NCBI RefSeq assembly: GCF_946902045.1
Contig: NZ_OX336253.1
Span: 62,001-126,000, forward strand
Direction of reading: 5' to 3'
Length of the DNA: 64,000 nucleotides
DNA from: Neisseria sp. Marseille-Q5346
GTDB lineage: Bacteria > Pseudomonadota > Gammaproteobacteria > Burkholderiales > Neisseriaceae
Shown here piece by piece: positions 1 through 64,000 of the stretch (position 1 is its first letter; every line of letters begins with the position of its first letter). The notes under the pieces are model-generated. The model was given only the letters and a program-made list of their open reading frames with translations, had not been told where the DNA came from and searched no databases. Both the position numbers and the translations under genes were made by a program.

Positions 1-381
1 GCTGTATTCCACTTTGTCGGTATTTCCATTAAGGATAATGGAGCGGATAGATAAATCGACTGTGTCGTTTTGATAGCGTAAGTCTTCGTTTTTATCGGCG
101 TAGGCCAACATACCATTACCGGCATATTTGGAATCGCAACCATTATTGGGCGAGCCATCGGATTTAATTTTGACCGGACAGATGTAAACGGGAAGATTGA
201 GACGGACGGCTTCATTCCGCGCGAAGCGCAGCAGATTTGCAATTTGCTCTGCTTGCGATGCCGCACGTCTGGAGGCAATCCATTGATTCATATTGGGAAG
301 TGCGATGACGGCCATTACTGCTGCAATAGTAATGACGATCAGCAACTCAATTAGGGTGAAGCCTTTTTGTGTCTGATACAT
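1..381 (-). CDS. fimT: GspH/FimT-family minor (pseudo)pilin, partial
   Basis: This is the N-terminal part of a type IV pilin-like protein; the 3' end lies outside the window. The translation begins MYQTQKGFTLIELLIVITI, a class III prepilin leader: a short basic leader, Gly then Phe at the cleavage site, Glu at mature position 5 and a hydrophobic helix. PilD-type peptidase would cleave after the Gly. After the helix comes a globular part with two Cys. In Neisseria the pilH(fimT)-pilI-pilJ-pilK-pilX/comP minor-pilin cluster lies just downstream of dnaB in the same direction, which is the arrangement here. The role inferred from the family is priming pilus assembly and DNA uptake. No clear Shine-Dalgarno sequence precedes the ATG. 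Confidence 0.85.
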   Translation of the reverse strand, partial: MYQTQKGFTLIELLIVITIAAVMAVIALPNMNQWIASRRAASQAEQIANLLRFARNEAVRLNLPVYICPVKIKSDGSPNNGCDSKYAGNGMLAYADKNEDLRYQNDTVDLSIRSIILNGNTDKVEYS

Positions 382-468
382 GAGTGATTTTTGGTAGTAA
401 TGTGTTGGGTAACTAACGTTTTCTCTTTTGCACTTGCCTGTGGCAATGCTTTTGCTTTTATTAGATTT

Positions 469-474
469 ATTTTA
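469..474 (-). promoter_or_regulatory. Possible -10 element upstream of fimT
   Basis: A TAAAAT hexamer on the minus strand lies about 90 bases upstream of the pilin start, in the 156-base gap after dnaB. The matching -35 region is poor, so this is only a candidate. Confidence 0.25.
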
Positions 475-537
475 AACGATTTTGTAATGCGTGACTAATG
501 AAATATGAAATTCGGTTAGTTTTTCAGACAATCTGTC

Positions 538-1953
538 TCAATCTTCCATCAACATGGATTCTGGAATATAGGCGGCATTATCAAATTTGGTAAATTGACC
601 CATCCAAGTGAGGAATACTTTCCCGACGGGACCGTTACGGTGTTTACCGATAATACATTCCGCCAAGCCTTTTGCGGGTGATTCTGAGTTGTAGTATTCG
701 TCGCGATACATAAACATAATCAAGTCAGCATCTTGTTCGATTGCGCCGGATTCACGCAAGTCGGACATCATCGGGCGTTTGTCGGTACGCTGCTCAACTG
801 TACGGCTCAACTGTGACAGGGCAATGACGGGAACTTGCAATTCTTTAGCCAATGCTTTGAGGGAGCGGGAAATTTCGCCAAGCTCGGAAGCACGGTTGTC
901 AGAACGGCCGGAGCCTGACATTAATTGCAGGTAGTCGATGACGATCAAACCCAATTTGCCGTTGAACTGGCGCGCAAGACGACGGGCGCGGGCGCGGAGT
1001 TCGAGCGCGGTCAAGCCCGGAGTTTCATCGATATACATGGGTGCATCGGAGAGTTTAACGACCGCTTCGTTCAGACGGCCCCAGTGTTCGTCTTGCAATC
1101 TGCCGGTTTTTAAAACGCTTTGGTCTAAACGTCCGACTGAACCCAGCATACGCATAACCAGCTGCGCACCGCCCATCTCCATAGAGAATACGGCAACAGG
1201 TAATTTGTTTTCTACGGCAACGTGTTCGGCAATATTGATGGAGAAGGCAGTTTTACCCATGGAAGGACGGCCTGCGACGATAATCAAATCACCCGGTTGG
1301 AGGCCTGATGTTTTTTTGTCGAGGTCGATAAAACCTGTCGATATGCCGGTTACTTCGTCAGGATTGTCGCGCGAATAAAGCATATCGATGCGTTCGACCA
1401 CTTCTTTCAAAAGGTCGGGCATCTCAAGAAAGCCTTGTTTGGATTTGGCGGTACTTTCGGCGATTTGGAATACTTTGTTTTCCGCCTCGTCCAAAAGCTG
1501 GCCTGCATCGCGCCCTTGCGGATTGTATGCGCTGCGTGCAATTTCCGTGCCGACTTCGGCAAGCTGGCGCATGATGGAACGTTCGCGCACGATTTCGGCG
1601 TAGCGGCGGATATTGGCTGCGGATGGCGTGTTTTGCGCCAGTGTAATCAGATAGTTGAATCCGCCTGCCGCTTCCAATTCTTCATTGCGTTCCAAACTTT
1701 CCTGAACAGTAATAACGTCGGCAGGGCGGTTTTCATTAATCAGGTTGGCAATTGCACGAAAAATCAGGCGGTGTTCGTGGCGGTAGAAATCTTCGCCGGA
1801 AACGACATCGGCAATACGGTCCCAAGCCGAATTTTCCAGCATCAGGCCGCCTAAAACGGATTGCTCCGCTTCTGTGGAATGTGGCGGCAGTGACAATGCG
1901 CTGATTTCACGGTCTTCAGACGGCATATCGGAATAATTGCTCATGACGGGCAT
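538..1953 (-). CDS. dnaB: Replicative DNA helicase DnaB
   Basis: Hexameric helicase that unwinds DNA ahead of the replication fork and recruits primase. The 471-residue product has the family's normal length. The N-terminal DnaB domain occupies about residues 20-125. The RecA-like core has Walker A AGRPSMGKT near residue 228 and a Walker B region LGLIVIDYLQLM near 335; the C-terminal DLRESGAIEQDAD stretch is also typical. No intein is present. The start used here gives MPVMSNYS; an internal Met three codons later is an equally good start. A TATAAT hexamer on the minus strand lies about 30 bases upstream. Confidence 0.97.
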   Translation of the reverse strand: MPVMSNYSDMPSEDREISALSLPPHSTEAEQSVLGGLMLENSAWDRIADVVSGEDFYRHEHRLIFRAIANLINENRPADVITVQESLERNEELEAAGGFNYLITLAQNTPSAANIRRYAEIVRERSIMRQLAEVGTEIARSAYNPQGRDAGQLLDEAENKVFQIAESTAKSKQGFLEMPDLLKEVVERIDMLYSRDNPDEVTGISTGFIDLDKKTSGLQPGDLIIVAGRPSMGKTAFSINIAEHVAVENKLPVAVFSMEMGGAQLVMRMLGSVGRLDQSVLKTGRLQDEHWGRLNEAVVKLSDAPMYIDETPGLTALELRARARRLARQFNGKLGLIVIDYLQLMSGSGRSDNRASELGEISRSLKALAKELQVPVIALSQLSRTVEQRTDKRPMMSDLRESGAIEQDADLIMFMYRDEYYNSESPAKGLAECIIGKHRNGPVGKVFLTWMGQFTKFDNAAYIPESMLMED

Positions 1954-1979
1954 CTCTGGCTGGAAAATTGCAATCCACT

Positions 1980-1985
1980 ATTATA
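1980..1985 (-). promoter_or_regulatory. Candidate -10 box for dnaB
   Basis: A perfect TATAAT on the minus strand sits 27-32 bases upstream of the dnaB start, in the 145-base divergent gap shared with sodB. The -35 region is weak. Confidence 0.4.
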
Positions 1986-2098
1986 GCGCAGTGTAAGTTC
2001 AATTGGTTTGTTTAGGCTAAAGCAGGTAAAATAGCAATGTTGTTGATTTGACAACACACACTACCAAAATATAAATATCAATAATTAGGAGCATAAAA

Positions 2099-2680
2099 AT
2101 GGAACACAAGCTGCCACAATTGCCTTATGAACTGGATGCGTTATCCCCCCATCTGACTAAAGAAACTTTGGAGTTCCACTACGGCAAACACCATCAAACT
2201 TACATCACCAATTTGAACAATCAAATTAAAGGCACTGAGTTTGAAGAAATGCCTTTGGAAGAAATCGTGAAAAAATCTTCCGGCGGTATGTTCAACAACG
2301 CTGCCCAAACTTGGAACCACACTTTCTACTGGCTGGGCTTTACCCCTAAAGGCCAAGGCAAACCTGCCGGCGAATTGGCTGCGGCCATCGACGCCAAATG
2401 GGGCAGCTTCGAGAAATTCCAAGAAGCGTTCAATGCTTGCGCGGCCGGTACTTTCGGCTCCGGTTGGGCATGGTTGGTAAAAACGCCTGCCGGTGAATTG
2501 GATCTGGTTTCTACTTCCAATGCAGGTACTCCGCTGACTACTGAAAACACTCCACTGTTGGCTTGCGACGTATGGGAACACGCCTACTACATCGACTACC
2601 GTAACAGCCGTCCTAACTACCTGAAAGGTTTCTGGGAAATCGTTAACTGGGATGAAGTTGCCAAACGCTTTGCCGCATAA
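2099..2680 (+). CDS. sodB: Superoxide dismutase (Fe type)
   Basis: Cytoplasmic enzyme that converts superoxide to oxygen and hydrogen peroxide. At 193 residues it has the length of bacterial Fe-SODs. The four metal ligands are visible: His27 (LEFHYGKHH), His74 (WNHTFYW), Asp157 and His161 ([11 protein letters not shown]). Gln70 in NNAAQTWNH and the FGSGWAWL stretch fit the iron rather than manganese subtype. A good ribosome site (TTAGGAG) precedes the ATG. It is transcribed divergently from dnaB and closed by a DUS terminator. Confidence 0.97.
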
Positions 2681-2695
2681 AACGATATGAATGAA

Positions 2696-2729
2696 AAGGC
2701 CGTCTGAAAAATTTTCAGACGGCCTTTTT
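2696..2729 (+). terminator. DUS inverted-pair terminator after sodB
   Basis: AGGCCGTCTGAA and its reverse complement are separated by three bases and followed by a T run. The DUS pair forms an intrinsic terminator. Confidence 0.9.
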
Positions 2730-2903
2730 GTCGATATGGACGCGAAGAGATGGTTTAGATGAATGTTTTTTCTGTCTGATGCGCAAAATTATCATGGAGC
2801 AGAAAAAAGGATAAACGGGAGATTATGCTAAAATATTGTCAACAATTTTTTGATTCCGCATGATATGGAATCAGCGTTTGATACACATAAACAAGAGGAT
2901 TTT

Positions 2904-4445
2904 ATGAAATTTCTAGACCGTGAGGCGACCATTGCCAAACCCGGCTTTAATCGTTGGCTGGTACCACCTGCCGCTTTGGCCGTGCATCTTGCCATCGGGC
3001 AGATATACGCTTATTCCGTGTTTAATGCGCCGCTGACCAAGCTTATCGGCATCACTGAGTCGGCTGCAGGAGATTGGAAGCTGACCACGGTCGGTTGGAT
3101 TTTCAGTATTGCCTTGGCGATGTTGGGCGCATCTGCCGCTATGTTCGGTACTTGGATGGAACGCGTTGGGCCGCGTAAGGCGATGTTTGTTGCTGCCTGC
3201 TGCTTTAGTTTGGGCTTTTTTGTGTCGGCGATCGGCGTCCATACGCACAATCTGTTTTTGCTTTATTTGGGCAACGGTGTGATTGGCGGGGTTGGTTTGG
3301 GCTTGGGCTATATCGGGCCTGTATCGACTTTGATGAAATGGTTTCCCGATAAACCAGGTATGGCGACAGGTTTGGCGATTATGGGTTTCGGCGGTGGCGC
3401 GATGTTGGCCTCGCCTTTGTCGGTATCGCTGATGAGTTTTTTCTCCAGTGAAACTTCGGTTGGCGTCGCGCAGACTTTTGTGGTTTTAGGGTTGTTTTAT
3501 TTGGTGTTGATGATGTTTGGCGCGTTTACGATCCGTGTACCTGCCGATGGCTGGAAACCTAAAGGTTATGTTGCGCCGAAAAACAAAAGCAAATTGGTCA
3601 GCAGTAATCATGTCAATGTCTCACAAGCCATGAAAACGCCGCAATTCTGGCTCTTGTTTTGGGTGTTGTGTCTGAACGTGACAGCGGGTATCGGCGTTTT
3701 AGGTCAGGCTTCTGTCATGATTCAGGAGCTGTTTTCTGAAACTTCTGTCGGTAAACAGGCTGCCATTGGCGCAGGTGCGGCGGCAGGTTTTGTGAGCCTG
3801 TTGAGCCTGTTTAATATGGGCGGCCGATTTTTGTGGTCCAGCGTGTCCGACAAAATCGGGCGTAAAAATACTTATACTATTTTCTTTGTGCTCGGCTCAC
3901 TGTTGTATTTTGCCATTCCGTCGATTGGCGAGAGCGGTAACAAGGCTTTGTTTGTTATTGGGTTTTGCGTCATCATTTCCATGTATGGCGGCGGTTTTGC
4001 AGCCATTCCGGCGTATCTGAAGGATTTGTTCGGCACTTATCAAGTCGGTGCAATCCACGGCAGGATTTTGCTGGCATGGTCAACTGCGGCCGTTATTGGT
4101 CCGGTATTGGTTAACTATATCCGTCAAAGTCAAATTGAAAGCGGCGTTCCGGCTGCCGAGGCTTATAGCATTACCATGTACATCATGGCGGGTTTGTTGA
4201 TTGTCGGTTTGTTGTGTAATTTGAGTGTCCGTTCGGTTCATGAAAAGCATCACGAGAAAGACATTAAAGTAGCGGCACATAGCCGCAATCCCGATGATGA
4301 AACTGCTGTATCCGATGCCTATCTGATCAGTAAGAAAGTATCAGCGGGCGGTATCGGTGTATGGTGGCGCTGGGCTTTGGTCTGCGTTCCTTTGGGCTAT
4401 GGCGTCATTATGGTATTTGTTAAAGCCTTAAGTTTGTTTAATTGA
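2904..4445 (+). CDS. MFS transporter, oxalate/formate antiporter (OFA)-like
   Basis: Inner-membrane secondary transporter of about 513 residues with roughly 12 hydrophobic segments and an unusual extra C-terminal hydrophobic segment. Early motifs such as LAVHLAIGQIYAYSVF and GLGLGYIGPVSTLMKWFPDK are typical of the OFA subfamily of the major facilitator superfamily. A longer reading frame starts at a TTG at 2850. I prefer the ATG at 2904 because AGAGGA lies five bases before it and the protein then begins MKFLDREATIAKPGF. The substrate cannot be told from sequence; small monocarboxylates are usual in this subfamily. Confidence 0.85.
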   Translation: MKFLDREATIAKPGFNRWLVPPAALAVHLAIGQIYAYSVFNAPLTKLIGITESAAGDWKLTTVGWIFSIALAMLGASAAMFGTWMERVGPRKAMFVAACCFSLGFFVSAIGVHTHNLFLLYLGNGVIGGVGLGLGYIGPVSTLMKWFPDKPGMATGLAIMGFGGGAMLASPLSVSLMSFFSSETSVGVAQTFVVLGLFYLVLMMFGAFTIRVPADGWKPKGYVAPKNKSKLVSSNHVNVSQAMKTPQFWLLFWVLCLNVTAGIGVLGQASVMIQELFSETSVGKQAAIGAGAAAGFVSLLSLFNMGGRFLWSSVSDKIGRKNTYTIFFVLGSLLYFAIPSIGESGNKALFVIGFCVIISMYGGGFAAIPAYLKDLFGTYQVGAIHGRILLAWSTAAVIGPVLVNYIRQSQIESGVPAAEAYSITMYIMAGLLIVGLLCNLSVRSVHEKHHEKDIKVAAHSRNPDDETAVSDAYLISKKVSAGGIGVWWRWALVCVPLGYGVIMVFVKALSLFN

Positions 4446-4459
4446 TTATTGAAAATTAG

Positions 4460-4490
4460 AGGCCGTCTGAAAGTTTTAGACGGCCTTTTA
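4460..4490. terminator. Bidirectional DUS terminator, one arm mutated
   Basis: Inverted DUS pair between converging genes. The right arm reads TTTAGACGGCCT, one base off the uptake consensus, but the hairpin is kept. It can serve both the MFS gene and the DUF817 gene. Confidence 0.8.
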
Positions 4491-4503
4491 AAATATTAAG
4501 CAA

Positions 4504-5349
4504 CTAATCTTTTGATACGCTGATGGTATGTTTGATGTGTTTTAAATTCGCAACGATGGTAAAAGTCATCATTACCAGTAAAGCCCATGAACTCCATTTG
4601 CTGATGTGTACCGATGCCCACGCGCCGATTTGGTTTGGATAGCGCCAAACGCCGAATAAAGTTCCCAAATTTTCTGCCAGCCAAATGAAAAATCCGATCA
4701 GGACGAAAGCGAGCAGGAGCGGCATTCTGCGAGTGGTGTCATAGGGCGTGTATAAGACCGTTGTCCGCGCGTATAGTCCGAGAGCAAAAGCAGCAAGATA
4801 CCAGCGATAGTCGCCAATATAGTGATGGGTGAAAAAATTGATATAAATCGCCAGTGCGCACAAAGTACCCAACCAATATGGCGGATGGCTTTTGATTTTG
4901 AGGTCAAACAGCCGCCATGCTTGAATGATATAGCTGCCGACTGCGGCATACATAAAGCCCGCAAACAGCGGTACGCCGCCGATTTTAGTGTAAGCTTCGT
5001 CCGGATAGCTCCAAGATTGGATATCGCCTGATGTTTTGAACCACTCTAAAGCAAAGCCCACCAAGTGAAACAGCGTAATCGATTTCACTTCATCCCAAGT
5101 TTCCAGCTTGAAATACAGCATGGCTGCTTGTACGGAGATGGCAAAAATCAGCAGCAGGTCATAGCGCGAAATTCCCAGCCAACCTGTTTTCGGAATAAGA
5201 AACATGGCAATGAAAAATAAGCCTGCAAATAAGCAGGCTCGTGCTTCTTTTAAACCGAAAAACCAAAATTCAACGATAAAGCGTCGCCAACCATGCAAGT
5301 CCTTGCGTTTGGGATGCTCAGTCAGCCAAGTATCCAGTTTGCCCAACAT
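4504..5349 (-). CDS. DUF817-family integral membrane protein
   Basis: Predicted inner-membrane protein of 281 residues with about eight hydrophobic segments (for example ARACLFAGLFFIAMFLI and RMPLLLAFVLIGFFIWLAE). Charged and aromatic residues lie between them, including a conserved-looking FFTHHYIGDYRWYLA stretch and FGVWRYPNQIGAWASVH near the C-terminus. The overall pattern matches the uncharacterised DUF817 family. No biochemical function is known to me. It is convergent with the MFS gene and separated from ispG by a single DUS. Confidence 0.75.
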   Translation of the reverse strand: MLGKLDTWLTEHPKRKDLHGWRRFIVEFWFFGLKEARACLFAGLFFIAMFLIPKTGWLGISRYDLLLIFAISVQAAMLYFKLETWDEVKSITLFHLVGFALEWFKTSGDIQSWSYPDEAYTKIGGVPLFAGFMYAAVGSYIIQAWRLFDLKIKSHPPYWLGTLCALAIYINFFTHHYIGDYRWYLAAFALGLYARTTVLYTPYDTTRRMPLLLAFVLIGFFIWLAENLGTLFGVWRYPNQIGAWASVHISKWSSWALLVMMTFTIVANLKHIKHTISVSKD

Positions 5350-5352
5350 ATT

Positions 5353-5364
5353 TTCAGACGGCCT
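5353..5364 (-). repeat. Single DUS (AG dialect)
   Basis: One AGGCCGTCTGAA copy on the minus strand just upstream of the DUF817 gene and after the ispG stop. It has no partner arm, so it acts only as an uptake signal. Confidence 0.9.
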
Positions 5365-5382
5365 CTTTATCTTGAAAATGTT

Positions 5383-6648
5383 TTAGGCAGATTGAATCGG
5401 AATAACGCGGTTTTGCTTACGTTTTGCGCCACCTTCGCAATAGTTGGTTTTGACATAATCTTCAACGATTTGCAAAAACTCGGCAGCGATATTGTCGCCT
5501 TTGAGGGTGACTTTCCGTTCGCCGTCTACATAAACCGGCGCAACCGGAGTTTCGCCTGTACCTGGCAGGCTGATACCGATATCGGCAAGCTTGCTTTCGC
5601 CCGGACCATTTACCACGCAACCCATTACGGCGACGTTCAATGATTCAACACCTGGATATTCAGTGCGCCAAACAGCCATTTTTTGGCGTAAATAGTTTTG
5701 TACGTCTTGAGCCAACTCTTGGAATACGGTACTGGTGGTACGGCCACAACCGGGGCAGGCTGTAACCATTGGCGTAAAGGAGCGCAAGCCCATGGTTTGC
5801 AGGATTTCTTGACCTACAATGACTTCTTGTGTGCGCGGGGAGCCGGGTTCGGGCGTAAGGGAAATTCGAATGGTGTCGCCGATGCCTTCTTGCAACAATA
5901 CGGCCAGAGCTGCGGTGGAAGCCACAATGCCCTTGCTGCCCATGCCAGCCTCAGTCAGACCGAGATGCAGCGGGTAACGGCAACGGCTGCCTAATTCGCG
6001 GTAAACCTGAATCAAGTCTTGTACGGCGCTGACCTTGCACGACAAAATGATTTTGTCTTCGGGCAAGCCCAAAGCCACGGCTTTTTCTGCCGATTCCAGT
6101 GCCGAAACAATCAAAGCCTCTTTCATGATTTCTTCAGGCGGCTTCGGTGTAGCAGAAGCTAGGTTGGCATCCATCATACGTTTGGCAAGGCTTTGATCAA
6201 GCGAACCCCAGTTCACACCGATGCGTACGGCTTTATTGTTTTCTGCGGCAGTACGAATCATAAAGGCAAATTTTTCATCGCCTTTTGCGCCTTTGCCGAC
6301 ATTGCCCGGATTGATGCGGTATTTAGACAGGGCTTTGCCGCACTCGGGAAATTCAGCCAATAAGCGTTCGCCATTGAAATGGAAGTCACCGATCAGGGGC
6401 GTGGTATAACCCATATCGTCTAAGCGGCTGCGGATTTCAGCGACTTTGGAAGCCGCTTCCGGAGTATTGACCGTGATACGGACCATTTCTGAGCCGGCAT
6501 CGCTCAACTCTTTGACCTGTCGGGCGGTTGCTTCTGCATCTGCGGTGTCGGTATTGGTCATAGATTGCACAACAACGGGCGCATCCGAGCCGATGATGAG
6601 ATGGTCAATTTTGACTTGATGTGTCTGACGGCGTTTAGGTGTGGTCAT
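5383..6648 (-). CDS. ispG: (E)-4-hydroxy-3-methylbut-2-enyl-diphosphate synthase IspG
   Basis: Penultimate enzyme of the MEP isoprenoid pathway; it reduces MEcPP to HMBPP with a [4Fe-4S] cluster. The 421-residue protein has cluster cysteines in CPGCGRT and CVVNGPGES, and the TIM-barrel region has [12 protein letters not shown] and IGDFHFNG. The reading frame can be extended upstream to 6696, but the start at 6648 (MTTPKRRQ) has GCAGGA upstream. It begins one base after the stop of the rodZ-like gene, so the two are translationally adjacent. It is the last gene of the ndk-rlmN-pilW-rodZ-ispG run. Confidence 0.95.
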
Positions 6649-6649
6649 T

Positions 6650-7534
6650 TTAGTTTTTTCCTGCAACAAAAGAGGCGGATTTTTCACCGGCAACACGGTA
6701 TTTCAAAGGTTCGATAGGTGTGCCGCCGTAATTGGCTTCCGAGCCGGCTGCAATACCGATCCAAACATTGTAAGGCGCGCCTCCTCTCAGACGTTGTTCG
6801 CTTCCGGCCGGAACGATACGGCTGAATACAACTTTTCCATCTTTGTCTGTAATGATCAGATTGCTTCGGTATTGGACTTTAATCCAAAGTTCGTCTTTCT
6901 CAACTTTGACGGCAGGCTTCTCTTCTTGTACGACGGCGGAAGCTGCTGAGGCTGCTTGATCATTAGCCACTTCAGGCTTGTTGGTAATTTCTTTTTTGCC
7001 CTCTTCCGTCATTTCGCTAACGGCAACATTATCCGTTTTTAAGGCAGGCGTTTTCATCGTATCAGCAACATCTTTGCTGTTTTGAATATTTGCCTGCTCG
7101 TTTTCAAAACTGGATTTGCTTTGCCAAAAGTAAACACCGCCTACAACCAAAGCCAGTGCGGCTATCCCCAATATCCATTTTGGGAAACCTTGTTTTTCAG
7201 TGTCTTTGTAGCTTAAGCCGGCATTGGCACTGCGTGTTACCGCGTATACATGGTCTTCAAGTTGCGGAGTAATGGAGAGCAAATGTTTGGCGATGGTTTG
7301 TTCGTCGATTTTCAGAAATCGTGCATATGAACGCAGATAGCCTGAAACAAAGACTAAACCGGGAAAGCCTGAATATTCGCCTTTTTCCAAAGCATCAATT
7401 TGTTCGGCAGACAGTTTCAACCGTGAAGCAACATCTTGAATATCGATTTTGGTATCAGTTCTGTGTTTGCGTAATTCATCCCCCAATGTTTTGGCGGCTT
7501 GTGTGTCGTAGTTGATTTTATCGTTATTTTCCAT
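6650..7534 (-). CDS. rodZ: RodZ-like helix-turn-helix membrane protein (DUF4115)
   Basis: Bitopic inner-membrane protein of 294 residues. Residues 15-85 form a Cro/CI-type HTH ([41 protein letters not shown]). A transmembrane helix lies near residues 119-137, then a low-complexity periplasmic linker. The C-terminal beta domain ([20 protein letters not shown]) matches DUF4115. RodZ links MreB to the elongasome in rod-shaped bacteria. If this organism is a coccus the role may differ, so the name rests on architecture and on the conserved position between pilW and ispG. Confidence 0.85.
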
Positions 7535-8290
7535 TTAGTGGCCTGTTGTGACAGTTTGTAGTTCGTCTGAATAGGGGAAGTTTGCCCTAAGTTGGGCTTC
7601 GTATTCGTATGCGGCGTGTTTATTGCCCAAGGCAGTGGCCAAGCGCCAGCCTAAAAGTAAATCGTCAGCCTGCAGGACATCGACTTTACTTTGGTATTGG
7701 CGGAAATAATAGTCGGCATCGTTCAGATTGCCTGCCATCATTTTGGTTCGGGCAAGCTCTTTGAAAGCAGGGAAGAATTGTGGATTGGCCGCCAAAGACC
7801 TTTCCAAATAGGCTTGAGCCAAAGAGTATTGGCCTAACCTTGCGCTGCAAATGCCTTTATTCATATTGGCAATAAAGGGGCTCGGGTAGGTCGGGTCGGC
7901 CAGTGCCTTATCAAAATAAGCCAAAGATTCGGCTGGTGCATTCATTTGATTGCACAAAAACCAACCGTAGTTGTTGTTGACTTCTGCGCTATCAGGTTTT
8001 AAAGACAATGCTTTAAGAAAGCTTTCTTGAGCTTTATCTTTGACCTTCAAATACTGATAAATCTCAGCGCGTACCAACCAAGCAAGGTCATTTTTTGAAT
8101 TGGACTTAAGCGCCTCTTCGATACTTTCAGTAGCTTGGCGATAGTTTTGGCCGCGCATATATTCTACAGCCAGTTGGGTTTTGATATTAGAAACTTGAAT
8201 GGCACGTTCTTTAGGGCTTGAGCCGGAAGAGGAAGCGCAGGCTGAAAGAGTCAGTGCGGTAATTAAAGCGAATCCGAACTTGATTTTCAT
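7535..8290 (-). CDS. pilW: Type IV pilus biogenesis lipoprotein PilW/PilF (TPR)
   Basis: Outer-membrane lipoprotein of 251 residues that stabilises type IV pili and helps secretin multimers form. It has a signal peptide with lipobox LSAC (Cys about residue 18) followed by tandem TPR repeats, such as AWLVRAEIYQYLKVKDKAQESF and AEVNNNYGWFLCNQMNAPAESL. A longer frame runs up to 8326 and would overlap rlmN. The start at 8290 (MKIKFGFALITA) is chosen because it begins the signal peptide and has AAGG six bases upstream. Its stop directly abuts the ATG of the rodZ-like gene. Confidence 0.92.
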   Translation of the reverse strand: MKIKFGFALITALTLSACASSSGSSPKERAIQVSNIKTQLAVEYMRGQNYRQATESIEEALKSNSKNDLAWLVRAEIYQYLKVKDKAQESFLKALSLKPDSAEVNNNYGWFLCNQMNAPAESLAYFDKALADPTYPSPFIANMNKGICSARLGQYSLAQAYLERSLAANPQFFPAFKELARTKMMAGNLNDADYYFRQYQSKVDVLQADDLLLGWRLATALGNKHAAYEYEAQLRANFPYSDELQTVTTGH

Positions 8291-8298
8291 AATTAACC

Positions 8299-9387
8299 TT
8301 ATTGTTCGACCAAAATCTGTTGCCATTTTTGTTGGCGGCGTGTTTTATCTTGTACTTGTCCGGCCAATTGTCCGCAAGCGGCATCGATATCGTCGCCGCG
8401 AGTTTTGCGGACAGTAACGACAAAGCCGGCTTGTTGCAGAATATCGCGGAAGACACGGATATTTTCGTTGGTAGAACGTTCGTAGCCGGAATTTGGGAAA
8501 GGATTGAACGGAATCAGATTGAATTTGCAGGGTACGTCTTTAACTAATTCAATCAATTCACGCGCATGTTGTGCTTTATCGTTGATGCCATCGAGCATAA
8601 CGTATTCAAAAGTAATAAAGTCGCGGGGGGCTTTGACTAGATAACGTTGACAAGCCGCCATCAATTCTTTGAGCGGGTATTTTTTGTTGAGTGGAACAAT
8701 CTGATCGCGAACTTCATCGTTGGATGCGTGTAAAGATACAGCCAAAGCAACAGGCATTGCATCACGCAGTCTATCCATTTGTGGAACCATGCCCGAAGTG
8801 GAAACAGTCACGCGGCGGCGGCTCAAGCCGTAGCCGTGATCATCCAGCATAATGCTCAAAGCGGTAACAACATTGTCAAAGTTTGCCATGGGTTCGCCCA
8901 TGCCCATCATCACTACGTTGGAGATAACGCGTTCGTTTTTAGGGGTAACGCCCATGGCTTTATTGGCCCACCAAAGCTGACCGATAATTTCAGCTGCAGT
9001 CAGGTTGCGGTTGAAACCTTGTCGTCCGGTAGAGCAGAAGGTGCATTCCAATGCGCAACCTACTTGGGAAGAGATGCACAAAGTACCGCGTTCGGCTTCG
9101 GGAATAAAGACGGTTTCTACACCGTTGCCCGTGCCGACATCCAGCAACCATTTGCGTGTACCGTCAGTAGATTCTTGTGCCATCATTAATTTAGGCACTT
9201 CGATTGTGGCTTGTTCATTCAGCTTGGCGCGTAATGATTTGGCCAAATCAGTCATTTCTTCAAAGTTTTGTGCACCGGCTTGATGCATCCAACGCATTAC
9301 CTGCTTGGCGCGGAAAGGTTTTTCACCCATTTCGGCAAAGTGTTGCGTCAGTCCGTTTAAATCGTAATTCAGTAGATTGGTTTTCAT
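8299..9387 (-). CDS. rlmN: Dual-specificity rRNA/tRNA adenine-C2 methyltransferase RlmN
   Basis: Radical SAM enzyme that methylates C2 of A2503 in 23S rRNA and A37 in some tRNAs. The 362-residue protein has the cluster motif CALECTFCS (Cys 111, 115, 118), the GMGEPMANF stretch and the C-terminal region with the catalytic cysteine ([15 protein letters not shown]). It lies second in the conserved ndk-rlmN-pilW order and ends eight bases before the pilW start. Confidence 0.96.
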
Positions 9388-9411
9388 GTATTTTTATGTT
9401 TCTCAGTAAAG

Positions 9412-9454
9412 CTTTTAAAGCAAAGGGGCTTATTGGGCAGCTTTGCTTTAAAAG
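9412..9454. repeat. Perfect 14-bp inverted repeat between ndk and rlmN
   Basis: The arms CTTTTAAAGCAAAG and its exact complement flank a 15-base loop, upstream of the rlmN start. On the minus strand it would form a strong hairpin in the ndk-rlmN transcript. No long T run follows, so it may be an attenuator or processing site instead of a full terminator. Confidence 0.6.
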
Positions 9455-9464
9455 CCTTTGGGTT

Positions 9465-9476
9465 TTCAGACGGCCT
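9465..9476 (-). repeat. Single DUS (AG dialect)
   Basis: AGGCCGTCTGAA on the minus strand inside the ndk-rlmN gap, without a partner arm. Confidence 0.9.
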
Positions 9477-9505
9477 TTAATTTGTAGGACATACAAAGCA
9501 GTTTT

Positions 9506-9529
9506 GCCGTCCGATATAAACCGGACGGC
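9506..9529. repeat. Short GC-rich inverted repeat after ndk
   Basis: GCCGTCCG and CGGACGGC are separated by eight bases, 27 bases after the ndk stop on the minus strand. This hairpin could terminate or stabilise the ndk mRNA. The arms resemble a decayed DUS pair. Confidence 0.5.
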
Positions 9530-9555
9530 CGTAAAGCGGCTACAGGCTTTTACTC

Positions 9556-9981
9556 TTAGCGTGGGCAGATTTCGCTTTGGCTGAAGAAGTAAGCAATTTC
9601 AATCGCAGCATTTTCAACGCTGTCAGAACCATGTACGGCATTAACACTGACAGATTCTGCAAAGTCGGCACGGATTGTGCCAGGAGCTGCATCGGCTGGA
9701 TTGGTTGCGCCCATCAATTCGCGATTTTTGGCAACGGCGTTTTCACCTTCCAATACTTGAATCATGACAGGATTGCGAGTCATGAATTTAACCAAGTCTT
9801 CATAAAAAGGGCGGTCTTTGTGTACGGCATAAAACTCTTTTGCTTCACGCTCAGAGAGATGTTTCATTTTCGCCGCAATAATGCGCAAGCCGTTTTCTTC
9901 AAAGCGGCTGTAAATCTTGCCGATGACGTTTTTTTCTACTGCATCGGGTTTGATGATGGAAATCGTACGTTCGATGGCCAT
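9556..9981 (-). CDS. ndk: Nucleoside diphosphate kinase
   Basis: Cytoplasmic enzyme that transfers the gamma phosphate of ATP to other nucleoside diphosphates through a phospho-histidine. The 141-residue protein has the active-site motif NAVHGSDS with His117, the [13 protein letters not shown]-terminus and the RPFYEDLV stretch. It has normal family length and is the first gene of the ndk-rlmN-pilW-rodZ-ispG run. Confidence 0.97.
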
Positions 9982-10075
9982 GTTATGTCCTTGTTTTTAT
10001 TGGTAGGTAAGTTGTCGCAGCCAAGAGGCGAGGGAAGTGTATTCTACCAAATTTCGCCCCTTTTTGGGAAAGGCA

Positions 10076-11212
10076 TTATTTGCTTAAAGTTAGGTGTGGT
10101 TGTTCCAAATAGACTTCGGATTGCATTTCGATCATACGGCTGGCTGTACGGGTAAATTCTTCGGCGAAATCGCCTTCAACGTAAATATCGTTTACGCCAA
10201 CTGCGCTGGTGGCGCACAATTTCACACGGAAATCATATAAAACGTCAATTAACCATGTCAGACGGCGTGCTTCCGCTTTTTCTTGAGGGGTTAGGCGTTC
10301 TAATCCTGAAAGGAAAACCATCTCGTAATGTTCAGCCAAGTACAGATAGTCGGCTTGTGAGCGCGGGCCAAAACATAATGCACGGAAATCAAACCAGATG
10401 GCGCGTTCTGACTGGGCTTTATGAGGAATTTCCCGTCCATGAATAATGCTGATGCCTGGGTTTAATTCAGAGATTCCGCTCATTTCTTTAAATAAAGCAG
10501 CCAGTTTTTGCTCGTTTTCTTCATTATTGGGCACAAAGAAAATTTCGGCAGGGCGTAATGTGCGCAATCGGTAATCTTCGCCACCATCTACATTTAAAAC
10601 GGTTAGGTTAGATTCGATAAGGGCGATGGTTGGCAGAAAGCTGCTGCGGTTTTGGCCTTGAGGATAGAGTTCGGATGGGGCGTAGTTGGAAGTGGCTACC
10701 AAGACTACACCTTCACTCAACAGGTTTTCTAGCAAACGGCCTAGAATCATGGCATCGGCAATATCGCTGACGTGGAACTCGTCAAAACATAATACGCGTG
10801 TTTCTTTGGCAATTTCTGTTGCAACGGCTTTTAAGGGATTGGCTTCGCTTTTCAAGACTTTAAGGCGTTGATGGATTTCGGCCATGAAGGCATGGAAATG
10901 CACGCGACGCTTACGACGATAAGGGAGGCAGCCGAAAAAAGCATCCATCAAAAAGCTTTTGCCACGTCCTACGCCGCCATAAAAATAGAGTCCTTTAGGT
11001 ACTTGGGGGGAACGCAAGCTACGGCCGAGAAAGCGGTTGCGTTTACGTTTGAACATCATCAGTTCGGTCCACAAACGATCCAAATATTCAATGGCTCGCG
11101 CTTGGGCTTCGTCGCGGATGAAGTTGGGTTGTTCAGCTGCAGCTTGATACCAAGTCAATGGGCTGTGGTTTTCAAATGGAGGTGGTGTGAATAGTTGGTC
11201 TCTATTGCTCAT
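10076..11212 (-). CDS. zapE: Cell division protein ZapE (AFG1-like ATPase)
   Basis: AAA+ ATPase of 378 residues. Walker A GGVGRGKS lies near residues 79-86, followed by MDAFFGCLPY and the Walker B/sensor region VLCFDEFHVSDIADAMILGRL, all characteristic of AFG1/ZapE. In E. coli it binds FtsZ and destabilises Z-ring polymers. AAGG lies just before the ATG. The gene stands alone, with ndk downstream and ihfB upstream on the same strand. Confidence 0.93.
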   Translation of the reverse strand: MSNRDQLFTPPPFENHSPLTWYQAAAEQPNFIRDEAQARAIEYLDRLWTELMMFKRKRNRFLGRSLRSPQVPKGLYFYGGVGRGKSFLMDAFFGCLPYRRKRRVHFHAFMAEIHQRLKVLKSEANPLKAVATEIAKETRVLCFDEFHVSDIADAMILGRLLENLLSEGVVLVATSNYAPSELYPQGQNRSSFLPTIALIESNLTVLNVDGGEDYRLRTLRPAEIFFVPNNEENEQKLAALFKEMSGISELNPGISIIHGREIPHKAQSERAIWFDFRALCFGPRSQADYLYLAEHYEMVFLSGLERLTPQEKAEARRLTWLIDVLYDFRVKLCATSAVGVNDIYVEGDFAEEFTRTASRMIEMQSEVYLEQPHLTLSK

Positions 11213-11324
11213 GTGTAACCTTTATTATGCTTTACTGGCGATAGTTGGAACATCATCCGTAATAGTTTGGACAGCAGTTGGAATGATGTTTTCATTACAG
11301 AATAGTCGGTCTATTATAAATGAT

Positions 11325-11336
11325 TTCAGACGGCCT
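11325..11336 (-). repeat. Single DUS upstream of zapE
   Basis: AGGCCGTCTGAA on the minus strand in the 260-base gap between ihfB and zapE. A TATAAT hexamer (11313-11318, minus) follows it and may be the zapE -10 box. A 69-codon frame in this gap has no recognisable features and is not called. Confidence 0.85.
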
Positions 11337-11431
11337 GCGTTTTTTGCAAAAGCATTGTAGTAAATATAGTTGAAATGGTGTGTGATTAAGGTATGCGAAA
11401 AAAGAGCTGACTTTGGTATTTCTTGAAAAAA

Positions 11432-11464
11432 CAAAAAAACGCCGCATTTCTGCGGCGTTTTGCT
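11432..11464 (-). terminator. Intrinsic terminator after ihfB
   Basis: AACGCCGCA and its complement flank a three-base loop and are followed on the minus strand by seven T residues. It is a classical rho-independent terminator and one of the few here not made from DUS. Confidence 0.92.
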
Positions 11465-11472
11465 ACTAAGTA

Positions 11473-11787
11473 TTAATGAGCACTTTCTTGCAATGCCAAG
11501 TCTACACGCTCACGCAACTCTTTACCCGGTTTGAAGTGGGGAACATGTTTTTCAGGCACTTCCACGCGTTCGCCGGTTTTCGGGTTGCGCCCGATACGGG
11601 CAGGGCGGTGGTTCAAGTCGAAGCTGCCGAAGCCGCGGATTTCGATACGTTGTCCACGAGCCAGTGAGCGGGTCATGGTATCAACCAAGACTTTTACACT
11701 GTATTCGACATCTTTAGCCAGCAGTTGGGTGCCATTTTTTTCGGCAAACACTTCTGCGAGGCGAACCATCAATTCAGACTTCGTCAT
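11473..11787 (-). CDS. ihfB: Integration host factor beta subunit
   Basis: DNA-bending nucleoid protein of 104 residues that pairs with IhfA. The sequence follows the HU/IHF fold: [19 protein letters not shown] at the start, then [27 protein letters not shown], the beta-arm with the intercalating Pro. The gene sits ten bases after the rpsA stop with AAGG overlapping that stop; rpsA-ihfB is a conserved pair in proteobacteria. Confidence 0.97.
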
Positions 11788-11797
11788 GTCTGCAACC

Positions 11798-13483
11798 TTA
11801 TTCTTGGTCGCCGGACAGTTTGGCTTTCAGCAAGTCGCCCAAGCTGGTAGTACCGGCATTGGCAGTTGCAGCGGCGTTAACTGAATTCAGCGCTTCGCGG
11901 TTTTCTTTAGCGTCTTTCGCTTTAACAGACAGACGGATGCTGCGGTTTTTGCGGTCAACGGTAACGATAACGGCTTCAACTTCGTCGCCTTCTTTCAGTT
12001 TGGTAGTCAGGTCTTCAACGCGGTCAGCGGCGAATTCAGAAGCAGGCAGGTAGCCTTCAACTTCTTCAGACAGAGCAACTACGGCACCTTTGGCGTCAAC
12101 AGATTTCACAGAACCTTTAACCAAAGAACCTTTGTCGTTTACGCTGATGAAGTTGCCGAACGGATCACCTTCCAGTTGTTTGATACCCAAAGAGATGCGT
12201 TCTTTTTCAACGTCGATGGCCAATACAACGGCTTCAACTTCTTCGCCTTTTTTGTATTTGCGTACAGCCTCTTCGCCGGCCTCAGTCCAAGACAGGTCAG
12301 ACAAGTGAACCAGACCGTCGATGCCGCCAGGCAGACCTACGAATACGCCGAAGTCAGTGATAGATTTAACTGCGCCGGAGATTTTGTCGCCTTTGTTGTG
12401 GTTGGCGGCAAATTCTTCCCAAGGATTAGCTTGGCATTGTTTCATACCCAAAGAGATACGGCGGCGGTCTTCGTCGATTTCCAGGATCATTACTTCAACT
12501 TCGTCACCCAGTTGAACAACTTTGCTTGGGTGTACGTTTTTGTTGGTCCAATCCATTTCGGAAACGTGTACCAAACCTTCGATGCCTTGTTCGATTTCAA
12601 CGAACGCACCATAGTCGGTCAGGTTGGATACTTTACCGAACAGGCGGGTACCTTGTGGGTAACGACGGGTCAGGCCGCTCCAAGGATCTTCGCCCAGTTG
12701 TTTCATACCCAGGGAAACGCGTTGTTTGTCTTGGTCGAATTTCAGGACTTTAGCTTCTACTTCTTGGCCAACTTCCAAAACTTCGCTTGGGTGTTTCACA
12801 CGGCGCCATGCCAAGTCGGTGATGTGCAACAGACCGTCGATGCCGCCCAAGTCAACGAATGCACCGTAATCGGTGATGTTTTTAACGATACCTTTGATAA
12901 CTGAACCTTCTTGCAGGTTTTCCAGCAAGGCTTTGCGTTCTTCGCCCAAAGTAGCTTCCAGAACAGCGCGGCGAGACACAACAACGTTGTTGCGTTTTTT
13001 GTCCAGTTTGATCACTTTGAATTCAATTTCTTTGCCTTCGAAGTGAGAAGTGTCTTTTACAGGACGTACGTCAACCAAAGAACCCGGCAGGAATGCGCGG
13101 ATGCTGTTGATCATAACAGTCAGACCACCTTTGACTTTGCCATTGATAACGCCGGACAGGATGTCGCCGTTTTCCATAGCTTCTTCCAAAGCGATCCAGT
13201 CGGCAGCGCGTTTGGCTTTTTCGCGGGACAGTTTGGTTTCGCCGAAGCCGTTTTCAACAGATTCGATGGTAACGGTAACGAAATCGCCAACTTTAACTTC
13301 AATCTCGCCCTGAGCGTTTTTGAATTCAGCAACATCAATCAGAGATTCTGATTTCAGACCTGCGTTAACGGTAACGAAGTTTTGATCGATGCCGACTACT
13401 TCGGCAGTAATCACTTCACCTGGGTTCATCTCTTGCAGGGTAAAGCTTTCTTCCAGCAGCTGGGCAAAATTTTCCATAGTCAT
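11798..13483 (-). CDS. rpsA: 30S ribosomal protein S1
   Basis: RNA-binding protein of the small subunit that brings mRNAs to the ribosome. The 561-residue protein contains six S1 domains; repeated [25 protein letters not shown] and [13 protein letters not shown] motifs mark domains 3-5, each ending in a [11 protein letters not shown] strand. Start choice is between MTMENFAQ (13483) and the Met two codons later; AAGAG lies six bases before the first. It follows cmk and precedes ihfB on the same strand. Confidence 0.97.
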
Positions 13484-13569
13484 ATATACTCTTTTCGGTA
13501 CACCGCCAAGGGGTGCGGGTTAGGTTTGAAATGACCTGCCGTCCTTGGCACGGCAGGTTGGGAAATGTT

Positions 13570-13608
13570 TTCAGACGGCCTTGTTATAGGGTTAACAGGC
13601 CGTCTGAA
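13570..13608. terminator. DUS inverted pair between cmk and rpsA
   Basis: TTCAGACGGCCT and AGGCCGTCTGAA are separated by 15 bases. The arms can pair on either strand and probably end the cmk transcript, so rpsA would need its own promoter in the remaining gap. Confidence 0.7.
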
Positions 13609-13637
13609 ATGAAAACTTCGCGATTATACTCCAAATT

Positions 13638-14297
13638 TTAAACTTTATGATACCAATCAAGCACTTTTTTTACAGCTTCTTCGATAGAAAGGTTATCGGT
13701 ATCTAAAAGCAGGGCGTCGGGCAGCTGTTTCAACGGAGCAACAGGGCGGCGGCGGTCTGCTTCGTCGCGTGCTTCAATGTCCGACAAAATACGCTCAAAT
13801 GCAACCCCTTCGCATGGGATACCGAGTTGTTTGGCACGACGTTGGGCGCGGACATTGGCACTTGCGGTCAGGAAAATTTTTAATGCGGCATCAGGGAAAA
13901 TAACCGAGCCGATATCACGACCGTCGGCGACCAAACCTTTTTCGGTTAAGAAGTCGCGTTGGCGCTGCAAAAGGGCAGTACGCACTTTAGGCAACTGCGC
14001 GACGGCAGATGCGCCCATACCGATCGCTTCGGTACGGATTTGCTCGGATACATCATCGCCGTTTAATAATACGACGCCGCCTTCAAATTGTGCGGGCAAA
14101 GTTTCTGCTAATGTGCTGACGGCATCTTCATCTGTCCAGGCAACATTTTGTTTTTGTGTGTAAAGAGCGGTCAGGCGGTAAAGTGCACCGGAGTCGAGGT
14201 AAAGAAAACCCAAGGCTTCGGCTACGCGTGAGGCAACCGTCCCTTTGCCGGATGCGCTGGGGCCGTCGATGGCGATGACTTTTTGCTTGAGGCTCAT
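13638..14297 (-). CDS. cmk: Cytidylate kinase
   Basis: Phosphorylates CMP and dCMP to the diphosphates with ATP. The 219-residue protein begins with the P-loop AIDGPSASGKGTVASRVAE and has FLYLDSGALYR, the NMP-binding region and DGRDIGSVIFPDA. AGGAG lies six bases before the ATG. The cmk-rpsA-ihfB order is conserved in many proteobacteria. Confidence 0.97.
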   Translation of the reverse strand: MSLKQKVIAIDGPSASGKGTVASRVAEALGFLYLDSGALYRLTALYTQKQNVAWTDEDAVSTLAETLPAQFEGGVVLLNGDDVSEQIRTEAIGMGASAVAQLPKVRTALLQRQRDFLTEKGLVADGRDIGSVIFPDAALKIFLTASANVRAQRRAKQLGIPCEGVAFERILSDIEARDEADRRRPVAPLKQLPDALLLDTDNLSIEEAVKKVLDWYHKV

Positions 14298-14349
14298 GTG
14301 TTCTCCTGAATGCGATAGGTATTTGAATTAACCGTTTATTATACGTTGC

Positions 14350-14361
14350 TTTGGCCGTCTG
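14350..14361 (+). repeat. DUS copies with variant flank, divergent cmk-ruvB gap
   Basis: TGGCCGTCTGAA here, and GGGCCGTCTGAA near 14466-14477, keep the 10-base DUS core but not the usual AG flank. A TATAAT hexamer at 14420-14425 between them is a plausible ruvB -10 box. Confidence 0.75.
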
Positions 14362-14513
14362 AAAACGAAAATTTTTGTGGGATTTAGATTTGAGGGGAAA
14401 GCGGCTCGGCCTTATCGGGTATAATGGCCAAAATCATCATTTAGCCGCTTTGTCTGATTGTTCGGGCCGTCTGAAACAACGGGTCGGGAACGGTCTTAGA
14501 ATTTAGAAACATT

Positions 14514-15545
14514 ATGTTACAAACCGATAATCTTACTTCTGCACAACCTCAGCGCATTATCACTGCTCAAAATATTTCCGCTCAGGAAGAATTGCTTGAA
14601 CGTGCTTTACGTCCGAAAACTTTAGACGACTATATCGGGCAGGATAAAGCAAAAGAGCAGTTGGCTATTTTTATTCAGGCGGCGAAAAAACGTGGCGAAG
14701 CGCTTGACCACACTTTGCTGTTTGGCCCTCCGGGTTTGGGTAAAACTACTTTGGCGCATATTATCGCTAAAGAGTTGGGCGTTAATTTGCGCCAAACCAG
14801 CGGCCCGGTTTTGGAACGTGCCGGCGACCTTGCAGCCTTGTTGACCAACCTCGAGCCGCATGATGTGCTGTTTATCGATGAAATCCACCGCTTAAGCCCC
14901 GTGGTTGAAGAAATCCTTTATCCTGCGCTTGAAGATTATCAGTTGGACATCATGATAGGCGAGGGGCCGGCCGCGCGTTCGGTCAAAATCGATTTGCCGC
15001 CGTTTACATTGGTGGGCGCGACGACCCGTGCCGGTATGCTGACCAATCCTTTGCGCGACCGTTTCGGTATCGTGTCCCGATTGGAGTTTTATCAGAATAA
15101 AGATTTGGCGACTATTGTTGCCCGTTCTGCACAATTGTTGCAGCTGGATATGGGCGACGAGGGCGCTATGGAAGTGGCCAAGCGCAGCCGCGGTACGCCG
15201 CGTATTGCCAACCGCCTTTTGCGACGTGTACGCGATTATGCCGATGTGAAAAACAACGGCGTCATTGATGCGGAAATTGCCGATGCGGCTTTGAGTATGC
15301 TGGATGTGGATGGGCAAGGTTTGGATGTGATGGACAGGAAATTCCTTGAGGCGATTCTGCATAAATTCAGCGGCGGTCCTGTCGGTTTGGAAAACGTGGC
15401 TGCTGCGATTGGCGAATCGACCGATACCATCGAAGATGTGATTGAACCTTATCTGATTCAGCAGGGCTTTTTGCAGCGTACACCGCGCGGACGCGTAGCA
15501 ACTGAACGAGCCTATCTGCATTTCGGCTTAAAGGTTCAAGAATAA
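14514..15545 (+). CDS. ruvB: Holliday junction branch migration ATPase RuvB
   Basis: Hexameric AAA+ motor that drives Holliday junction branch migration with RuvA. The 343-residue protein has Walker [11 protein letters not shown] (about 71-79), Walker [11 protein letters not shown], the [10 protein letters not shown] sensor stretch and the C-terminal winged-helix domain ([16 protein letters not shown]). ruvA and ruvC are not adjacent. Confidence 0.97.
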
Positions 15546-15550
15546 TAATG

Positions 15551-15583
15551 AAGGCCGTCTGAAAACTGCTTTCAGACGGCCTG
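15551..15583 (+). terminator. DUS terminator after ruvB
   Basis: Inverted AG-DUS pair with an eight-base loop a few bases after the ruvB stop. The T run is weak. Confidence 0.75.
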
Positions 15584-15667
15584 ATACTTTCAATTTCATA
15601 TGATTGTCGGCAAATATCTGCCGATAATCGGTTAAAATGTCCCTCTTTTCTTTTTTGAAGTTTCCCC

Positions 15668-17575
15668 ATGAATATCTTATCCGTAGAAAATGCTTCTTTT
15701 GCCGTCGGCCACGTCGCCTTGCTCGACAAAACTTCTTTTCAACTCGACAGCGGCGAGAAAATCGGTTTAATCGGCCGCAACGGTGCGGGTAAGTCTTCGT
15801 TTTTAAAAATCCTTGCAGGCGTACAAAAGCTTGACGATGGGCAGATTATTGTTCAAAACAATCTCAAAATCGTTTATGTACCGCAGGAATCCTTTTTTGA
15901 TAAGGACGCAACCGTATTTGATACTGTTGCCGAAGGTTTGGGCGAAATTCGTGATTTATTGCGCCGTTATCATCATGTCAGCCATGAGTTGGAAAATGGT
16001 TCGAGTGAGGCTTTGTTGAAAGAGCTCAACGAATTGCAACTTGAAATCGAAGCGAAGGACGGCTGGAAGCTGGATGCGGCAGTCAAGCAGACTTTGGGGG
16101 AACTGGGTTTGCCAGAAAACGAAAAAATCGGCAACCTTTCTGGCGGTCAGAAAAAGCGTGTCGCCTTGGCACAGGCTTGGGTGCAAAAGCCCGACGTATT
16201 GCTGCTGGACGAGCCGACCAACCATTTGGATATCGACGCGATTATCTGGCTGGAAAACCTGCTCAAAGCGTTTGAAGGCAGCTTGGTCGTGATTACCCAC
16301 GACCGTCGTTTTTTGGATAATATCGCCACGCGCATCGTTGAACTCGACCGCGGCATTCTGCGCTCCTATCCTGGCTCGTTCTCCAAATACAGCGAGAAAA
16401 AAGCGCAAGAGTTGGCAGTCGAGGCGGAACATAACCGCCTCTTCGACAAATTCCACGCACAGGAAGAAGCATGGATACGCAAAGGCATCGAAGCGCGCCG
16501 TACCCGTAACGAAGGCCGCGTGCGCCGTTTGGAAGAGCTGCGCCGCCAGCGCGCCGAACGCCGCAACGTACAAGGGCAGGTTAACTTTAAGCTCGACAGC
16601 GGCGAAAAAAGCGGCAAAATCATCGCCGAATTGGAACATGCTTCGTTTGCCTATGGTGACAAAGTCATCATGGACAAATTCTCCGCTATCTTGCAGCGCG
16701 GCGACAAAATCGGCTTAATCGGTCCAAACGGTATCGGTAAAACCACCTTCCTTAAGCTGATTTTGGGCGAATTGCAGCCGACCTACGGCAGAATCCGCAT
16801 CGGCAGTAAACAGGAAGTTGCTTATTTTGACCAATTCCGTAGCGCGTTGAATGAAAACGACACTGTGTTTTACACGCTGGGACAGGGCAACGATTACGTT
16901 GAAGTCGGTGGTAAGAAAAAGCATGTGATGAGCTATTTGGAAGATTTCCTGTTCCATCCAGCCCGCGCACAAAGTCCCGTTTCATCACTCTCCGGCGGCG
17001 AACGCAACCGTCTCTTGCTGGCAAAACTCTTTACCCGTCCCGCCAATATTTTGGTCTTGGACGAACCGACCAACGACTTGGACATCGATACCCAAGAGCT
17101 GCTCGAAGACCTGCTGCGCGATTACCAAGGTACGGTATTCCTCGTCTCGCACGACCGTATGTTCCTTGATAACGTGATTACCCAAAGCATTGTTTTCGAA
17201 GGACAAGGCCGTCTGAAAGAATACATCGGCGGCTATCAGGACTATATCGACGCAAAATCGCGGGAAGATAAAATTCAGACGGCCTCTGCACCTAAAGCGG
17301 CTGCTGAGCCTGAGAAAGTTAAACCCAAAGCCAACCGCACGGTCAAACTTTCCTATAAAGAACAGCGCGAACTCGATGCCCTGCCTGACGAAATCGCCGC
17401 TTTGGAAACCGAGCAGGCTGAAATCAATACCCAGCTTTCCGATCCTGAAATTTTCAAAGATTACGAAAAAGCAGGCGCATTGCAAAGCAGGGCTGAAGAA
17501 ATCGAGATGTCGCTTTTGGAAAAGCTGGAACGCTGGGAATGGCTGGAAGCGAAACAAAATGGAGAAGCGGTTTAA
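15668..17575 (+). CDS. uup: ABC-F family ATPase (Uup-like)
   Basis: Cytoplasmic protein of 635 residues with two ABC ATPase domains and no membrane domain. The first domain has GRNGAGKSS (about 36-44), LSGGQKKR and LLLDEPTNHLD; the second has GPNGIGKTT, LSGGERNR and LVLDEPTNDLD. The C-terminal 90 residues are a charged coiled coil (EQRELDALPDEIAALETEQA), as in Uup. Family members act on ribosomes, and E. coli Uup also affects transposon precise excision. Two DUS copies (17206-17217 and 17274-17285) lie inside the coding region; the first is read as GRLK. Confidence 0.9.
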   Translation: MNILSVENASFAVGHVALLDKTSFQLDSGEKIGLIGRNGAGKSSFLKILAGVQKLDDGQIIVQNNLKIVYVPQESFFDKDATVFDTVAEGLGEIRDLLRRYHHVSHELENGSSEALLKELNELQLEIEAKDGWKLDAAVKQTLGELGLPENEKIGNLSGGQKKRVALAQAWVQKPDVLLLDEPTNHLDIDAIIWLENLLKAFEGSLVVITHDRRFLDNIATRIVELDRGILRSYPGSFSKYSEKKAQELAVEAEHNRLFDKFHAQEEAWIRKGIEARRTRNEGRVRRLEELRRQRAERRNVQGQVNFKLDSGEKSGKIIAELEHASFAYGDKVIMDKFSAILQRGDKIGLIGPNGIGKTTFLKLILGELQPTYGRIRIGSKQEVAYFDQFRSALNENDTVFYTLGQGNDYVEVGGKKKHVMSYLEDFLFHPARAQSPVSSLSGGERNRLLLAKLFTRPANILVLDEPTNDLDIDTQELLEDLLRDYQGTVFLVSHDRMFLDNVITQSIVFEGQGRLKEYIGGYQDYIDAKSREDKIQTASAPKAAAEPEKVKPKANRTVKLSYKEQRELDALPDEIAALETEQAEINTQLSDPEIFKDYEKAGALQSRAEEIEMSLLEKLERWEWLEAKQNGEAV

Positions 17576-17665
17576 ATTAGGAATTTTGTCCCAAAGTAGG
17601 GCAGATATTTTTCTAAATCATGCTGTCTGAACCCCGAATATTCAAAAACAAGGTCTACAACCAAC

Positions 17666-18097
17666 ATGAAAAAAGTCGAGAAAAACGTATTGGTGCTGCA
17701 TAGCGCTAAGGAAATGTTTGAGCTGGTGGACAAAGTTGAGGACTATCCAAAATTTTTGCCGTGGTACAGCAAGACCGAAGTCATCGAACGCAAAGGCAAC
17801 GAACTAAAAGCGCGCCTGTTTATGGACTATATGCGCGTCAAGCAGTCGTTTGCGACGCACAACCACAATATCCCAGGGCAGGAAATCCGCATGGATTTGC
17901 TCGAAGGGCCGTTTAAAACCCTGAGCGGCACTTGGAAATTTATCGACTTGGGCGATGATATGTGCAAAGTCGAATTCAGATTAGAATACGATTTCTCCAA
18001 TGCCGTACTCTCTGCCATGATTTCCCCAGTGTTCGGCCATCTGGCCGGTACACTGGTAGATGCTTTTATTAAAGAGGCCGACCGCCGCTATGCTTGA
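17666..18097 (+). CDS. ratA: RatA/COQ10-family START-like protein
   Basis: Protein of 143 residues with an SRPBCC (START-like) fold: [19 protein letters not shown] near the start and [21 protein letters not shown] in the middle, as in E. coli RatA and the ubiquinone-binding Coq10 family. RatA has been described as blocking 70S assembly; a lipid or quinone role is the other possibility. It overlaps the rnfH-like gene by eight bases, the usual ratA-ratB pairing. In gamma-proteobacteria this pair is often next to smpB, which is absent here. Confidence 0.88.
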
Positions 18098-18362
18098 GAT
18101 TGAAATTGTTTACGGACTGGCCGATAGGCAAGTGTTGAGGAACATGACTGTTGCCGAAGGTACAACCGTGCGCGAAGCTGCCCTGCAAAGCGGTTTGGAG
18201 GTGGAGTTCCCAGAGTTGGATTTACAGCAAGCGCCTTTGGGTATTTTCGGCAAGGCCGTGAAAGACGAGACGGTGTTGCGCGATGGCGATCGGATTGAGG
18301 TTTATCGTCCATTATTGATTGATCCGAAAGAAGCGCGACGTAAACGCGCCGGGCAAGAATAA
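18090..18362 (+). CDS. rnfH: RnfH family protein (RatB)
   Basis: Small beta-grasp (ubiquitin-like) protein of 90 residues, with [13 protein letters not shown] at the N-terminus and [22 protein letters not shown] at the C-terminus, which is the RnfH signature. A longer frame opens at 18060, but the ATG at 18090 overlaps the ratA stop by eight bases and gives the family's normal start. The function is not established; the name comes from linkage to rnf genes elsewhere. Confidence 0.88.
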
Positions 18363-18366
18363 ATCA

Positions 18367-18397
18367 AAGGCCGTCTGAAACTTTTTCAGACGGCCTG
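18367..18397 (+). terminator. DUS terminator after rnfH
   Basis: Inverted AG-DUS pair with a short loop directly after the stop codon and ahead of pth. Confidence 0.8.
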
Positions 18398-18416
18398 TCA
18401 AACTGAAAGAACAGTA

Positions 18417-18995
18417 ATGAGCTTGAAAATTAAATTAATCGTCGGTTTGGGTAATCCAGGCCAAGAATACGAACAAACGCGCCACAATGTCGGCTTTTGG
18501 CTGTTGGACGAACTGGCGTGGAAATGGAAAGTCAATTTTAAAGACGAAAAGAAATTTTACGGCGAAGTAGCGCGCGCCACTACGCCTGATGGCGATGTTT
18601 GGCTGCTCAAACCCATGACCTTTATGAACCGATCCGGTCAGGCCGTTGCCGCTTTGGCTCAGTTTTACAAAATCAAGCCGGAGGAAATCTTGGTGGTTCA
18701 TGACGAGCTGGATATTCCATGCGGCCGTATCAAATTCAAACTTGGCGGCGGTAACGGCGGACACAATGGCCTCAAAGACATTCAGGCTCGCTTGGGTACG
18801 CCCAATTTCTACCGCCTGCGCTTGGGTATTGATCATCCTGGTGACCGTAATCTGGTTGTCGGTTATGTGTTGAATAAACCCTCGGCGGAACACAGACAGC
18901 AAATTGATGACGCCATCGCTAAATCCCTGCAAGGATTGCCGGCCGTGTTGAATGGCGAATGGGAAGAGGCAATGCGTTTTTTACACAGTAAGTAG
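18417..18995 (+). CDS. pth: Peptidyl-tRNA hydrolase
   Basis: Releases tRNA from prematurely dropped peptidyl-tRNA. The 192-residue protein has normal length; the catalytic His is in TRHNVGFW (His23), the essential Asp in VVHDELDIP, and [13 protein letters not shown] forms the substrate loop. It begins just after a DUS terminator with only a weak ribosome site. Confidence 0.97.
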
Positions 18996-19097
18996 CGTAC
19001 CAAAACCAAACGGGCAGCCTTGCACATCATGTTCAGACGGCCTGAAAACAAGCAGTGCGATCTGACTAGCGATAAATCAATTAAAGAAACAGTAAAT

Positions 19098-19307
19098 ATG
19101 AATGAACTGACCAACCTTATGCAGACCGAGGCCCCAGGCATTGTTGGCGAAACATTAGACTTCTGCCTTTACGAATGCAGTATTGAAGATGCCCCGGATG
19201 CCGAAGAAGTGGCACAATGGCGTGATATTTTGAAGGCACGGGGTGGAAAATTTGTCCGCTTGGCAGATATCTGCCAAATATGGTTGGATGAAGAGGCCGA
19301 CAAATGA
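19098..19307 (+). CDS. Small conserved hypothetical protein
   Basis: I do not recognise this 69-residue acidic protein (MNELTNLMQTEAPGIVGE; IEDAPDAEEVAQWRDILKA; FVRLADICQIWLDEEADK). It has no signal peptide or membrane helix. The frame can be extended to 19020, but that part reads through a DUS copy (19032-19043), so the Met at 19098 is preferred. Its stop overlaps the next start as ATGA, so it is probably translated coupled with the VanZ-like gene. Confidence 0.7.
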   Translation: MNELTNLMQTEAPGIVGETLDFCLYECSIEDAPDAEEVAQWRDILKARGGKFVRLADICQIWLDEEADK

Positions 19308-19672
19308 AAGCCTTGCCGTTAAACAAATTTACTGCCGCTGCCTTTATCTGGTTTGCCGCCGCCATTTATGCCTTACTTTTCAAAGAGGGCGGCAATAGTG
19401 CTCCACCATTTCCCCATTTTGATAAAGTCGGCCATTTCGGGCTGTTTTTCGGTCAGGCATGGCTGTGCGCAAAAATATTTATTCAAGACAATAGGACTAT
19501 TCCCTATAAAGGCATTCTGTTTGCCGCTTTATTGTTTGCCATAGGAAGCGAGCTGGCTCAGGCATTTCTGACTGCTACGCGCCAAGGTTCGATCGCGGAC
19601 GGCATTGCCGATATGGCAGGTACGGCTGCGGCACTGTGGTTTGCAGAAAAAGTAAAAGCAGCAAAAAGTTAG
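19304..19672 (+). CDS. VanZ-like membrane protein
   Basis: Inner-membrane protein of 122 residues with about four hydrophobic segments. The motifs HFDKVGHFGLFFGQAWLC and the GSELAQAFLTATRQGSIADGIADMAGT stretch carry the conserved D-K-x-x-H and E-x-x-Q pattern of VanZ-like proteins. The family's general function is unknown; in enterococci VanZ gives low-level teicoplanin resistance. It overlaps the preceding small gene by four bases. Confidence 0.8.
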   Translation: MKALPLNKFTAAAFIWFAAAIYALLFKEGGNSAPPFPHFDKVGHFGLFFGQAWLCAKIFIQDNRTIPYKGILFAALLFAIGSELAQAFLTATRQGSIADGIADMAGTAAALWFAEKVKAAKS

Positions 19673-19690
19673 ATATATTTAAAGAAGTTA

Positions 19691-19739
19691 AAAGGCCGTC
19701 TGAAATCCTGAGGAACAGGTTTCAGACGGCCTTTTTTTT
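19691..19739. terminator. DUS terminator between VanZ-like gene and nspA
   Basis: Inverted AG-DUS pair with a 17-base loop, followed by eight T residues on the plus strand. It separates two converging genes and can serve both. Confidence 0.9.
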
Positions 19740-19784
19740 GCTTGTATTTGAGGCAATTATTGCTTCATGACAAGCATTCAAATA

Positions 19785-20324
19785 TTAGAACGTTACGCGT
19801 ACACCGGCAGATACTTCGTGAGTATGAATTTTTGTCTCATCAAATTTGCCCCAGTAGTTGTAGCGGTAGCCAGCGTCCAAAGCAACGTTAGGAGTTACTT
19901 CGTAGCTTACGCCAGCCATTGCACCAATACCGGTTTTAGTTTCTTTACGTTCATAATATGAATTAGCTGTCTCAACTTTTGTTGAAGCGTGATTAACAGC
20001 CACACGAACACCTACATAAGGTTTTACAGGAGCTTGCAGATCAAAGTCATAAATAGCAGAAACGCCGGCACTGTGGTACTTGGCTTCCGAATCAACCAAG
20101 GAGGTGTTGATTTTTTTAGATTTATAATGTGTGTAATCAGCAGCAACACGGAAATCGCCGAAATCGTAACCGGCAGTGATGCGTGGGCTAAAGCCTTTAA
20201 CTGATGCGTCTCCCTTTACAGTAGCATGACCAGCATCAGCTTGAACATAAAAACCTTTGGTTGCATCAGCCAATGCAAATGTAGGCAGGGAAAGAGCAAT
20301 CAGTGTTACCAGAACTTTTTTCAT
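19785..20324 (-). CDS. nspA: Neisserial surface protein A-like outer-membrane barrel
   Basis: Outer-membrane beta-barrel of 179 residues in the Opa/NspA superfamily. It has a signal peptide (MKKVLVTLIALSLPTFALA), then alternating amphipathic strands and a C-terminal Phe for Bam-dependent insertion. KGFYVQADAGHA, KGFSPRITAGYDF, VSAIYDFDLQAPVKPYVGVR and NVALDAGYRYNYWGK line up closely with my memory of meningococcal NspA, while the surface loops differ. NspA binds factor H in meningococcus; whether this one does cannot be read from sequence. AAGGA precedes the start. No pentamer repeat tract is present, so it is not a phase-variable opa gene. Confidence 0.88.
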   Translation of the reverse strand: MKKVLVTLIALSLPTFALADATKGFYVQADAGHATVKGDASVKGFSPRITAGYDFGDFRVAADYTHYKSKKINTSLVDSEAKYHSAGVSAIYDFDLQAPVKPYVGVRVAVNHASTKVETANSYYERKETKTGIGAMAGVSYEVTPNVALDAGYRYNYWGKFDETKIHTHEVSAGVRVTF

Positions 20325-20459
20325 TGTTTTGTCCTTAATGTAGGATTAGGAGTAGTGGATAATCGCTGGGGTTGGTCGTTCCCAACAATTATTCTGATTG
20401 TATTTTCTTGTCGTAAATTAAGCAAATCTAAAAATGTTTCAACTGTTGTAAAAAAGCAC

Positions 20460-21635
20460 TTATAAAAAACACTGTAACAAGTCGTTTAAGAACAAACGGC
20501 CTTGTTCGGTCGGGCGGAATACGGTCGGGTTTGATTCAAGCAGGCCTTTTTGTCTGGCGGTTTCGATTTGAGCCATGATTTTTGCAGTGGGTACGCCGGT
20601 ACGTTCCTGCAACATTGCGGCAGGTACGCCGTCGGTCAGGCGTAGGGCGTTCATCATGAATTCGAATGGAAGGTCTTCGGCAGCAACGATTTTGCGCTCA
20701 ACTGCTTCATGCGGATTACTCTGCATAGCCGCAAGATAGTCGTTGGGATGACGGCGGCGGACAGTTCGCTCGATATGGTCGGGATAGGAGATTTTGCCGT
20801 GTGCGCCCGCACCTATACCCAAGTAATCGCCGAACTGCCAATAGTTCAAATTATGGCGGCACTGCATACCAGGTTTTGCAAAAGCCGATGTTTCGTAGTG
20901 AATAAAGCCTGCGCCTTCCAATTCTCCGTGTACGGCATCTTCAATATCCAACGCCGCTTCATCTTGCGGCAATCCTTTGGGCGGTGTATGACCGAAAGGC
21001 GTGTTCGGTTCCATTGTCAGATGATATGCGCTGATATGCGATACGCCTGTTGCGATAGCGGTTTGCACATCGTTTAAGGCCGTCTGAACGGTTTGGTTTG
21101 GCAGGGCATACATCAAATCGATATTGACTTTATCAAATAATTTCAATGCAGTATCAATGGCTGACAGGGCTTCTTTGCCATTGTGAACGCGTCCCAATCG
21201 AGCAAGCATATCGTCGTTAAAACTTTGTACGCCGATAGACAGACGCGTAATACCTGCATCTTTAAATCCTTGAAACTTCTCAATTTCAAATGTGCCGGGG
21301 TTCGCTTCTAAAGTAATTCCCGCTTCGGGTTGCAAGCGCAACAGCGAGCGCACGCCGCTTAACAAACGGTCAATTGATTCCGCTTGAAACAGACTGGGCG
21401 TACCGCCGCCGAAGAATATGGTTTCCACAGGTCTGCCCCAAATATTGGGTAATTCAAGCTGCAAGTCGGTTAATAGGGCATCGATATAGGCTTCTTCCGG
21501 CAGGCCGTTTTTGAGACTGTGGGAATTGAAGTCGCAATATGGGCATTTTTTGATGCACCACGGGATGTGGATATAGAGTGATAAAGGAGGCAGGGCGGTT
21601 AGCTGGCCAGGGCGTTGGAAAGTAATTTGGGTCAT
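20460..21635 (-). CDS. hemW: Radical SAM heme chaperone HemW
   Basis: Protein of 391 residues related to coproporphyrinogen dehydrogenase HemN but acting as a heme chaperone. The N-terminus has IPWCIKKCPYCDFNSH (Cys 27, 31, 34); the missing fourth Cys of true HemN (CxxxCxxCxC has F here) supports HemW. IFFGGGTPSLF and GVQSFNDDMLARLGR are also present. A DUS lies in the coding region (21078-21089). No clear ribosome site precedes the ATG. Confidence 0.93.
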   Translation of the reverse strand: MTQITFQRPGQLTALPPLSLYIHIPWCIKKCPYCDFNSHSLKNGLPEEAYIDALLTDLQLELPNIWGRPVETIFFGGGTPSLFQAESIDRLLSGVRSLLRLQPEAGITLEANPGTFEIEKFQGFKDAGITRLSIGVQSFNDDMLARLGRVHNGKEALSAIDTALKLFDKVNIDLMYALPNQTVQTALNDVQTAIATGVSHISAYHLTMEPNTPFGHTPPKGLPQDEAALDIEDAVHGELEGAGFIHYETSAFAKPGMQCRHNLNYWQFGDYLGIGAGAHGKISYPDHIERTVRRRHPNDYLAAMQSNPHEAVERKIVAAEDLPFEFMMNALRLTDGVPAAMLQERTGVPTAKIMAQIETARQKGLLESNPTVFRPTEQGRLFLNDLLQCFL

Positions 21636-21654
21636 GGTATGTGTTGAGGCTCAA

Positions 21655-21666
21655 GGCCGTCTGAAA
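21655..21666 (+). repeat. Single DUS between hemW and thioredoxin-fold gene
   Basis: One AGGCCGTCTGAA copy without a partner arm in the short gap upstream of hemW. Confidence 0.9.
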
Positions 21667-21731
21667 TTTTTAGGCCGCTATTTTAACTGAAATGTCGGCG
21701 GGGAAAGTAATCAGTAGGAAATATGCGAAGT

Positions 21732-22094
21732 CTAAGCGCTCAAAAAAGCTTCAATTTCTTCTTCTGATAATTTGGAATTGCAGACGGATTTTATTTTGCC
21801 TTGTGAGATTTTGAGTAATGCGGGAACAGTTTTGATGCCGTATTGTTCACGAAAAGTTTTTAAAGCTGCTTTGTTGCTGCTGTCTGTAAAGCGGATGGTA
21901 AGCTGCTTGTTTAAGGAAACGGTAGACAGTTTTGCAACAAAACGGCGACAGTATGAACAGCTTGGTTTGCCTAAAAAGACGGTAGCAGTTTCTTGACTGT
22001 CAATAAGTTGAAGAAGTTCGTCAGGTGTGGTTGGGATGAAGGCAGCGACGTGTTTTGCAAAGGCTGCCAATTCTTCAGGAGTAGGTTTGGGCAT
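21732..22094 (-). CDS. Thioredoxin-fold protein with CSYC motif
   Basis: Cytoplasmic protein of 120 residues with no signal peptide. TATVFLGKPSCSYCRRFVAKL places a CxxC redox motif at the thioredoxin position, and the cis-Pro region reads YGIKTVPALLKIS. It resembles the bacteriocin-transport accessory (PedC-like) thioredoxin family, but that name says little about its job here. Probably a disulfide reductase of unknown target. Confidence 0.75.
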   Translation of the reverse strand: MPKPTPEELAAFAKHVAAFIPTTPDELLQLIDSQETATVFLGKPSCSYCRRFVAKLSTVSLNKQLTIRFTDSSNKAALKTFREQYGIKTVPALLKISQGKIKSVCNSKLSEEEIEAFLSA

Positions 22095-22111
22095 GGGAAT
22101 AAATGTGAGGT

Positions 22112-22138
22112 AGGCCGTCTGAAGGCTTCAGACGGCCT
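22112..22138 (-). terminator. DUS terminator after rdgB
   Basis: Inverted AG-DUS pair with a tight three-base loop just downstream of the rdgB stop on the minus strand. Confidence 0.85.
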
Positions 22139-22147
22139 GTTACCAAT

Positions 22148-22741
22148 TTATAAGGACTTGATTTTTCTTAATAGTTCGCGCAATGCTTGGGCACGGTGGC
22201 TTTCGGCATTTTTGATTTCAGGGTCAAGCTCGGCGGCGGTGCAACCATGTTCGGCCAGATAGAAATGCGGGTCGTAGCCGAAGCCGTTTGTACCGGCTGC
22301 TTCTGCCTGCCATTGTCCGCGCCAGATGCCTTCGGCGATGATGGGTTGCGGGTCGTTTTCATGACGGACAAGGATGAGGACGCAGACGTAGTAACAGCTT
22401 TTATCGTCTTTATCGGCCAGATCGGCAGACAGTTTGGCGTTGTTTGCGGCATCGGATTTGGGGTTTTCACCTGCATAACGTGCGGAGAAAATGCCGGGTG
22501 CGCCGTTTAAGGCGTTGGTGCAGATGCCGGAATCGTCGGCAAGTGCCGGTAAGCCGCTGTATTTGGCGGCATGACGTGCTTTAGCCAGGGCATTTTCAAC
22601 AAAGGTATGGTACGGCTCGGGACATTCGGGCGTATTGAACTGCGATTGTGGCAGGACTTCGATGTTTAAGTCGGCAAAGAGGCGGGAAAATTCGTTGAGT
22701 TTGCCTGTGTTGCCACTGGCAAGGACGATTTTTTCAAACAT
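22148..22741 (-). CDS. rdgB: dITP/XTP pyrophosphatase RdgB (HAM1 family)
   Basis: House-cleaning enzyme that hydrolyses non-canonical purine nucleoside triphosphates. The 197-residue protein starts with KIVLASGNTGKLNEFSRLF and has ALADDSGICTNALNGAPGIFSARYAG and TNGFGYDPHFYL, all signature stretches. AAGGA lies just before the ATG. The gene begins nine bases after the preceding small membrane-protein gene. Confidence 0.96.
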   Translation of the reverse strand: MFEKIVLASGNTGKLNEFSRLFADLNIEVLPQSQFNTPECPEPYHTFVENALAKARHAAKYSGLPALADDSGICTNALNGAPGIFSARYAGENPKSDAANNAKLSADLADKDDKSCYYVCVLILVRHENDPQPIIAEGIWRGQWQAEAAGTNGFGYDPHFYLAEHGCTAAELDPEIKNAESHRAQALRELLRKIKSL

Positions 22742-22750
22742 GGTTTTTCC

Positions 22751-22981
22751 TTAATGGGTTTCGGTTTGCTGCATACGAGCCATTTGTGTGCGTGCTTTGT
22801 GGCGGATGTAAAGGGCAAGGCTGCCGATTTGGGCAAAAACGGCGGCAAAGGCAAACAGAAAGGCGGCAACGGCAAATTGTTTGCTGTGAATGCTCAGAAG
22901 ATAAGCGCCCAACAGAATCAGTACGATAAACATCAGGGTAAACAGGGCGGTCAGGAGCAGATAGGCTTTTTGTCGGGTCAT
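22751..22981 (-). CDS. Small two-helix membrane protein, unknown
   Basis: A 76-residue protein with two hydrophobic segments (AYLLLTALFTLMFIVLILLG and VAAFLFAFAAVFAQIGSLALYI) and a basic, Gln-rich tail. I do not recognise a family. The frame can be extended to 23044; the internal Met at 22981 (MTRQKAYL) is preferred because it leads directly into the first helix. Neither start has a visible ribosome site. It probably shares a transcript with rdgB. Confidence 0.6.
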   Translation of the reverse strand: MTRQKAYLLLTALFTLMFIVLILLGAYLLSIHSKQFAVAAFLFAFAAVFAQIGSLALYIRHKARTQMARMQQTETH

Positions 22982-23059
22982 GGCAGCTTGGGGGAGGGGG
23001 AAAAATGTTCTGATTATAACGTCAGATTGAGAATTTGAAACCATGCCGCATTCGTTAAA

Positions 23060-23088
23060 AAGGCCGTCTGAATATTTCAGACGGCCTT
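23060..23088. terminator. DUS terminator after bamC
   Basis: Inverted AG-DUS pair with a five-base loop downstream of the bamC stop. Confidence 0.8.
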
Positions 23089-23103
23089 AAGTCGAATAAC
23101 GGA

Positions 23104-24234
23104 TTAACGCAATTCTGTGTGCAGGCGGCTCAACAATGTGGAGGCATCGCTGCCTTTGTATGGGCTGCCGTCTTTATTCAACAGATGGAGGCGTGCGCCA
23201 TTGTTGATAGGCTCAACATAGACGATGATTTCAGGGTACGTTTTTGGCGCTTCTGCTTTGCCTTTGCCAAATACGCGTTTGAACAGACCCGGTTTTTTAT
23301 TGGCAACTGCTTCGCCTTCAGTTGGCGCTTGTTGAACCAAGAAAGCGCGGCGTTCGGCATTTTGACCGATGACAGTCAGGCCGATGCGGTCGAGCGCAAG
23401 AGCGGTACGGCGCCAGTTACGGCCGTAATCGCCTGCCAGCAATAGAGTGCCGTTGTCCACACGCGCCAATTCAGAAGCATTGCTACGGGCGGCAACGCTT
23501 TGGGTCAGAGCTTGTTCGGCTTGCTGACTGTCAACGCCCAAGTATTGCATAAAGCGGGCGAGGAATGCGGCTTCGAGGTTAGGGTCGCTCTCGCTTGGCT
23601 GCCACATGGTGGTGTCTTTTTTACGGTCGGCATAAACTTCTTTCATGCCTTTGTGGGCGAAGAAGATGTCGGTCGAACCGTTTTTACCTTGTTCGATGCG
23701 GATGATGAATTTGTCGCGTTCGCTGGTAGAGTAGATACCGCCCAAGCCGACTTTATCCAACAGACGGCGCAGGCTGTCTTGAGGGATTTTGGCTCGGTTT
23801 TCAGCCCACTCGGTCTCCATTTGGCCGATGGCCGGTTCTTCAGATTTGATGTCGAAACCGTTTTCTTGCCAGAACACTTTCAGCAAAGGCCAAATTTCGC
23901 GAGGCGATTTACCATCGACAACCAACCAGCGTTGATTGCCGTCACGCTCAAGGCGTACGCCTTTAACGGATTTCAAAACTTCTGCATTGGCAGGTTGTTG
24001 TACGGCCTGAGTGCGGCGTTTGTTGAAGTCGCTGGCACGGACGGCGCCGCTGCCTGCCGGTAATTGATAGAGGTTGCCTTGGTCTGGGTTGTTCAAATCA
24101 GGTGGTACTTCCAGTTTGACCAAGCGGTGAGATTGACTTTGATAGTCGAGTTTGGGTTGTTCTTTTTTGCTGCCGGAACAGGCAGTCATGCTAATCAGGG
24201 CGAGGGCTACTACGATGGGTTTGATATAGGTCAT
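23104..24234 (-). CDS. bamC: Outer membrane assembly lipoprotein BamC
   Basis: Lipoprotein subunit of the Bam complex that inserts beta-barrel proteins. The 376-residue protein has a signal peptide with lipobox MTAC (Cys19), the unstructured N-terminal segment (SHRLVKLEVPPDLNNPDQGNLY region) that contacts BamD, and two helix-grip domains (QRWLVVDGKSPREIWPLLKVF and NWRRTALALDRIGLTVIGQ). bamC after dapA is a conserved pair; dapA lies directly upstream here. Confidence 0.92.
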   Translation of the reverse strand: MTYIKPIVVALALISMTACSGSKKEQPKLDYQSQSHRLVKLEVPPDLNNPDQGNLYQLPAGSGAVRASDFNKRRTQAVQQPANAEVLKSVKGVRLERDGNQRWLVVDGKSPREIWPLLKVFWQENGFDIKSEEPAIGQMETEWAENRAKIPQDSLRRLLDKVGLGGIYSTSERDKFIIRIEQGKNGSTDIFFAHKGMKEVYADRKKDTTMWQPSESDPNLEAAFLARFMQYLGVDSQQAEQALTQSVAARSNASELARVDNGTLLLAGDYGRNWRRTALALDRIGLTVIGQNAERRAFLVQQAPTEGEAVANKKPGLFKRVFGKGKAEAPKTYPEIIVYVEPINNGARLHLLNKDGSPYKGSDASTLLSRLHTELR

Positions 24235-24267
24235 CTTGTTTTCCTGTGGATGAAGTTCTTAACAGGG

Positions 24268-24305
24268 AGGCCGTCTGAAAAGGGTGTTTGGGATTCAGAC
24301 GGCCT
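24268..24305 (-). terminator. DUS terminator between dapA and bamC
   Basis: Inverted AG-DUS pair with a 14-base loop immediately after the dapA stop, so bamC may be partly uncoupled from dapA. Confidence 0.75.
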
Positions 24306-24315
24306 TATTTCCGGA

Positions 24316-25191
24316 TCAGATTTGTCCTGATTTTTCCAGAGCGGCTCGGACTTTGGCTTGACCGGCTTCGGTCAGTGCTACCAAAGGCAGACGAACATGG
24401 GGTTCGCATTTGCCCAATAAGCTCAGGCCCCATTTAGGCGCGGCCGGACTGGGCTCGCAGAACATGGTGTTATAAATTGGGATAAGTTGCTCGTTTAGAC
24501 GACGGGCGGTCGCAATATCGCCCTCAAGGGCGGCTCGGCACATATCGGCAAAGAGTTTCGGTGCAACGTTGGCTGCGACGGTTACCACGCCATGACCGCC
24601 ACACAGCATGAAAGGCAGACCGGTAGGGTCGTCGCCGGATAAAACGGCAAAACCTTCAGGAACGCTGTTGATTAATTCAATGTTGTTGCCGATATTGCCG
24701 CTGGCTTCTTTCACGCCGACAATATTCGGAATTTCGGCCAAGCGCAAAATAGTGTCGTTGCTCATGCTGACGACGGTGCGGCCGGGAACATTATAAATAA
24801 TCATCGGAATCGAAGTGGCTTCGGCGATGGCTTTGAAATGTTGGTAAATGCCTTCTTGCGAAGGTTTGTTGTAGTAGGGAACAACAGATAAGGTGTAGTC
24901 CGCACCGGCTTGCTCGGCGGCTTTGGAAAGGGCGATGGCTTCGACAGTATTGTTGGCGCCTGTACCGGCGATAACGGGAATGCGCTTGTTGACGTGTTTG
25001 ACGGTGGCTTCAATAACGGCCAAATGTTCTTCGACAGGCAGAGTGGCTGACTCGCCGGTGGTGCCGACTGCGACGATGCCGTCGGTGCCGTTTTCAATGT
25101 GCCAGTCGATTAAGTCATGAAGTTGTTCGTAGTTGATGCTGCCGTCTTGATTCATCGGGGTAATCAGGGCAACCAGACTGCCTTTTAACAT
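24316..25191 (-). CDS. dapA: 4-hydroxy-tetrahydrodipicolinate synthase
   Basis: First committed enzyme of lysine/diaminopimelate synthesis; condenses pyruvate with aspartate semialdehyde. The 291-residue TIM barrel has GTTGESATL, the catalytic Tyr133 ([10 protein letters not shown]) and the Schiff-base Lys161 ([10 protein letters not shown]). Length and motifs are standard. Confidence 0.97.
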
Positions 25192-25400
25192 ACAGAAACC
25201 TTTAATTTTATGGTATAGGTGAATTATGCAGTGGATTGTAGCTTACTTTGTTGTTTGTGTGAAACATATCCGCTATGAGGCTTTGCCGTTTAATGGTGAC
25301 TTGTCATTATCTTAATGAATAATACATTTTTAAATCATTAACTTGTTTGTTTTGAGATGGAAAAATGATGTCAAGAATTAAAATGTGTTAAGGCGGTTTG

Positions 25401-25441
25401 AGGCCGTCTGAAAACAGTTGGGCGGAACTTTCAGACGGCCT
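25401..25441. repeat. DUS inverted pair upstream of permease
   Basis: Two AG-DUS copies in inverted orientation with a 17-base loop. They lie upstream of a gene instead of after one, so they are more likely an uptake site than a working terminator. Confidence 0.85.
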
Positions 25442-25454
25442 GATGGTTTTGAAT

Positions 25455-25483
25455 TTGCTGATACATTTCAAATTGGTTAAAAT
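25455..25483 (+). promoter_or_regulatory. Promoter of the NCS2 permease gene
   Basis: TTGCTG, a 17-base spacer and TAAAAT lie 45 bases upstream of the start codon. Spacing and hexamers fit a sigma-70 promoter. Confidence 0.65.
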
Positions 25484-25527
25484 ACGCATCTTAATATTTT
25501 TTAACGATTCTTGAGAGAAGGTTCAAC

Positions 25528-26919
25528 ATGGCCGGAATGACTGAAAAACAGGCGGAATCGCTTGATTTAGTTTATGGTTTGGAAGATAAGCCGCCGTTTG
25601 GGAATGCGTTGTTGAGTGCGGTTACGCACCTTCTGGCGATTTTTGTTCCGATGATTACTCCGGCACTGATTGTCGGCGGGGCGTTGGAGCTGCCGGTTGA
25701 AATGACGGCTTATTTGGTGTCGATGGCGATGGTGGCTTCCGGTGTCGGTACTTATTTGCAGGTCAACCGTTTCGGGCCGGTCGGTTCGGGTATGTTATCG
25801 ATTCAGTCGGTTAACTTCTCTTTTGTTACCGTGATGATTGCGCTCGGTACCGGTATGAAAGAGGGCGGCTTGACTGAAGATGTGATGATTTCAACGCTCT
25901 TGGGCGTGTCCTTTGTCGGCGCGTTTTTGGTGTGCTTCTCCGCTTGGCTTTTGCCTTATTTGAAAAAAGTGATTACGCCGACTGTAAGCGGAGTGGTCGT
26001 CATGTTGATCGGCTTGAGCTTGGTTCATGTCGGCATTACCGATTTCGGCGGCGGCTTCGGTGCGAAAGCAGACGGCACGTTCGGCTCGATGGAAAACTTG
26101 GGTTTGGCATCGCTGGTGTTGCTGATTGTATTGGTTTTCAACTGTTTGAAAAATCCATTGCTGCGCATGAGCGGCATCGCGGTGGGTTTGATTGTCGGTT
26201 ATATTGTTGCGCTGTTTTTGGGTAAAGTAGATTTTTCCGCCCTGCAAAACCTGCCGCTGATTACCCTGCCTGTTCCGTTTAAATATGGCTTTGCATTTGA
26301 TTGGCACGCGTTTATCGTTGCCGGTGCAATTTTCTTGTTGAGCGTATTTGAAGCAGTGGGTGATTTGACGGCGACTGCGATGGTCTCCGAGCAGCCGATT
26401 GAGGGTGAGGAATACACCAAACGCCTGCGCGGCGGCATATTGGCAGATGGTTTGGTTTCTGTAATTGCGACTGCGTTGGGCTCTTTGCCTTTGACTACTT
26501 TTGCGCAAAATAACGGCGTGATTCAAATGACCGGTGTGGCTTCGCGTCATGTGGGCAAATATATTGCGGCGATTTTGGTATTGTTGGGCTTGTTCCCTGT
26601 CATCGGCCGCGCGTTTACTACGATTCCGAGTCCGGTTTTGGGTGGCGCAATGGTGTTGATGTTTGGCCTGATTGCGATTGCCGGTGTGCGGATTCTGGTC
26701 AGCCACGGTATTCGCCGTCGTGAAGCGGTCATCGCGGCTACTTCTGTCGGTTTGGGTTTGGGCGTGGCGTTTGAGCCGGAAGTGTTCAAAAACCTGCCTG
26801 TATTGTTCCAAAACTCAATTTCCGCAGGCGGTATTATGGCGGTATTGTTGAACTTGGTTTTGCCGGAGGATAAAACCGATAAAGCGGTTAAGGTGGAAAC
26901 CGACAGTTTGGATCACTAA
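25528..26919 (+). CDS. NCS2-family nucleobase:cation symporter (xanthine/uracil permease)
   Basis: Inner-membrane transporter of 463 residues with about 12-14 hydrophobic segments. The stretches LLAIFVPMITPALIVGGAL, GSGMLSIQSVNFSF, AIFLLSVFEAVGDLTAT and the TTFAQNNGVIQMTGVASR signature are those of the xanthine branch of the NCS2 family. Residues alone do not settle whether xanthine, urate or uracil is carried. AGAGAAGG precedes the start. Confidence 0.88.
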   Translation: MAGMTEKQAESLDLVYGLEDKPPFGNALLSAVTHLLAIFVPMITPALIVGGALELPVEMTAYLVSMAMVASGVGTYLQVNRFGPVGSGMLSIQSVNFSFVTVMIALGTGMKEGGLTEDVMISTLLGVSFVGAFLVCFSAWLLPYLKKVITPTVSGVVVMLIGLSLVHVGITDFGGGFGAKADGTFGSMENLGLASLVLLIVLVFNCLKNPLLRMSGIAVGLIVGYIVALFLGKVDFSALQNLPLITLPVPFKYGFAFDWHAFIVAGAIFLLSVFEAVGDLTATAMVSEQPIEGEEYTKRLRGGILADGLVSVIATALGSLPLTTFAQNNGVIQMTGVASRHVGKYIAAILVLLGLFPVIGRAFTTIPSPVLGGAMVLMFGLIAIAGVRILVSHGIRRREAVIAATSVGLGLGVAFEPEVFKNLPVLFQNSISAGGIMAVLLNLVLPEDKTDKAVKVETDSLDH

Positions 26920-26933
26920 GCAAGCTTTATTCA

Positions 26934-26962
26934 AAGGCCGTCTGAAGTTTCAGACGGCCTTT
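26934..26962 (+). terminator. DUS terminator after permease
   Basis: Tight inverted AG-DUS pair after the permease stop. A TATAAT hexamer at 26974-26979 just beyond it may be the -10 box of the next gene. Confidence 0.85.
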
Positions 26963-27035
26963 GGTTTTTCGGCTATAATATTGTTTTTATTTGTTATCCG
27001 AGTGGTTCGGATAGCTCTACCCGGAAAGGTTTTAT

Positions 27036-28178
27036 ATGACGGTTTATTCACTTTTTATCACTTGTCCTCGCGGTTTGGAAGCGCCTTTGACGCAGGAACT
27101 CGAAAGCATGGCATGTCAGGATATACGTGCTGTTGACGGCGGAGTGGCATGTAAAGGCACGATGGAGCAGGTGTATCGCATCAACCTGCATTCGCGTGTT
27201 GCTAGCCGCGTTTTGTTGCGTTTGACCAAAGGTGGTTATCGCAACGAACACGATATCTACAAACTCGCACGAAATCTGCATTGGACAGGTTGGTTTAAGC
27301 TGGAACAGACCTTTAAAGTCAAAGTCGAAGGCAAGCGCGCCAATGTGAAAAGCTTGGATTTTGTCGGTTTGAAAATCAAAGATGCCGTCTGCGATGCCTT
27401 CCGCGATATTTATGATGCGCGTCCGAGCGTGGGCAAAATTAACCCCGATATCCGCATTCATGCCTTTATCGATGAGCGCAATGTGGAAATCTTTATCGAT
27501 ACTTCCGGCGAAGCACTCTTCAAACGCGGCTATCGTCAGGATACCGGAGAAGCGCCATTAAGAGAGAACTTAGCGGCAGGTTTGCTGCTTTTGGCAGGTT
27601 ACGACGGTACGCAGCCTTTCCAAGACCCGTTTTGCGGCAGCGGCACGATTGCCATTGAGGCTGCATGGATTGCGACACACCGTGCGCCGGGCTTGATGCG
27701 CCGTTTCGGTTTTGAAAAACTGCAAAACTTCGACAAAGAAAAATGGCAAGCCCTGCGCCGTGAAGCTGAAAAACAAATCAAACCGGCCGCTGCGCCCATT
27801 TCCGGCAGCGACAACGACCGTTATATGATTCGTGCCGCATTGGCCAATGCCCAAGCCGCCGAAGTGGATAATTTCATCCGCTTTGACGTGCAAGATGCGC
27901 AAGCCGCGCGACCAAACGGCGAACACGGCATTATGATTTCCAATCCGCCTTATGGCGTGCGCCTTGCTGAAATTCAGGCTTTACAGGCACTTTATCCGCA
28001 ACTGGGGACATGGTTGAAACAGCATTACGCAGGCTGGCTTGCCGGAATGTTGACCGGCGATCGCGATATGCCGAAATTTATGCGCCTTTCTCCGAAGCGT
28101 AAAATTCCATTGTTCAATGGCAACTTGGATTGCCGATTGTTTTTGATGGATATGGTTAAAGGCTCGAATCGGGGCTAA
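27036..28178 (+). CDS. THUMP-domain class I rRNA methyltransferase (RlmL N-terminal-half type)
   Basis: RNA methyltransferase of 380 residues. An N-terminal ferredoxin-like/THUMP region ([20 protein letters not shown]) is followed by a Rossmann methyltransferase domain with [17 protein letters not shown] (SAM binding) and the catalytic [10 protein letters not shown] motif typical of N2-guanine methyltransferases. It matches the first half of E. coli RlmL (m2G2445 of 23S rRNA) without the fused RlmK half. The name by homology would be rlmL-like, but the exact target is inferred. Confidence 0.88.
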
Positions 28179-28190
28179 AACCTGAAATAG

Positions 28191-28226
28191 AGGCCGTCTG
28201 AAAGATGATTTCAGACGGCCTTTTTT
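28191..28226 (+). terminator. DUS terminator after methyltransferase gene
   Basis: Inverted AG-DUS pair with an eight-base loop and a T6 run. Confidence 0.9.
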
Positions 28227-28281
28227 GATTTGTTAAAACCGTCTTTGTTATAACGGAGTTTGCTTTACGTATTCTGATTTT

Positions 28282-28315
28282 AGGCCGTCTGAATCGTGTT
28301 CAGACGGCCTTTTTA
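28282..28315 (+). terminator. Second DUS pair upstream of nrdG
   Basis: Another inverted AG-DUS pair with a T run, 60 bases after the previous one. No gene lies between them, so it is redundant as a terminator. Confidence 0.8.
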
Positions 28316-28403
28316 TTGGTTTAAAACTGCTATTTTATAGTAATAGACAATCAGATAAATAATAAAAATCTATTACATGAGTAAAATGCATTGTTAAATA
28401 AAA

Positions 28404-28451
28404 ATACCATATCTAGTAGTCTTGTGTTTTAATTCGCACCATATATTGTGT
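28404..28451. promoter_or_regulatory. Tandem NrdR-box pair upstream of nrdG
   Basis: Two matches to the NrdR operator core CwATATaTwG: CCATATCTAG at 28407-28416 and CCATATATTG at 28439-28448. The second extends to the right as TGT, the consensus flank. Their starts are exactly 32 bases apart, three helical turns, which is the usual spacing of NrdR box pairs. The downstream box ends 13 bases before the nrdG start. The NrdR repressor, which senses ATP/dATP, is expected to act here. Confidence 0.75.
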
Positions 28452-28464
28452 TTATGGTGTTGCA

Positions 28465-28974
28465 ATGAGCAGCTTGAAATTTACAATTGAGCAAATTGTA
28501 TGGCAGGAAGTGCCGGGCGAAGTGTCGCTGGCGTTTCTGTTTTCAGGCTGTCCGCTGCGTTGCAAAGGTTGCCACAGTGCCGATACATGGAAAGAGGGCA
28601 TCGGCACGGAATTGACCGAGGATTATTTAAAAGGCCGTCTGAAACGCTATCGTGGGCTGATTAGCTGCGTGTTGTTTATGGGCGGAGAATGGCAGCCGGA
28701 AACCTTGCAGAAAATGCTGGCTATTGTTACGCAGGAAGGTTTGAAAGCCTGTTTGTACACCGGCCTGGAGCGTGAAGAGTTGGAAGCAGTTTCAGACGGC
28801 ATCCTGCCTTATCTGACGTATCTGAAAACCGGCCGCTGGCAGATGGAGCTGGGCGGCTTAGAAAGCCCGACAACCAATCAGAAGTTTATCGATTTGCGCA
28901 CGGGTGAGGTGTTGAACCGACTGTTTATCAAAGACAAACCTGCACCTAAAGTTTTTCCAGTGGCTTCAATTTAG
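28465..28974 (+). CDS. nrdG: Anaerobic ribonucleotide reductase activating protein
   Basis: Radical SAM activase that makes the glycyl radical on NrdD. The 169-residue protein has the cluster motif GCPLRCKGCHS (Cys 29, 33, 36), near-normal family length and the VLFMGGEWQ stretch. The gene precedes nrdD, the reverse of the E. coli order, and the intervening 117 bases have a ribosome site for nrdD but no terminator. A DUS at 28632-28643 is read as GRLK. A degenerate DUS lies in the nrdG-nrdD gap. Confidence 0.94.
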   Translation: MSSLKFTIEQIVWQEVPGEVSLAFLFSGCPLRCKGCHSADTWKEGIGTELTEDYLKGRLKRYRGLISCVLFMGGEWQPETLQKMLAIVTQEGLKACLYTGLEREELEAVSDGILPYLTYLKTGRWQMELGGLESPTTNQKFIDLRTGEVLNRLFIKDKPAPKVFPVASI

Positions 28975-29091
28975 CCCGGTGCTGTATTGCACTGATTTAA
29001 ATTGAATTTATTGTATTCGCTGACAGCGATGTTTCAGACGGACTGACCGTCATTACTTGATAAATCATCCAAACCATACAGGAGAATTAAC

Positions 29092-30873
29092 ATGATTCGG
29101 CTGCATCCCGAACAGTTAAACGGAAAACTACAATTCATGCGCGACTACATCAGCGCGCAAAACGCGGCGGACGGCTCGAAAATGGATGCCAATGCCAACG
29201 TAACGCAAAAAAACATCGCCACGATGGAAGCGGAAATCATGAAAGACTTTTTCGTGCAGATTAACCGCGCCCAAGTGTCGCGCAAAATTGCCGAAATTTT
29301 TGACCAATCCGTCGCAGACGAATACATCCGCCAGATTGAGGCGCATGAGATTTATGTGCACGACGAAACCAGCCTCAAGCCTTATTGTGTGTCGGTTACG
29401 CTGTATCCCTTCCTGCTCGATGGCTTAAGCAAACTCGGCGGCGAATCCAAAGCGCCGCAACATCTGGCTTCGTTTTGCGGCTCGTTTATCAACTTGGTGT
29501 TTGCCATCAGCGCGCAGTTTGCCGGTGCGGTGGCAACGGTGGAATTTCTGACCTATTTCGATTACTTCGCCCGCAAAGACTACGGCGACGATTATTTGGA
29601 AACCCACGGCAAAGAAATCGCCAACCATATGCAGCAGGTAGTGTACAGCATCAACCAACCCGCCGCCGCGCGCGGCTATCAGAGCGTGTTTTGGAATATT
29701 TCCGTTTACGATCAATACTATTTCGACGCAATGTTCGGCGATTTCGTCTTCCCCGATTTCAGCAAACCGGTCTGGGCGAGTGTGGCGAAGCTGCAAAACT
29801 TCTTCCTCAAATGGTTCAATCAAGAGCGCAGCAAAGCTGTTTTGACCTTCCCCGTCGTGACCGCTGCGATGCTGACCGACGGCGGCAAATGCAAAGACAC
29901 CGTGTTTGCCGACGAAATGGCGAAAGAGTTGGCGGAAGGCAATTCCTTCTTCGTCTATCTTTCCGACAATCCCGACTCGTTGGCTTCCTGCTGCCGCCTA
30001 CGCAACGCCATTGAAGACCGCACTTTCAGCTACACCCTCGGCGCGGGCGGCGTGGCGACCGGTTCCATCAACGTTATCACCATCAATATGAACCGGCTGG
30101 AACAAGACGGGCGCGACCTTGCCGCTGAAGTCGCCAAAATCCACAAATACCAATACGCCTACCGCAAACTGATGGAAGAATACCAAGCTGCCGGCATACT
30201 GCACGTTTACGATGCAGGCTTCATCACGCTGGACAAACAGTTCCTCACCATCGGCATCAACGGCATGGCGGAAGCCGCCGAATCGCAAGGCATCAAAGTC
30301 GGCTACAACGACGACTACATCAACTTCGTCCAAGGCCGTCTGAAAACCATATTCGAAGCCAACCAAGCCGCCAGCAAACACTACGGCGTGAAATTCAACA
30401 CCGAGTTTGTCCCCGCCGAAAATCTCGGCGTGAAAAACGCCAAATGGGACAAAGCCGACGGCTACAAAGTCAGCCGCGAATGCTACAACTCCTATTTCTA
30501 CGTCGTCGAAGACGAAGAAATCAACGCGCTCGACAAATTCCTGCTGCACGGCAAAGAACTGGTGGACTGGCTCGACGGCGGATCCGCGCTGCACTTGAAC
30601 CTTGACGAAGCCCTGCCCGAATCCGGCTACCGCTCGCTCTTGGACATCGCCGCGCAAACCGGCTGCAACTACTTCTGCGTGAACGTGCGCATCACCATCT
30701 GCAATGAATGCGGCCACATCGACAAACGTACCCTGCACGCCTGCTCCGCCTGCGGCTGCCACGACATCGACTACGGCACCCGCGTCATCGGCTATCTGAA
30801 ACGCGTATCCGCCTTCTCAAGCGGACGACGTAAAGAACACGCGCTTAGACATTATCATCGTAACGCGGCGTAA
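29092..30873 (+). CDS. nrdD: Anaerobic (class III) ribonucleoside-triphosphate reductase
   Basis: Oxygen-sensitive glycyl radical enzyme that makes dNTPs from NTPs in anoxia. The 593-residue protein ends with the zinc-binding cysteine set CNECGHID ... CSACGCHD and the radical loop RVIGYLKRVSAFSSGRR, in which the Gly of RVIGYL carries the radical. It is about 100 residues shorter than E. coli NrdD and begins close to the catalytic domain, with no visible ATP-cone, so dATP inhibition through that domain is not expected. Codon third positions are strikingly C-rich compared with neighbours. AGGAG precedes the start. A DUS at about 30333-30344 is read as GRLK. Confidence 0.94.
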   Translation: MIRLHPEQLNGKLQFMRDYISAQNAADGSKMDANANVTQKNIATMEAEIMKDFFVQINRAQVSRKIAEIFDQSVADEYIRQIEAHEIYVHDETSLKPYCVSVTLYPFLLDGLSKLGGESKAPQHLASFCGSFINLVFAISAQFAGAVATVEFLTYFDYFARKDYGDDYLETHGKEIANHMQQVVYSINQPAAARGYQSVFWNISVYDQYYFDAMFGDFVFPDFSKPVWASVAKLQNFFLKWFNQERSKAVLTFPVVTAAMLTDGGKCKDTVFADEMAKELAEGNSFFVYLSDNPDSLASCCRLRNAIEDRTFSYTLGAGGVATGSINVITINMNRLEQDGRDLAAEVAKIHKYQYAYRKLMEEYQAAGILHVYDAGFITLDKQFLTIGINGMAEAAESQGIKVGYNDDYINFVQGRLKTIFEANQAASKHYGVKFNTEFVPAENLGVKNAKWDKADGYKVSRECYNSYFYVVEDEEINALDKFLLHGKELVDWLDGGSALHLNLDEALPESGYRSLLDIAAQTGCNYFCVNVRITICNECGHIDKRTLHACSACGCHDIDYGTRVIGYLKRVSAFSSGRRKEHALRHYHRNAA

Positions 30874-30903
30874 TCATTGAAAAAAGGAGTATTTAAAAAG
30901 CAA

Positions 30904-30929
30904 AGGTCGTCTGAAATTTCAGACGGCCT
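30904..30929 (+). terminator. Hybrid-dialect DUS terminator after nrdD
   Basis: The left arm reads AGGTCGTCTGAA, the dialect reported for the N. mucosa/sicca group, while the right arm is the normal AG-DUS. The one mismatch leaves a G-T pair in the RNA hairpin. No strong T run follows. Confidence 0.75.
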
Positions 30930-31061
30930 TGATCATGTTGAGATAGGCTGGCTCTTTTAATGATATAGTTTTGATTAAATTAAACAAAAACTCTTGACAC
31001 CTTCATATAATGAATTAACATATAACATCCTTTAACCTAAATTTAAAAAAGTGAGAGACAC

Positions 31062-31448
31062 ATGAAAACATCAGCTTTATTGGCGGCTTTGTTGGCTGCT
31101 CTGTCCCTGTCAGCATGCGGCGGTTCAGGCTCATCTTCTTCTGCCGTTTGTGACGAGTACGAAAAAGCATTTGCGGAAGCAACTAAAGACGTAGATGCCG
31201 CAACCAAAGACATGATGCAAAAATCTTTCGAACAAACCAAAGAAGCGTTGAAAAACCTGCCTGCAGACCAACGCGATGCAACCTGTAAAACTTCTTTGGA
31301 CGCTTTGAAAGGCGTTCCTGCTGCAGAAACTCCTGAAGAAAAAGCCGAAGAAGCCAAAGATGCCGCTGAAGAGGCTAAAGAAGAAGCAAAAGACGCAGCG
31401 GAAGATGCCAAAGAAGCTGCTGAAGACGCTAAAGAAGAAGCTAAATAA
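31062..31448 (+). CDS. Lipoprotein with Lys/Glu/Ala-rich repeat tail (DUF5339-like)
   Basis: Exported lipoprotein of 128 residues. The lipobox is LSAC (Cys19) followed by a Gly/Ser linker. Residues about 28-88 form a small helical domain with two cysteines (VCDEYEKAF and DATCKTSL) that could form one disulfide, resembling the DUF5339 family. The last 35 residues repeat EEAKEEAKDAAEDAKEAA-type units, predicted to be one long highly charged helix. Function unknown; the tail is reminiscent of hydrophilic LEA-like or peptidoglycan-spanning helices. An intrinsic terminator follows. Confidence 0.8.
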   Translation: MKTSALLAALLAALSLSACGGSGSSSSAVCDEYEKAFAEATKDVDAATKDMMQKSFEQTKEALKNLPADQRDATCKTSLDALKGVPAAETPEEKAEEAKDAAEEAKEEAKDAAEDAKEAAEDAKEEAK

Positions 31449-31468
31449 TACAGATAGCTTTAGAGAGA

Positions 31469-31501
31469 AACGGATTCCATTGATTTGGAATCCGTTTTTT
31501 G
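31469..31501 (+). terminator. Intrinsic terminator after the repeat-tail lipoprotein
   Basis: AACGGATTCCA and its complement with a short loop, followed by six T residues. It is a non-DUS rho-independent terminator. Confidence 0.92.
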
Positions 31502-31544
31502 TTGCGTGAATTAGGGTAGTTATTTTAGATAAGCTTTTTCAGTT

Positions 31545-31574
31545 TTCAGACGGCCATTTCTCATGCCGTCTGAA
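31545..31574. repeat. DUS inverted pair of the AT dialect
   Basis: The right arm reads ATGCCGTCTGAA, the meningococcal/gonococcal dialect, and the left arm TTCAGACGGCCA. It lies just beyond the 3' end of the truncated transposase gene and is the only intergenic AT-form pair I saw. Confidence 0.8.
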
Positions 31575-31625
31575 GGCGTTAATTTCGACTAAGTTAAAAT
31601 TTACAGCAGCAAACAGTTAATCAAA

Positions 31626-31982
31626 CTAACCGCGTGCGTGCCTCCGCTGTTTGCTGGCGGACAGGTTTTCGGCATGAGGGAAATGTGCGGAGAATTTGGT
31701 TTTAATCAGCCGCCAGCGCAGGGAATAATCCGCATCGTCTGGCGGTAGCGTCCAAATGGCGTGAATGTGGTTCGGCAGTACGCATACGGCGATGGATTCA
31801 AAGGGATATTGTTTTTGTACATCCATATAAGCCGCACGCAATAAATCGATATGTTCGACAAGCAGGCGCGATTTTGAGTCGGCGAGTTTGACGGTGAAAA
31901 AGAATGTGCCGCCGGCAATGAAGTTTCTGCGATAACGCGCTATAGGATTTTTGTTTGTGGTTTGGGTGTGTGGCGCAGCCAC
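31626..31982 (-). pseudogene. REP-associated/Y1 (IS200-like) transposase, 3' truncated
   Basis: Remnant of a TnpA_REP (RAYT) transposase. The 118-codon frame starts at a GTG and contains YRRNFIAGGTFFFTVKLAD, then the HUH-type motif in VLPNHIHAIWTLP and DYSLRWRLIKTKFSAHF, all typical of the family. Complete members continue about 40-60 residues with WQRRFWEH and the catalytic Tyr; here the frame stops at RRHARG, so the catalytic tyrosine is missing. The N-terminus lies in a 21-base palindrome at 31967-31987 that could be a remnant of the cognate REP site. It is probably inactive. Confidence 0.75.
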
Positions 31983-31987
31983 ACACG
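31967..31987. repeat. Palindrome at the 5' end of the RAYT remnant
   Basis: GTGTGTGGC and GCCACACAC flank a three-base centre. It overlaps the GTG start of the transposase remnant and may be a REP-type hairpin recognised by such transposases. Confidence 0.6.
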
Positions 31988-32030
31988 CGGTCAGTAGGTA
32001 CAGATACGGCTTGCTATGGTTTCTTTATTT

Positions 32031-32651
32031 TTAAAAAGTAACTATATTTCCGACATTAGTTCGAATTTTTCTTGCAGCAGGGGTGTTTATAGTTTCTTGT
32101 ATATCCTTAATTAGCATAGGATCTGTACTAAATATTATTCTAGCTTTTCCCTCGGAATCTTTATCTTGTAGCTGAACGTAAAAAGTTACATTAAAGTTAC
32201 TACCTGGAACCCAATATGAGTTTTCTGGATAAAAGAATACATCTCGCACATTTTGCCGTTTCTCCACACTAGTAGCAACCACATTATATTTTCCTTCATT
32301 GGTAGCACTACAAGAAATTGTAATTACTGGTTTCTTTTTAATGCTGGATCCTTCGTATCGTGTGCACTGCCCTACTTTTACTTTGGCTTGAAATCGATCG
32401 TCTATAATAAGGTTAAGATTTCTATTACGCTCTTCCGATTGGAGTTGATTTATATTAGATTTGATATTTTCAATATCAGCTTGTAATCTCAGTGTTTCAT
32501 TGTTAAATCTTGCCGTTTCAAGTTCAATTCTTCTATTTTCATTCTCCAAAGTAGGTTTTGATATTTTTTCATATTGAAAATAAGAGATAACAAAAGCAAT
32601 CAAACCAGTGATAATTGCTCCAGCAAGAGCTGCTTTAAGCTCATTATTCAT
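32031..32651 (-). CDS. Membrane-anchored coiled-coil protein, unknown
   Basis: I do not recognise this 206-residue protein. Residues 7-26 are a transmembrane helix (AALAGAIITGLIAFVISYF), residues about 32-78 a coiled coil (ENENRRIELETARFNNETLRL), and the rest a soluble, probably beta-rich domain with two cysteines (VGQCTRYEG, ITISCSATNEGKYN). The sequence is AT-rich and its codon use is unlike the GC-rich uvrA. AGGA lies eight bases before the ATG. The gene starts 16 bases after the uvrA stop on the same strand with no terminator between, so it may be read through from uvrA. It looks horizontally acquired. Confidence 0.7.
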   Translation of the reverse strand: MNNELKAALAGAIITGLIAFVISYFQYEKISKPTLENENRRIELETARFNNETLRLQADIENIKSNINQLQSEERNRNLNLIIDDRFQAKVKVGQCTRYEGSSIKKKPVITISCSATNEGKYNVVATSVEKRQNVRDVFFYPENSYWVPGSNFNVTFYVQLQDKDSEGKARIIFSTDPMLIKDIQETINTPAARKIRTNVGNIVTF

Positions 32652-32667
32652 TTAAGTATTTCCTATA

Positions 32668-35520
32668 TTAAATATTAAAGATTTTTTTCAAATACTTCCC
32701 AGTATAACTACGCTTAACTCCCACCACTTCCTCAGGACTACCACAAGCAATAATCTTGCCACCTCCATCGCCACCTTCCGGCCCTAAGTCCACAATCCAA
32801 TCCGCGGTTTTAATCACGTCCAGATTATGTTCGATAATCACTATTGAGTTGCCTTTGCCTTTTAGACGACCTATGACTTCCAGCAGCAGGGCAATGTCGG
32901 CAAAGTGCAGGCCGGTGGTGGGTTCGTCGAGGATATAGAGCGTTCTGCCGGTGTCGCGTTTGGAGAGTTCGAGAGCGAGTTTGACGCGCTGGGCTTCGCC
33001 GCCGGAGAGGGTAGTGGCGGACTGGCCGAGGCGGATGTAGCCGAGGCCTACGTCCATCAGGGTTTGCAGTTTGCGCGATACGGTGGGGACGGCATCGAAA
33101 AATTCGCGGGCTTCTTCGACGGTCATGTCGAGGACTTGGCTGATGTTTTTGCCTTTGTATTGGATTTCGAGCGTTTCGCGGTTGTAGCGTTTGCCGTGGC
33201 AGACTTCGCAGGGGACGTACACGTCGGGCAGGAAGTGCATTTCGACTTTAATTACGCCGTCGCCTTGGCAGGCTTCGCAGCGGCCGCCTTTGACGTTGAA
33301 GGAGAATCTGCCGACGTTGTAGCCGCGTTCGCGAGAGAGGGGTACGCCGGCAAAGAGTTCGCGGATGGGGGTGAACAGGCCGGTGTAGGTGGCGGGGTTG
33401 GAGCGCGGGGTACGGCCGATGGGTGATTGGTCGACGTTGATGACTTTGTCGAGGTGTTCGAGGCCGTGGATGTCGTCGTATGGGGCGGGTTCTTCTTGGG
33501 CGCGGTTGAGTTCGCGGGCGGTGATTTTGGCGAGGGTGTCGTTAATCAGGGTGGATTTGCCGCTGCCGGATACGCCGGTGATGCAGGTAATCAAACCGAG
33601 CGGCAGTTCGAGGGTAACGTTTTTGAGGTTGTTGCCGCGCGCACCTTTGAGGACGAGCATTCGGTCGGGATTGACGGGCGTGCGTTCAGACGGCACGGCA
33701 ATGGATTTTTTGCCGCTGAGGTATTGTCCCGTAACGGAGTTTTCGCATTTGGCGACGTTTTCTGGCGTGTCGGCAATCAGTACGTTGCCGCCATGTTCGC
33801 CTGCGCCCGGGCCCATATCGACGACGAAATCGGCTTCGCGGATGGCGTCTTCGTCGTGTTCGACCACAATCACGCTGTTGCCCAAATCGCGCAGGCGTTT
33901 GAGGGTGGCGAGCAGGCGGTCGTTGTCGCGCTGGTGCAGGCCGATGGAGGGTTCGTCCAAAACGTACATTACGCCGGTCAGGCCGCTGCCGATTTGGCTG
34001 GCGAGGCGGATGCGCTGGGCTTCGCCGCCGGATAGGGTTTCGGCGGAGCGGCTTAAATTCAGGTAATCCAGCCCGACGTTAATCAGGAAGCCGAGTCGCT
34101 CGGTGATTTCTTTGAGGATTTTTTCGGCGATTTGTTTTTTGTTGCCGTCCAAATCCAGCGTTTCAAAGAATTGGTGGGTTTTGGTCAGCGGCCAGGCGGA
34201 GACTTCGTGCAAAGGTTCGCCGCTGACGTAAACGTAGCGGGCTTCTTTGCGCAAACGTGCGCCGCCGCAGCTCGGGCAGGCGCGGTGGTTTTGGTATTCG
34301 CGCAGTTTTTCGCGCACGGTTTCGCTGTCGGTTTCTCGGTAGCGACGTTCGAGATTGGGGATGATGCCCTCAAAGGCATGGCTGCGGTTGAAGGTAGTGC
34401 CGCGTTCAGACAGGTAAGTGAAATCAATGACTTCTTTGCCTGAGCCGTGCAAGACAACTTTTCTGACTTTTTCAGGCAGTGTTTCCCATGCTGCATCCGC
34501 ATCAAACTCATAATGGCGTGCTAACGATTGAATCATTTGGAAATAGAATTGGTTGCGCTTATCCCAGCCGTCAATCGCGCCTGCGGCTAAGGATAGTTCG
34601 GGATGGGCGACCACTTTTTCGGGATCGAAGAAGTTAGTATTACCCAAGCCGTCGCAAGTCGGGCAATAACCCATCGGGTTGTTGAAGGAAAACAGACGCG
34701 GCTCTAATTCGGGCAGACTGTACGAACATACGGGACAGGCGAAACGCGCGGAGAACCAATGTTCTTCGCCGCTGTCCATTTCCATCGCCAGTGCGCGCTC
34801 GTTGCCGTGGCGCAATGCGGTTTCAAAACTTTCTGCCAGCCGCTGCTTGATGTCAGCTTTTACTTTCACGCGGTCGATGACGACGTCGATGTTGTGTTTG
34901 ATGTTTTTTTCCAGCTTCGGTACTTCGTCCAACTGATAGACTTCGCCGTCCACGCGCACCCGTGCAAACCCCTGCGCCTGCAAGTCGGCAAAGAAATCGA
35001 CAAATTCGCCTTTACGCTCGCGCACTGCCGGCGCAAGAATCATCACGCGCGTGTCTTCCGGCAGCTTCAAGACGGCATCGACCATCTGCGACACGGTCTG
35101 GCTGGATAGCGGCAGATTGTGTTCGGGGCAATACGGCGTGCCGACGCGGGCGTACAAAAGGCGCAGGTAGTCGTGGATTTCCGTAACCGTGCCAACGGTG
35201 GAACGCGGGTTGTGGCTGGTGGATTTTTGCTCGATGGAAATTGCGGGCGAGAGGCCTTCGATCAAATCGACATCGGGTTTGTCCATCATCTGCAAAAATT
35301 GACGGGCATAGGCGGAAAGGCTTTCGACATAACGGCGTTGGCCTTCGGCATACAGCGTATCAAACGCCAGCGACGATTTGCCGCTGCCTGACAATCCTGT
35401 TACCACCACGAGCTTGTGGCGCGGAATATCTAAATCGACATTTTTCAAATTATGTGTACGCGCGCCACGGATGCGGATGGTGTCATTATCGTGTGAATGT
35501 TTGGGATGATGGTTGCACAT
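32668..35520 (-). CDS. uvrA: Excinuclease ABC subunit A
   Basis: DNA damage sensor of nucleotide excision repair. The 950-residue protein has two ABC ATPase modules ([12 protein letters not shown] near residue 43 and [10 protein letters not shown] in the second half), two LSGGEAQR signatures and zinc fingers ([45 protein letters not shown] region). GC-rich third positions distinguish it from the gene downstream. The coding strand contains one DUS core. Confidence 0.97.
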
Positions 35521-35526
35521 ATTGTC

Positions 35527-35538
35527 AGGCCGTCTGAA
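35527..35538 (+). repeat. Single DUS upstream of uvrA
   Basis: AGGCCGTCTGAA seven bases before the uvrA start (which lies on the minus strand), so it falls in the uvrA leader. Confidence 0.85.
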
Positions 35539-35617
35539 AAATAAAATAAACGGCTATTGTAGCACTTTTCAAATGACAGACTGGATAGATAAAGCATTTG
35601 ATATAAAAGAAACAAAG

Positions 35618-35651
35618 AGGCCGTCTGAAAATATGTTTTCAGACGGCCTTT
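35618..35651 (-). terminator. DUS terminator after rfbD
   Basis: Inverted AG-DUS pair with an eight-base loop downstream of the rfbD stop on the minus strand. Confidence 0.8.
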
Positions 35652-35671
35652 GATATAGATGGATCAGCTTA

Positions 35672-36535
35672 TTAGTCGATTTTGCGGAGAATTTCGCGTA
35701 GGGCTTTTTGCCAGTCGGACGGTTTGATACCGAATTCGGTCTCTAGGCGTGAGCAATCCATGATGCTGTATGCCGGACGCGGAGCGGGCAGGGGGTATTG
35801 ATCAGTGGTAATTGCGTTCAGTTCCGGAATGCGGAAGCTGTCGTCTAATTGGTGGGCCGTCTGAAAGATGGCTTTGGTAAATTCGTACCATGTTGCCGAT
35901 TTATTGCCACAGTAATGGAAGATGCCGCGTGGGGAGGTAGGCTGTTGCAGTAAACTGATGATGGCGTGAGCCAAGTCGCCTGCATAAGTCGGACAGCCGG
36001 TTTGGTCGTGAACAATGGAGAGGGAATCGCGTTCTTTGGCAAGGCGCAGCATGGTTTTGACGAAATTGCTGCCGTATTCGCTAAACAGCCATGAAGTACG
36101 GACGATTGTACTTTCAGGATGTGCGGCTAAAGCCAAAAGCTCGCCTGCTACTTTGGATTGACCGTAAGTGCTGCGCGGATTGGTGTAGTCGGTTTCGCGG
36201 TAAGGGCGTTTGCCTTCGCCGTCGAATACATAATCAGTGGAAATATGAATAAAGCGAGCGTGTGCGGCGCGGGCAGCTGCGGCCAGGTTGTGAACAGCGC
36301 TTGCATTGACGGCAAAAGCGGCTTCAGCGTTTTCTTCTGCTTTATCGACGGCAGTGTAAGCTGCGGCATTAACGATGGCATCTGGTTGGAAATTTTTGAT
36401 CATGTGATGCACGGCTTCGGTATCGGTAATGTCCAGCGAAGTAGAGTCGGTAGCAATCAGTTCCCAATCTTCGGGCAGGCGGTCGCGCAGACAACGGGCA
36501 AGCTGGCCTTTGGCTCCGGTCAATAAAGTACGCAT
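35672..36535 (-). CDS. rfbD: dTDP-4-dehydrorhamnose reductase
   Basis: Last enzyme of dTDP-L-rhamnose synthesis, an NAD(P)H-dependent short-chain reductase of 287 residues. The nucleotide-binding motif TGAKGQLARCL is at the N-terminus, and STDYVFDGEG and the catalytic YGQSK (Tyr-x-x-x-Lys) follow. The partner genes rfbA, rfbB and rfbC are not in this window, so the gene stands apart from its pathway. A DUS core at about 35856-35867 is read as FQTA. Confidence 0.92.
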   Translation of the reverse strand: MRTLLTGAKGQLARCLRDRLPEDWELIATDSTSLDITDTEAVHHMIKNFQPDAIVNAAAYTAVDKAEENAEAAFAVNASAVHNLAAAARAAHARFIHISTDYVFDGEGKRPYRETDYTNPRSTYGQSKVAGELLALAAHPESTIVRTSWLFSEYGSNFVKTMLRLAKERDSLSIVHDQTGCPTYAGDLAHAIISLLQQPTSPRGIFHYCGNKSATWYEFTKAIFQTAHQLDDSFRIPELNAITTDQYPLPAPRPAYSIMDCSRLETEFGIKPSDWQKALREILRKID

Positions 36536-36879
36536 GGTTGAGTATCTCCTCTAATAGCTGTTAAATAGGTGTTCGTGTCATTATAGTGTAAATACGACAA
36601 ATTCACATTATTGGCGTAGAACAAAATGCAGAGGCGGCTGTATTTGGGTAAATTGTCGATATTATCTATTCAGAATAATAACCACTTATTGGTATTATGT
36701 TTGTTTACTATAACTAGAGTTAAAATTCAGCTTTTAACAAGATAGATAAAGGATCTATGCTGTTTGAGAGAGTGTGAATCAATGTTAATGTTTTTATTGT
36801 TACTAGGATAATGGAATTTAAAAACAGGCGAAACTCTGTCCTTTTATCGGCAAATTCTACCGTTTGATATTTTTGAGTA

Positions 36880-36897
36880 AATATTTTGCAAAATATT
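36880..36897. promoter_or_regulatory. Perfect 18-bp palindrome upstream of RTX gene
   Basis: AATATTTTG followed directly by its complement CAAAATATT, 80 bases before the RTX start. The symmetry and position suggest a dimeric repressor or activator site. I cannot assign the protein. Confidence 0.5.
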
Positions 36898-36909
36898 ACT
36901 AAAATAATA

Positions 36910-36948
36910 ATTGGGCAAGGGCGGATTTGCTCGTTCCGTCAACCCAAT
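36910..36948 (+). promoter_or_regulatory. Stem-loop in the RTX gene leader
   Basis: ATTGGG pairs with CCCAAT and inside it GGCGGA pairs with TCCGTC with one G-T pair, leaving a nine-base loop. It ends about 16 bases before the GGGAG ribosome site, so it could affect mRNA stability or translation. Confidence 0.5.
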
Positions 36949-36976
36949 ATTTTATTAACTTTTGGGAGTAATTATT

Positions 36977-38431
36977 ATGGCATACTGTTACGGGGGGTAT
37001 TACACTAGACCCCTGGTTAGTTCTTACTGCGCTCCTGCGCCTAAGGCTTCCTACTCTTCTTACTACTGCGCTCCTGCAGCAAAATCTTCTGTTTCTATCG
37101 GCAGCATCGCTAGCATTGCCAGCGTCGGCGTGTCAGTAGTTAACGCGGTAACCGGTTTGGTTTCTGCTATTGCGGCTTTCTGCCCACCGGCAAAAACGCC
37201 TAACTACAAATGTGTTCCGGTTTGCCCACCTTACAACTGCGATCCAATCAAACCGATCCCATGTCCAAAACCACAACCTAAACCTCAGCCTAAGCCTCAA
37301 CCAAAACCTGAGCCTAAACCTGAGCCACAGCCAGAACCGCAACCAGAACCAAAACCACAACCAAAACCTGAGCCTAAGCCAGAACCGAAACCTGAGCCTA
37401 AACCAGAACCAAAACCTGAGCCTAAGCCAGAGCCAAAACCTGAGCCTAAACCAGAACCGAAACCTGAGCCAGACTGCAAAGACTGTGTTGACGACCATAA
37501 CCAAAACAACTCATACGGTCACGAAGACAAAAACCCAGGTAATGTCATCCGAGCTGAAGACTGCAAAGACGGCAACGTTATCCGTGGTACCGATGCTAAA
37601 GATACCATTTATGGTACTGCTTGCGAAGACATCATCTACGGTGGCAACGGCACAGACGTAATCTACGCCGGTGCTGGTAACGACACCATTTACGGTGATG
37701 CCGACGGTGACTCTCTGTACGGTGAAGAAGGTAAAGACTACCTGCAAGGTGGTGCCGGTAACGACTACCTGAACGGTGGTTCCGGTGCTGACATCATGCG
37801 CGGTGGCGACGGTAACGACGTTTACTTCGTTGACAATGCCAACGACCAAGTTATCGAGTACGGCAATGCACATGCCGGTATCGATACTGTTCGTACCGTT
37901 ATCGACTACACCCTGACCGATCACGTTGAAAACCTGATTTTGCAAGGTATGCAAAACCTGAACGGTACCGGTAACTCTTTGAACAACAACATCGAAGGTA
38001 ACGGCGGCAACAACCATCTGTACGGTTTGGCCGGCGACGACTGTCTGGTTGGTAAAGACGGTAACGACTACCTCGACGGCGGTGTCGGCAACGACATCCT
38101 GATCGGCGGTACCGGTAACGACACTTACTTCTTCGACAAAGGTTACGGTCACGACACTATCCGTGAAGAAAGTGGTAATGACACCCTGTTGTTCGGTAAA
38201 GGCGTTGCAGCTTCCGACGTATTGCTGAGCAAATCTGGTGCTAACCTGACTGTTTCTGTCGGTACTAACGACAGCATCACCATCGACGACTGGTTCACCG
38301 GTAACGATCACAAAGTTGAAAACTTCAAGTTTGCTGACGGTAGCACTTACCAAGTAACCGGCCACGGCGACTACTACTCTCTGTCTGCTGTGAACCAAAT
38401 CCAAGATCAGACTCAGGCTCCTGCCATCTGA
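36977..38431 (+). CDS. RTX-type calcium-binding protein with Pro-rich stalk
   Basis: Protein of 484 residues in four parts. Residues 1-75 are Tyr/Cys/Ser-rich with a duplicated SSYCAPA/YYCAPAA motif and a hydrophobic [18 protein letters not shown] stretch; no classical signal peptide is seen. Residues about 96-165 are a PKPEP/PKPQP repeat stalk. Two blocks of RTX nonapeptides follow ([19 protein letters not shown] and [18 protein letters not shown]). Residues about 400-455 match the haemolysin-type calcium-binding-related domain ([20 protein letters not shown]). Such C-termini usually direct type I secretion, but no T1SS genes are nearby. A TTG at 36962 could start earlier; GGGAG favours the ATG at 36977. 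Codons look optimised for high expression. Confidence 0.8.
37264..37470 (+). repeat. Tandem Pro-Lys-Pro-Glu coding repeat
   Basis: Units of 6-12 bases (variants of CCTAAACCTGAG) are repeated through about 207 bases of the RTX gene. All units are multiples of three, so copy-number slippage would change stalk length without shifting the frame. Confidence 0.9.
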
Positions 38432-38474
38432 TAGGATGATGGTTTTTAGGGTTTGTCCCTAAAATCAAAGTCTA

Positions 38475-38513
38475 AGGCCGTCTGAAACCGAGCTATAAGG
38501 TTTCAGACGGCCT
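38475..38513 (+). terminator. DUS terminator after RTX gene
   Basis: Inverted AG-DUS pair with a 14-base loop. Confidence 0.8.
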
Positions 38514-38594
38514 TTATTTTGTAAACAATCTGACGAAAGATGCCAAATTGGGCTAAAATACCAAATTCTTCTGTTTACCAAAGAGATACCCGAA

Positions 38595-39458
38595 ATGTCT
38601 GAAATCAGCTTGAAAAAAATCTACTCCGGCAAAGTCCGCGATTTGTACGAAATTGACGATAAACGTATGTTGATGGTTGCTTCCGACCGTCTGTCTGCAT
38701 TCGATGTGATTTTAGATGATCTGATTCCGGGTAAAGGAGAGATTCTGACGCAGATTTCCAATTTTTGGTTTAAAAAACTGGCTCATATCATGCCTAACCA
38801 TTTTACCGGTCAGACAGTTTACGATGTTTTGCCTGAAAATGAAGCTAAAGCTTTGGAGAAACGCGCCGTCGTGGCTAAAAAGCTCACTCCGGTGAAAGTG
38901 GAGGCTATTGTGCGCGGTTATCTGGCAGGTAGCGGTTGGAAAGATTATCAAAAGACAGGCTCTGTTTGCGGTATTCAACTGCCTGAAGGTATGCAGGAAG
39001 CGCAGCAGTTGCCTGAAGTGATTTTTACGCCATCGACCAAAGCCGCAGTTGGCGATCATGATGAAAACATCAGCTTTGAAGAATGCGAACGCATTATCGG
39101 AAAAGAATTGGCTGCGGAAGTGCGCGCTAAGGCGATTCAGCTTTACACGGAAGCGGCCGAATATGCCAAATCTCGCGGTATTATTATTTGCGACACTAAA
39201 TTTGAATTTGGTTTGGATGAGGAAGGTACGCTGACTTTGATGGACGAAGTGTTGACGCCTGACTCCAGTCGTTTTTGGCCTGCCGACCAATACAAAGTCG
39301 GCACCAATCCACCGTCTTTTGACAAACAATTTGTCCGCGACTGGCTGGAGCAAAGCGGTTGGAATAAAAAAGCGCCTGCGCCTAAAGTGCCTGCCGATGT
39401 GATTCAAAAAACAGTCGAAAAATATCAGGAAGCATTGACTTTGCTGACTCAGGGTTAA
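38595..39458 (+). CDS. purC: SAICAR synthase
   Basis: Purine biosynthesis enzyme that joins CAIR and aspartate. The 287-residue protein has [25 protein letters not shown] and [21 protein letters not shown], the standard signatures. It is the longer type similar to fungal and many beta-proteobacterial enzymes. A TAAAAT hexamer at about 38554-38559 is a plausible -10 box. Confidence 0.96.
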
Positions 39459-39470
39459 TTTTTAAGTTTG

Positions 39471-39509
39471 AAGGCCGTCTGAAAGAGATATGTTTCAGAC
39501 GGCCTTTTT
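39471..39509 (+). terminator. DUS terminator after purC
   Basis: Inverted AG-DUS pair with a T5 run. Confidence 0.85.
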
Positions 39510-39575
39510 ATTGTATAAATACTGGATTTTAAGGATAGTTGCCTTTATAATCGAGAGTTGTTTTCAGCGACTGAA

Positions 39576-39587
39576 AGGCCGTCTGAA
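39576..39587 (+). repeat. Single DUS upstream of pnp
   Basis: One AGGCCGTCTGAA copy in the leader. A TATAAT hexamer at 39546-39551 lies just upstream and could be the pnp -10 box, placing this DUS in the 5' UTR. Confidence 0.8.
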
Positions 39588-39694
39588 AGCTTATTTATAA
39601 CCTGCCGCACGGTCTGAAACCCTAACTATGCACATTCGGATTTTAGTGTGCATTATTAGTGTTTTAGCAGTGCGGTATTTTGAAAGGAACAATG

Positions 39695-41815
39695 ATGTTC
39701 AATAAACACGTTAAGACCTTCCAATACGGTAATCAAACCGTTACTTTGGAAACCGGCGAAATCGCTCGCCAAGCCGCTGCAGCCGTTAAAGTATCTATGG
39801 GCGACACTGTTGTTTTGGTTGCCGTTACTACCAACAAAGAAGTGAAAGAAGGCCAAGACTTCTTCCCTCTGACTGTCGATTACCTCGAGCGTACTTACGC
39901 AGCAGGTAAAATCCCCGGCGGTTTCTTCAAACGCGAAGGCAAACAAAGCGAAAAAGAAATCCTGACCAGCCGTTTGATCGACCGTCCGATTCGTCCTTTG
40001 TTCCCTGAAGGTTTCTATCATGACATCCAAATCGTAGCGATGGTGGTGTCTGTTGACCCTGAAATTGATTCTGACATTCCTGCCATGCTCGGCGCGTCTG
40101 CCGCGCTGGTGTTGAGCGGTGTACCGTTTGCCGGTCCGATTGGCGCGGCACGCGTGGGTTATGTAAACGGCGTGTACGTTTTGAACCCGACTAAAGCCGA
40201 ATTGGCTAAATCACAATTGGACTTGGTTGTTGCCGGTACTTCTAAAGCCGTGTTGATGGTGGAATCCGAAGCCGACATCTTGTCTGAAGAAGTGATGCTG
40301 GGTGCGGTTGTTTACGGTCACGATCAAATGCAAGTGGCCATTAATGCCATCAATGAGTTTGCCGACGAAGTTAATCCGGAAGTTTGGGATTGGAAAGCAC
40401 CTGAAACCAATGAAGAATTGGTTGCCAAAGTACGCGAAATTGCCGGCGAAACCATTAAAGAAGCGTTTAAAATCCGTCAAAAACAAGCGCGTTCTGCCAA
40501 ATTGGACGAAGCTTGGAATGCCGTGAAAGAAGCGTTGATTACCGAAGAAACCGACACTTTGGCAGCCAACGAAATCAAAGGCATTTTCAAACACTTGGAA
40601 GCCGATGTTGTCCGCAGCCAAATTTTGGACGGCCAACCACGTATCGACGGTCGCGACACCCGCACTGTTCGTCCGCTGAACATTCAGACCGGCGTATTGC
40701 CGCGTACGCACGGTTCTGCATTGTTTACCCGTGGTGAAACCCAAGCTTTGGCGGTTGCAACTTTGGGTACTTCACGCGACGAACAAATCATTGATGCGCT
40801 GTCCGGCGAATATACTGATCGCTTCATGCTGCACTACAACTTCCCTCCATACTCTACCGGCGAAGTGGGTCGCGTAGGCGCGCCAAAGCGTCGTGAAATC
40901 GGTCACGGCCGCTTGGCTAAACGTGCGTTGTTGGCCGTATTGCCAGAACCTGAAGATTTCAGCTACACCATGCGCGTGGTTTCTGAAATTACCGAATCCA
41001 ACGGCTCTTCCTCTATGGCTTCCGTCTGCGGCGGCTGCTTGAGCCTGTTGTCTGCCGGTGTGCCTTTGAAAGCACACGTTGCCGGTATCGCCATGGGTCT
41101 GATTTTGGACAACAACAAATTTGCCGTCCTGACCGACATCTTGGGCGACGAAGACCACTTGGGCGATATGGACTTTAAAGTAGCTGGTACAACCGAAGGT
41201 GTGACCGCGCTGCAAATGGACATCAAAATCCAAGGTATTACCAAAGAAATCATGCAAATTGCTTTGGCTCAAGCCAAAGAAGCACGTTTGCACATCTTGG
41301 ATCAGATGAAAGCCGCCGTTGCAGGCCCACAAGAGCTGTCTGCACACGCGCCACGCTTGTTCACCATGAAAATCAACCAAGACAAAATCCGTGATGTGAT
41401 TGGTAAAGGCGGCGAAACCATTCGTTCGATTACTGCTGAAACCGGTACTGAAATCAACATCGCTGAAGATGGTACCATCACTATCGCTGCGACTACTCAA
41501 GAAGCAGGCGATGCAGCGAAAAAACGTATCGAAGAAATCACTGCCGAAGTGGAAGTGGGCAAAGTGTACGAAGGTACTGTGGTTAAAATCCTCGACAACA
41601 ACGTTGGCGCGATTGTCAGCGTGATGCCGGGCAAAGACGGTTTGGTACACATCAGCCAAATCGCCCACGAGCGCGTACGCAATGTCAGCGACTATCTGCA
41701 AGTAGGTCAGGTTGTGAATGTGAAAGCATTGGAAGTAGACGATCGTGGTCGCGTACGCCTGTCTATCAAAGCTTTGCTGGAAGCTCCTGCTCGCGAAGAG
41801 AAAGCAGCCGAATAA
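39695..41815 (+). CDS. pnp: Polyribonucleotide nucleotidyltransferase
   Basis: Phosphorolytic 3'-5' exoribonuclease of 706 residues and degradosome component. It has two RNase PH domains ([37 protein letters not shown]), a KH domain near residues 550-610 ([17 protein letters not shown]) and an S1 domain at the C-terminus ([16 protein letters not shown]). The frame is open from a TTG at 39680; the second of two adjacent ATGs, at 39695, has the best spacing to AAAGGA. Confidence 0.96.
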
Positions 41816-41839
41816 TCTGATTATTCAAACTTGAAACAA

Positions 41840-41871
41840 AAGGCCGTCTGAAAATTTCAGACGGCCTTTTG
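41840..41871 (+). terminator. DUS terminator after pnp
   Basis: Tight inverted AG-DUS pair with a T4 run. Confidence 0.88.
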
Positions 41872-41978
41872 TTTATTTGAATGATGAATTTAAAAATGAG
41901 TTTGCCTTTACTTTGATAAAAGGGATTACTACAATGTTTGTAATTTAATAAATATATTCATTTCTCAAGGAGTATGCA

Positions 41979-43670
41979 ATGAATGCTACACAATTAATCA
42001 GCCGGCTGACGCAAACCGTCGGTGAAAAATACATCATCACAGACCCGGCAAAAACCGAACAATACCGTCAAGGCTACCGTTTTGGCGAAGGCAAGGCGCT
42101 GGCAGTTGTCCGTCCGGGTACGGTTTTGGAAATGTGGCAAATCTTGCAGGCGTGTGTTGAGGCTGATGTTATCGTGATTACGCAGGCCGCCAATACCGGC
42201 CTGACCGGCGGCTCGACTCCTGACGGCAATGATTACGACCGCGATATCGTGATTGTAAATACCATGCGTCTGAACATCATTCAGCCAATTAATAATAACG
42301 AACAAGTTGTCTGCCTGCCCGGTTCTACCCTGAATCAATTGGAACTGCTGCTGAAACCTTTAGGCCGTGAGCCGCACTCAGTGATCGGTTCGTCCTGTAT
42401 CGGCGCATCTGTATTGGGTGGCGTATGTAATAACTCGGGTGGCGCACTGGTGCAGCGTGGCCCGGCTTATACGGAAATGGCGCTGTTTGCACAAATCAAC
42501 GAAGAAGGCAAGCTGGAGCTGGTCAACCATTTGGGTATTGATTTGGGTGAAACCCCTGAAGAAATTTTGACCAACTTGCAAGGTTTCCATTATCAGCGAA
42601 AAGACATTACGCAAGATGCCGGCAAAGGGCATGACCATGCGTACTGCGATCATGTTCGCCAAGTGAATGAACCGACTGCCGCACGTTTTAATGCCGACCC
42701 TGCGCGTCACTATGAAGCATCAGGCTGCGCGGGCAAGCTGATGGTGTTTGCCGTGCGTCTGGATACTTTCCCGCAAGAAAAACAGACTGCCGTGTTCTAT
42801 ATCGGCACCAATGATATTAATGAGCTGACCGATATTCGTCGTGCTGCTTTGAGTGAGTTTAAAAACCTGCCTATTTCCGGTGAGTATATCCATCGTCATG
42901 CTTTTGATATTGCTGCCGTTTATGGTAAAGATACGTTTTATATCATTAAGACGTTCGGTACCCACCAACTTCCGAAACTGTTTGATCTGAAAGCCCGTGT
43001 GGATAGATTCAGCAAAAAGATAAGTTTCTTACCAAAACACTTCTCTGATAAATTCATGCAACTGATCAGTAAAATTTTGCCTGATCACTTGCCGAAATCT
43101 ATGCGCAACTATCGGGATAAATATGAACATCACCTAATTTTAAAAATGGGTGGCGAGGGCGTAGAAGAAGCGCGTGCTTTCTTGAAGGAATATTTTGCAA
43201 CCCATGGCGGCGCATTCTTCGAATGTAATGCCGAAGAAACGCAGGCGGCCATGCTGCATCGCTTTGCTGTGGCTTCTGCCGCGATCCGTTATCGTTCTGT
43301 ACATGATGATGAAGTAGAGGATTTGGTTGCACTCGATATCGCCTTGCGCCGTGATGATCGTGATTGGTTTGAAACACTGCCGCCTGAAATCGACAATAAA
43401 ATCATCCATAAATTGTATTACGGACATTTTATGTGTCATGTGTTCCATCAGGACTACATCATTAAAAAAGGCAACGACTGTATGGCTTTGGAACATGAAA
43501 TGCTCCATCTGCTTGACCAACGCGGTGCGCAATATCCTGCCGAGCATAATGTCGGTCATCTGTATGAAGCCAAGCCCGAGCTGAAACAGTTCTATAAAAA
43601 ACTTGACCCGACCAACAGCTTCAACCCCGGTATCGGTAAAACCAGTAAGAAGAAAAACTGGGCTGAATAA
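41979..43670 (+). CDS. dld: Quinone-dependent D-lactate dehydrogenase
   Basis: Peripheral membrane FAD enzyme of 563 residues that oxidises D-lactate and feeds electrons to quinone. The FAD-binding region has QAANTGLTGGSTPDG and IGASVLGGVCNNSGGALV; the C-terminal half has the Dld-specific membrane-binding and cap region (MGGEGVEEARAFLKEYF; HVFHQDYIIKKG). AAGGAG precedes the start. Lactate is a major carbon source for Neisseria. Confidence 0.95.
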   Translation: MNATQLISRLTQTVGEKYIITDPAKTEQYRQGYRFGEGKALAVVRPGTVLEMWQILQACVEADVIVITQAANTGLTGGSTPDGNDYDRDIVIVNTMRLNIIQPINNNEQVVCLPGSTLNQLELLLKPLGREPHSVIGSSCIGASVLGGVCNNSGGALVQRGPAYTEMALFAQINEEGKLELVNHLGIDLGETPEEILTNLQGFHYQRKDITQDAGKGHDHAYCDHVRQVNEPTAARFNADPARHYEASGCAGKLMVFAVRLDTFPQEKQTAVFYIGTNDINELTDIRRAALSEFKNLPISGEYIHRHAFDIAAVYGKDTFYIIKTFGTHQLPKLFDLKARVDRFSKKISFLPKHFSDKFMQLISKILPDHLPKSMRNYRDKYEHHLILKMGGEGVEEARAFLKEYFATHGGAFFECNAEETQAAMLHRFAVASAAIRYRSVHDDEVEDLVALDIALRRDDRDWFETLPPEIDNKIIHKLYYGHFMCHVFHQDYIIKKGNDCMALEHEMLHLLDQRGAQYPAEHNVGHLYEAKPELKQFYKKLDPTNSFNPGIGKTSKKKNWAE

Positions 43671-43684
43671 AGCATAGTTAAACA

Positions 43685-43717
43685 AAAGCCGTCTGAATTT
43701 TTCAGACGGCCTTTTTA
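43685..43717. terminator. DUS terminator between dld and NSS transporter
   Basis: Inverted DUS pair whose left arm has AAGCCGTCTGAA (variant flank). It separates converging genes; the T run favours the plus strand. Confidence 0.8.
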
Positions 43718-43729
43718 TATGCTTGCTTA

Positions 43730-45094
43730 TCAGAACAGGTTGCTGATGAAAATCAGCAGGATGACCAACGGCACGAGGTATTTCACATAGGCAAACCAGA
43801 TATTGACTGTGGTATGGTTGCCTTTGTAGAGTAATTCGTCCTTCGCTTCATCTTTCATCACGAAGCCGACAAACAAGGCAGAGCCAAGCGCGGTCAGCAT
43901 AAACAGGATGTTGCCGCTGATATAGTCAAAGGCATCGAAAATGTTTTTACCAAATACGGAAATATCTTTCCAAGGGCCGTAGCTCAAGATGGACGGGATA
44001 TTGCCGAAGATAAAAATACCTGCTAGTACGATGGTAATCGCGGCTGCGCGGCGGATTTTGGTTTTCTCCTGAATGGTCGTAATCAACACTTCATAAATGG
44101 TCAGAGAAGTAGTCAGCGCGGCAATCAGAAGCAGTGAGAAGAAAATCACTGCAAACACTGGGCCTGCCCACATATTGGAAAACACGATCGGCAGGCTTTG
44201 GAACACCAGCGTCGGGCCGGAGTTAGGGGCAACGCCAAAGCTGAAGAGGGATGGGAAAATCATAAAGCCGGCCAATACGGCAATCAAAGTATTGGTAATC
44301 GCGGTAATCACGGCCGTCTGAACCAAATTTTCGTTTTTATCTAGATAGCTGGACAAGGTAATCATCACGCCGAAACCCAAGCTTAAGGCGAAGAATACTT
44401 GACCTAAAACGAAGACGAACAGTTCAGCCGTAATTTTGCTGAAATCAGGCTTCAGATAGAAAGTAATCCCTTCCATTGCGCCCGGCAGGGTAACGTTGCG
44501 CACGACCATGGCAATCAGGAACAAAAACAGCAAAGGCATCAGGTATTTTGCCGCTTTTTCAATGCCGCCGATGACGCCTTTGACCAAAATCCATTGGTTT
44601 ACGACCACAAACAAGAAAGTGTAGAACGCAATTTCCCAGGGGCTGTTTTCAATGTGTTCGGTAAAGAAGCTTTTGGTAACTTCACCGGAAACCGGGCTGG
44701 AAATGTCCAAATTACCGCCAATGATATTGATGATGTAGCTGATAACCCAGCCGCCGAGCACCATGTAATAGGCCATGATGCCGAATGCGCCGAGCAGGCC
44801 CATCCAGCCGACCAATTTCCAAACTTTGGCAACGGGTTTGCCATTCATTGTGCCGCCAAACGCATCCAGCGCGTTCACGCCTTTACGGCGGCCGATGACG
44901 TTTTCCACCAAAATCATCGGAATACCGATGACCAGCATGGCGATACAGAACAGAAACACATATGCACCGCCGCCGTTTTCACCGACCAAATACGGGAAAC
45001 GCCAAGTTGCACCAAAGCCGACAGTCGCGCCGGCAACGGTAAGGATGTAAGTCAAACGGTTGGACCAGGTTTGACGGGGTTGATTGGAAGACAT
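43730..45094 (-). CDS. Neurotransmitter:sodium symporter (NSS) family transporter
   Basis: Inner-membrane sodium-coupled amino acid transporter of 454 residues with about 12 helices. The N-terminal SNRLTYILTVAGATVGFGATWRFPYLVGENGGGAYV region carries the unwound helix-1 signature of LeuT-like carriers (here GFGATWRFPY in place of the usual G-x-GN-x-WRFPY). The substrate is unknown; amino acids are usual for bacterial members. Confidence 0.88.
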   Translation of the reverse strand: MSSNQPRQTWSNRLTYILTVAGATVGFGATWRFPYLVGENGGGAYVFLFCIAMLVIGIPMILVENVIGRRKGVNALDAFGGTMNGKPVAKVWKLVGWMGLLGAFGIMAYYMVLGGWVISYIINIIGGNLDISSPVSGEVTKSFFTEHIENSPWEIAFYTFLFVVVNQWILVKGVIGGIEKAAKYLMPLLFLFLIAMVVRNVTLPGAMEGITFYLKPDFSKITAELFVFVLGQVFFALSLGFGVMITLSSYLDKNENLVQTAVITAITNTLIAVLAGFMIFPSLFSFGVAPNSGPTLVFQSLPIVFSNMWAGPVFAVIFFSLLLIAALTTSLTIYEVLITTIQEKTKIRRAAAITIVLAGIFIFGNIPSILSYGPWKDISVFGKNIFDAFDYISGNILFMLTALGSALFVGFVMKDEAKDELLYKGNHTTVNIWFAYVKYLVPLVILLIFISNLF

Positions 45095-45633
45095 AAATAC
45101 TCAGATGCATAAAAATAAAGACAACATTTTACCGTAAAGATTTAACGAATCTTGACTAAAGTCTGAAAAGAAAATTAGTTAAAAAAACCATGTAATGAAG
45201 AATTTTTAGTGGGTTTCTCTGGTTTGCTTGGTATTGAAACCTGCAAACAGAGAATTTGTCTGAAGCGATACGAATGATTGAAAGAGCCCTAACGATAAAG
45301 GCCGTCTGAAAGGTGGGATATGGGAAAGGGTTGTTGTGAGGAGATTGGATAGCACTAAGGTGTGCTTTCAAATATGTCGGCAACAAAGATGGTATTTCTC
45401 TGAGGTTGTCTAATAACATCCTGTAACCTTAGCTTGGATAGTCGCCGATGGTTTTTCTTTCTATAAAACGATTTGTCTGAAATTGGAACGGTACAGATTG
45501 ATGCGGAAGAGACGAGAAAGAGAAAAGGAGGAATGGCAAGGTAATGAGTGGGAGATGAGGTTGAGTAATGATGGCTTCTTTAGATGAGAAAGGCCGTCTG
45601 AAAGTACATTCGTTTGGTTACCAAATTTTAGAT

Positions 45634-45671
45634 AAAAAAAACCATCTATACTAAGGGGAAAGTATAGATGG
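45634..45671 (-). terminator. Intrinsic terminator of the sRNA candidate
   Basis: CCATCTATAC and its complement flank a ten-base loop; on the minus strand the hairpin runs into eight T residues. It is strong and not DUS-derived, and no protein gene ends near it. Confidence 0.88.
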
Positions 45672-45739
45672 CCAAACACATTACGGGGAAAACGTCTTAC
45701 TCACTTACTCACTTCTTTCGAAGCAAGTGTTACTCAGAC
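45634..45739 (-). ncRNA. Putative trans-acting small RNA
   Basis: A TATAAT -10 box preceded by TG (extended -10) at 45746-45751 on the minus strand is followed about 105 bases later by an intrinsic terminator. There is no open frame between. The predicted RNA has a small hairpin CTTC-GAAA-GAAG with a GNRA loop, a single-stranded stretch with TTTTCCCC, and a terminator hairpin whose loop has TTTCCCC. Two accessible C-rich stretches able to pair with purine-rich ribosome sites are a hallmark of post-transcriptional regulators, including the sibling sRNAs of pathogenic Neisseria. I cannot assign it to a named sRNA. Confidence 0.6.
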
Positions 45740-45745
45740 AGGCGA

Positions 45746-45751
45746 ATTATA
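45746..45751 (-). promoter_or_regulatory. Extended -10 promoter of the sRNA candidate
   Basis: TG then TATAAT on the minus strand, with no good -35 at 17 bases. Extended -10 promoters can work without one. Transcription would begin near 45739. Confidence 0.6.
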
Positions 45752-45875
45752 CAATAGTTCAGTCTTTACAGTGTTAAATTCTGTTAAATAAAAATAATAA
45801 GGTTTAGATGTTTGATTTTAAATATATAAAAAATCTATATTGTTTAAAAATTTATCGAAAAAATTTGGAATTTTT

Positions 45876-46559
45876 TTAGATTTGGATAAATTTCCATTCT
45901 CCTGCGGCCAAATCATCGACATTCCAGTCGCCGAATTTCTCACGATGGAGCTGCTCGACACGGTTGCCTGCGGCTGCAATCATGCGTTTGACCTGATGGT
46001 ATTTACCCTCGGTAATGGTCATTATCAATGTGGTTGGGTCGGCCAATACTGCTTCGGCCGCGGCGACGGTTTCATTATCGTCATGTAGGAGGACGCCGTT
46101 TTTCAGCGTAGTGCAAAGGGTATCGTCGGCAGGATGTTTCAAAGTGACGCGGTAGAGCTTCGGAACTTTGTGTTTGGGCGAGGTAACGCGGTGGTTAAAC
46201 TGCCCGTCGTTGGTAATCAGAATAATACCGGTTGTGTCTGCATCCAAGCGGCCGACTGCCTGCATATCGATATTGCGCATGTGGTCGGGAAAAAGGCTGA
46301 AGATGCTTGGGTATTGCTGAGGTTTGTGCGAAGTTTCGTAATCTGCAGGCTTATGAAGCAGAATGTAGAAATAGGGCATGGGTACGGCGGCAATTTCTTC
46401 GCCGTCAACAGACAGGGCGTGCACTTGAGACGGGTCGATATCGTCTTTGGCACGATTATGGATTTCGCCGTTGATGGCAATGCAGTCATTGTCTATCAGC
46501 CATTGGCATTGCTTGCGGCTGCCGAGGCCTTGTGATTGGATGTATTTGAGCAGTTGCAT
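45876..46559 (-). CDS. rsuA: 16S rRNA pseudouridine(516) synthase
   Basis: Modifies U516 of 16S rRNA. The 227-residue protein has an N-terminal S4-like RNA-binding domain (QLLKYIQSQGLGSRKQCQWLI) and a catalytic domain with AVGRLDADTTGIILITNDG, where the Asp of GRLD is catalytic. It resembles RsuA more than RluE/RluF by length, but these are close relatives. Confidence 0.87.
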   Translation of the reverse strand: MQLLKYIQSQGLGSRKQCQWLIDNDCIAINGEIHNRAKDDIDPSQVHALSVDGEEIAAVPMPYFYILLHKPADYETSHKPQQYPSIFSLFPDHMRNIDMQAVGRLDADTTGIILITNDGQFNHRVTSPKHKVPKLYRVTLKHPADDTLCTTLKNGVLLHDDNETVAAAEAVLADPTTLIMTITEGKYHQVKRMIAAAGNRVEQLHREKFGDWNVDDLAAGEWKFIQI

Positions 46560-46578
46560 GGTTAAAAAGTAGGAAATG

Positions 46579-46627
46579 TTCAGACGGCCTTTATTGTACT
46601 GGAAAACCGGTGTTTAGGCCGTCTGAA
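46579..46627. repeat. Wide DUS inverted pair upstream of rsuA
   Basis: TTCAGACGGCCT (46579-46590) and AGGCCGTCTGAA (46616-46627) with a 25-base loop between the HugZ-like gene and rsuA. The loop is long for a terminator. Confidence 0.85.
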
Positions 46628-46637
46628 AAGTAGGGGC

Positions 46638-46671
46638 AAAAAAAATCGCCCCTTTAAAATTTTAAGGGGCG
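46638..46671 (-). terminator. Intrinsic terminator after HugZ-like gene
   Basis: A near-perfect hairpin built from CGCCCCTT and AAGGGGCG with an AT-rich centre, running into eight T residues on the minus strand. Confidence 0.92.
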
Positions 46672-46702
46672 CAAAAGGAACACAAACCACTACCAAAAAC
46701 TG

Positions 46703-47179
46703 TTACAGGGCAAATTCTCCTATTTGATGTGTTGCCGGATAAAGTGCTTTCATCAGGTCATGCGGTGAAAGCGAGAAATCTTTGCTGTTTGTCGTCAGAC
46801 GGCCTTGCTGAGGCGTCAGCTCAAGCAATCGGACGTTTGCAGACTGGATAAACTTGTTTTTCGTGCGCTGCATTTTTCTTTGCAGGGCGGAAACAACGCG
46901 GTTGTACAGACTGTCTTTTTGTTTGACTTCGCGTGTGCCAGCAACCCAGCTCAAGCGTGTATTGCCGTCTTCATCTTCAATCAGCAGGATGCCAGTTTCT
47001 GATTGGGGCGATTTACCCATGCAAGGGAGCCAAACATAATATCGGCCATCTAAAGTAATGAATACTGCGTCATGTACTTCGCATTCGTCGCAACACTTGG
47101 TGGCGATTAAAGAGCGGATGGCTTGTTGGTGCAGTCTCAGAATGTCAAGGGAGACTTGCTTAAAAATACTTTCGGGCAT
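46703..47179 (-). CDS. HugZ/pyridoxamine oxidase-like protein, probably Fur-regulated
   Basis: Protein of 158 residues with no signal peptide. The stretches AVFITLDGRYYVWLPCMGKS, GILLIEDEDGNTRLSWVAGTREV and RLLELTPQQGRL resemble the split beta-barrel (pyridoxamine 5'-phosphate oxidase-like) fold of HugZ/HutZ heme-utilisation proteins, with the IEDEDGN-R-L segment the closest match. The similarity is from memory and the family call is tentative. AAGGAG lies seven bases before the ATG. The promoter carries a Fur-box match, which fits an iron or heme role. It is monocistronic, closed by its own terminator. Confidence 0.6.
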   Translation of the reverse strand: MPESIFKQVSLDILRLHQQAIRSLIATKCCDECEVHDAVFITLDGRYYVWLPCMGKSPQSETGILLIEDEDGNTRLSWVAGTREVKQKDSLYNRVVSALQRKMQRTKNKFIQSANVRLLELTPQQGRLTTNSKDFSLSPHDLMKALYPATHQIGEFAL

Positions 47180-47229
47180 TTTCTTCTCCTTTCATTCTGT
47201 TGTGCGGTTGTTTTGTCTCGATGGGTTGT

Positions 47230-47257
47230 ATTATACGGCGATTTTTTAAATTTGCAA
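47230..47257 (-). promoter_or_regulatory. Promoter of HugZ-like gene
   Basis: On the minus strand TTGCAA, a 16-base spacer and a perfect TATAAT; transcription would begin about 45 bases before the start codon. Confidence 0.7.
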
Positions 47258-47275
47258 ATGATAATTGTTCCTATT
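47257..47275. promoter_or_regulatory. Fur-box match overlapping the -35
   Basis: AATGATAATTGTTCCTATT matches the Fur consensus AATGATAATnATTATCATT at 14 of 18 fixed positions, with the left half perfect. It abuts the -35 element of the HugZ-like gene, an ideal repression position. Confidence 0.65.
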
Positions 47276-47518
47276 ATTTAATTTATAAGTAAAATATTGA
47301 TTATTAAAGAAATTAAATTTAAAAAATTTTTTAGAAATTAGGTTTCTACTCAAAAATGTCGTAATAGATGGCTATTAAATAAAAAAGAATAAAGGCCGTC
47401 TGAAAAAATCCAGTCGTAAAAAGGCATTTAAAAAGCAGCTAAAGTTTTGCTGACTATACATTTCAGACGGCCTTCAGTATGATTCAAGGCGTTTTGATAA
47501 TTGCAGAAACCACCAACC

Positions 47519-48256
47519 ATGAGCCAACGTCAGATTATCCTCGATACAGAGACCACGGGTCTTTATCCTGAAAACGGCGACCGTCTGGTCGAATTTGCCG
47601 GCTTGGAAATGATCAACCGCCAAATGACCGACTCCAACCTTCATTTATATGTCCACCCGGAACGCGATATGCCGGAGGAAGCGGCGAAGGTGCATGGTTT
47701 GACGATTGAAGTATTGGAAGCGAAGAATGCGCCGCCGTTTGCCCAAGTGGGCGAACAGATTGCCGACTTTATACGTGGCGCAGAGCTGATTATCCATAAT
47801 GCCAAGTTTGACGTCGGCTTCCTGAATATGGAATTCCGCCGCATGGGTTTGCCTTCTATCGAGAAACTGGGTTGCAAAGTCACCGACACGCTGGCTATGG
47901 CGCGTGAAATGTTTCCGGGGCAAAAGGCGAGTTTGGATGCGTTGTGTAACCGCTTTTCCGTTGACCGCAGCAAACGGGTCTTGCACGGCGCGCTAATCGA
48001 CTGCGAACTTTTGGGTGAAGTCTATCTTGCCATGACGCGTCAGCAGTTCGACCTGATGGGCGGCGAGGCGGAAGAAGAGGGCGAAGTCAAACAAACCGTT
48101 ATTGCGGAAACCAAACGTACCTCGCAGTTGAAAGTCATCAAAGCCAATGCGGACGAGCTGGCGGCACATGAAAAATATTTGGACGATTTGGGCGAAGCGT
48201 GTGTATGGCGCAAGGTCGAAACGCCGGATGAGGCCAATGCCGGAGCGTCAGCATGA
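47519..48256 (+). CDS. dnaQ: DNA polymerase III epsilon subunit
   Basis: Proofreading 3'-5' exonuclease of the replicase, 245 residues. DEDDh motifs are visible: IILDTETTGL near residue 7, HNAKFDVGFLNMEF in the middle and HGALIDCELL. The C-terminal segment would bind the polymerase subunit. The frame is open from a TTG at 47501; the ATG at 47519 gives the conserved start MSQRQIILD although no ribosome site is visible. The stop overlaps the ispD start as ATGA. Confidence 0.94.
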   Translation: MSQRQIILDTETTGLYPENGDRLVEFAGLEMINRQMTDSNLHLYVHPERDMPEEAAKVHGLTIEVLEAKNAPPFAQVGEQIADFIRGAELIIHNAKFDVGFLNMEFRRMGLPSIEKLGCKVTDTLAMAREMFPGQKASLDALCNRFSVDRSKRVLHGALIDCELLGEVYLAMTRQQFDLMGGEAEEEGEVKQTVIAETKRTSQLKVIKANADELAAHEKYLDDLGEACVWRKVETPDEANAGASA

Positions 48257-48939
48257 TGCGCCGCAATATCGCTTTGATTCCTGCTGCCGGCGTAGGAGCG
48301 CGATTTGGCGCAGGAAAACCTAAACAATATGTTGAAATCAATGGTAAAACCGTATTGCAACATACCATAGAAATCTTTGAGCAACACTCCCGCATAGATT
48401 TAATTGCCGTTATTCTTTCGCCGGAAGATTCGGTTTTTCAGACGGCCCTGTCTGAGAAAGTACGCGTCTTTCGAGTAGGTGGCGCAAGTCGTGCGGAAAC
48501 GGTACGCAATGGTGTGTTCGCTTTATTGGAGCAAGGTTTGGCCGAGGCGCAAGACAATATTTTGGTTCATGATGCCGCGCGTTGTTGCCTGCCTGCTGAA
48601 GCGTTAACACGTTTGCTTAATGAGGCGGGTGAGAATGATGAAGGCGGTATTTTGGCCATACCGGTGGCTGATACGCTCAAGCGAGCAGACGGCAATCATC
48701 ATATTGATGAAACCGTTGCACGCGCAGGATTGTGGCAGGCGCAAACGCCGCAGCTTTTTCAGACGGCCTTGTTACACCGTGCTTTATCGGTTGATGATTT
48801 AAGTGAAATTACGGATGAAGCGTCAGCGATTGAAAAACTGGGTATCCGGCCGCGTTTGGTGCAGGGCGATACGCGCAATTTGAAATTGACGTTGCCGCAA
48901 GACGAATACATTGTCAGATTGTTGCTCAAAGCCGTCTGA
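48253..48939 (+). CDS. ispD: 2-C-methyl-D-erythritol 4-phosphate cytidylyltransferase
   Basis: Third enzyme of the MEP pathway; couples CTP to MEP. The 228-residue protein has the nucleotide-binding loop [30 protein letters not shown] and [23 protein letters not shown]. Overlap with dnaQ suggests coupled translation; ispF follows. Two DUS cores lie in the gene (about 48438 and 48757-48768), both read as FQTAL. Confidence 0.95.
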
Positions 48940-48971
48940 ACAATCAAAACACATTATTTAAGGAAACAAAC

Positions 48972-49451
48972 ATGAATATCCGTATCGGACAGGGCTACGA
49001 TGTCCATCAGTTGGTTGAAGGACGAGATTTGATACTCGGCGGCGTAAACGTTCCGTTTGAAAAAGGATTGCTGGGTCATTCCGATGCCGATGCGCTTTTG
49101 CATGCAATTACCGATGCCCTATTGGGGGCGGCCGGTTTGGGCGATATCGGCAGCCATTTTCCCGATACTACTGCTGAATTCAAAGATGCCGACAGCCGTG
49201 TGCTGTTGCGCGAGGCCTATCAAAGCGTGCAGGCATTGGGTTGGAAGGTGGTTAATGTCGATACGACTGTGATTGCGCAAAAGCCAAAACTTGCGCCACA
49301 TATTCCGGCCATGCGCGCCAATATTGCCGCAGATTTAGGCTTGTCTGAAAACTGCGTCAACATCAAGGGTAAAACCAACGAAAAACTTGGCTATCTGGGA
49401 CGTATGGAAGCCATTGAAGCGCAAGCGGCAGTATTGCTGATTAAAGCCTAA
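48972..49451 (+). CDS. ispF: 2-C-methyl-D-erythritol 2,4-cyclodiphosphate synthase
   Basis: MEP pathway enzyme of 159 residues making MEcPP. Zinc ligands are in GQGYDVHQL (Asp10, His12) and [18 protein letters not shown]-like [13 protein letters not shown] is near the C-terminus. AAGGA precedes the start. It lies directly behind ispD, the usual partner, and ispG is elsewhere in this window. Confidence 0.97.
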
Positions 49452-49494
49452 GAGCTTAAAATTACTTTATTATTCAAACTGAAAGACTGACAAC

Positions 49495-50166
49495 ATGGCA
49501 ACTCAAGACGAACTCAAACGTATTGCCGCCGAAAAAGCGGTGGAATTTGTTCCTGAAAACGAATACATCGGTATCGGTACCGGATCTACCATCAACTTTT
49601 TTATCGAAGCTTTGGGTAAAAGCGGTAAGAAAATCAAGGGTGCCGTGTCTACTTCTAAAAAATCCAGCGAGCTTTTGGCGAAATACGAGATTCCAGAAGT
49701 TTCGCTGAATGAGGTGATGGGTTTGGCGGTTTATGTTGACGGCGCAGACGAAGTCAACCACGCGCTGCAAATGATTAAAGGCGGCGGCGGTGCGCATTTG
49801 AACGAAAAAATCGTGGCCAGCGCATCTGATAAATTTGTCTGTATCGCCGATGAAAGTAAATATGTTTCCCGTTTGGGTAAATTCCCATTGCCGGTAGAAG
49901 TGGTTGAAAATGCCCGTTCGCTAGTGTCGCGCAAACTGCTTGCCATGGGCGGACAGCCTGAGTTGCGTGTCGGTTATACCACTTTCTATGGCAATCAAAT
50001 CGTCGATGTTCACGGCCTCAATATCGACCAAGCCCTGAAAATGGAAGACGAAATCAACAAAATCACCGGCGTACTCGAAAACGGTATTTTTGCTCGCGAT
50101 GCCGCCGATGTGTTGGTTTTGGGTACGGCAGAAGGAGCAAAAGTCATCCTGCCTTGTCAGGATTAA
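49495..50166 (+). CDS. rpiA: Ribose-5-phosphate isomerase A
   Basis: Interconverts ribose-5-phosphate and ribulose-5-phosphate. The 223-residue protein has IGIGTGSTINFFIEAL, YVDGADEVNHALQMIKGGGGAHLNEKI and ADESKYVSRLGKFPLPVEV, the standard active-site stretches. Closed by a DUS terminator. Confidence 0.97.
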   Translation: MATQDELKRIAAEKAVEFVPENEYIGIGTGSTINFFIEALGKSGKKIKGAVSTSKKSSELLAKYEIPEVSLNEVMGLAVYVDGADEVNHALQMIKGGGGAHLNEKIVASASDKFVCIADESKYVSRLGKFPLPVEVVENARSLVSRKLLAMGGQPELRVGYTTFYGNQIVDVHGLNIDQALKMEDEINKITGVLENGIFARDAADVLVLGTAEGAKVILPCQD

Positions 50167-50186
50167 TGGAGATTAATCAATCTTAA

Positions 50187-50224
50187 AGGCCGTCTGAAAG
50201 TGCATCAGGTCTTTCAGACGGCCT
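50187..50224 (+). terminator. DUS terminator after rpiA
   Basis: Inverted AG-DUS pair with a 14-base loop. Confidence 0.8.
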
Positions 50225-50239
50225 TCAATTTGGCAAAAT

Positions 50240-50977
50240 ATGCAAATCAGTAAAATTATAAAATGGTTGCCCGTTGTTTTATCTGTTTTGGGCGCACTTG
50301 GTTATAGCTCACGCGATACCGAGTTGATTCGTACAGGGGTAAGTGTTGCCGCAACATTGGCACAAGGCGACAATATCGGTTTGGAAAAGGTCAATGAATG
50401 GCTGGGAGAAAATGTCGTCAAAGCCACATCTGACACCAAAGCCGAAGCTAAACCCAAACCGGAACAGAAACAAAAGTCATCGAGGCAATCCTACACATAC
50501 AACGGAAAAATCATCAAAATCCATGATGGCGATACCATGCACATTATCGATAGCGACGGCAGGAAACACAAAATCCGCATGGCCTATATCGATGCCCCAG
50601 AAATCAATCAGGCCTATGGTACGCAATCACGAGACAATCTGATTGATGCAGCATTGAATAAAAAAGCCAAAGTGCGCGTATTTGAAGCCGACCGCTACCA
50701 GCGCGAAGTTGCCCAAGTATCAGTCGGCACGATTGACTTGAATTTGATGCAGATACGGGATGGTGCCGCATGGCATTATGAAAGTTATGCCAAAAAACAA
50801 CAAAGTAAAACCGCTTACACTGACTATTCGGCCGCACAAAAACAAGCCAAGGAAAAACGTAAAGGTTTATGGAAAAGAGACAATCCGCAAGCACCTTGGC
50901 AATTTCGCCGTCAAAACCACGAGCAGCAGAACGACAATAAAAAGCAGTCTGATAAACAATGGTTTGGGATTTGGTAG
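50240..50977 (+). CDS. Membrane-anchored thermonuclease (staphylococcal nuclease fold)
   Basis: Nuclease of 245 residues. Residues about 7-22 are hydrophobic (IIKWLPVVLSVLGALGY), probably an uncleaved signal anchor, followed by a linker with AEAKPKPEQKQK. The SNase domain runs from about residue 85 to 220: IIKIHDGDTMHIID, then KIRMAYIDAPEINQAYG with the catalytic Arg and Glu, and ADRYQREVAQV with the second catalytic Arg. Gonococcus has a secreted thermonuclease (Nuc) that degrades extracellular DNA in biofilms; this may be related, but orthology is not shown. The tail is Gln/Asn-rich. Confidence 0.82.
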   Translation: MQISKIIKWLPVVLSVLGALGYSSRDTELIRTGVSVAATLAQGDNIGLEKVNEWLGENVVKATSDTKAEAKPKPEQKQKSSRQSYTYNGKIIKIHDGDTMHIIDSDGRKHKIRMAYIDAPEINQAYGTQSRDNLIDAALNKKAKVRVFEADRYQREVAQVSVGTIDLNLMQIRDGAAWHYESYAKKQQSKTAYTDYSAAQKQAKEKRKGLWKRDNPQAPWQFRRQNHEQQNDNKKQSDKQWFGIW

Positions 50978-50989
50978 GTTTTAAGAAAG

Positions 50990-51019
50990 AGGCCGTCTGA
51001 AAACTTTCAGACGGCCTTT
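50990..51019 (+). terminator. DUS terminator after thermonuclease gene
   Basis: Tight inverted AG-DUS pair with a short T run. Confidence 0.88.
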
Positions 51020-51122
51020 AATCATTAAGGTTTAGTAATAAGATAAGAATGAGTGGCAGGTTTCTGATTAGAGGGTAATAGAAATAAAAGTGTGGTGTAA
51101 TATTTTTAAGAAGGCAGATATG

Positions 51123-51150
51123 AAAAAAGACACCGTTAGCTGGTGTCTTT
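51123..51150 (-). terminator. Intrinsic terminator of the tRNA cluster
   Basis: AAAGACACC and its complement flank a seven-base loop and run into T residues on the minus strand, directly after tRNA-Ser. Confidence 0.9.
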
Positions 51151-51156
51151 AGTATC

Positions 51157-51247
51157 TGGCAGAGAGGAAGGGATTCGAACCCTCGATACGCTATTCACGT
51201 ATACACGCTTTCCAGGCGTGCGACTTAAACCACTCATCCACCTCTCT
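51157..51247 (-). tRNA. tRNA-Ser(GGA)
   Basis: Class II tRNA with a long variable arm. The acceptor arms AGAGAGG/CCTCTCT pair, the T-loop GTTCGAATC is present, and the anticodon arm CACGC-CTGGAAA-GCGTG gives anticodon GGA. The CCA end is encoded. It is the last of three tRNAs in one minus-strand cluster. Confidence 0.95.
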
Positions 51248-51311
51248 GTGGACTATTATCCTGACTTCTTATTTCAGAATAATGTGAAAACTTAACTGAT
51301 TGATTTATCAG

Positions 51312-51398
51312 TGGTGCCCAGGAGAAGACTCGAACTTCCACACCCGTGAGGATACTAGCACCTGAAGCTAGCGCGTCTACCAATTCCGCCACCTGGGC
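51312..51398 (-). tRNA. tRNA-Leu(CAG), copy 1
   Basis: Class II tRNA; acceptor arms GCCCAGG/CCTGGGC, T-loop GTTCGAGTC and anticodon arm CTAGC-TTCAGGT-GCTAG giving anticodon CAG. CCA is encoded. It differs from the neighbouring copy by two bases in the variable arm. Confidence 0.95.
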
Positions 51399-51436
51399 AA
51401 TTTAAATTTTCTTAAGCAAAGAAGCACCAAATTATT

Positions 51437-51523
51437 TGGTGCCCAGGAGAAGACTCGAACTTCCACGCCCGTGAGGACACTAGCACCTGAAGCTAGCGCG
51501 TCTACCAATTCCGCCACCTGGGC
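51437..51523 (-). tRNA. tRNA-Leu(CAG), copy 2
   Basis: Nearly identical duplicate of the preceding tRNA-Leu with compensating variable-arm changes. It is the promoter-proximal gene of the cluster. CCA is encoded. Confidence 0.95.
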
Positions 51524-51582
51524 TTTGCTTTATTCTTCAATTTAAGGTAGAGTTGACTACTCTGAACTGCGAAGAAGCAGCT

Positions 51583-51610
51583 ATTATATATTTTAAAAAA
51601 AGAATGTCAA
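51583..51610 (-). promoter_or_regulatory. Consensus promoter of the tRNA cluster
   Basis: On the minus strand a perfect TTGACA (51605-51610), a 16-base AT-rich spacer and a perfect TATAAT (51583-51588). It would drive Leu-Leu-Ser and overlaps the upstream candidate start of rnr on the other strand. Confidence 0.9.
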
Positions 51611-51618
51611 CTATCAAA

Positions 51619-54099
51619 ATGAACAAAAATACTAAATCTTTAAATTTACGAGAAAAAGACCCGTATTTGGAGCGGGAGAAACAACGTTACGCTCATCCGT
51701 TGCCCAGCCGCGAATGGGTCATTGAATTATTGGAACAAAAAGGTGTGCCGACCAAAATCGAAGCGTTGGCACATGAATTGTCGATTGCAGAAGATGAATA
51801 TGAATTCTTCGAGCGCCGTCTGAAAGCAATGGCGCGTGATGGTCAGGTGTTGATCAACCGACGTGGTGCGGTGTGCGCGGCAGAAAAATTGGCATTGGTT
51901 AAATGCCGTGTCGAAGCGCATAAAGACGGCTTTGGTTTTGCCGTGCCGCTAACCCCGACGGGCGAAGGCGATTTCGTTTTGTATGAGCGTCAGATGCGCG
52001 GCGTAATGCACGGGGATATTGTTACCGTTCGTCCTGCCGGTATCGACCGCAGAGGCCGTCGTGAAGGTACGGTTTTAGATGTGGTGGAGCGTGCGCAGTC
52101 TAAAGTGGTCGGCCGTTTTTATATGGATCGCGGCGTGGCTATTTTGGAGGCAGAAGACAAGCGTTTGAGCCAAAGTATCGTGCTGGAACCTGAAAGCGTG
52201 GCGCACTTTAAACCGCAATCCGGTCAGGTGATTGTGGCTGAAATTGAGACGTATCCTGAAGCGCATCGTCCTGCTGTGGCTAAGCTGATTGAAGTATTAG
52301 GCGATTATGCCGACAGCGGTATGGAAATCGAAATTGCTGTACGCAAGCACCATTTGCCTCATCAATTCAGCGAAGCATGTGTCAAAGCTGCGAAGAAAAT
52401 TCCTGATCATGTGCGTAAAACCGACTTGAAAGGGCGCGTGGACTTACGCGATTTGCCTTTGGTAACCATTGACGGTGAAACTGCACGGGACTTTGACGAT
52501 GCGGTTTTTGCTGAAAAAGTCGGTCGCAATTACCATTTGGTGGTGGCGATTGCCGATGTCAGCCATTATGTCCGTCCTGATGACGGAATTGATGTAGATG
52601 CTCAGGAACGCAGTACCAGCGTGTATTTTCCACGCCGCGTGATTCCGATGCTGCCGGAGAAGTTGTCCAACGGCATCTGCTCGCTCAATCCTGATGTTGA
52701 ACGCCTGTGTATGGTGTGCGATATGGTGATTACCTATGCCGGCAATATCAAGGAATACTGTTTCTATCCGGCAGTAATGCGTTCTCATGCGCGACTGACT
52801 TACAATCAAGTTTGGGATTGGATTTCAGACGGCCGGGATCATCCGTTTAAACCGCAAATTGATACTCTGTATAAGTTATTTAAAATCTTGCAGAAAAAAC
52901 GTTTTGAGCGTGGCGCGGTTGAGTTTGAGAGCGTTGAGACTCAGATGGTTTTTGACGACAACGGTAAAATCGACAAGATTGTTCCCGTTTTCCGCAATGA
53001 TGCGCATAAGCTAATTGAAGAATGTATGTTGGCGGCGAATGTTTGCGCGGCAGAATTTTTGCTGAAAAACAAACATACGGCTTTATTCCGCAATCACTTG
53101 GGCCCGACTCCTGAAAAACTGGCTACTTTACGCGAGCAGCTTGGTTTGCTGGGGCTGAGTCTGGGTGGCGGTGATAATCCGACGCCGAAAGACTATGCTG
53201 CGCTTGCTGAGCAATTTAAAAACCGTCCGGACGCGGAATTGTTGCAAGTGATGATGCTGCGTTCTATGCAGCAGGCGGTTTATGAGCCGCATTGCGACGG
53301 TCACTTTGGTCTGGCTTATAGCGCATATGCACACTTTACTTCGCCTATCCGCCGTTATCCGGATTTGACGGTCCATCGTGCCATTAAGGCTGTATTGAAC
53401 GGACAAACTTACCAGCCCAATAAAACCTGGCAGGCTTTGGGCGTGTATACTTCTTTCTGCGAGCGCCGAGCCGATGATGCCAGCCGCGATGTGGAAAACT
53501 GGCTGAAAACTTATTATATGCGCGACAAAGTCGGCGAAGTCTTCAGCGGCAAGATTTCGGGCATGACCAGCTTCGGTATTTTTGTAACCTTGGATGATAT
53601 TCATATCGACGGCTTGGTACATATCAGCGATTTGGGAGAGGATTATTTCAACTTCCGTCCTGAAATTATGGCGATTGAGGGCGAACGCAGCGGTGTCCGT
53701 TTCAATATGGGCGATACGGTCACTGTAAAAGTTGCGCGTGCCGATTTGGATACCAGCAAGATTGATTTGACCTTAATCAGCGGTGGTTCAGTCGGTAAGA
53801 AACGTGGCGCTAGAAAAGCAAAACCTGTGAGTAAGCCGACAGCTGCTGACAAACCTGTCGAAAAGCGTAAGCGTAAACTTTCGGCTAAAGAAATTGATGA
53901 AGCGTTGGCTACTCCCGTGAAGGCAAAGAAGAGCAAGGTGAAAAGTAAACCTGCCTCCAAGCCTGCTAAGTCAAGCAAACCTAAAGCCGCAAGCAAGAAA
54001 AAAGCGCAAACGAAAACAGTTTCTGTCAAAGCTGGGCATAAAAATAATGCTCAAGGTAAAAGCGTGAAGATTAAAGTGAAGAAAGCTGCTAAGAAATAA
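51619..54099 (+). CDS. rnr: Ribonuclease R
   Basis: 3'-5' exoribonuclease of the RNB family, about 826 residues, that degrades structured RNA. An N-terminal winged helix (SREWVIELLEQKGVPTK) and cold-shock domains precede the RNB catalytic centre (TIDGETARDFDDAVFAE), then an S1 domain (GKISGMTSFGIFVTLDDIHIDGLVHISDLG) and a long Lys/Ala-rich tail. The frame is open from a TTG at 51553; Met codons at 51604 and 51619 are the realistic starts, neither with a clear ribosome site. I chose 51619 because 51604 lies in the -35 of the divergent tRNA promoter. Confidence 0.94.
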   Translation: MNKNTKSLNLREKDPYLEREKQRYAHPLPSREWVIELLEQKGVPTKIEALAHELSIAEDEYEFFERRLKAMARDGQVLINRRGAVCAAEKLALVKCRVEAHKDGFGFAVPLTPTGEGDFVLYERQMRGVMHGDIVTVRPAGIDRRGRREGTVLDVVERAQSKVVGRFYMDRGVAILEAEDKRLSQSIVLEPESVAHFKPQSGQVIVAEIETYPEAHRPAVAKLIEVLGDYADSGMEIEIAVRKHHLPHQFSEACVKAAKKIPDHVRKTDLKGRVDLRDLPLVTIDGETARDFDDAVFAEKVGRNYHLVVAIADVSHYVRPDDGIDVDAQERSTSVYFPRRVIPMLPEKLSNGICSLNPDVERLCMVCDMVITYAGNIKEYCFYPAVMRSHARLTYNQVWDWISDGRDHPFKPQIDTLYKLFKILQKKRFERGAVEFESVETQMVFDDNGKIDKIVPVFRNDAHKLIEECMLAANVCAAEFLLKNKHTALFRNHLGPTPEKLATLREQLGLLGLSLGGGDNPTPKDYAALAEQFKNRPDAELLQVMMLRSMQQAVYEPHCDGHFGLAYSAYAHFTSPIRRYPDLTVHRAIKAVLNGQTYQPNKTWQALGVYTSFCERRADDASRDVENWLKTYYMRDKVGEVFSGKISGMTSFGIFVTLDDIHIDGLVHISDLGEDYFNFRPEIMAIEGERSGVRFNMGDTVTVKVARADLDTSKIDLTLISGGSVGKKRGARKAKPVSKPTAADKPVEKRKRKLSAKEIDEALATPVKAKKSKVKSKPASKPAKSSKPKAASKKKAQTKTVSVKAGHKNNAQGKSVKIKVKKAAKK

Positions 54100-54113
54100 G
54101 TAGCATTCAATTC

Positions 54114-54141
54114 AGGCCGTCTGAAAAGTTTCAGACGGCCT
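54114..54141 (+). terminator. DUS terminator after rnr
   Basis: Tight inverted AG-DUS pair; no T run follows, so termination may be partial and the next gene could be read through. Confidence 0.7.
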
Positions 54142-54180
54142 GAATTCGTGATTTTATGAATAAAACTAAGGATAAATAAG

Positions 54181-54528
54181 ATGATAAAACTATACGGTAT
54201 TCCCAATTGCGATACGGTTAAAAAAGCGCGTAACTGGTTGGCGGAAAATGGCATCGAGTTTGAATTTGTAGATTTTAAGAAAAACGCCCCGACTGCTGAT
54301 TTGATTGATGGCTGGCTGAATCAGGCGGCTTTGGAAATTTTGCTCAATAAAAGAGGCACGACTTGGCGCAAGCTGGATAAAGATGCACAGGAATCTGCCG
54401 CCACAAAAGAAGGTGCGATTGCTTTGATGGTGGAGAATCCCAGCATCATCAAGCGGCCTGTGTTGGTCAAAGAAGGGCAGGTTCATGTCGGATTTTCAGT
54501 AGAAGCGTATCAGGAAATTTTTGGATAA
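54181..54528 (+). CDS. ArsC-family reductase (YffB/Spx-like)
   Basis: Thioredoxin-fold protein of 115 residues. IKLYGIPNCDTVKKARNWL has the single N-terminal active-site Cys of the YffB group, not a CxxC, and SIIKRPVLVKEGQVHVGFS is the conserved cis-Pro region. YffB is a glutathione-dependent thiol reductase in other bacteria. No ars genes are nearby, so arsenate reduction is unlikely to be the main role. AAGGA precedes the start. Confidence 0.85.
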   Translation: MIKLYGIPNCDTVKKARNWLAENGIEFEFVDFKKNAPTADLIDGWLNQAALEILLNKRGTTWRKLDKDAQESAATKEGAIALMVENPSIIKRPVLVKEGQVHVGFSVEAYQEIFG

Positions 54529-54545
54529 GGCATTTTTAGGTTTTT

Positions 54546-54557
54546 AGGCCGTCTGAA
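54546..54557 (+). repeat. Single DUS upstream of ppiD
   Basis: AGGCCGTCTGAA in the 145-base gap between the ArsC-like gene and ppiD, without a partner arm. Confidence 0.88.
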
Positions 54558-54673
54558 AAAGCAAGCCTTGAAAAAATACGTTACAATACGCGCTTTGAGC
54601 CTGTTTTCAGGATTTTAAGATTTTTGCGGCAGCATTTTGCGGCTGCCGCGCCAAACTTTTCTTTCGGATAAAT

Positions 54674-56527
54674 ATGTTCCATATTGTTGAAAAATATAAA
54701 ACACCCGCCCAGATTGTTTTAGGTATCATCGGTCTGACCTTTATCGGATTCGGTGCCAATAATTTGTCTTCGCCGGGTTCTGATTACATTGTCAAAGTCG
54801 GGGATGAGAAAGTCAGCGAACACGCTTTACAGATTGCGATACAAAACGAGCAGGCTGCCGGCAATAATGCGCCTTCGCGTGATGCGGTATTCCAATCGTT
54901 ATTGCAACGTGCTTATCTGAAGCAGGGTGCCAAGCTGATGGGCATCGCTGTGTCTCAGGAACAAATCAAGCAAGTTATTGTGGATGATCCGAATTTCCAT
55001 GATGCTTCCGGTAAATTCAGCCAGGATTTGCTCAAGAAATATTTGGATCAACGCAGGATGACCGAGGATCAGTTCGTTGAAGATATCCGCGAACAGTTCC
55101 AGTTGCAAAATCTGTTGAATTTGGTGCAAAACGGCGCTTTGGTCAGCGATGCGCAAGCGCGTCAATTGATTAACCTGACTCAAGCAACGCGTACCATCCG
55201 TTCATTTACGTTCAGCCCTGAAGCATTTGCGGCACAAGTCAAAGTAGATGATGCGGCTTTGCAAAAATATTATGAAGCGCATAAGAAAGATTACTTGATT
55301 CCTCAAGCCGTTAAGCTGGAATATGTGGCTTTGAGCATCAAAGATTTGGCTGACAAGCAAACCGTCAGTGCGGAAGAAGTCCAAAAAGCTTACGACAGCA
55401 AAAGCGTAGATTTGTCGCCAAGAGCCGAAATTGCGCATATTTTTATTCCGGTCATGCCTAACGGAGATGAAGCAAGCAATGCGGAAATTAAAGCCGAAGT
55501 GGACAAAATGGCTGCGGAGCTTAAAGCACATCCGGATTCGTTTGCCGAGCTGGCGGCCAAGTATTCCAAAGACTTGTCCAGCAGCAATAAAGGCGGCAAC
55601 TTGGGCTATCTGAGCAAAAGCGGCGGCAGCGGCTTCGGGCCGGAATTTGATAAAGCGGCATTTGCATTGGGCAAAGGCGAAGTCAGCGATACCGTTAAAT
55701 CGTCTTTGGGTTATCACGTCATTAAAGTTTTGAATGTCGAAGCTGAGCCGACTTTGGAACAAGCCAAAGCGCGTATCGAAGCAGCCTTGAAACTGAAAAA
55801 AGCGGCTTCTGCCTTTAATGCCGCTAAAGAAAAACTGGGTGAAGATACCTTCAATGATCCGTCTTCTCTGGCAAAAGCAGCCGCCAATTCAGGTTTGAAA
55901 GTAGAAAGCCTGGATGAATGGGTGACCAAAGCGGGTGCGAAGGAAGCCGGCTTGCCTGAAGCATTGATTAATGCCGCGTTTAGTGATGATGTACTGAAGA
56001 AAAAACACAATTCTGAAGTGATCGCCATCAACAACGATACTGTTTGGGTCATTCGTGCGAAAGAAGTGCGCGAAGAGAAAATCGCACCATTTGCGGAAGT
56101 CAAAGACAATGTCCGTGCAGCATATCAGCGCTCTGAAGCCGCCAAACTGGCAGAGAAAAAAGCCCAGGAAACTTTGGCCGCATTGAAAGCCGGTAAAGCT
56201 GCCGATGTTCAATGGTCACCTGTTTCTCAATTGAGCGCGCAAGATGCACGTAAAACCATGTCTCCGGAGGCTTATGCGGCTTTGCTGAAAGCGCGTCCTG
56301 TCGGCGGCAAACCTGCGTATACATTGTTGGAAGGTATGCCTGCGCCGGTAATTATGGAAGTTCAGAGTGTTTCTGCTCCTGAAAATGCCGATTCACAGAT
56401 TCCGGCTGCTAAACAGGCTTTGGTTCAGCAGCTTTCTGCCAATGTTTTCGATGCCTTGCTCCAGTATTTGGGTAAGAAAATCGATCGTACGCAAGGTGCA
56501 CAACAAGTTAATAATGCTGCCGAATAA
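54674..56527 (+). CDS. ppiD: Peptidyl-prolyl isomerase/chaperone PpiD
   Basis: Periplasmic folding factor anchored by one N-terminal helix (APAQIVLGIIGLTFIGFGANN-like, about residues 12-30). A SurA-like chaperone region follows, then a parvulin domain near residues 250-350 (RAEIAHIFIPV; SFAELAAKYSKDLSSSNKGGNLGYL; GYHVIKVL), then C-terminal chaperone segments. The 617-residue length is normal. It helps outer-membrane proteins leave the Sec translocon. Confidence 0.93.
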   Translation: MFHIVEKYKTPAQIVLGIIGLTFIGFGANNLSSPGSDYIVKVGDEKVSEHALQIAIQNEQAAGNNAPSRDAVFQSLLQRAYLKQGAKLMGIAVSQEQIKQVIVDDPNFHDASGKFSQDLLKKYLDQRRMTEDQFVEDIREQFQLQNLLNLVQNGALVSDAQARQLINLTQATRTIRSFTFSPEAFAAQVKVDDAALQKYYEAHKKDYLIPQAVKLEYVALSIKDLADKQTVSAEEVQKAYDSKSVDLSPRAEIAHIFIPVMPNGDEASNAEIKAEVDKMAAELKAHPDSFAELAAKYSKDLSSSNKGGNLGYLSKSGGSGFGPEFDKAAFALGKGEVSDTVKSSLGYHVIKVLNVEAEPTLEQAKARIEAALKLKKAASAFNAAKEKLGEDTFNDPSSLAKAAANSGLKVESLDEWVTKAGAKEAGLPEALINAAFSDDVLKKKHNSEVIAINNDTVWVIRAKEVREEKIAPFAEVKDNVRAAYQRSEAAKLAEKKAQETLAALKAGKAADVQWSPVSQLSAQDARKTMSPEAYAALLKARPVGGKPAYTLLEGMPAPVIMEVQSVSAPENADSQIPAAKQALVQQLSANVFDALLQYLGKKIDRTQGAQQVNNAAE

Positions 56528-56594
56528 GCAGAATATTAGAGTAGGGCAGCCGGATGAATTCCGGCTGTTTTCTTATTTTTAGCTATCTTTTAAA

Positions 56595-56606
56595 AGGCCG
56601 TCTGAA
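56595..56606 (+). repeat. DUS in the recR ribosome-binding region
   Basis: AGGCCGTCTGAA ends four bases before the recR ATG and occupies the place of the Shine-Dalgarno sequence. Only an AAAAGG overlapping its left end is purine-rich, at long spacing. Confidence 0.85.
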
Positions 56607-56609
56607 ATC

Positions 56610-57215
56610 ATGAGTAAAAATCCTGATGCCTTTGTCCGCTTGATTAATGCATTAAAAATTCTGCCCAATGTCGGCCCGAAATCCGCACAACGTATGGCTT
56701 ACCAGCTTTTACAGTACAAACGCGAAGAGGCTCAGGAATTAGTGGACGCTTTGCAATTTGCTTTGAGGCAGGTGCAGCATTGTCGGCTATGTAACACATT
56801 TTGCGAAGGCGATTTGTGTGAAATTTGCGCAGACGAAAAACGCGATAAAAGCCGTTTGATGATTGTGCATATGCCGGCGGATGTCTCCAGCATGGAGGCG
56901 GCCAATTGCCATGATGGCCTGTATTTTGTTTTGATGGGGCAAGTCAGCCCGGCGCAGGGGATGGATATTTCGGCAGTGGCATTAGATAAGCTGGTTGCCC
57001 GTTTGCAGGCGAGTGATATTGAGGAAATCATCATTGCCACCAACTTCACAGCAGAAGGCGATGCAACAGCGTATGTATTGGCGGAATTGTTTAAAAATCT
57101 TCCTTATAAAGTCAGCCGATTGGCAAGGGGAATTCCTTTGGGCGGCGAGATGGAATATGTGGATGCCGGTACTTTGGCACAGGCTGTTTACGATAGAAGA
57201 AATATCCAATCTTAA
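56610..57215 (+). CDS. recR: Recombination mediator RecR
   Basis: Works with RecO/RecF to load RecA at gaps. The 201-residue protein has a helix-hairpin-helix (INALKILPNVGPKSAQRMAY), the zinc finger CRLCNTFCEGDLCEIC and a Toprim domain (LMIVHMPADVSSMEAANC). It has normal length. No dnaX or ybaB gene precedes it, unlike in many bacteria. Confidence 0.96.
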   Translation: MSKNPDAFVRLINALKILPNVGPKSAQRMAYQLLQYKREEAQELVDALQFALRQVQHCRLCNTFCEGDLCEICADEKRDKSRLMIVHMPADVSSMEAANCHDGLYFVLMGQVSPAQGMDISAVALDKLVARLQASDIEEIIIATNFTAEGDATAYVLAELFKNLPYKVSRLARGIPLGGEMEYVDAGTLAQAVYDRRNIQS

Positions 57216-57228
57216 ATGCCAATATAAA

Positions 57229-57260
57229 AAGGCCGTCTGAATGTTTTTCAGACGGCCTTT
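57229..57260. terminator. DUS terminator between recR and small exported gene
   Basis: Inverted AG-DUS pair with T4, placed between converging genes. Confidence 0.88.
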
Positions 57261-57277
57261 TCATTGATGAAATCAGA

Positions 57278-57565
57278 TTATTTGCAGCTCACGCCTTGAA
57301 TTTGAGGCGTATCGCCGTTGCCGACTTTGAATGCGCATTTGGTTGCGCTGCTGCCGGATACGGTAACAACACCGTTTCCGCTGTTGAGGCTGACAGGTTC
57401 TTTTACGCCCATGCCGACAGCAGTGGCTGCCAGTTTTTGAACATCGGCGTCGGAGTAAGCGGTATTGTTTGAACTGATTTTGATTTCTTTGGCGGCATAT
57501 GCATTGAAGCTGAATGACAAACCTACAGCTACGGATACGAGGGCCAAGAATTTTTTGCTGTTCAT
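57278..57565 (-). CDS. Small exported protein, unknown
   Basis: A 95-residue protein with a clear cleavable signal peptide (LALVSVAVGLSFSFNAYAA). The mature part of about 70 residues has two cysteines (TKCAFKVG and GVSCK at the C-terminus) likely joined as a disulfide, and short alternating strands. I do not recognise a family. AAGGAAATAC precedes the start. It is a monocistronic gene converging with recR. Confidence 0.7.
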   Translation of the reverse strand: MNSKKFLALVSVAVGLSFSFNAYAAKEIKISSNNTAYSDADVQKLAATAVGMGVKEPVSLNSGNGVVTVSGSSATKCAFKVGNGDTPQIQGVSCK

Positions 57566-57779
57566 TAGTGTATTTCCTTTTTGATGGTGACAAAGTGTGT
57601 CACAGCTTCAGAATAAGGGCGATTGGCCGATTGTGCAAGTTTTTCGGCGGAATTTACGGGAAGATACATGGTTTTACATACACTTTATCCCTGAATGCTA
57701 CATCAGTCGGGCAATCGGACGACCTGTCGGTTTTACGGTACAATAAGCCTTTTTTGACAAACGAATGAGGCATTTTTGA

Positions 57780-59030
57780 ATGGCTTCTTTAGAAACTTGG
57801 ATAGGCCTGCGCTATTTGCGTGCGAAAAAACGCAATGGCTTTATGTCATTTATTACCATGATTTCAATCGCCGGTATCGCCTTGGGCGTAACGGCACTGA
57901 TTGTGGTGCTATCAGTGATGAACGGATTTCAGAAAGAGATACGCGGCCAATTGTTGAACGTCGCACCTCATGCGGAAATCGGCTATTACGATGTCGGCAG
58001 TGCGCCGGGTTGGCAGAATTTGCGCGAATTTGTAAAAGGCAAAAAGGAAGTATTGGCCAGCGCGCCTTATGTTTCCGATCAGGCTTTGCTTGCTAATGCC
58101 GGGGAAGTGCGCGGTGTACAAATACGCGGTATTTTGCCGTCTGAAGAAAAAAATGTCGTTGATTACGGCAAGGATATGCCGGCCGGCAGTTTCGACGATT
58201 TGAAGCCGGGCGAATTTGATATTATTTTGGGTCAAGGGCTTGCTGAGGCATTGGGCACGGAGATTGGCGGCAAGGTTACAGTGATTACGCCAGAGGGTAA
58301 TGTTACTCCTGCCGGCGTAGTGCCACGCTTGAAGCAGTTTAATGTAGTCGGTGTGGTAAAAACAGGTGTTTATGAGGTTGATAATACCTTGGCCATGACG
58401 CATATCAAGGATGCGCAAGTCTTGTATCGACTGGGTGAAAATGTCGGTGGGCTGCGTTTGCGGTTGGCTGATCCTCAGAATGCACCATCTTTCATAGCTA
58501 AGTTGATTCCTGATGCTAAAAAAGATGAGGTGTGGGTGCGCGACTGGACGTTTAACAACCGCAGCTATTTTGAAGCTGTTGAGTTGGAAAAACGCATGAT
58601 GTTTATCATTTTGACATTGATTATCGCGGTTGCTGCGTTTAACCTCGTCTCTTCTTTGGTAATGGCGGTAACGGAAAAACAAGCCGATATTGCGATTTTG
58701 CGCACTTTGGGTTTGTCCCCGGGCGGCGTCATGAAGATTTTCTTGGTACAGGGCGCTTTTGCGGGGTTCTTTGGTACGCTTGTTGGTGTCGTATGCGGTG
58801 TATTGCTGGGTTGGAATGTCGGCAAGATTGTCACGTTTTTTGAAGACCTGTTTGGCGTGCATTTGATTAACTCACAGGTTTATTTCATCGATTACCTGCC
58901 TAGCGATGTGAATTTAAAGGACGTCGCCGTTATTGCCTGCATTTCGCTTGGTTTGGCATTTATTGCCACACTGTATCCGAGCTGGCGTGCAGCAAAAACC
59001 CAACCTGCGGAGGCTTTGCGCTATGAGTAA
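57780..59030 (+). CDS. lolC: Lipoprotein-releasing ABC transporter permease (LolC/E)
   Basis: Inner-membrane permease of 416 residues that extracts lipoproteins for LolA. Four transmembrane helices are visible: one near residues 22-45 ([19 protein letters not shown]) and three in the C-terminal FtsX region ([20 protein letters not shown], a central pair, and [18 protein letters not shown]). The large periplasmic domain lies between them. lolD overlaps its stop by eight bases. Only one permease gene is present, suggesting a homodimeric LolF-type arrangement as reported for some bacteria. A DUS core at about 58138 is read as PSE. Confidence 0.93.
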
Positions 59031-59706
59031 GATAATTTTGAAATGTATCGGCGTTGGCAAAAGTTATAATGATGGCGCATTGAATGTACAAGTGTTGAAT
59101 TATTTAGATTTTGAAGTTGCCGAAGCGGAAAGCGTGAGTATTATTGGTTCATCAGGCAGCGGTAAATCCACATTGCTGCACCTTCTTGGTGGCTTGGATA
59201 TGCCGTCTGAAGGCAAGGTAATACTGATGGATCAGGATTTGGGCGGTTTGAGCCAAAAACAGTTGGGCGAATTGCGCAACCGTTATTTGGGCTTTGTGTA
59301 TCAATTCCACCATCTATTGCCTGAGTTTTCTGCTTTGGAAAATGTCATGATGCCGCTTTTAATCGGCAAAATGCCCAAGGCGATGGCTGAGGAGAAGGCT
59401 GTCAAGATGCTGAAGAAGGTTGGCTTGGACAAGCGTATGCTGCACCGTCCGAGTGAACTTTCCGGCGGCGAGCGTCAACGTGCGGCGATTGCCCGTGCTT
59501 TGGTTAATGAGCCGAAATGCCTGTTGGCAGATGAGCCGACGGGGAACCTTGACCGTAAAAATGCGCAAAATGTGCTGGACATGATGCTGGATTTGAAACG
59601 CGAATTGAACACCAGCCTGATTGTGGTGACCCATGATGACGAGCTGGCTGAGCGTTTCGACCGGGTAATGACCATGAAAGACGGCAGCCTGCAAGTGCTG
59701 CAATAA
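59023..59706 (+). CDS. lolD: Lipoprotein-releasing ABC transporter ATPase LolD
   Basis: ATPase of 227 residues powering lipoprotein release. Walker [11 protein letters not shown], the Q-loop [16 protein letters not shown], signature [15 protein letters not shown] and Walker [12 protein letters not shown] are all present. The frame is open from 58933, but the ATG at 59023, preceded by GGAGG and overlapping the lolC stop, is the natural start. An AT-dialect DUS at 59200-59211 lies inside the gene and is read as PSE. Confidence 0.95.
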
Positions 59707-59751
59707 GGTTATTATTTCAGGCAAATATTTTATGCTTTGAACGGTATAATA

Positions 59752-59807
59752 GAGGCCGTCTGAAAAATAGGTTTTCATTTATGGAAACACTGTTTTTCAG
59801 ACGACCT
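59752..59807. repeat. Mixed-dialect DUS pair between lolD and recD
   Basis: The left copy is AGGCCGTCTGAA (59752-59763). The right copy is TTCAGACGACCT (59796-59807), the complement of the mucosa-type AGGTCGTCTGAA. The loop is 32 bases, so termination is doubtful. Confidence 0.8.
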
Positions 59808-59837
59808 TTCTTTTTCCGTATCAATCAAGCTTGAGCC

Positions 59838-61601
59838 ATGAATCCGACCGACTCCATCCTTTCCTCTGCCGCAGATGCGGCCATAGCTTTTTTCCGCCGC
59901 CACGAAGTACAGGGCGCATCCGTTATTGAACCTTATGTGGTTCGACTGTTTGCAGCCTTGCAAAACGGGCATTCGTTTATTTACTTGGATAAAGCGGATG
60001 TCGATGCCTTAAGCAACTTGCCGAATTTGGTCGGCAATGCGGATAAACCGCTTATCCTGCAAGGCCGGAAATTGTTTTTAGGGCGGATGTGGCAGTTGGA
60101 GCATGATTTGGCTGTTGAAATCAAACGGCTGGCAACTGCCGAGGCGGAAGAAGTGAATTTCATGGCGGCTTCAAAAAGCCTGAGCGACTGGTTTGATACT
60201 AAAGACAGCAAAGAGCAACGGGATGCTGCGGCTTTGGCTTTGCTGCAAAACTTTATGCTGATTACCGGCGGGCCGGGTACGGGTAAGACGACGACCGTAG
60301 CAAAGCTTTTGGGTCTGATTTGTAATAACAGTACGAAGCTGCCCCGTATCGCTTTGGCGGCGCCGACGGGCAAAGCGGCTGCGCATATGGCACGGGCCTT
60401 ACAGCGTGCTTTGGACGGTTTTGGTTTGTCTCCGAGCATTAAAGCGCATTTGGAAAATTTGGAAGGGCAGACTGTCCATCGATTGTTGAAACTGCGGCCG
60501 CCACAAATGCGCCCTGCGTTCAATCATGAATATCCGCTTGCTTTGGATGTTTTGGTGGTGGATGAGGCATCAATGTTGGATTTGCCGCTGGTGTTGGATT
60601 TATTGCGTGCCGTGCCGACTGGCTGTCGTCTGGTGTTGCTTGGCGATGAAAACCAGTTGCCGTCGGTTGGCTTGGGAGCCGTATTGGCGGCATTATCGCG
60701 TCCGACGGCTTTGGATAAAGAAACTGCTGAGAAGTTGGAAGTGTACCTGCCCGATCATGGCTTTGAGATTAAAGGGCAGCCACAGGCTTTATCGCAAAAC
60801 AATGCCAAATTGACGTTCAGCCACCGTTTTGGTGCAGACAGCGGTATCGGCTGTTTGGCAAGGGCGGTGGTGTCCGGGGAAAAGCAAACTGCGGTCGAAC
60901 AGTTTGACAAGTTCCCCAAAGAATTGGAAATGAAATCAGGCCGTCTGAAAGAACAGGTTGCTTTGTTGTATCAAAAGCAACAGGATTATTGGCAGGCTGT
61001 GGCAGAAGATAATGTTGCACTCGCTTATGGTCATGCTGCCGATGTGGTGGTATTGGCGGCTTGGCGGCAGGATGCGGATGATTTGAATCAGGCTTATCAA
61101 GAATACTTGCAACGACAAGGCAAGGTTTCGGGCGAAACGCCTTGGTTTGCCGGACAAATCATCATGATTACCCACAATGATTACATGCTGGAAGTGTTTA
61201 ACGGCGACATCGGTCTGATTATGAAAGATGAAGAATCGTTGAATGGCTTGTCTGCCTATTTTCTTGAGAAAGGTGGATTCAAAAAAATTGCCATCAGCCG
61301 TTTGCCCGATTTTGAATCGGCTTTTGCCATGACGGTGCATAAGAGCCAAGGTTCGGAATATCGGGAGGTATGGCTGTTGCCCCCGTCAGTGCCTGCAACG
61401 ACGGAAAGCGAAGAGGAAGCCAGAGGTTTGGATAAGGCTTTGCTTTACACGGCCATTACCCGTGCGCGTGAACGTTTTGTGTTTTGGGGAAATGCGGAGG
61501 AATTGTGTCAGGCTGTGGGATGCCATCAAAAACGCAGGACGGCATTGGCCGATGCCTTGAAATGGCAGTTTGAACAGCCTGATGAGCAGGCTTCCGTTTG
61601 A
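59838..61601 (+). CDS. recD: Exodeoxyribonuclease V alpha subunit
   Basis: 5'-3' helicase subunit of RecBCD, 587 residues, superfamily 1B. Walker A MLITGGPGTGKTTTVAKL lies near residue 140; VLVVDEASMLDLPL, LLGDENQLPSVGLGAVL and the C-terminal AMTVHKSQGSEY and YTAITRARER motifs follow in order. recB and recC are not adjacent, unlike in E. coli. A DUS at 60938-60949 is read as GRLK. Confidence 0.95.
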   Translation: MNPTDSILSSAADAAIAFFRRHEVQGASVIEPYVVRLFAALQNGHSFIYLDKADVDALSNLPNLVGNADKPLILQGRKLFLGRMWQLEHDLAVEIKRLATAEAEEVNFMAASKSLSDWFDTKDSKEQRDAAALALLQNFMLITGGPGTGKTTTVAKLLGLICNNSTKLPRIALAAPTGKAAAHMARALQRALDGFGLSPSIKAHLENLEGQTVHRLLKLRPPQMRPAFNHEYPLALDVLVVDEASMLDLPLVLDLLRAVPTGCRLVLLGDENQLPSVGLGAVLAALSRPTALDKETAEKLEVYLPDHGFEIKGQPQALSQNNAKLTFSHRFGADSGIGCLARAVVSGEKQTAVEQFDKFPKELEMKSGRLKEQVALLYQKQQDYWQAVAEDNVALAYGHAADVVVLAAWRQDADDLNQAYQEYLQRQGKVSGETPWFAGQIIMITHNDYMLEVFNGDIGLIMKDEESLNGLSAYFLEKGGFKKIAISRLPDFESAFAMTVHKSQGSEYREVWLLPPSVPATTESEEEARGLDKALLYTAITRARERFVFWGNAEELCQAVGCHQKRRTALADALKWQFEQPDEQASV

Positions 61602-61611
61602 CCTGAATCAA

Positions 61612-61623
61612 GAGGCCGTCTGA
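61612..61623 (+). repeat. Single DUS after recD
   Basis: One AGGCCGTCTGAA copy ten bases after the recD stop, without a partner arm. Confidence 0.88.
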
Positions 61624-61778
61624 AAGAGGATAAAGCGTTTAAATCTGCTTGACTGATTACACTAATTTACATACGATAAAAATAATTAGTAAATAAAATG
61701 AATAATTTATACGAAATTCATAATTTTGTACGCTTTATCGAATACTTCACTTTCAATACCTTCTTTTGGAGAGTCGGC

Positions 61779-62897
61779 ATGAAATTTCAAACCAAACTGA
61801 TTGCAACCTGTATTTTATTGGCTTCATCGTCTTATTCATTGGCAGAAAATGCTGATGGCGGACGTGATGCGGCGGCTTTGGCTACCACCAACGATTATGT
61901 CAATTCCGGCAGTATTATTCGCAAAGATGATGATAAAATCGGTATTTTCAATGATTTGTTGACTGTGAATGGTGGTTTGCGCGTACGTGCGGATACCAAA
62001 GACATCAATGCCAACAACAGCGGCATCAATCCTACGCCTGAAGATACCAATGCCAACTTTAATGCGGAGTTTTGGTTGCGCGCGAAACTGTACAAAGACT
62101 GGAAATTGGTTGCGCAAATCGAGCCGAATATCGATTTGGAAACCGGTAAGTTCAACGGCGATCATGATGTGCCGGTCAATAAACTGTATGCCGAAGGCAC
62201 TTTGTACAACAACATTAAAGCGCGTGTCGGTAAATTTGGCGCGTTCTCTTCATACGGTCGCGTATGGGATACTGAAGTAACCGGCGGCGAAATCTTCTTC
62301 GACAATAAAACCCTGCCTACTAAAATCTATGCAGGCCGCCGTACTGGCAATCTGAACGACAACGCATGGGGCATTGGCGGCCGCCGCAGACATTTTGCCG
62401 CGGTGCAAAGCATGTTGCCTGTGAATGAGAATATCAACGTCGGCGCAACCGTCAGCTACATGAAAGACATCGATGTACGTGGTGCGAAGAAAAATGCGGT
62501 CTTCGGAGAAATCGGTACGGACATCAAATTTAATGACGATTGGCATTGGATGGCCGCAGTCAGCAAGTCCAATATCAAAGCCTATAATGATGCCGGACAA
62601 AAAATCAAAAATGACGGAGTGTTCACTGAAGTGCGCTATAAATCAGCCGACTGGAACGTCCGCAATTCTTACGACGTATTCTTGAACTACCGCCGTGTCG
62701 GTTCGTTGTCCGGTGTCTCTTCTGTTGAGGATTACAGCAAAAACGTCCAAGGCGTGCAAATCGGTGCGACCTATATTCCTTGGAAAAACTGGAAACTCAA
62801 AGGCTTCTATTTGGCCGGCAAACAGGTTACGCCTACTGTCGGCACGTATAAGCAGGACGTAAACGTTATTCGTGGTCAGTTAGAATATAAATTTTAA
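61779..62897 (+). CDS. Putative outer-membrane porin
   Basis: Exported protein of about 372 residues. It has a signal peptide (MKFQTKLIATCILLASSSYS) and a series of amphipathic strands (NAEFWLRAKLYKDWKLVAQIE, KARVGKFGAFSSYGRVWD, INVGATVSYM). The C-terminal LEYKF ends in Phe as Bam substrates do. It fits the putative porin (Por_4-like/DUF3138-like) type, not PorA/PorB. Substrate unknown. The frame is open from 61698; the ATG at 61779 is preferred because GGAG lies upstream and the signal peptide starts there. Confidence 0.78.
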   Translation: MKFQTKLIATCILLASSSYSLAENADGGRDAAALATTNDYVNSGSIIRKDDDKIGIFNDLLTVNGGLRVRADTKDINANNSGINPTPEDTNANFNAEFWLRAKLYKDWKLVAQIEPNIDLETGKFNGDHDVPVNKLYAEGTLYNNIKARVGKFGAFSSYGRVWDTEVTGGEIFFDNKTLPTKIYAGRRTGNLNDNAWGIGGRRRHFAAVQSMLPVNENINVGATVSYMKDIDVRGAKKNAVFGEIGTDIKFNDDWHWMAAVSKSNIKAYNDAGQKIKNDGVFTEVRYKSADWNVRNSYDVFLNYRRVGSLSGVSSVEDYSKNVQGVQIGATYIPWKNWKLKGFYLAGKQVTPTVGTYKQDVNVIRGQLEYKF

Positions 62898-62910
62898 TCA
62901 TCACAAATAA

Positions 62911-62941
62911 AAAACAGGCAGGATGTCCTGCCTGTTTTTAG
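62911..62941 (+). terminator. Intrinsic terminator after porin gene
   Basis: AACAGGCAGGA and its complement with a two-base loop followed by five T residues; not DUS-derived. Confidence 0.92.
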
Positions 62942-62978
62942 TTTTCAGACGGCCGCCTGAAACAATGGATGAAACGCT

Positions 62979-63380
62979 TTACCAGCTATCTCGCTTCATA
63001 CGGTCAAGCTGACGGCGGTCGCGTTTGGTTGGGCGTCCGTCCGGATAAGCGGCACTGATGCGGCTGGCTTGGTCGAGCTGTTTTTGAGCTTCGCGTTCGG
63101 CAGCCGTTTTCATGTCTTCTTCGTAGAGTAAACGCGCTTCCGGTGCCGGTCGGCGTTGATGATTGAGCGCGGCAACTTTGAATTTGTAGGGAAGGGAGTT
63201 CAAAGTCATATCGATGGTGTCGCCGGCAGAAATATTTTTGCTGTTTTTCACCTTCGAGCCGTTTACCAAAACCCTGCCCAGCTCAATATGTTTTTGTGCC
63301 AGCGCGCGGGTCTTGAAAAAGCGCGCGGCCCACAGCCATTTGTCCAAGCGCATGGACGAATTGTCATGATCGTTTTTCAT
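62979..63380 (-). CDS. hslR: S4-domain RNA-binding heat-shock protein (Hsp15-like)
   Basis: Protein of 133 residues with an N-terminal S4 domain (SMRLDKWLWAARFFKTRALAQKHIELGRVLVNG) and a basic C-terminal tail (GRPTKRDRRQLDRMKRD). This matches Hsp15, which binds stalled 50S subunits carrying nascent chains and helps recycle them. The start and length are typical. Confidence 0.92.
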   Translation of the reverse strand: MKNDHDNSSMRLDKWLWAARFFKTRALAQKHIELGRVLVNGSKVKNSKNISAGDTIDMTLNSLPYKFKVAALNHQRRPAPEARLLYEEDMKTAAEREAQKQLDQASRISAAYPDGRPTKRDRRQLDRMKRDSW

Positions 63381-63470
63381 AGCCTGTTTGAAATGATTGA
63401 ACTGAATTGAAGTTTATCATAAGATACGGCACTTCATTCGTTTAGTGCAGATATACTATTTCTTTGTTAA

Positions 63471-63482
63471 AGGCCGTCTGAA
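63471..63482 (+). repeat. Single DUS upstream of accA
   Basis: AGGCCGTCTGAA in the divergent hslR-accA gap. Confidence 0.88.
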
Positions 63483-63584
63483 AGATTTTTTATTGCAAAA
63501 GATGGCAGTTTCCCTTTGAGAAATGCTGTCAAATACGCCTGATTAGCGTATCATGTCAGCAACCGTTACCGAGAGCTTTGTTTT

Positions 63585-64000
63585 ATGAAACCCGTTTTTT
63601 TGGACTTCGAACAACCCATCGCCGAATTAACCAATAAAATCGACGAGTTGCGATTCGTACAAGACGAATCTGCCGTTGATATTTCCGACGAGATTGCCAG
63701 ACTGCAAAAGAAAAGCAGTGAGTTGACCAAGTCGATTTTCAGCAAGCTGACTCCGGCTCAAATTTCACAAGTGTCCCGCCATCCGCAACGTCCTTATACT
63801 TTGGACTATATCAACGGTATTTTTACCGATTTTGAAGAATTGCACGGCGACCGCCATTATTCTGACGATCATGCCATTGTCGGCGGTTTGGCGCGTTTCA
63901 ACGGCCAAAGCGTGATGGTTATTGGTCATCAAAAAGGCCGCGATACCAAAGAAAAAATCCGCCGCAATTTCGGTATGCCGCGTCCTGAGGGTTACCGTAA
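63585..64000 (+). CDS. accA: Acetyl-CoA carboxylase carboxyltransferase alpha subunit, partial
   Basis: First 138 residues of AccA, cut by the window end. The protein begins [19 protein letters not shown], followed by [22 protein letters not shown] and [14 protein letters not shown], which identify it clearly. With AccD it transfers the carboxyl group from biotin to acetyl-CoA in fatty acid synthesis. The ribosome site is weak. Confidence 0.96.

What the first reader, a model, noticed from the sequence alone, without database searches (positions are those of the whole stretch)
36977..38431. RTX protein with repeat stalk but no signal peptide or secretion genes nearby
Seen: a Tyr/Cys-rich N-terminus with a duplicated YCAPA motif, about 70 residues of PKPEP repeats, two blocks of GGxGxD nonapeptides and a haemolysin-related C-terminal domain. 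Known: RTX C-termini usually leave through type I secretion, and Pro-rich stalks lift domains from a surface. Inference: a secreted or surface calcium-binding adhesin-like protein whose stalk length could vary by repeat slippage. The N-terminal region matches nothing I know. Codon use suggests strong expression.
Basis: partly seen in the sequence, partly recalled or inferred. Interest (0 to 1): 0.75.

Follow-up and report, generated by a model that had tools for sequence, protein, structure and literature searches.

The report
Cysteine-rich stalked RTX protein of Neisseria
A probably abundant, calcium-folding protein of some Neisseria, likely exported by type I secretion, carries a cysteine- and tyrosine-rich tail on a variable proline stalk, which is odd because such exported proteins usually have almost no cysteine.

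Summary
The ORF at 36977-38431 encodes 484 residues: an aromatic/Cys/Pro-rich N-part (1-92), a Pro-X stalk (93-166), a CxxC junction, an RTX beta-strand series (about 189-459) and a short C-terminal helix. A junction profile finds one such gene in each of 23 of 46 Neisseria genomes and none in 37 genomes of other Neisseriaceae. A complete type I secretion operon with an LssB-type ABC transporter lies elsewhere in the same chromosome. The family occurs in 23 of 36 genomes with a type I HlyD over the cut-off and in 0 of 10 without. Stalk length differs by 12-bp units between near-identical relatives, at two places. Codon bias ranks second of 46 window ORFs. Best reading: a type-I-secreted, Ca2+-folded surface or matrix protein whose last-exported tail is cross-linked or anchored through Cys/Tyr. 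Export is supported by genome context only; cross-linking is inference. New variant of a known kind.

The parts
36977..38431 (+). RTX protein gene, 484 aa
   Evidence: family in 23 of 46 Neisseria genomes
36964..36968 (+). ribosome-binding-site-like GGGAG upstream of the ATG
   Evidence: identical in all five genomes aligned, own included
36977..37252 (+). N-part, residues 1-92: aromatic/Cys/Pro-rich, with repeated aromatic-Cys-X-Pro; most hydrophobic 19 residues are 50-68
   Evidence: pLDDT 24-37 over residues 1-100; no Pfam match
37253..37474 (+). Pro-X stalk, residues 93-166, mostly PKPE/PKPQ; 12-bp repeat unit
37475..37546 (+). junction with C167-x-x-C170 and a conserved linker (N178, G188, N189 invariant in 21 rows)
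   Evidence: CxxC in 23 of 23 members
37541..38353 (+). RTX strand series, residues about 189-459, six GGxGxD motifs, PF06594 at 429-458
   Evidence: best solved-structure match CyaA, 7usl, E 8.6e-53, best stretch residues 202-455
38357..38428 (+). C-terminal tail with predicted helix 469-479 and an ending often like QIQ.QTQ; presumed type I secretion signal
   Evidence: low confidence; signal function inferred
38475..38513 (+). perfect 15-bp inverted repeat holding GCCGTCTGAA twice (Neisseria DNA uptake sequence, label recalled), 9-base loop, T-rich tail; likely terminator
   Evidence: not reported by the terminator scan, whose loop limit is 8

Best explanation
The gene encodes an exported, calcium-folding structural protein. 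The unlinked type I secretion system (TolC-like, LssB-type ABC transporter, HlyD) exports it C-terminus first. The RTX region folds on Ca2+ outside the cell. The Pro-X stalk spaces it from the last-exported N-part, whose Cys and Tyr residues, together with the CxxC at the stalk base, form disulfide (and perhaps tyrosine-based) links to other copies or to a surface partner. The result would be an abundant surface coat or matrix layer whose reach is tuned by stalk repeat number. Shown by computation: architecture, family, T1SS genes and their co-occurrence, repeat-unit indels, codon bias, Cys enrichment. Inferred: export of this protein, Ca2+ binding, cross-linking, location and role.
For: T1SS operon in the same chromosome: ABC 887 bits for TIGR03375 (cut-off 693), HlyD 324 bits (cut-off 209); TolC-like 90 bits, below its cut-off of 225. 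Family in 23 of 36 genomes with HlyD over cut-off and 0 of 10 without (Fisher p 0.0006, not corrected for descent). Confident RTX strands. Cys: 5-14 in each of 23 members (218 in 11,079 aa) against 0 in eight other Neisseria RTX ORFs (8,970 aa; not a systematic sample); 3.5% of residues before the junction, 6.4% in it, 0.8% after it (21 members). [YFWH]-Cys-X-Pro occurs 27 times in the N-parts of 14 hand-chosen representatives against a mean of 1.6 and maximum of 9 in 3000 shuffles. A review states that most RTX proteins have none or one Cys (PMC6891781, one passage). Codon bias second of 46 in the window. Two different 12-bp deletions in the stalk of near-identical relatives. Another review states that proteins needing disulfides have folded properly after export by one-step systems (PMC6302416, passages).
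Against: No experiment: secretion, abundance, disulfides and location are untested. N-part sequence is not conserved between clades. G034 (L040) keeps one [YFWH]-Cys-X-Pro and six Cys; G024 (L050) and G013 (L045) have none of that motif, and G001 (L052) and G024 (L050) have one N-part Cys each, so the N-part Cys may not be essential. Codon bias is near the local median in five of 17 family loci (L052, L045, L047, L048, L050). The exporter need not be dedicated, as the chromosome holds four other RTX genes. CxxC could be a metal site. The low model confidence of the N-part rests on 21 sequences and is no proof of disorder.
Confidence: 0.48

Rival explanations
1. Cell-tethered small RTX adhesin of the retention type: the N-part lodges in or behind the TolC-like channel after C-terminus-first export, the stalk extends outward, and the RTX region is displayed.
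For: LssB-type transporters serve retained adhesins of the LapA/RtxA kind (recalled). A hydrophobic stretch before the stalk would suit a plug: the best 19-residue mean is 1.94 in the four nearest members (own included) and 1.3-1.6 in three others. [quoted passage not shown] mucosa and its TolC similar to an N. sicca protein (PMC3075217, one passage).
Against: No LapG-type protease (PF06035, E up to 0.001) in any of 46 Neisseria genomes; the N-part gets no confident fold; 14 of 21 members have no 19-residue stretch above 1.0.
Confidence: 0.22
2. Soluble secreted RTX protein with an effector, competition or calcium-buffering role; the N-part is a fast-evolving effector and the Cys stay reduced or form only internal disulfides.
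For: N-parts diverge beyond recognition, and in G005 a different N-terminus sits on an RTX protein at the same purC-linked site (L049), as in N-terminal swapping.
Against: The N-part is low-complexity, with no Pfam match and no confident fold; in 11 loci read by eye I saw no gene shared next door except purC in several (no search for hlyC or immunity genes was made).
Confidence: 0.19
3. Metal-binding surface protein: the CxxC and other Cys/His bind zinc, copper or haem.
For: CxxC in 23 of 23 members; some His-rich N-parts (7-10 His in the first 90 residues of L021, L022, L041, L006 and L042).
Against: No His in the first 90 residues of seven of 21 members, own included; no conserved partner residues apparent beside CxxC.
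Confidence: 0.11

Closest known systems
RTX proteins exported by type I secretion (CyaA, HlyA, serralysins, I.3 lipases)
   Same: GGxGxD nonapeptides, PF00353 and PF06594 in 21 of 21 members scanned, no apparent signal peptide, T1SS in genome; CyaA is the best solved-structure match
   Different: 5-14 cysteines where most of these have none or one; short; Y/C/P-rich N-part without known domain and a Pro-X stalk
LapA/MpIBP/RtxA-type retained RTX adhesins (features recalled)
   Same: LssB-type T1SS in the genome, N-terminal region next to an extended spacer, C-terminal RTX
   Different: 484 aa, not thousands; no extender-domain match in Pfam; no LapG protease found in 46 Neisseria genomes; no confident N-terminal fold
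FrpC/FrpA of Neisseria meningitidis
   Same: Neisseria RTX protein with variable N-terminus; presumed T1SS substrate; possible surface link (FrpC facts from passages of PMC5472700)
   Different: FrpC-like proteins are 120-200 kDa and FrpC self-cleaves at Asp-Pro; here 484 aa with one Asp-Pro, at 89-90, which is Asn-Pro or Glu-Pro in G063 and G009. Cysteine content of FrpC was not checked by name, and frpD was not searched for
Disulfide- and tyrosine-linked structural proteins such as high-glycine-tyrosine keratin-associated proteins
   Same: Composition of some N-parts (Gly/Tyr/Cys, for example L044, L013); resemblance recalled from memory, not tested
   Different: bacterial, predicted T1SS cargo, fused to an RTX domain; no homology claimed

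Membership tests
RTX protein / T1SS substrate | tandem GGxGxDxUx nonapeptides predicted to form a beta-roll | tested here: met
   Ca2+ binding itself not testable here
RTX protein / T1SS substrate | no N-terminal signal peptide | tested here: inconclusive
   no strongly hydrophobic core in residues 1-38; no predictor was run
RTX protein / T1SS substrate | uncleaved C-terminal secretion signal | tested here: inconclusive
   partly conserved C-terminal tail with a low-confidence helix; function not testable here
RTX protein / T1SS substrate | ABC/HlyD/TolC exporter in the genome | tested here: met
   the TolC-like component is below the TIGR01844 cut-off; that it serves this protein is not shown
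RTX protein / T1SS substrate | cysteine scarcity (characteristic, not strictly defining) | tested here: not met
   13 Cys here, 5-14 in 23 members, against none or one in most RTX proteins (PMC6891781)
LapA-type retained RTX adhesin | LapG-type periplasmic protease in the genome | tested here: not met
   0 of 46 genomes
LapA-type retained RTX adhesin | folded N-terminal retention module and long extender repeats | tested here: not met
   pLDDT 24-37 for residues 1-100, from a 21-row alignment; 484 aa; no extender match in Pfam
LapA-type retained RTX adhesin | retention at the cell surface | not testable with these tools
   needs cell fractionation or labelling
FrpC family | conserved Asp-Pro self-processing site | tested here: not met
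   only one Asp-Pro; residue 89 is D, N or E in near-identical relatives
FrpC family | FrpD lipoprotein partner | not tested
   no search for frpD was made

The most novel reading that the evidence does not exclude
The family is a cross-linked extracellular material: type I secretion delivers an abundant protein whose Y/C/P-rich tails polymerise outside the cell by disulfide and tyrosine chemistry while Ca2+ locks the RTX regions, giving a keratin-like coat or matrix with mesh size set by slippage-prone stalk repeats. It would be a natural use of cysteine cross-links by type I secretion, whose RTX cargo otherwise mostly avoids cysteine.
Probability: 0.2. Interest if true: 0.75.

Novelty: new variant of a known kind. 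Interest (0 to 1): 0.5.

Why it matters
Rarity of cysteine is described as a conspicuous feature of RTX proteins (PMC6891781). A family with one gene per genome that breaks this rule in 23 of 46 sampled Neisseria genomes, often with strong codon bias, makes a clear test case: does type I secretion handle cysteine-rich natural cargo, and are the cysteines used as cross-links outside the cell? It may also be a major unstudied surface or secreted protein of these species.

Tried and rejected
Rejected: 'no secretion system' (the genome has an operon); LapG-controlled release; FrpC-type self-splicing; a known RNA family near the gene (no Rfam match up to E 1 in 36500-38600); a conserved partner gene (LemA/TPM-domain-like genes, names recalled from their sequence, lie upstream only in some loci); a Cdz-like glycine-zipper bacteriocin (PMC5380434, passages: those are 84-86 aa with glycine zippers; the strongest hydrophobic stretch here is in 4 of 21 members). 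Promoter-like sites were 5 found against 2.6 expected and tell nothing. The RTX half has matches in 1,665 plasmid records, all under 60% identity, which does not help. The first codon-bias run took an EF-G-like fragment (name recalled) as reference by mistake; the corrected run with tuf gave the same rank. A first regular-expression count of family ORFs put two members among the others; one search is the corrected count. Fold comparison could not be run. Paper searches (listings of titles and starts of abstracts, at most 10-15 papers each) listed none that describes this family. One genome paper on four throat isolates, passages only (PMC7643975), lists frpA and frpC as not present; the term 'type I secretion' does not occur in its main text.

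Full report
What is there. The ORF at 36977-38431 (+) encodes 484 residues. The ATG is preceded by GGGAG, and M-[AST]-Y starts 15 of 21 aligned members, nine of the 21 starts having been set by hand. Residues 1-92 are rich in Ala, Pro, Ser, Tyr and Val, with seven Cys; residues 93-166 are a Pro-X run of mostly K, E and Q; C167-x-x-C170 opens a conserved linker; residues about 189-459 carry the RTX repeats; a short helix ends the chain. Pfam finds PF00353 (six stretches) and PF06594, and both in 21 of 21 members. GGxGxD is far above shuffles, 6 against a maximum of 2 in 2000. AlphaFold2 with the 21-row alignment gives block means of pLDDT of 24-29 for residues 1-90 and 37 for 91-100, 51-55 for 101-150, 38-45 for 151-180, and mostly above 90 for 201-410. 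The strands run from 189 to 459, mostly nine residues apart, with wider steps between about 291 and 329, through both GGxGxD blocks. I read this as one roll; I did not inspect coordinates. With 21 sequences the low N-part confidence is no proof of disorder. The best solved relative by sequence is CyaA (7usl, E 8.6e-53, best stretch residues 202-455).

Where it is. The genus is taken from the uptake sequence (recalled) and from named records of N. sicca, Neisseria sp. HMSC077D05 and N. weixii, whose contig lengths equal those of contigs of G029, G031 and G015, listed as the same genus. The species of the window was not determined. The fourth locus, an Acidimicrobiales MAG, is only a partial RTX match.

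The family. A profile of the junction (A3) finds exactly one place in each of 23 of 46 Neisseria genomes and none in the 37 genomes of other Neisseriaceae genera (E up to 0.001). In samples at higher rank it finds 7 of 399 genomes of the order, all of this genus, and 1 of 398 of the phylum, the own genome (both E up to 1e-5). These samples overlap with earlier ones and hold few Neisseria. Seventeen of the 22 other members were compared for gene order: 11 lie between rmlD and purC as in the window, in some with further genes between; 13 lie next to purC; four showed neither neighbour within the stretch. Gene names rmlD, purC and pnp are recalled from their sequence. The N-part alone is found in four genomes, so it changes quickly while its composition persists.

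The cysteines. A review says that most RTX proteins have none or one cysteine (PMC6891781, one passage); others say that RTX toxins, I.3 lipases and S-layer proteins lack them (passages of PMC8953716, and PMC3034196). All 23 family members have 5-14 (218 in 11,079 residues), and all have the CxxC. Eight other RTX ORFs from Neisseria, four of them from the same genome, have 0 in 8,970 residues. These eight are those in stretches that I had fetched, not a systematic sample. A further ORF, in G005 at the same purC-linked site but without the junction, has 5 and is probably a relative whose N-terminus was replaced; it is counted in neither group. In 21 members Cys make up 3.5% of residues before the junction, 6.4% in it and 0.8% after it. 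[YFWH]-Cys-X-Pro occurs 27 times in 14 hand-chosen N-parts against 1.6 expected from shuffles. It is absent in two of the 14 (L045, L050) and single in five (L040, L043, L052, L046, L047).

Export. No HlyD- or TolC-family match lies in the window. At 2158-2163 kb of the same chromosome stand a TolC-like gene, an ABC gene over the cut-off for the LssB type and a HlyD gene over its cut-off. HlyD over the cut-off occurs in 36 of 46 genomes; whether the ABC partner is of the LssB type was checked in the own genome only. All 23 family-positive genomes are among these and none among the other 10 (Fisher p 0.0006). Common descent is not corrected for, and three of the ten are under 90% complete. The chromosome holds four other RTX genes, so the exporter need not be dedicated. 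LapG-type proteases were found in none of the 46 genomes. Proteins that need disulfides have been reported to fold after export by one-step systems (PMC6302416, passages), so cysteines are no bar in principle.

The stalk. In four near-identical relatives the Pro-X run is 74, 74, 70 and 70 residues long; the two short forms have different 12-bp deletions, as expected from in-frame slippage or recombination between repeats. In the other aligned members the first uninterrupted run counted is 12-114 residues, and in G064 the repeat is of another Pro-rich type, PHKPVD/PQKPVD. One genome per species was available, so variation within a species was not tested.

Expression. With tuf codons as reference the gene scores 0.611, second of 46 mechanically listed window ORFs of at least 150 aa and above pnp (0.537). 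The four other RTX genes of the genome score 0.28-0.37. In 17 other family loci the gene ranks first in ten, second in three and lower in four; in five it is near the local median (G000 tuf was the reference for all). Strong expression is therefore likely in the window's clade and the sicca-like clade, and less clear elsewhere.

How it most likely works. From established knowledge, type I substrates leave C-terminus first and RTX repeats fold on external Ca2+. The N-part therefore leaves last, with reactive Cys and Tyr, on a stiff Pro-X spacer. I infer that these residues oxidise outside the cell, or at the envelope, into links with other copies or a surface partner. Nothing here shows that step. 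The retained-adhesin, soluble-effector and metal-site readings remain open.

Novelty. The parts are known kinds; the combination of a Cys-rich tail, Pro-X stalk and RTX domain as a genus-level family departs from a stated rule for RTX proteins. I found no paper describing it in the searches (capped listings, plus passages of the papers cited); most subscription papers are not held. Hence 'new variant of a known kind'.

Noticed in passing
L049:6055-7851 (G005): At the same purC-linked site an RTX protein with a quite different acidic N-terminus and no CxxC junction or PKPEP stalk: apparent replacement of the N-terminal half at one locus.
   Followed up: partly
L040 (G034): In a close relative the N-part has lost most Cys and aromatic-Cys-X-Pro motifs while junction and RTX region stay 93% identical: mosaic or relaxed N-part.
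   Followed up: no
38475-38513: Two inverted copies of GCCGTCTGAA (uptake sequence, recalled) form the likely terminator of the gene.
   Followed up: partly
31062-31448: Small lipoprotein-like ORF (by eye) with Glu/Ala/Lys-rich tandem repeats, 21- to 54-bp units.
   Followed up: no
L034:4593-5369 and 7444-8220 (own genome, about 467 kb): Two 258-aa reductase-like ORFs (by eye) with the same first 60 residues stand on both sides of msbA.
   Followed up: no
L093 (G064): A family member whose stalk is made of PHKPVD/PQKPVD repeats in place of PKPEP: the stalk sequence changes while its Pro-rich character persists.
   Followed up: no
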